Positions 1-64,000 of a stretch of DNA of 64,000 nucleotides are shown here, one piece after another; within the stretch, counting starts at the first letter, position 1; the number at the start of each line of letters is the position of its first letter. This DNA is from Sorex araneus. Taxonomy: Eukaryota; Chordata; Mammalia; Eulipotyphla; Soricidae. Below the pieces are notes generated by a model. That model worked only from the letters and a program-made list of their open reading frames with translations, was not told where the DNA came from and did not search any database. A program made the translations under genes and the position numbers. The stretch covers positions 139,425,211 through 139,489,210 of the forward strand of contig NC_073304.1 in the NCBI RefSeq assembly GCF_027595985.1. Direction: 5' to 3'.

Positions 1-1488
1 AAGAGGACTTCAGGAGCGTTCTCCAAGCCACCCCAGAGGCAGTTGGTCAGTTCTAGGAATGGTACCCAAGAGACAGAAGCAGCAGCCAGCCCTGCTCAGG
101 TGGGGAGCCCTGAGGAAGCAGACAAGCTATTAAAGACAATAGAAGTCTTAGGATTCGGAACAGTCCACTGTGGCGAGTGTGGACTGAGCTTCAGCAAGAT
201 GACCAACCTGCTTAGTCACCAGAGGATACACTCTGGGGAGAAGCCTTATGTGTGTGGGGTTTGTGAGAAGGGCTTTAGTCTAAAGAAGAGTCTGGCCAGG
301 CACCAGAAGGCCCACTCAGGGGAGAAGCCCATTGTGTGCAGGGAATGTGGGCGAGGGTTTAACCGTAAGTCAACACTCATCATACACGAAAGAACACACT
401 CTGGCGAAAAGCCATACATGTGCAGCGAGTGTGGGCGAGGCTTTAGTCAGAAGTCCAACCTCATCATCCACCAGAGAACGCACTCCGGAGAGAAGCCCTA
501 CGTGTGCCGGGAGTGTGGGAAAGGCTTCAGCCAGAAGTCGGCTGTCGTCAGGCACCAGAGGACACACTTGGAGGAGAAGACCATTGTGTGCACCGACTGT
601 GGTTTAGGCTTCAGTGACAGATCCAACCTTATCTCACACCAGAGGACACACTCTGGTGAGAAGCCTTATGCCTGCAAGGAGTGTGGACGATGCTTTAGGC
701 AGAGGACCACGCTTGTCAACCACCAACGGACACACTCAAAGGAGAAGCCTTACATGTGTGGCGTGTGTGGGCACAGCTTCAGCCAGAATTCCACCCTCAT
801 CTCACACAGGCGGACACACACTGGGGAGAAGCCTTATGTGTGTGAGGTGTGTGGGCGAGGCTTCAGTCTGAAGTCACACCTTAATAGACACCAGAACATA
901 CACTCAGGGGACAAGCCCATTGTGTGCCAGGACTGTGGGCGTGGCTTCAGCCAGCAGTCCAATCTCATCCGACACCAGAGGACACACTCAGGAGAGAAGC
1001 CCATGGTGTGTGAGGATTGTGGACGAGGCTTCAGCCAGAAGTCCAACCTCATTGCACATCAGAGAACACACTCAGGGGAGAAGCCATACGTTTGCCGAGA
1101 GTGTGGGCGAGGCTTCAGTCACCAGGCGGGTCTCATCAGGCACAGGAGGAAACACTCAAGGGAGAAGCCTTACATGTGCAGGCAGTGTGGCTTGGGCTTT
1201 AACAGTAAGTCGGCTTTAGTCACGCATAAACGGGTACACTCGGAAGAGAAGCCTTGTGTCTGCAGGGAATGTGGCGAAAGCTTTCTCCAAAAGTCACACC
1301 TCATCATACATCAGATGGCGCACCAGGAGGAGAAGCCTTACGTGTGCAAGACCTGTGGGCAGGGCTTTAGCCAGAAGTCTCACCTCAACAGACACAGGAA
1401 GATGAAATCTGGCCATCACAAACCTCAGCTCCAGCACCATCCCAAAGCCCCTTCAGGGCAAATGTTAGACCTCTTACCGCCTACTTGA
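1..1488 (+). CDS. ZNF133: ZNF133, last exon (5' end cut by the window), C2H2 zinc-finger array
   Basis: Open from base 1 in frame 1 to a TGA at 1486-1488 (495 codons); the exon begins left of the window, so no start codon is expected here. After a linker of about 55 residues come fifteen tandem C2H2 units joined by HSGEKP-type linkers. Fourteen fit C-x2-C-x12-H-x3-H. The fifteenth (about 1345-1420) has Lys in place of the last His. The linker (VSSRNG, EVLGFGTV) and finger 1 (CGECGLSFSKMTNLLSHQ) match my memory of human ZNF133 almost residue for residue. ZNF133 is a KRAB-containing nuclear DNA-binding repressor; the KRAB box is on upstream exons outside the window. Convergent DZANK1 to the right is its human neighbour. 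PRDM9 was considered because its fingers look similar, but the linker and synteny exclude it. No frameshift or stop is seen. Confidence 0.95.
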   Translation, partial: KRTSGAFSKPPQRQLVSSRNGTQETEAAASPAQVGSPEEADKLLKTIEVLGFGTVHCGECGLSFSKMTNLLSHQRIHSGEKPYVCGVCEKGFSLKKSLARHQKAHSGEKPIVCRECGRGFNRKSTLIIHERTHSGEKPYMCSECGRGFSQKSNLIIHQRTHSGEKPYVCRECGKGFSQKSAVVRHQRTHLEEKTIVCTDCGLGFSDRSNLISHQRTHSGEKPYACKECGRCFRQRTTLVNHQRTHSKEKPYMCGVCGHSFSQNSTLISHRRTHTGEKPYVCEVCGRGFSLKSHLNRHQNIHSGDKPIVCQDCGRGFSQQSNLIRHQRTHSGEKPMVCEDCGRGFSQKSNLIAHQRTHSGEKPYVCRECGRGFSHQAGLIRHRRKHSREKPYMCRQCGLGFNSKSALVTHKRVHSEEKPCVCRECGESFLQKSHLIIHQMAHQEEKPYVCKTCGQGFSQKSHLNRHRKMKSGHHKPQLQHHPKAPSGQMLDLLPPT

Positions 1489-1505
1489 GGTGGTGGTGCA
1501 AACTA

Positions 1506-1703
1506 AATAAAATCTTTTATGTATTCATAAAATGAAGCAGAGAAATGCATTCCATAAGTGGTCAAAGGCCTTTGGCTTAGTTTACTCTCTCCACACTGTC
1601 TTCTTCATGTTCCGTGGCCTTTTGTTCTAATAAACTTCTCTTTGTTATAAGACAAGAATGGCTTGGCTGTGTACCTCCTTCATTCAGATGTAAAGATAAT
1701 AAA
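1506..1703 (+). promoter_or_regulatory. Candidate ZNF133 polyadenylation signals
   Basis: AATAAA occurs at 1506-1511 (only 18 nt after the stop), 1629-1634 and 1698-1703. The second is followed by a G/T-rich stretch near 1660, which suits a cleavage site. Which one is used cannot be decided from sequence alone. A very short 3' UTR is implied by any of them. Confidence 0.5.
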
Positions 1704-2371
1704 TATGGAGTTGTTCCCATGCCTTGAACTCAAATCCATATTGCTCATGAATTTAATTCCTTAAAAGACTTAAGAACTCAGCCTCTCTACGTTGCCAATA
1801 CAGGTCCTTTGTATAGGGGGAGATATTGGAACTATATTTAAGGATTCGGTGAGGATCAGGAATCTTCCATCATCAGAAAATAATGACTTCTCTCTCCTGC
1901 AGCTGTTCTCCTTACCTTGGCTTCTATACCTCTCATTCTTGCATTTTTCTACTAATCAAATCTAAATTTTCATTTCTTTATTGTCCAAAATCACTTTTAT
2001 TGCCTTTTTTTTTTCAGAGTTTAGTCCTTGGTTTTTCCATCTTTTCTTTGTTTCCTTTAACAATACATTGTCCTCAGTACTCCAAGAGGACAGTTCAAGG
2101 GCTTGGTCTATGTATGACCATGCAAATTTTTTATCTCAGAGCTTTGGATTTCTAGTCACATTTTTCAAAGTTATGGATAATTCCTATCCCCACACACATA
2201 CGAGCTGTGCCACCTCATTAATACTCTAATAAACTTAATATTAACTATGTTCTTTCTGTAGCCTTCCAATAAGAGATAAGACTCATGAAACCAAATTCCT
2301 AAGTCAGTAGGCTTTAGGACTCCTTAGCATCCAAGATTCATTCCCAAATCAGCTAGCCAAAACTGACTGAG
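1704..2371. other. Intergenic, no gene recognised
   Basis: AT-rich sequence downstream of ZNF133. Short open frames at 1883-2229 have low-complexity composition and no recognisable domain. I see no repeat family that I can name. Confidence 0.5.
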
Positions 2372-2520
2372 AAGGACCAGAGCAGTTTTACTGGCAAGGT
2401 GCTTGCCTTGCACACTGTCATCCAGTTTCAATCCGTGGCACCCCATATGGTCCCCGAGCTCTGCCAGGAGTGATCCCTAAGTGCAGAACCAGGAGTAAAC
2501 CTGAGCACTTCTGGGGATAA
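2372..2520 (+). repeat. Old shrew tRNA-derived SINE
   Basis: A diverged copy that keeps the order of the family: GCTTGCCTTGCAC, CCCATATGGTCCCC, CTGCCAGGAGTGATCCCTAAG, then CCAGGAGTAA. The tail is degraded into a C-rich run. Confidence 0.8.
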
Positions 2521-3645
2521 CTTCCCTCCCCCCAGCTCCCCCCCCCCATATTTCACCACAAACTGGCCAATGTCTGTTAGCCACATACCCTTAGTAGTTC
2601 TCAGGTAACAGTGCTAAAGACACTTAACCCAATGTAAGTATCCTTAACCATACTTATGTCTACTGTTTCATTCCAGACCAGTTTGCTCAAAACAAGTGAA
2701 CTTTTAGGTAAAGTTCAAGTTACAGTTGTAACTTTTTTTAATGAAGAGTTTAGAAGATTTAAGTATACAGCTCCAGACCTCAACTATAAAAATGGTTGAT
2801 ATATTTTTAAGGCTCTCCATTAGTGCCTTGACATTCAGTTCAAAGCAGAGAGCATTGTGCCTTGAAGACCTTTGTAGATGAAGTGAACTTCAGTTAAAAG
2901 ACATGAATTGCGTGACATTTGTAATCAAAACAGATTTGTCTGAAAAGGACAGAATCCCTACTGGGTGGCAAGTTGAGAAATCTAACTTAGAAATAGTGTC
3001 CATTTATTAAAAAAAAAAAAAGTAGTAACACTGACACATGGAGATACTGAGGGGACAAATGCCCAGAATTTTATCTATAAAGTTCATAGATATTTCATAG
3101 ATATCTATAAACCAGTGCCTATTGTATGTTATTTCTCCATTTTAAAGATAAGGAGCTTATATTTAGGTAAATTTTCTGTTCCTGAGTCAATATTGGATTT
3201 TGGTATGCTGCAGCGTCAAAACCTTGATCTGATTAAAATAAGATTCTGAATTTTGGGCATTGTCATAAAGACATAGGGCTTTTAGGAACGACTGTCACAT
3301 AGGTTAGACCTGAAGTTTGATTTTCAGACAGTGGGCTATGGAGATAAAAGATGTACATCACCCACCAATTCTCTTCTTTCCCATATGTCATAATATGTCA
3401 TTTAATTACCCCCCATTAGTCTTCATTACTTGCTTGGATCAAGAGAATGTAGATGTAAAATTATGAGACTTCCTAAGCTGTTTCAGAAGCTTCTACTCTG
3501 AACCTGACATTATCATGCTGTGAAAATAGTTCCAAGCCTTGAATATTAGTGTCATGCAACAATAAATCATTGTTACACCTTTAAATATAAAACTGATGAG
3601 TTTTGTCACTAAAAATCTTGAAGCCATGATGAAACGTACAGAAAG
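2521..3645. other. Intergenic, largely unassigned
   Basis: No coding signal. The part at about 3120-3190 (TTTCTCCATTTTAAAGATAAGG followed by a CTGTTCCTGAGTCA-like stretch) faintly recalls the 3' half of an ancient MIR, but similarity is too weak to call. The rest is AT-rich and unrecognised. Confidence 0.4.
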
Positions 3646-3850
3646 TAAGACCCAGGGCCTCACACATGCAAAGCAAGTGCTCTAATGCTGAGTCACATCC
3701 CCAGAAAAGCAGGGTTTGGTTTTGGTTTTTTGTCTTGGGACCACACTGGCTGGGCAGTGCTTAGGGCTTGCTGCTGGCAGTGAAGCAATATTTGGAGCTG
3801 GAGATCAAATATGCACTCAGCCTGTTGAACTACCAGACCTAGTTAGACAA
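3646..3850. repeat. Decayed tRNA-related SINE pieces
   Basis: 3650-3704 has a tRNA-like string (ATGCAAAGCAAGTGCTCTAA, then CTGAGTCACATCCCCAG). 3715-3840 is a diverged minus-strand SINE body (GGGACCACACTGGC, GCAGTGCTTAGGGCTTGCTG, GAGCTGGAGATCAAAT). The open frame at 3716-3979 crosses this repeat and is not a gene. Confidence 0.5.
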
Positions 3851-4064
3851 AAATTAATTTTGCAAGGTCACAACACAAAACAGACCAGACAAATAGAAAA
3901 CAAGACTACACAACAACTGGAGGGAAACACTAGTTCATATTATAAATGGATCTGTATATTAGGAAGGAAGGTTCACTGATCTCAATGGTTCACAGTCTCA
4001 TTGTGGCAAGAGGGCGGCAATGATGCCAGCTGGTGAAGAGTGAACCAACACAGATCATTAAAAC

Positions 4065-6310
4065 ATGCCACCCGCATGGCAGAGCCTGGCAAGCTACCCA
4101 TGGCGTATTTGATATGCCAAAAAAGTAACAAAAATGGGCCTCATTCCCCTAATCCTGGAAGAGCCCCCAATATGGCAGCGTTGAGAAGGATGAACAAGGA
4201 GAGGCTGCTAAAATCCCAGGGCCGAAATAGGCTGCCAAAACGAAGAAAGACTAAAATGACTGTCTGCACTTTTAACACATATACACTGGCATTGGAAGCA
4301 TCCATCGAGGACCTGATGTTGCAAGCGCAGAAGACCAAGTACGACATCATTAGAATAACCAAGACGAGAAGGCATCCATCACATCACGCCATTTTCGACA
4401 CTGGAGAAGAACTGTTCCTTAGAACATGTGACAGTAGAGGTATCGGTGGTGTCGGTGTCCTCGTCAACATGAACTTGGCCATGAGCATTGATTCATTTAA
4501 ATGCCTAACAACCCAAATTGGACGCTTACATTTGAATAGATGTGGCTCATTGCCGCCAGTTTCTATCTTCAAACCTTCTACAAGGTCATTATCGGTAATT
4601 TTAACGCCAAAATAGGACCGAGAAGGTTGCCTGAAGAACTCCACACTGGGACCCATGGCCTAGAATAGAATGAACAGGGTGAGAGACTGTCTGAGTTCAT
4701 CATGTTGACCAAGACCATCCATGGTAACTCGAAGTTCCAGAAGGCTGAATCTAAAAGTTGGACATGGGAGTCTTCTGGTGGATAGTTCCACAACGAAATT
4801 GATCGCATCATATTCAATTGACAGTTTTGCCTGAACGATGTCACTGTTGTCCCCAAATTCCAAATGGGATCAGACCACCATCTCCTCCATACGAAATTCT
4901 ACTTCACAGAGAGGGGAGAAAGGGCTGCAAAGTTTTAGAAGAGAACTCCCAGAACGACCACCAACTGGGAGCTCTGTGGCACTATTGTAGTAATATGGGA
5001 AGATTCTGTTATTGACAACATAGACAAGGAATATGATCGACTGGTTCAGCACCTCCATGATTGTGTGAGGAACGCCAAGAGAGAAAACCACAAAAAGACG
5101 CCTGTCTTCGGAAACTCTCAAGCTCATTCACCAATGTGGTCTGGCGCGTGCCTCAGGTAATCACAAGCCAATGTAGGAGCTCACAAAGCTGTGCAGAGAA
5201 GCAATAAAGGAAGACCTCAAAGAGAGAAGAGCAGCCATGTTGGCTGATGCGGCAGAAGCCGGGAAAAGTATTCTCAATACCCACCTGTCCTTCGCCAACT
5301 ACAAGACCTAGATAACTGCCCTCCAACGTCCTGATAAATCTATCACATCTTCCAGAAGGGCAATGGAGAAGGTTATCCACAACTTCTACTCAGATCTCTT
5401 CAATAGCCATGTCCACCTGCCCACATACCAAATTCCGTAGGATGAATATGTTCCCAGTGTTCTCCATTTTGAAATCCGACATGTCATTTCATTGGTAAAG
5501 AAGCGTACAGCACCCAGTCCAGACAAGGTCAGACCCAAACACCTGAAGAATCTGCAGCCAGTACTCATCGATACACTGGCTCATCTCTTCACATGCTACC
5601 TATCTGAATGCAAGGTTCTGTCCCAATAGAAAACCAGCAGGACCATTCAATTGTACAAGAACGACATTGGCAATTATCACCCAATCTGTCTGTCGTCCGT
5701 CATCTACAAGTTGTTCACTCGAGTCATCCTGAATAGTATTGGCAGAACACTAGACGAAGGACAACCATGCAAGCAAGCCGGGTTCCAAAATGGATTCAGC
5801 ACGAGAGTCCATATCCACATGGTGACCAAGCTCACAGAGGTTTCACAAGAATTCAAGATGTCGCTGTCTAACGTTCACTGATTTAAAGAAGGTCATTGGT
5901 TCTGTTGAGATTGAAGCAGTCATGAAGCCCTAGCCAAACTGTGCATTCAAACTGTACATCAGGATCCTCCTTGAGTTGTATTACGGATTCACCACCAGGA
6001 TCTCACCATTCTACAAGGAAGTGATCATCGACGTAAAGAGAGGGGTTTGGCAGGGTGATACCATTTCACTGAAACTCTTCAATGTCACCCTCGAGAACAT
6101 CATGTGACGATTGGAATGGGAAGGAATGGGGGTGAAGATAGACGGTCTGCAACTACACCACCTCTGCTTCACTGATGACATCATTCTAATAACACCAAAC
6201 ATTAGCCAAGCAACACAAATACTGGCCGACTGTGACCGTGAGTGTGGAAAGGTCGGACTGCGGCTGAATCTCATGAAGACAATGTTCATGAGAAATGAGC
6301 TAGTTCCTCA
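4065..6310 (+). mobile_element. RTE-clade non-LTR retrotransposon, copy A (decayed, lacks its 3' end)
   Basis: Broken frames encode an RTE-type polyprotein. The endonuclease start is at about 4255 (MTVCTFNTYTLA), then SSRRAMEKVIHNFYSDL-like text near 5350. The reverse-transcriptase N-terminal part is at about 5650-5860 (DIGNYHPICLSSVIYKLFT, then IGRTLDEGQPCKQAGFQ). The catalytic-region frame at 6111-6310 includes a degraded active site reading FTDDIILITPN. Many stops and frameshifts separate these blocks, so the copy is dead. It shares the 5' leader (GGCAGAGCCTGGCAAGCTAC) with copy B. The element stops at about 6310, inside the RT domain, where L1 sequence begins. The whole RTE 3' domain is missing. 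Confidence 0.88.
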
Positions 6311-8045
6311 ATAAGCCCCCACGAATAGCTAAAGCAATTCTTGGGGAAAAGAAAATGGGAGGAATCAACCTCCCCAACGTCAAACTCTACTACAAAGTGG
6401 TAATAATTAAAACAGCATAGTACTGGAACAAAGGCAGAGCTGCAGACCAATGGAACAGGGTTGAATACTCTGACACACACCCCCAAACATATGATCATCT
6501 AATATTTGATAAGGGAGCAAGAAATGTGAAGTGGAGCAAGGGAAGCATGTTTAACAAATTGTGCTGGCAAAACTGGACAGCTACATGCAAAAAAATGGGC
6601 TTAGATCTCCACCTATCACCATGTACAAAAGTCATATCAAAATGAATTAAAGACCTCAGCATCAGACCAGAATCCCTAAAGTACATTGAAGACAAGGCCA
6701 GCAAAACCCTCCACGACATTGAAGCCAATGGCATCTTCAAAGAGGACACGCCACTGCCCAAGCAAGTGAAAACAGAGATAAATAAATGGGACTATCTCAA
6801 GCTAAGAAGCTTTTGCACCTCAAAAGAAACAGTGACCAAAATACAAAGACAATCTACAGAATGGGAAAGGATATTTACGCAGTACCCATCCAATAAAGGG
6901 TTGATATCAAGGATATACAATGCACCGGTTGAACTCCACAAGAAGAAAACTGCCGACCCAATAAAAAAAATTGGGTGATGAAATGAACAGAAAGTTTCCC
7001 AAAGAAGAAATCTGAATGGCTGAGAGGCACATGAGAAAATGCTCCTCATCACTAAACATCAGGGAGATGCAGATCAAAACAACAATGAGATATCATCTCA
7101 CACCACAGGGACTGGCCCACATCCCAAAAAACAAAAGAAACTGGTGTTGGCGTGGATGTGGGGAGAAAGGGACTCTCCTTCACTGCTGGTGGGAATGCCG
7201 ACTGGTTCTGCCCTTTTGGAAAACAATATGGACGATTCTCATAAAATTAGAAATTGAGCTTCCATTTGACCCAGCAATACTACTCCTGGGAATATATCCC
7301 GGAGAGGCAAAAAGGTACAGTAGAAATGACATCTGCATTTCTATGTTCATTGCAGCACTGTTTACAATAGCCACAATCTGGAAAAAACCAGAGTGCCCAA
7401 AAACAGATGACTGGTTAAAGAAACTTTGGTACATCTACACAATGGAATACTATGCAGATGTTAGAAAAAAGGAGGTCATGAAATTTGCGTATAAGTGGAT
7501 CGGCATGGAAAGTATCATGTTGAGTGAAATGAGTCAGAAAGAGACAGACATAGAAAGATTGCACTCATATGTGGAATATAAAGTAGAGAGAGGTACGAGC
7601 TTGCAATGATGCAACTTCTGGCAGAAATTTCTCTGGACTTAGTTACTAAAATACTAAAATACAGAAATCCAAAACTGCCCGGCCGCTCAACCTCCTATTT
7701 CTTCATTCTCAGCAATGGAAAATAAATGATCAAATGCTTCCTTTTCAGCAGGTCCAACTTTGGTGGGGGGGGAAACTCCAAACAATAATAGTAAGTTTTT
7801 TATTGAAATATTGAATATAATCAAAGTAAAAAGAAAGAAAGTAAAGTGAAATTTTATTAGCTACATGGGTGGGGTGGGGGGTTGGGTGGCTGAGGGAGTG
7901 GGGGGGAAGGTATACTGTGATTCTTGGTAGTGGAATACGTGCACTGGTGAAGGGATGGGTGTTCGAGCATTGTATAACTGAGACTTAAGCCTGAAAGCTT
8001 TGTAACTTTCCACATGGTGATTCAATAAAAAGAAAAAGAAAGAAA
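6311..8045 (+). mobile_element. L1 retrotransposon, 5'-truncated, 3' part of ORF2 and 3' UTR
   Basis: Begins inside ORF2 ([17 protein letters not shown]) and ends at an AATAAA/A-rich tail near 8030. The C-terminal ORF2 frame at 7016-7609 has the hallmark cysteine region ([14 protein letters not shown]) and [13 protein letters not shown] few stops are present upstream (for example near 6418, 6642 and 6977). The 3' UTR from 7610 is of a type distinct from the L1 at 28.6-34.9 kb, but the last 120 bases (GCACTGGTGAAGGGATGGGT to TGATTCAATAAAA) are shared. There is no element promoter here. Confidence 0.93.
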
Positions 8046-8519
8046 TTAACCTGCTGAAAATTCAGGAATGCAGGTTTTTTGTGACTGAAATCTCCAGGCT
8101 TTCTCGAGTTGGATGGGCTACCTCCCCCAACTTCCTGTACTGCCAGAAGTCCAGGCGATCTCATCCATACCTCAAAGTTACCACCCAGTTAAAAATTTAA
8201 TTCTAGCTGTACTGCCCAGCTAAAAAATTTGGATTTCCTGGAGTACCCATGTGACTGCACAATATCTCCAAAATTCTATAACACTGATAATCCAGTAGTA
8301 ACGCTCCAGATTGATGAGATGTAATGTAGAAGTCAACCAATCTTGACTAACCAAACAGTAACACAGAATGTTTAACCTGTAATATTTCAGTAATCCCGCA
8401 TACATAATTTCTCCATGGTGAGATACAACAATTTACATTAATTTTCTCCCAATGAAATATTTTTATTATGCTGTTAGCAATTTATTGATAATAAGAAATA
8501 TAAAATAAATTATTGTGAG
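8046..8519. other. Intergenic, unassigned
   Basis: AT-rich sequence after the L1 tail. The only open frame (8220-8405, minus) shows no domain. It may be the body of the repeat whose tail follows at 8520. Confidence 0.35.
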
Positions 8520-8695
8520 CCTGCTATGGGGGCAACTTGAGAAATGGTTGGGAAAATTGAAGACAATGGAGGGATTGGTAATGGCGGTGGGATTGGTGTT
8601 GAAATATTGAATGCCTGTAACAAGTTATCACGAACAACTTTGCAAACCACATTGTTTACATTATGTGGGGGAAAGGATAAAGAATATGTAGGGGA
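8520..8695 (+). repeat. Unclassified shrew repeat with GGTGGGATTGGTGTTGAAAT tail
   Basis: The string GGTGGGATTGGTGTTGAAAT followed by TTGAATGCCTGTAACAA and GAACAACTTTGC recurs, with changes, near 9300, 24190, 34900 and 61560. Reverse-complement copies lie near 18060 and 24290. I cannot place the family; it ends in an A/T-rich tail as LINE 3' ends do. Confidence 0.6.
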
Positions 8696-8758
8696 AAATT
8701 TACATAAGTAGGTCTATTTCACGTAAAGTCCAAAATATATTAGCACAGAATTTCTTTA

Positions 8759-8833
8759 AGCTTTGCACAGTGGTAGTATCATAGCCAATGAGGTTTATCC
8801 AAGGCAAGATTTTTGCTAACTGAAAAAGTTTTA
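8759..8833 (+). pseudogene. U4 snRNA pseudogene (5' half)
   Basis: AGCTTTGCACAGTGGTAGTA, then TCATAGCCAATGAGGTTTAT and CCAAGGCAAGATTTTTGCTA, follows the 5' domain of vertebrate U4 snRNA. This covers the stem II U6-pairing segment and the 5' stem-loop, with about eight substitutions (GCGCAGTGGC became GCACAGTGGT). Similarity ends after about 75 nt, so the 3' domain and Sm site are absent. It is a truncated retrocopy rather than a working gene. No snRNA proximal sequence element was recognised upstream. Confidence 0.88.
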
Positions 8834-9030
8834 TTAAAGACAGATAAGGCATGATTATTACCATAATGAGATCCAAATATAATTAAAATTTAATGCAATA
8901 TACTTTAGATGCCAGAATTGAGAACTTACTTATGTAAGTTGGAATAAGCATTTTATCATATTGTATTAAAGGGTTTTATTTTCCAGATTTATACAGGTTA
9001 GAATCATATAGCAATCACAAATTGGCTCTT
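8834..9030. other. Intergenic, nothing recognised
   Basis: AT-rich sequence between the U4 pseudogene and the next SINE. No repeat or coding signal. Confidence 0.4.
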
Positions 9031-9233
9031 ACTAATATATTTTCTTTTTTTTTTCTTTTTGGGTCACACCTGGCGATGCACAGGGGTTACTCCTGGCTCA
9101 TGCACTCAGGAATTACTCCTGGCGGTGCTCAGGGAACCATATGGGATGCTGGAATTTGAACCCGGATTGGCCGCGTGCAAGGCAAACACCCTACCCGCTG
9201 TACTATCGCTCCAGCCCCACTAATATATTTTCT
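9031..9233 (-). mobile_element. Shrew tRNA-derived SINE with perfect 15-bp target duplication
   Basis: The minus-strand SINE body is 9046-9218. It is flanked by ACTAATATATTTTCT at 9031-9045 and again at 9219-9233. Reading the minus strand there is a tRNA-like head with box A (GATAGTACAGCGGGTAGGG) and a box B region, then the CATATGGT and GCCAGGAGTAATTCCTGAG blocks, and an A-rich end. The perfect duplication proves retrotransposition by a LINE endonuclease. Confidence 0.95.
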
Positions 9234-9289
9234 GATCATTCTACTTGCCATTTCTTTAAGTCTTTTTGGAACAGTAATATAAAGTCAAT

Positions 9290-9415
9290 TTGTTAAGTGT
9301 CTAAGGGGGCAGGTTGGACTGGTGGTGTTCAAACACTAAATACCTGAAACTACTGTATAGGAACAACTTTGTAAATCACAGTGTTTTTAATAAAAATAAA
9401 TATAAAATAAATAAA
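9290..9415 (+). repeat. Unclassified repeat tail (same family as 8520)
   Basis: GGTGGTGTTCAAACACTAAA, then ACCTGAAACTACTGTATAGG and AACAACTTTGTAAATCACAG, ending in an A-rich tail. Diverged member of the tail family described at 8520. Confidence 0.55.
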
Positions 9416-9559
9416 AAGACCTAAACAGGTCATTAGCAAATAAAATCTGAAGTACTCAGCAATAATATTATAATATTCATAATTATTACATTCAACAAAT
9501 ATGCGTCTTATATATTCCAACAATGGAGGCTTAACTTAAAAATACTTATGCTTGATAGT

Positions 9560-9712
9560 TCAGGAAGTCAAGCACTTTTCCTGTATGTGGCAGACTTTAG
9601 TTTGATCCTCAGCACAGTATATGGTCTCCCAGGCACCACCAGGATTAATACCTGAGCAGAGCCAGGAATAAGCCCAAAGTGCTGCTGGGTGTGCCCCCAA
9701 ATCCCTCCTCTC
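9560..9712 (+). repeat. Old shrew SINE
   Basis: Keeps TTGATCCTCAGCACAGTATA, TGGTCTCCCAGGCACCACCA, GAGCAGAGCCAGGAATAAGC and CTGCTGGGTGTGCCCCC in family order. Strongly diverged. Confidence 0.75.
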
Positions 9713-9892
9713 GCCCCCCACACAGATATTTATGCTATCCCTCAACAGATTGCCCAGTGAAGATATGGCACAGCAGTACAGCACCGGCCTCAAATACACG
9801 AGGCTCTGGGCTCACTCCCAAGAAATGCAAATGAGCAAAACCAAAAATATGAGAGGATTAAGGATCCCAATGTCCCATATAACTTTTTTGTG

Positions 9893-10440
9893 TTTTTTTT
9901 TAATTGAATCAATGTGAGAAGAGTTACAAAGGTTTCCAGTCTAAGTCTCGGTCATACAGTGATCAAACACGCATCCCCTCACTAGTGCACACCCTCCACC
10001 ACCAAGAACTCAGTATACGTCCCATTCCACCCCCCACCCTGCCTGTGTGGCAGATGATTTCCACCTTACTCTCTCTCTGCTTTGATCACATTCAATATTT
10101 CAACAAAAGACCCACCATTATTATTTGGAATTTTCCCCAACATTCAGACCTGCCTAAAAGACATCATTAGATAATTTGTTTTCTATTGCTGATATGAAGA
10201 GCATTTTGGATTTCTGATATTTTAGTAATCAAAATATCTGAAAGGATTTTTGCCAAAAGCTGCTGGGTTCTGAGATTGTTTTGTGTGCCTCTGGGATCAT
10301 GGCTGTTCAGGAGCCAGGAGCCGTTCGTGGGCGGCAACTCGGCAGGCAACTCATCAGGGCAGGGAGAGGTGTCCTGTATAACTTTGGATTCCCCCAAATT
10401 TACTGGCTTCTGTGGAGTGGACATATTGCTGCTAACATAA
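9893..10440 (-). mobile_element. L1 3' UTR fragment (type shared with 7610-8045)
   Basis: Read on the minus strand it follows the 3' UTR of the L1 at 6311-8045: a GGCAAAAATCC and TTTTGATTACTAAAATATCA block, CAGCAATAGAAAACAAATTA, CAGGTCTGAATGTTGG, AATATTGAATGTGATCAAAG, a G-rich block and the terminal TTTGTAACTCTTCTCACATT. It ends in an A-tail at 9893. Severely 5'-truncated. Confidence 0.75.
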
Positions 10441-10950
10441 GCAATTAATGATATTTTGTGTATGTGTTATAGTCTTTTTTTACAACCCAGTTAGTAGGGA
10501 GCCTGCAGCATAGTACACCAGAACTGAACTGAGCCTGCTGGTCCAGGCTCAAAGGTCAGCACTGCTGTTCCTCCTGCTGTGCACGTGCTAACAGATGTTG
10601 GAAAAAGCCTCCCCTCCTGCTTCAGCTTCCTGGAGCCTGGGGTCAAGATCTTGTGCTGCATTCTGGTATTCAGAGGTGCACCAGCCAGCCCTGCCATGAG
10701 GCGGAGCCTGGCTGTAGGGAGTCTCAGACCATTTGCCACTTCAAGGTGGCCCTCAGCTAACTCCCTCACCTGAGGTGTCCCGTTTCTGCATAGTGAAGAG
10801 TGGCAGCACGGGAGACAGGAACTGGAGAAGCAGCCCTTCCTTCCAGTGCCCAGCACACAGGAGACTGAGGTTTTCTTGGTGTGGTGGCTGACTTTTCGCT
10901 CCTTAGACTCCTGTTTCTTCCCTCGCTGGATTGAACCCCAGTGAACATTC
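10441..10950. other. Intergenic, unassigned GC-rich block
   Basis: 10500-10940 is more GC-rich than its surroundings. It has overlapping open frames on both strands (121 aa minus, 64 aa plus) without a recognisable domain. It could be unique sequence or an old LTR; I see no terminal repeats. Confidence 0.4.
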
Positions 10951-11101
10951 TTTTTGGTTTTTTTTTTTTTTTCTACGCCATACCTGGAGACGCTCAGGAG
11001 TTACAGTAGTGCTCAAGAGGACCATAGGAGATACAGGGATCAAACCTGGGTCAGTCACATGCAAAGCAAGAGGCTTAATCAACGTGCTATCTCTCCAGTC
11101 C
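10951..11101 (-). repeat. Old shrew SINE
   Basis: T-rich start, then TACCTGGAGACGCTCAGGAG, GATCAAACCTGGGTCAGTCA and GCTATCTCTCCAGTCCC. Diverged minus-strand copy; open frames crossing it are not genes. Confidence 0.8.
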
Positions 11102-11439
11102 CAAGTCCTAGTACATAGTCTTCCTCTTCTATCCCAACTTGTCACGATTACTGCAAAACTGGTTCTACAGTCCCTACTTGCAGCAGAGAATGAGACAGAT
11201 ATAAGGTCAAGATTCAATACAATCTCACTCTCCCCAGCCTGCCTCCCAGCACATGAGGCATTGTTTAAGTTGACAGAGACATTAAGGACAATTAGAAAGC
11301 ACACCAAAATGTAACAGACACTCAGAGAAGGGACCAGAAAGACAGTAATAATTAGAATAATCACACTGGATAAGAACTGAGTGTTAAAAGCAGGTAAAGG
11401 GATATACAGGACAACCTTTCAGTTCTGTATTGTAAACCT

Positions 11440-11665
11440 CAATGTCCAAGAGAGAGAGACAGAGACAGAGAGAGAGGTGTCTGCCAATAGATCCAGGCTG
11501 GGGGTGGGGTGGGGGGGTGATGGGAGGGAAATGGAGACACAGGTATTGGGAAATGTACACTGGTGGAGGGATGGGTATCGAAACACTGTATGATTGAAAC
11601 CTAATCATGAACAGCTTTGTAAGGGTCTATCTCACAGTGATTCATTAAAAATAAAATTTAACAGA
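11440..11665 (+). mobile_element. L1 3' end fragment
   Basis: Starts in a GA-rich stretch. The G-rich block, ACACTGGTGGAGGGATGGGT, ACTGTATGATTGAAACCTAA, CACAGTGATTCATTAAAAAT and an A-rich end give the terminal L1 3' UTR. Confidence 0.8.
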
Positions 11666-12505
11666 CACATTAAGAGAGAAGAGGGTGGGATATTTCACAC
11701 AGCAGGCACTCAAAGTATTAAGTCCTGACAATTTCTTATTTTATTTTTGCCTATTCTATTCTTTACTGGGCACCTTTGCTGCCTGTTCTATTCTCAAAAG
11801 ACTTAACTATTTTACCCAGGTACTGTTCCGACCTTGGGGTTTTTGTTAGGAGGATTTATTTTCCACATTGACCCATCTTAATGTCTACTTCCCGAGAACC
11901 CTGCCAGGACCAGCCCCACAGTGAGGCAGACCACTGTCTCCTGCATGTCATCTGTCACTGTATGTTCCCATGGATTCCAATTTGTCCTTACTCACACCCA
12001 TTTGACACCGTACCGATGGTGGCCCGACTTGAGTCACAGGATTTGGGGCATGCAGACAGACTCTTCATTCCTATGACTGGGTCCTGTCCCATTCCTGTAA
12101 TAACCTCTTCCTTGTGGTCACCTATAGTGTTTCTGCCTCCCCATATTAAAGTCTGATAGAGTGTCATCAGGAAGTGAAAATAATCAGACTCTGTAAGGGA
12201 CAAGAAAATAACAGAGTTGTTTTGTGTTTGTGTATGTATGTGTTTGATCTTTTCCAGTTGCATGAAACTTTCTATTTTTATTTATTTTTATTCTGGGGCA
12301 AACAGAGCATTTTTATATCAATAAGTTCAATACATTTATAAAATTAATAATTAAATGTTACTAAATATCCCAGTATGTAACTGCCATCATTGTAAATCAC
12401 AGAATCTCAATTGATATAAAAATTATTAAAAACAAAAGACAAATAAGAACATTAACTAAACTTTGCCTTTAGCTACAAATATAAGTGTATAGTAACAGGC
12501 TTGTT
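11666..12505. other. Intergenic, nothing recognised
   Basis: Mixed sequence with one 91-codon open frame on each strand and no domain. AT-rich from 12270 to 12480. Confidence 0.4.
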
Positions 12506-12716
12506 TTTTATAGGAGCCAACCTTAACAGAGCCAGTGGCCATGCCTGGCAACTGCCAGTGCTATAGTCCTGATGGTTCAGAGGCTTGAGCTGGGTGGTAC
12601 TGGGGTCAGTACTAGGGTTGGGGGCATGGGCTACCAGGAATTCCAGGAATTGAACTCAGTGACTCGTTGAGTCCAGGCAAATTCTCTACCATTTGAATGA
12701 TTTCCTTAGCCCCCCA
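12506..12716 (-). repeat. Very old SINE-like repeat
   Basis: Fragments such as GGAATTGAACTCAGTGACTC and the CCTTAGCCCC end echo the minus-strand SINE body. Divergence is high, so the boundaries are approximate. Confidence 0.5.
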
Positions 12717-13361
12717 CCCCAAAAATGAACTATCAAATTGGAATCGCCGTATCTTTATAGTATTTTATTTTCTTGGTCCTGAAAACACTGTTTATTCAGC
12801 TTTATGTAAAAAGTTTGGTGGACTGAATGTTCATGAACTGAGTAAGTTCCATATTTATCTAGTTTTTATATAATCCTGTAAATTTCATCAGTTCTTGACT
12901 TGGCATCTGTCCTGACATCATAGATATTAAACTACCTGTTCACTTTTTAGATGAGGTTTGATTACAAAGGAGTAATGCACGGGCTTGGGTTTAGTTCCAA
13001 GGGTGAACCCTCGCGCACGCTGGGTTTCTGTGTTGGACAGCAGGTACTTTAAATAGAGCACAGGAGCCTCCACCCAGAAGGGTGGAAATCCCAAGGAACA
13101 CGACTCGGTTCCTGCAAACTAGGGACACTGGCCCCAGAGGCATTGCTTCAGGAACACAGGCTATTCTTCTTGCTCCTTAAGGTTTGGGGAAGAGTCATTG
13201 AACTCCACTGCCTGCTTCCTGATTAGATTCCAGAGACTGCAGGTGGGTGGGTGGGAGTCACAGCAGTATCTGATACCCAGCTCACCTTATGGGTATGATA
13301 GCTGTGTGTCACCATATGAATCCCAAAAATATTTAACAGTTTCTCTGGCAGCCAGCTCTGT
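12717..13361. other. Intergenic, nothing recognised
   Basis: No gene or named repeat. A (GGTG)-rich patch near 13240 is short. Confidence 0.4.
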
Positions 13362-13500
13362 AAATTTTTTTTGGGGGGGAAAGCACACCCATGGTGCTCA
13401 GAGGTTACTCCCCAGGCACCGTGTAGTGTTTGGAGGACCATGTGGTACTGGGGATTGGTCTAGTCCTCCTGCAAGAACACTGGCTCTTGAGCTATCTCCA
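13362..13500 (-). repeat. Old shrew SINE
   Basis: TTTTTTTTGGGGGGGAAAGC, CATGGTGCTCAGAGGTTACT, CATGTGGTACTGGGGATTGG and TTGAGCTATCTCCA in minus-strand SINE order. Confidence 0.7.
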
Positions 13501-13542
13501 TAGACCTTTGACTCTTCTTTTGCTTTTTTGGGGGGGGGCACA

Positions 13543-16500
13543 TGTTCCAAGGAACAATTCTTCTCCAGTGTCGAAAATGGCATGATGTGATTGATGTCTC
13601 CTCGTTTCGGTCAGACCAATGATGTACTTGATCTTCTGCGCTTGCACCATCAGGTCCTCGATGGATGCTTCTGATGCCAGTGTCAGTGCGTTGAAAGTAC
13701 AGACAATCATTTTAGTCTTTCTTCATTTTGGCAGTCTAGTTCATCCCCGAGATTTTTTCAGCCCTCTTTGCTCATCTTTCTTAACGCTGCCGTATTGGGG
13801 GCTCTTTCGGTGACAGGTGAATGAGGCCAAGTGTTTTTACTGTTGTTGGCATATCGAATACGCGACAGGTAGCTTGCTAGGCTCTGCCGTGCGGGTGAGA
13901 TACTCTCAGTAGCTTCCTGGCCTCTCCGAGAGGGATGGAGGCTTTTAGGGCAGCCTCCAATCGCCCTTAGAGGTGTTAACATGGTTCACACCAAATTTGA
14001 ACCCTATCAAATATGGTGTGGGAATAATAGGTATTAAGTGTTTTATGGTGTGTCCTGGAGGGTGGTGGTGGCTGGGTAGTGGATGTAGTGGGGGTTGGCC
14101 AGTGAGGTATTTATCTTGGGTAGAAGGGGCGTCTGGGTTGGACCCGTCCCTCAGATGCCGGAGATTGGAGGAGGCAGACAGAGGATCTTGTTTCCAGGTC
14201 TCATTGAACATAGAGCTAAGGTCGCAAAGTTCTGCTTATCTGGCTTTGTGGGGCTTCACTCGTGTGTGAGTTTCGGCCCAAGTGTCCGGAGAGCAACCTG
14301 GCTTTGCGGGGCTTCACTTGTGCGTGAGGTTCGGCCCAAGTGTCCAGAGAGCAACCTGGAGGGTGGCGGTTGCTGGGTAGTAGTAATTGTTCTTCGGAAC
14401 ATGCGACAACAAAGGCGTTGGTGGCATTGGTGTTCTTGTCAACACAAACTTGGCCATGAGCATTGGTTCATTTGAATGCCTAACAACCCAAATTGGACGA
14501 TTACACTTGAATAGATGTGGCTCACTGCCTGCAGTTTCTATCATTGTCTACGCGCCAACTTCCAACTATGATGAGGAAGAAATTGAGAGGTTCTACATGG
14601 AACTGGAGAAGTTCTATAAAGAAGACCACACCTTCTACAAGATCATTGTTGGTGATTTTAATGCCAAGATAGGTCCGAGAAGGTCGCCCGAAGAACTCCA
14701 CATTGGGACACATTGCCTAGAATGGAAGGATCAGGGTGAGAAACTGTCTGAATTCATCATGTCGACCAAGACCATCCATGGTAACTCACAGTTCCAGAAG
14801 GCCAAATCTAAATTCTGGACATGGGAGTCTCCCAGTGTACAGTTCCACAATGAAATTGACCACATCATATTCGATCGAAGGTTTTGCCTGACTGATGTCG
14901 CTGTTGTCCCAAAATTCCAAACGGGATCAGACCACCATCTCCTTCGTGCGAAATTCTACTTCACAGAGCGGAAAGAAAAGTCTGCAAAATTTAAGTTTAA
15001 GAAGACAACTCCCAGAATGACCACCAACTGGGAGCTCTTTGGCACTATTGCAGCAACGTGGGAAGATGCCATCCTTGACAACATCGACAAAGAATACGTT
15101 CGACTGGTTTAGCACCTCCATGTCTGTGCGAAGAATGCCGAGAGTGAGAAAGCCACAAACAGATGCCTGTCTTCGGAAACTCTCGAGCTCATTCATCAAT
15201 GTGGTTTGGCACAAGCCTCAGGCAACCACAAGCTAACGTCTGAGCTCACAAAGCTGTGCAGAGATGCAATAAAGGAAGACCTCAAAGAGAGAAGAGCAGC
15301 AGAAGCTGGGAAAAGTATTTGTAACGCTCGCCTGTCCTTCGCCAACTACAAGACCAAGATGACTGCCCTCCGACGTCCCAATGGATCTATCACATCCTCC
15401 AGAAAGGCAATAGAGAAAATTATTCATGACTTCTACTTGGATCTCTTTGACAGCCACATATGTCCACCTGCCCACATACCAAATTCCGCAAGATGGATAT
15501 GTCGTTCCCAACGTTCTCCCTTCTGAAATCTGACACACCATTTCGCTGGTAGAGAGCGAACAGCACCTGGTCCGGACAAAATCAGACCCGAACACCTGAA
15601 GAATCTGCTGCCAGTACTCATCAATACACTGGCCCGACTCTTCACCTGTCTGAATGCAAGATTCCGTCACAGTGGAAAACCAGTTGTTCTGTTGTACAAG
15701 AAGGGAGACATCCACGACATCGGCAACTATCGCCCAATCTGCCTGCTGTCTGTCGTCTACAAGTTGTTCACTCGTGTCATCCTGAATAGAATAGGCAGAA
15801 CACTAGACGAAGGACAACCATGCAAGCAAGCCGGGTTCCGAAGGGGATTCAGCATGATAGACCATATCCAAACACTGACAAAACTCACTGAAGTTTGGCG
15901 AGAGTTCAAGATGCCACTCTGTCTAACATTCATCGACTTAAAGAAGGCCTTCGATTCTGTTGAGACTGAGGCGGTCATCGAAGCCCTGGCCAAACAGGGT
16001 GTTCAAACTCAGTATATCAAAATCCTCCGAGAGCTGTATTGTGGATTCACCACTAGGATCTCACCATTCTACAAGGAAGTGATCATTGATGTAAAGAGAG
16101 GGGTGTGGCAGAATGATACCATTTCACCAAAACTCTTCAGTGCTGCCCTTGAGAACATCATGTGATGACTGAAATGGGAAGGAATGGGAGTGAAGATAGA
16201 CAGTCGGCAATTACACCACCTCTGCTTCACTGATGACATCGTTCTCATAACACCAAACATTAGCCAAGTGGCACAAATGCTGACCGACTTCGACCACGAG
16301 TGTGGAAAGGTCGGATTGCAGCTGAATCTCAACAAGACGATGTTCATGAAAAACTAACTGGTCCCTGAAGCTCCATTTGCTCTCAATGGAACAATCATCT
16401 CCGAATGCAGCAGCTATGTGTACCTGGGTCGAGAAATCAACATAAAGAGCGACTTGGTGCCAGAACTGCTCAGGAGGAAGAGAGCAGCGTGGAATGCATT

Positions 16501-17068
16501 CAGGAGCATCGAAGAGGTGGTTAAGAGAACGAAGAACCTCTGACTCCGGGCACATCCTTTCAATTCCACCGTTCTTCCTGCACTAACATATGCCTCAGAG
16601 ACCTGGGCCCTATTCAAACAGCATGAGAATGCTATTAGGGTATCCCAAAGAGGAATCGAAAGAGCTATGCTGGGAATATCATGTCTCACTCAGATGAGAG
16701 AAGGAATCTGGAGTTCTGACCTCTGTCGATGGTCAAAAATCAGGGATGCTGTCTCGTTTGCCAAGGCATCAAAATTCAGATGGAACAGTCATGCAATGCA
16801 ATTCAGAGACGACCGCTGGACTAGAGTTGTTACCGACTGGATTCCACGGGACGTCAGAAGACCTCATGGCTGCCCACCAACTAAATGGTCAGATTTCTTC
16901 GTCAAATCCCTGAATGAACGATTTGATATTTGAGGCTCTTCCTGTTCCTGGAGCGAGCAGATATCATTGGGCTGCACTAGTTCGCGACAGGGACAAATGG
17001 AGACGTTACTGGCGCCCGCTCAAGAAAATCAAAGATCAACAGGACTACAAGTGATACAAGTGATACAA
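13543..17068 (+). mobile_element. RTE-clade retrotransposon, copy B: near full length, 5' part inverted
   Basis: About 3.5 kb. 13543-14385 carries the element 5' region in reverse orientation: 5' UTR, leader, start of the endonuclease. 14386-17068 continues in forward orientation. Both arms contain about 20 bases of the same spot (AATTGTTCTTCGGAACATG and its diverged twin), so the breakpoint is a twin-priming inversion. The forward body encodes endonuclease motifs VGDFNAKIG (about 14647) and SDHHLL (14928). RT motifs follow: GNYRPICLLSVVYKLFT (15720), IDLKKAFDSVE (15930), a damaged motif B (WQND for RQGD, 16108) and FTDDIVLITPN (16230). A C-terminal domain ends near 17055. The 3' end is a TGATACAAG repeat, not poly-A, typical of RTE. 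An 11-bp target duplication lies within a SINE. Stops at 15110, 15526 and 16163 kill it. Confidence 0.93.
14245..14370 (-). repeat. Tandem monomers in the RTE 5' UTR
   Basis: Two adjacent units of about 60 bp inside the inverted RTE 5' end. The shared strings are GGCTTTGTGGGGCTTCACTC / GGCTTTGCGGGGCTTCACTT, then TTCGGCCCAAGTGTCC and AGAGAGCAACCTGG. A second, shorter duplication (GGAGGGTGG and TGGCTGGGTAGT near 14058, GGAGGGTGGCGGTTGCTGGG near 14360) flanks them. Tandem 5' UTR units often carry promoter function in LINEs; that role is only inferred here. Confidence 0.7.
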
Positions 17069-17223
17069 GGGGGGGCACAGCTGGCTCAGGGCTTACTCCT
17101 GGCTCTTCACTCAGGGATCACTCCTGGCAGAGCTTGGGAGAACCATCTGGGATATAAGGAATCAAATCCCTGTTGGCCTTGTGCAAGGCAAACACCCCAC
17201 TCCAGTACTATTGTTCCAGCCTC

Positions 17224-17604
17224 CGGCCTGGACTCAGAACCCTACACGCTGAGAATTCTGGGAAAGGTCTTCTCAGCTAAACTTAGTAGACATGGCACAA
17301 ACTATCCTGTCACACAGCACACCAGATACTCACACTCTCTAGACATTGTGACCCTTTACACAAGCCCCAACAGTTTGTTGGGGAAAGTTCATTCTGGTAC
17401 TTCCCAACCCCACCAGACGGCTTAGATTAAAAAAAAAAAAAAAAAAACCTGTATCTGTCCTCGCTCCAGTCGTCCAACCATGGAAATAGAGTACAGGCAG
17501 TGATGATGGCGATAACTTCAGCAAGGTCTATAATTTATTGTGCTACATTAATTATCCAAGCTGATATTTGGTGGGACTATACAAAATGGTGCTCATGGTC
17601 TATT
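17224..17604. other. Intergenic, nothing recognised
   Basis: Contains an 18-20 base A-run at 17428-17446. No coding or named repeat signal. Confidence 0.4.
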
Positions 17605-17728
17605 CCTAGCTTTGTATTCTGGGTTTATTTCCAGCAGTGTTCAGGGCATGGTGAGGTGGCAGGGATTGAACCAGGGTAATCCACATGCAAGTCAAGTGCA
17701 TTAGCCCCTGCAATATCTCTCTGATCCC
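17605..17728 (-). repeat. Old shrew SINE
   Basis: CAGTGTTCAGGGCATGGTGA, GGGATTGAACCAGGGTAATC, CACATGCAAGTCAAGTGCAT and ATCTCTCTGATCCC in minus-strand SINE order. Confidence 0.7.
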
Positions 17729-17841
17729 TAGGTTAATTAATATTCTACCTGTACATATAAGCAAAAACAACATAGGGAGTTTGAGATGGCACAGTTTTAC
17801 CCAAGAATTGAAATCACAATCTAAAAAAAATCCACACATTT

Positions 17842-18010
17842 ATATGTTTTTTAATTTTAATCACTGTGAGATGCAGTTACAAAGCTTTCATGATTTTTAG
17901 TCATACAATGATAAAACATCCATCCCTCCACCAGTGCACATTTTCCACCACCAATGTCCCCAGTATCCCTCCCACCACCCTCACCCCATCCCACCCCCTG
18001 CCTCTATGGC
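17842..18010 (-). mobile_element. L1 3' end fragment
   Basis: On the minus strand: CACTGGTGGAGGGATGGATG, TCATACAATG-complement text, AAAGCTTTGTAACTGCATCT and CACAGTGATTAAAATT. The L1 terminal 3' UTR, truncated after about 170 bases. Confidence 0.8.
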
Positions 18011-18430
18011 AGGCATTTTTCTTCTTTTTTAAAATTTTTTTCTATTTTTATTTTTAGAAAATTATTCACAATAGTTTATTACATTTAATATTCTAACACC
18101 AATCCCATCACCATGCACCTTCCCACCACCATAAGAGGAAAGTGTGTGACTATTGTTGTATTTCATCCTGGAGCCATTTAAACCCTTGTATAAGAGATTA
18201 TAGGCATGTATATTAAACCCAAACAAATGTGTGCTACTTTTGGTATATCAGTAGGCTAGAGTGTAATTTGCAGCGGCATGCTTCAGGATGATCAGATGGC
18301 GCTGACTTTTGGAAGTTTTATTTCAGGGTCTCTGGATCTTGGCCATCAATGAAATTATATGGCACTGGGGGCAGTGTGTAGGTGTGATTGCCAAGCTACT
18401 GGAAAACTAGGGATCACTTGTTGTTTCAAT
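18011..18430 (-). repeat. Unclassified repeat, minus strand (tail family of 8520)
   Basis: 18050-18135 is the reverse complement of the tail described at 8520 (TCTAACACCAATCCCATCAC). The sequence up to 18430 has no second copy that I can align and may be the body of the same element. Confidence 0.45.
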
Positions 18431-18734
18431 CTTAAAAATGTCTTTAGCTAATATATCATGGAGGGTTCTGCCTACATATTCCTCCATGTACCTTATGGAT
18501 TCAGGTCTGATACTGAGATCTTTAATCTATTTGGATCTGACTTTGTGTTTGGTGTTACACAGAGGTCTGGGTTCATTTTTTTGCAGATAGCTTTCCAGTT
18601 TTCCCAGCACCACTTTTTTAAGAGGCTTTCCTTGCTCCATTTCACATTTCTTCCTCCTTTATCAAACATAAAGTGTTTGATATACTTGAGAGTCTGTGTC
18701 AGAATATTCAACTCTGTTCCATTGGTCTGAGGGT
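18431..18734 (-). mobile_element. L1 ORF2 internal fragment
   Basis: A 72-codon minus-strand frame reads FDKGGRNVKWSKESLLKKW and CWENWKAICKKMNPDL, matching ORF2 of the other L1s here. Both ends are truncated within ORF2. The right edge abuts the composite SINE at 18735. Confidence 0.85.
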
Positions 18735-18977
18735 CTGTCGACAGAACAGCGGGTAGGGCATTTGCCTTGCATGTGGCCGACCTGGGTTCGATTCCTCCAT
18801 CCCTCTCAGAGAGCCCGGCAAGTTACCGAGAGTTGCCCACCCACACAGCAGAGCCTGGCAAGCTACTTGTGACATATTTGAAATGCCAAAAACAATAAGA
18901 ACAAGTCTTACAATGGAGACATCACAGGTGCCCGCTCAAGCGAATCAAACAACGGGATGACAGTGCTACATTACTAC
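18735..18977 (+). mobile_element. Composite SINE: tRNA-like head joined to RTE 5' and 3' ends
   Basis: Three modules can be read. (1) 18737-18797 is the shrew SINE tRNA-like head: ACAGCGGGTAGGGCATTTGC, then GCCGACCTGGGTTCGATTCC with box B. (2) 18798-18900 is the RTE 5' leader: CATCCCTCTCAGAGAGCCCG, CAGCAGAGCCTGGCAAGCTA and GACATATTTGAAATGCCAAA, as in RTE copies A and B. (3) 18912-18977 is the RTE 3' end: ATGGAGACATCACAGGTGCC, CGCTCAAGCGAATCAAACAA and a short tail without poly-A. No coding region is present. It is inferred to be a non-autonomous element mobilised by RTE. Confidence 0.75.
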
Positions 18978-18982
18978 CATGT

Positions 18983-20980
18983 GTTTTTATTATTATTATT
19001 ATTTAAATTTTATTGAATCACCGTGAGATAGTTACAAGCTTTCATGTTTGGGTTACAATCATACAATGATCAAACACCCCTCCCTCCACCAGTGCACATT
19101 CCCCACCACCAATATCCCTGGTGTACCCCCCCTTTCCCACCCTCCCCCTGCCTCTTTTGTGGAGTATAGAATAACATGACATGAGGCTGACACCCAAGGA
19201 CAGTAGATACAAGGGCCAGGAGGATTTCCCCATAGCTGGAAGACTGCTTCATGAGCGGAGGAGAAAAGGCAGATGGAATAGAGAAGGGATCACTAAGAAA
19301 ATGATGGCTGGAGGAATCAGTCAGGATGGAAAATGCATGCCAAAAGTAGATAATGGACCAAACATGATGACCTTCCAGTGTCTGTGTTGCAAGCCATGAT
19401 GCCCAAAAGTAGAGAGAGAGTATGGGGAATATTGTCTGCCATGGAGGCGGTTTTAATTACTACTGCTTTGTAGTACAGCTTGAAGTTGGGGAAAGTGATG
19501 GCACCCATCTTCTTTCCCCCAAGGATTGCTTTAGCTATTTGTGGGGGTTTAATGCTCCATATGAATATCAGGAGTATTTTGTCAATTTCTTTGAAAAATG
19601 TCATGGGTATCCTCAATAGAGACCACATTGAATCTATATAATGCTTTGGGGGAAATTAACATTGCCATTTTGACAATGTTAATCCTCTTGATCCATAAAC
19701 AGGGGATGTCTCTCTATTTGCTAGTGTCCTCTTTTATTTCTTGAAGTACTGTTTTGTAGTTTTCATTGTATAGGTCCTTCACCTCTTTAGTTAAGCTGAT
19801 TCCAAGGTATCTGATTTTCCGAGGCACTATTGTGAACTTTTTAAAAATATCTCTTCTCTTTTGTTATTTGTATATAGGAAAGCCATATACTTTTAGGAAT
19901 TGATTTTGTAACTTGCCACTTTACTATACAGACCTATTGTTTCTAGGAGCTTTTCTGTAAAGTCTTTAGAATTTTCTAAGTATAATGTCATGTCATCTGC
20001 AGTGATAGCTTGACTTCTCCGTTTCCTATCTGGATGCTCTTGATATCTTTTTCTTGCCTAACTGCTATGGCAAGTACTTCCAGTACTATACTGAATAGAA
20101 GTGGTGAGAGTGTGCAACCTTGTCCCTAATCTTAGAGGGAAGGCTCTGAGTTTTTCCCCACTGAGAATATGCTTGCTATAGGTTTGTGGTAGATGGTTTT
20201 GACTATAGTGAGGAATGTTCCTTTGACTTCCATTTTGTAGAGGGTTTTTATCACAAATGGCTTCTGGGTCTTGTCAAATGTCTTCTCTGCATATATTGAT
20301 ATGATCATATGTTTTTTATCTTTCCTTTCATTTATATGGTATATTATGTTGATTTACTTGTACTCACAAGTAAATCATCCTTGAACGATCCTTGCATCCC
20401 CAGGATGAATCCTACTTAGTCGTGGTGCATGATCGGTTTGATGATTCATTGGATTCTATTTGCTAGTATTTTGTTGAGGATCTTTACGTCTGCGTTCATC
20501 AGGAATATTGGCCTGTAATTCTCTCTTTTTTGTTGTGTCTCTGTCTGCTTTTGGTATTAAAGTGATATTTCCCTCACAGAAACTGTTTGGAAGTGTTTCA
20601 ATTTCCTGGAAAAGCTTGAACAGTATTGGGAGTAGGTCCTGTTTAAAGGTTTGAAAGAATTCACTAGTGAATCCATCTGAGCCAAGGGTTTTGTTTTGAA
20701 GGAGACTTTTGATTATTATTTCAATTTCCTCGATAGTGATAGGTCTGTTAAGGTATTCCTAGTCTTCTTGGGTCAGCTTTGGGAGACTATAGGAGTCCAG
20801 GAATTCATCCATTTCTTTGAGGTTCTCTTGTGTCGTGGCATAAAGATTCTCAAAGTAACCTCTGATTATCCTTTTAATTTCTGTGGCTTCTGTTGGGATG
20901 TTCCCCTTTTCATTTCTGATTCTATTTACTGGGGGTCTCTCTTTGAAATCACACATTTCTGAAAATGTTTTATTCAAAGC
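18983..20980 (-). mobile_element. L1, minus strand, 5'-truncated with internal deletion
   Basis: The poly-A side is at 18983 (TTATTGAATCACCGTGAGAT). The 3' UTR runs to about 19438, then jumps directly into ORF2 ([16 protein letters not shown]). About 1.3 kb of the ORF2 C-terminus is missing compared with the copy at 28.6-34.9 kb. ORF2 then runs with frameshifts to 20980 ([16 protein letters not shown] and [14 protein letters not shown]). RT-domain text can be read in broken frames between. Confidence 0.88.
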
Positions 20981-21189
20981 TTATTTATCAACCAAGGAAC
21001 AAAAAGAATAGAAAAATAGAATATTAATGAGTGCAACATAAGAAAAAAAGTAAAAAGTGTTTAAAAAAAAAGCTCAAGCTTTATATACCAATTTGGAAGC
21101 ACAAATATATTAAGCAGAAGAAGATGCACTACAGTGTTGTTTTGTTTTGTTTTGTTTTTAGCTACTACTTGTCTTAGAATAAAGGATGA
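20981..21189. other. Intergenic, nothing recognised
   Basis: AT-rich, with a (GTTTT)n run at 21137-21160. Confidence 0.4.
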
Positions 21190-21356
21190 GGGGCTAAAGC
21201 GATAATACAGTGGGTAGGGTGTTCGCCTTGCACATGGCCGACCTGGGTTCGATCCTCGGCATCCCATATGGTCCCTCAAGTACCACCAGGAGTAATTCCT
21301 GAGTGCAAAGCCAGAAGTAACCCCTTATCATCACTGGGTGTGACCCCCCAAAAAAT
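21190..21356 (+). mobile_element. Shrew tRNA-derived SINE
   Basis: GGGGCTAAAGCGATAATACA, GCCGACCTGGGTTCGATCCT, CCACCAGGAGTAATTCCTGA and GTGACCCCCCAAAAAAT. Moderately diverged, complete in length. Confidence 0.9.
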
Positions 21357-21439
21357 ATTTTTTAAAAAATAAAGGATGAAAATATATGACTTATCTGTAC
21401 TTCTATTAGATGGTAACTATATATGTATTCATACATCAA

Positions 21440-21660
21440 TTATATGGCAGAGTCTCTTGCCCCCGTGCCTGGCTGTTTTTCACTGGGGACCCTTGGAGGC
21501 GGTGGGTTGAGTCTCCCGCTCTGCCCCGAGCAGAGCCCTGGCAGCTGAAGACCTCCGGAACTCAGCCACAGCCATGCTCAAGGCCACTCTCCACATGCTT
21601 GGACAAGCCTCACACATGAAGGAACCGGCAGAGGAATCCAGGTGTGCTGAGATCTCCAAG
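21440..21660 (+). repeat. L1 5' UTR-like segment
   Basis: CCACAGCCATGCTCAAGGCC, CCACATGCTTGGACAAGCCT and nearby strings pair with 28200-28280 (CCACCGCCATACTCAAGGCT, CCCACACGCTCGGGCCAAGC). It is therefore a repeat. The GC content and adjacent L1 context suggest a 5' UTR, but this is not certain. Confidence 0.45.
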
Positions 21661-21803
21661 CCTGCTCAGATCGGGACTGGGCCTCTTCTGCCCAGATCCA
21701 TTTTCTAGTAGCTAGGCAGTCACATCCACAAATTTCCCCTGGCACCATGTAATCCCATCAATGGCCAACATCCAGAGACTATAAAACCAAGCTTCACAGC
21801 TGC

Positions 21804-22096
21804 GTGACATCTTATGGCCTAGTTCTCCTTCTCAGAGAACCTGGCAAGCTACAGAGAGTTTCCTGCCCACACAGGAGAGCCTGGCAAGCTGCCCATGGTG
21901 TATTCATATGCCAAATACTGTAACAATGATGGGTCTCATTCTCCTGACCCTGAAAGACCCTCTAATGTGGCACCATTGGGAAGGACAAGTAAAGAGAGGC
22001 TGCTAAAATCTCAGGGCTAGGATGAATGGAGAGGTTACTGGGCCCGCTCAAGCAAATTGATGATGAATGGATGATAAAGATAGTGATAGTGACATC
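21804..22096 (+). mobile_element. RTE-derived non-autonomous element (5' leader joined to 3' end)
   Basis: Body 21812-22088 with a possible 8-bp duplication GTGACATC at 21804-21811 and 22089-22096. It contains the RTE 5' leader in longer form than at 18735: GAGAGCCTGGCAAGCTGCCC, CATATGCCAAATACTGTAAC and AGAGAGGCTGCTAAAATCTC. It then switches directly to the RTE 3' end (GGAGAGGTTACTGGGCCCGC, TCAAGCAAATTGATGATGAA) with a GATAGTGATAGTGA tail. All of the roughly 2.6-kb RTE coding region is absent. A remnant of the tRNA-like box B may be present at the 5' edge (CTAGTTCTCCTT). Confidence 0.75.
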
Positions 22097-22341
22097 AATT
22101 ATATACATGTGCTCACATACTCCAGTGTTATTTCTACACACAGATGACACTGAGAGAGGGCTGTTGAACAGGAACAGGAGGGAGTCTTTTCTCTACTTAA
22201 TACTTTATGCCTTTTACCTCTAGACCAATCATAATGATTCCCTATTACAAATAAATTAAAAACCAGCAATAAACAATCAAAAAAAGCATTACATTCATTT
22301 TAACAGTGTCAAAAGCCCTTGTGGTATTCATGGCTTACACT

Positions 22342-22533
22342 GTCAGATACTTTTTTCCTTTTGGGTCACAAGCAGCAATGCACAGGGGTTATTCCTGGCT
22401 TTGCACCCAGGAATTACTCCTGGCAGTGCTCAGGGGACCATATGGAATGCTGGGAATCGAACCCAGGTCAACCGCATGCAAGACAAATGCCCTACCCGCT
22501 GTGTTATCACTTCAGCCTCCGTCAGATACTTTT
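22342..22533 (-). mobile_element. Shrew SINE with 13-bp target duplication, just downstream of the DZANK1 stop
   Basis: Minus-strand SINE body at 22355-22520, flanked by GTCAGATACTTTT (22342-22354 and 22521-22533). It lies 128 bases beyond the DZANK1 stop codon in the sense orientation, so it probably falls in or next to the 3' UTR. Confidence 0.92.
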
Positions 22534-22660
22534 AAATATCATATGAATTCCTCTCAGTCTCAATTTCCAAATCTCAAACACACATTCCAGAAACAAAACG
22601 AAACAAAAAAGAAGCACAGTTTCTTTACACTTGAAGACCAGAAGCCCCACTAAAGGACTC

Positions 22661-63007
<40,347 letters not shown>

Positions 63008-63169
63008 CTGGTGAGCACAGTGGCAAGAACAGATTAACACTATATTCTCTAATGTCCCACCCAACCCAGAAAAGAAAAAAAAAGTCCAAAAGCAATTCAA
63101 GCCCAGGAAACACACTAAGTTTATGAAAAAGAAAATTATGAGAACTTCAACAGAAAATTAGTACAAAGA

Positions 63170-63328
63170 GCTTTCAAGACAGTGCTCAAGGCTTACCCCT
63201 GGCTTTGTTATCCCTAGGGATAGGTCGAGGCAGTGCTCAGGGGAACACATGTGGTGCTGGGGATTGAACTGAGGTTTGTCACGTCCAAGGCAATCACCTT
63301 AATCCCTATACTATCTCTCCAGCCCCTC
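63170..63328 (-). repeat. Old shrew SINE
   Basis: AGTGCTCAAGGCTTACCCCT, CAGTGCTCAGGGGAACACAT, GTGCTGGGGATTGAACTGAG and CTATCTCTCCAGCCCC. Confidence 0.85.
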
Positions 63329-63689
63329 TCCACAAAATGTTGATGAGACTGGAGCCTTTCACATCTTGATAGTCTTCAGTATCTTTAATAGCAAAGGTAG
63401 CAAGTCAATTGTAGCTGTTCTATAACAATGTTATGTTATACTTATAATATGAATTTCTTTAATAGCAAAGATAAGCATATTTACATATATATGCATATAT
63501 ATATATGAGCCCGAGCACCACAAAAGATGGCTCAACGCCCCTCAAATACAAGAAAGAATTGCTTTGTGAAAATTTCTGAGTCTGTTTTAGGTAGACCTGA
63601 ATTGAGAATCTTTGCTCTTGCTCCTTATTTATTACTCATTTGAGAGTGTTTCTTAAATTGGTATGCTATGATTCATCACTGCAACCTGA
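63329..63689. other. Intron sequence, nothing recognised
   Basis: AT-rich with a TATATATGCATATATA run near 63482-63505 and a duplicated TTCTTTAATAGCAAAG motif. No exon seen. Confidence 0.4.
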
Positions 63690-64000
63690 TTTACTCTGTG
63701 CAGGAACTGTTGAGAATGCCCCTGACTCGATATCCAACTCACTATCCAACCTGCTATACAACACACCCCACATCTCCTGAGCCCCCCTGCCCATTGCCAC
63801 ACCCTACCATCAGGAACACAGTAAACTGATGGAACACAGTAAACCTAATGGGGAAGAAGCATAAAAACCCACAAAGCACAATGAGTGAAAATAATGACGA
63901 GAGAAAAGGCTCAAACAGCACCAACCAGCTCAGACAATGGTTTTAGTAATGTCATAGTAAGGATGTTAAATGAGCTCAAAGAAAAGATGGCACTGGCAGT
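63690..64000 (+). mobile_element. L1 5' end, cut by the window edge
   Basis: CACTATCCAACCTGCTATAC to GAACACAGTAAACCTAATGG looks like the L1 leader. MSENNDERKGSNSTNQLRQW at 63881 followed by ATGTTAAATGAGCTCAAAGA matches the ORF1 start of the L1 at 54635. A stop follows soon after, so it is decayed. Confidence 0.65.

What the first reader, a model, noticed from the sequence alone, without database searches (positions are those of the whole stretch)
18735..18977. Composite SINE made of a tRNA-like SINE head, an RTE 5' leader and an RTE 3' end
Three modules seen elsewhere in this window are joined in about 240 bases without coding sequence. The head has box B of the shrew SINE, the middle matches the leader of RTE copies A and B, and the end matches the last 60 bases of copy B. 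A tRNA promoter plus an RTE 3' end is the design expected of a parasite of RTE reverse transcriptase, as known for BovB-dependent SINEs. I do not recall it described for shrews.
Basis: partly seen in the sequence, partly recalled or inferred. Interest (0 to 1): 0.75.

Follow-up and report, generated by a model that had tools for sequence, protein, structure and literature searches.

The report
Shrew SINE parasitising an RTE retrotransposon
This is one copy of a very large family of short jumping genes in a genome that looks like a shrew's, built from the front of an older short element and the two ends of a longer "RTE" element whose copying machinery it probably borrows; it is real and follows a known building plan.

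Summary
Window 18737-18971 is a 5'-shortened copy of a ~245-bp SINE: a 65-bp head with Pol III boxes A and B, ~115 bp of an RTE 5' UTR, ~65 bp of RTE 3' end, and 8-bp tail repeats. It is a family: 8 copies with all modules in 6 of 20 random 5-kb pieces (roughly 200,000 genome-wide, wide error), and 51,730 exact copies of the SINE-specific RTE5'/RTE3' junction, reversed-pattern control 0. The head is that of the abundant A-tailed (Sor-type) SINE: 61 of 65 bases. In the random sample none of 9 other RTE leaders carries it. Target duplications separate the two families that share this head: 30 of 36 Sor duplications begin AA/AG, 1 of 22 of the composite's. Most likely it is transcribed by Pol III and inserted in trans by the resident RTE. 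Head plus 5' and 3' pieces of the partner is the published "bipartite" plan of AviRTE SINEs, so this is a new member of a known kind. No printed description appeared in ten full-text search listings; Repbase and Dfam could not be checked, and so large a family is probably there. The partner is probably RTE1_Sar, reported as horizontally transferred between nematodes and the common shrew.

The parts
18737..18795 (+). Head shared with the Sor-type SINE; box B GGTTCGATTCC intact at 18785-18795; degraded box A at 18742-18752
   Evidence: Profile match; family majority 61 of 65 identical to the majority of 19 window Sor-type copies; box coordinates read
18796..18910 (+). Internal piece of the RTE 5' UTR
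   Evidence: Family majority 91.9% identical over 111 columns to the majority of 14 RTE copies of subfamily A; those leaders continue upstream of the junction
18911..18959 (+). RTE 3' end (end of ORF plus 3' UTR)
   Evidence: Family majority 84-89% to four sets of RTE or RTE-derived 3' ends; window RTE 16996-17058
18960..18971 (+). Tail, about one unit of the 8-bp repeat (CAGTGCTA in most aligned copies)
   Evidence: Alignment of 40 copies; RTE tails of related type
18601..18738 (-). Host L1 sequence before the insertion; L1 resumes at 19447
   Evidence: L1 name by recall
18980..19446 (-). Repeat read as a second L1 3' end with A-rich tail (T-rich on +), next to the SINE; not part of it
   Evidence: 12 further matches in the window; lies between the two halves of the host L1
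13530..13941 (-). RTE copy, subfamily A leader without the head (the RTE match extends upstream of this stretch)
14387..17075 (+). RTE copy with endonuclease and reverse transcriptase remnants and 3' end
   Evidence: Pfam Exo_endo_phos 1.5e-6 and RVT_1 1.2e-16 in two of three pieces scanned, none in the third; 3' end
4065..4615 (+). RTE copy, subfamily B leader and start of ORF
21780..22085 (+). Internally deleted mini-RTE (5' UTR joined to RTE 3' end, no tRNA-type head); extends further upstream

Best explanation
A Pol III-type SINE made by fusing the head of the Sor-type SINE to an internally deleted RTE (piece of 5' UTR plus 3' end). The head gives the transcript. The RTE 3' end and tail are recognised by the RTE reverse transcriptase, which inserts it by target-primed reverse transcription at sites unlike those of the L1-type SINE. 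Shown: the architecture, the family and its abundance, the shared head, its absence from the RTE leaders inspected, and target duplications unlike those of Sor. Inferred: Pol III transcription, trans-mobilisation by this RTE, and origin by template switching.
For: Family of constant structure. 51,730 exact second-junction and 4,732 exact first-junction matches, reversed controls 0. Head = Sor type. Leader = RTE subfamily A, 3' end = RTE. In the random sample 0 of 9 RTE leaders carry the head, and 13 of 13 weak head-plus-body matches are Sor copies. Duplications in 22 of 53 copies against 7 of 262 shuffled pairings. AA/AG start in 1 of 22 against 30 of 36 for Sor, Fisher p 1.6e-9. Partner encodes endonuclease and RT. 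Same plan published for AviRTE SINEs (PMC4844689, passages).
Against: 31 of 53 copies gave no duplication under my criteria, and the window copy has none. No expression or mobilisation data. Consensus folding gave no pairs for the leader core (82 rows) and one weak 4-bp stem for the 3' end (43 rows). The start of a duplication can be blurred by overlap with the tail, so the AA/AG contrast is somewhat inflated; no RTE target-site control was run. The 14 subfamily A and 13 mini-C copies that lack the head were fetched with queries reaching upstream of the junction, which favours head-less copies. The 39 fetched best matches are biased towards the window copy.
Confidence: 0.87

Rival explanations
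1. Internally deleted RTE whose own 5' UTR carried the tRNA-like promoter; no SINE capture.
For: Other internally deleted RTEs exist, and RTE 5' UTRs differ between subfamilies.
Against: 0 of 9 RTE leaders in the random sample and 0 of 3 in the window have the head; none in 14 subfamily A, 15 subfamily B and 13 mini-C copies, a set partly biased by the queries; the subfamily A 5' UTR runs on upstream of the junction.
Confidence: 0.07
2. Mobilised by L1 like Sor; the RTE parts are passengers.
For: Same head as Sor; similar non-CpG divergence, 0.106 for 8 random copies against 0.100 for 58 Sor copies.
Against: No A-tail; target duplications start differently.
Confidence: 0.04
3. Chance nested insertion of separate repeats, at this locus only.
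For: The copy does sit inside an L1 with another repeat beside it.
Against: Many copies with the same junctions.
Confidence: 0.005
4. The RTE took its leader from the SINE, not the reverse.
For: RTE 5' UTRs are modular.
Against: A core of the leader is present in the three RTE-derived groups compared, under different upstream sequences, and the SINE's junction lies inside the longer subfamily A 5' UTR.
Confidence: 0.05

Closest known systems
AviRTE-mobilised SINEs of birds (ManaSINE1, GymnSINE and others; PMC4844689, passages)
   Same: Promoter-bearing head plus bipartite tail from part of the partner 5' UTR and the full 3' UTR; partner reported as horizontally transferred between birds and nematodes
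   Different: Other RTE family, other host; heads from tRNA-Glu, 5S or 28S rRNA or GC-rich sequence instead of a resident SINE
Ped-2 of the springhare (row of Table 1 of PMC3747384)
   Same: Head from an existing tRNA SINE (ID) and a BovB partner
   Different: BovB partner and rodent host. That BovB SINEs also contain 5' and 3' BovB pieces is recalled from Gogolevsky 2008, which I did not read
Bov-tA of ruminants
   Same: tRNA head and BovB partner (Table 1 of PMC3747384), hundreds of thousands of copies (PMC8620236, passages: 279,199 used in cattle, 381,457 in giraffe)
   Different: tRNA-Glu head, BovB partner
Sor SINE of shrews (named in PMC11240701, passages; sequence not compared)
   Same: Same 65-bp head in the same genome
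   Different: Own body, A-rich tail, duplications starting with A-runs; no RTE part
RTE derivatives without a small-RNA head in Table 1 of PMC3747384 (RTESINE1, MAR4, RTE1-N1_LA, Bov-A2)
   Same: Listed with an RTE or BovB 5' end as promoter and an RTE tail, like the mini-RTEs seen here
   Different: No tRNA-type head

Membership tests
RTE-dependent SINE with bipartite tail | Pol III promoter head | tested here: met
   Family majority carries TAGCACAGCGG and GGTTCGATTCC; of 40 aligned copies 34 have box B within 1 mismatch (13 exact) and 18 fit the box A pattern. Motif definitions recalled; transcription not tested
RTE-dependent SINE with bipartite tail | Piece of the partner's 5' region | tested here: met
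   91.9% over 111 columns to RTE subfamily A
RTE-dependent SINE with bipartite tail | Partner's 3' end and short tail repeats, no poly-A | tested here: met
   84-89% over 60-65 columns; tail units
RTE-dependent SINE with bipartite tail | Dispersed family with common ends | tested here: met
RTE-dependent SINE with bipartite tail | RTE-type target sites (T-rich stretch, TA) | tested here: inconclusive
   22 duplications: TA or AT start in 13; T fraction 0.23-0.73 by position upstream (mean about 0.50) against 0.33 background; unlike Sor, but few sites and no RTE control
RTE-dependent SINE with bipartite tail | Mobilised in trans by the RTE protein | not testable with these tools
   Needs a cell assay
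BovB-dependent SINE in the strict sense | Partner is BovB | not tested
   No BovB reference was compared; the shrew RTE in print is RTE1_Sar (PMC6542046)
Partner is RTE1_Sar | Sequence identity to the Repbase entry | not testable with these tools
   Repbase not held; inferred because RTE1_Sar is the abundant shrew RTE of PMC6542046, and the species of the window is itself inferred
Sor SINE subfamily | Sor body and A-rich tail | tested here: not met
   Similarity to Sor is strong only in the first 65 bases; different 3' end and tail

The most novel reading that the evidence does not exclude
The piece of RTE 5' UTR is a required cis-acting RNA signal, not a relic. In this genome RTE subfamilies with unrelated upstream sequences, head-less mini-RTEs and the Sor-headed SINE keep the same core of about 70 bases. 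With one head shared by an L1-type and an RTE-type SINE of similar age in one genome, one could test what each partner reads, and this would be a mammalian SINE family born on a LINE acquired from nematodes.
Probability: 0.35. Interest if true: 0.72.

Novelty: new member of a known kind. Interest (0 to 1): 0.5.

Why it matters
It extends the bipartite plan (head + partner 5' piece + partner 3' end), in print for AviRTE SINEs, to another RTE and probably to shrews, so the 5' piece looks like a rule that needs explaining. Two SINE families with the same head and different 3' ends show different target-site starts in one genome, a natural contrast of L1-type and RTE-type mobilisation. If the partner is RTE1_Sar, a horizontally acquired element supported something like 200,000 parasite insertions.

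Tried and rejected
Rejected: single nested accident; head as part of the RTE (0 of 9 random leaders; none); a known Rfam RNA in the element (0 matches up to E 1; in one RTE copy only two matches far below their gathering scores); intact tRNA fold in the majority sequence (ARAGORN found nothing). Consensus RNA structure: alifold gave no pairs for 82 rows of the leader core, although single folds of three of four family majorities (RTE B, mini-C, SINE; not RTE A, nor the window copy) show a short hairpin there; at the 3' end only a 4-bp stem, paired in 34-42 of 43 rows. The first TSD test (16 of 40 scores >= 9 against 5.7% of 192 shuffled pairings) was replaced by the stricter. Divergence of the 40 aligned copies (0.094) is biased; the 8 random copies give 0.142-0.145. 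The exact count of the subfamily A junction of the RTE (205) is not a copy number; nor are the SINE junction counts, since of the 8 random copies only 1 has the second junction exact and none the first. Not possible with the tools: other shrews, moles, nematode genomes, Repbase, Dfam.

Full report
OBSERVATION. The stretch was compared with the rest of the window. Bases 18739-18795 match the 5' part of many A-tailed SINE copies at 77-92%; the middle matches 13941-13832 (-), 21826-21890 (+) and 4068-4123 (+); the end matches 16996-17058 (+). These stretches belong to copies of an RTE-like LINE: of three translated pieces of 14387-16933, one matches the Pfam endonuclease Exo_endo_phos (1.5e-6), one the reverse transcriptase RVT_1 (1.2e-16), the last nothing.

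SURROUNDINGS. The copy sits in an L1: 18601-18738 matches three other copies in the window, and these continue at 19447. The gap holds the composite and a repeat (18980-19446) that I read as an L1 3' end with its tail. No target duplication of the composite was found at this locus. About 17 L1 bases are missing at the break (my reading), so either a small target deletion occurred or the duplication decayed.

FAMILY. The assembly that holds the window (unnamed, 2.41 Gb, 65 contigs) gave 5,292 first-look candidates; the 40 scored are the copy itself and 39 others at 83-88%, each covering at least 206 of 243 bases. I fetched all 39 and aligned them with the window copy. Most share a 5' start (GGACTGGAGCGATAGCACAGCGGGTAGGGC), box B, two internal junctions and a tail of 8-base repeats. 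For an unbiased count I drew 40 places at random over 11 contigs (96.9% of the assembly) and could fetch 5 kb at the first 20 of them. A profile of the 40 copies found 8 matches spanning all modules (one cut by the end of its piece) in 100,000 bases, of which 6,130 are N; they lie in 6 of the 20 pieces, three in one piece. By my arithmetic this is about 205,000 copies, Poisson 95% range about 90,000-400,000, somewhat too narrow because of the clustering; the window itself has 1 in 64 kb. Whole-genome exact counts: first junction (22 bases) 4,732, second junction (21 bases) 51,730, reversed controls 0. Of 19 usable places that I picked from the first 100 listed for the second junction (all on contig C1), 17 reach the head, one of them only from position 44, and 2 are 5'-shortened.

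MODULE ORIGINS. Head: 61 of 65 bases equal to the majority of 19 Sor-type copies of the window; the 4 differences are transitions, 3 of them at CpG (counted by eye). The name Sor is by recall; PMC11240701 (passages) says that Sor is a SINE of the shrew genome, but its sequence was not compared. Leader: 91.9% over 111 columns to the majority of 14 subfamily A RTE copies, whose 5' UTR continues upstream of the junction, in some copies by about 360-410 bases, without the head. Fifteen subfamily B copies share a 71-base core (88.7%) under different upstream sequences. Mini-RTEs (12 fetched copies plus the window's) share 103 columns at 87.4% under yet another 5' sequence and lack the ORF. None of these 14 + 15 + 13 has the Sor head at the junction, but the queries for the A and mini-C sets reached upstream of the junction and so favour head-less copies. 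The unbiased test is the random sample: besides the 8 composites it has 9 RTE leaders, none with the head, and 13 weak head-plus-body matches, all 13 of which are Sor copies. 3' end: 84-89% to RTE subfamily A (8 rows), a B-like RTE group (3), mini-C (13) and a second mini type (3). The SINE tail (CAGTGCTA or CAGTGATA) is closest to the (ACAGTGAT) tails of the B-like RTE group and the second mini type.

INTEGRATION SIGNATURE. With flanks available for 53 distinct full copies, 22 have a target duplication of 8 or more bases at the right place, against 7 of 262 shuffled left/right pairings; mean length 11. The T fraction in the 14 bases before it is 0.23-0.73 by position (mean about 0.50, background 0.33), and 13 of 22 duplications start with TA or AT. 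As a contrast, 36 of 49 Sor copies gave duplications, 30 of them starting AA or AG; of the composite's 22, one does (Fisher p 1.6e-9, counts taken by eye from the lists). [quoted passage not shown] So two SINEs with the same head behave differently, as expected if the 3' end chooses the machinery.

AGE. Non-CpG K2P to the majority: 0.106 for the 8 random composites, 0.100 for 58 Sor copies (26 of the window, 32 random). The two families look about equally old. The window copy is 0.087-0.094 at all sites. No calendar age is claimed.

MECHANISM. Shown: a composite family with constant junctions and target sites unlike those of the A-tailed SINE. Inferred: Pol III transcription from the Sor head; recognition of the RTE 3' end; trans insertion by the RTE protein; origin by template switching from a deleted RTE onto Sor RNA (2-base overlap at the first junction, my reading of the alignments). 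A role for the leader core is suggested by its presence in every RTE-derived group compared, but consensus folding gave no support, and common descent alone could explain it.

WHAT IS KNOWN. PMC4844689 (passages): all AviRTE SINEs have a bipartite tail from the 5' and 3' UTRs and different heads. PMC3747384 (passages including the mammal rows of Table 1): mammalian SINEs with RTE-type partners include Bov-tA, Ped-1, Ped-2, Afro SINEs and SINE2-1_EC; there is no shrew entry in the rows shown. PMC8620236 (passages): 279,199 Bov-tA copies used for cattle. PMC6542046 (two of six parts of the text plus passages): RTE1_Sar of Sorex araneus is shared with nine nematode species and was probably horizontally transferred; the direction was not confirmed by their age analysis; its main text has no hit for SINE, UTR or tRNA. 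PMC3183009 (passage) lists shrew LTR families named _Sar, a style I know from Repbase, so a Repbase entry for this SINE is likely. Kojima 2018 on LINE-derived SINE middle bodies (title seen in a reference list) is not held and could mention it. No printed description of this family turned up in the listings of the ten searches, not all of which were aimed at shrews; this covers only the open library.

VERDICT. A real, abundant SINE of the RTE-dependent type; new member of a known kind. The species is inferred to be a shrew (Sor-type SINE, RTE literature); the tools gave no name.

Noticed in passing
window 21281-22090 (+); L085-L096: Head-less internally deleted RTE family (mini-RTE C) with a long 5' UTR containing GACTATAAAACC in most of 13 aligned copies, joined to the RTE 3' end with (AGTGAT)n tails; the 39 other scored genome matches are 87-91% identical.
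   Followed up: partly
L102:2891-3107, L114:2059-2307 (-), L116:4212-4466; L112:1403-1762: Further internally deleted RTE types with other break points, so deletion derivatives seem to have arisen repeatedly.
   Followed up: partly
L052-L065, L068-L082, L085-L096: RTE subfamilies and derivatives carry different sequences upstream of a common leader core; subfamily B alone shows at least two upstream types.
   Followed up: partly
L107:1974-2483 (-): Two composite SINEs inserted about 20 bases apart, apparently one at the target of the other.
   Followed up: no
window 284-1219 (+): Long open frames with a repeated pattern that looks like a zinc-finger array read in another frame; not tested.
   Followed up: no
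window 27086-27545: Long simple repeat that leaves open frames on both strands.
   Followed up: no
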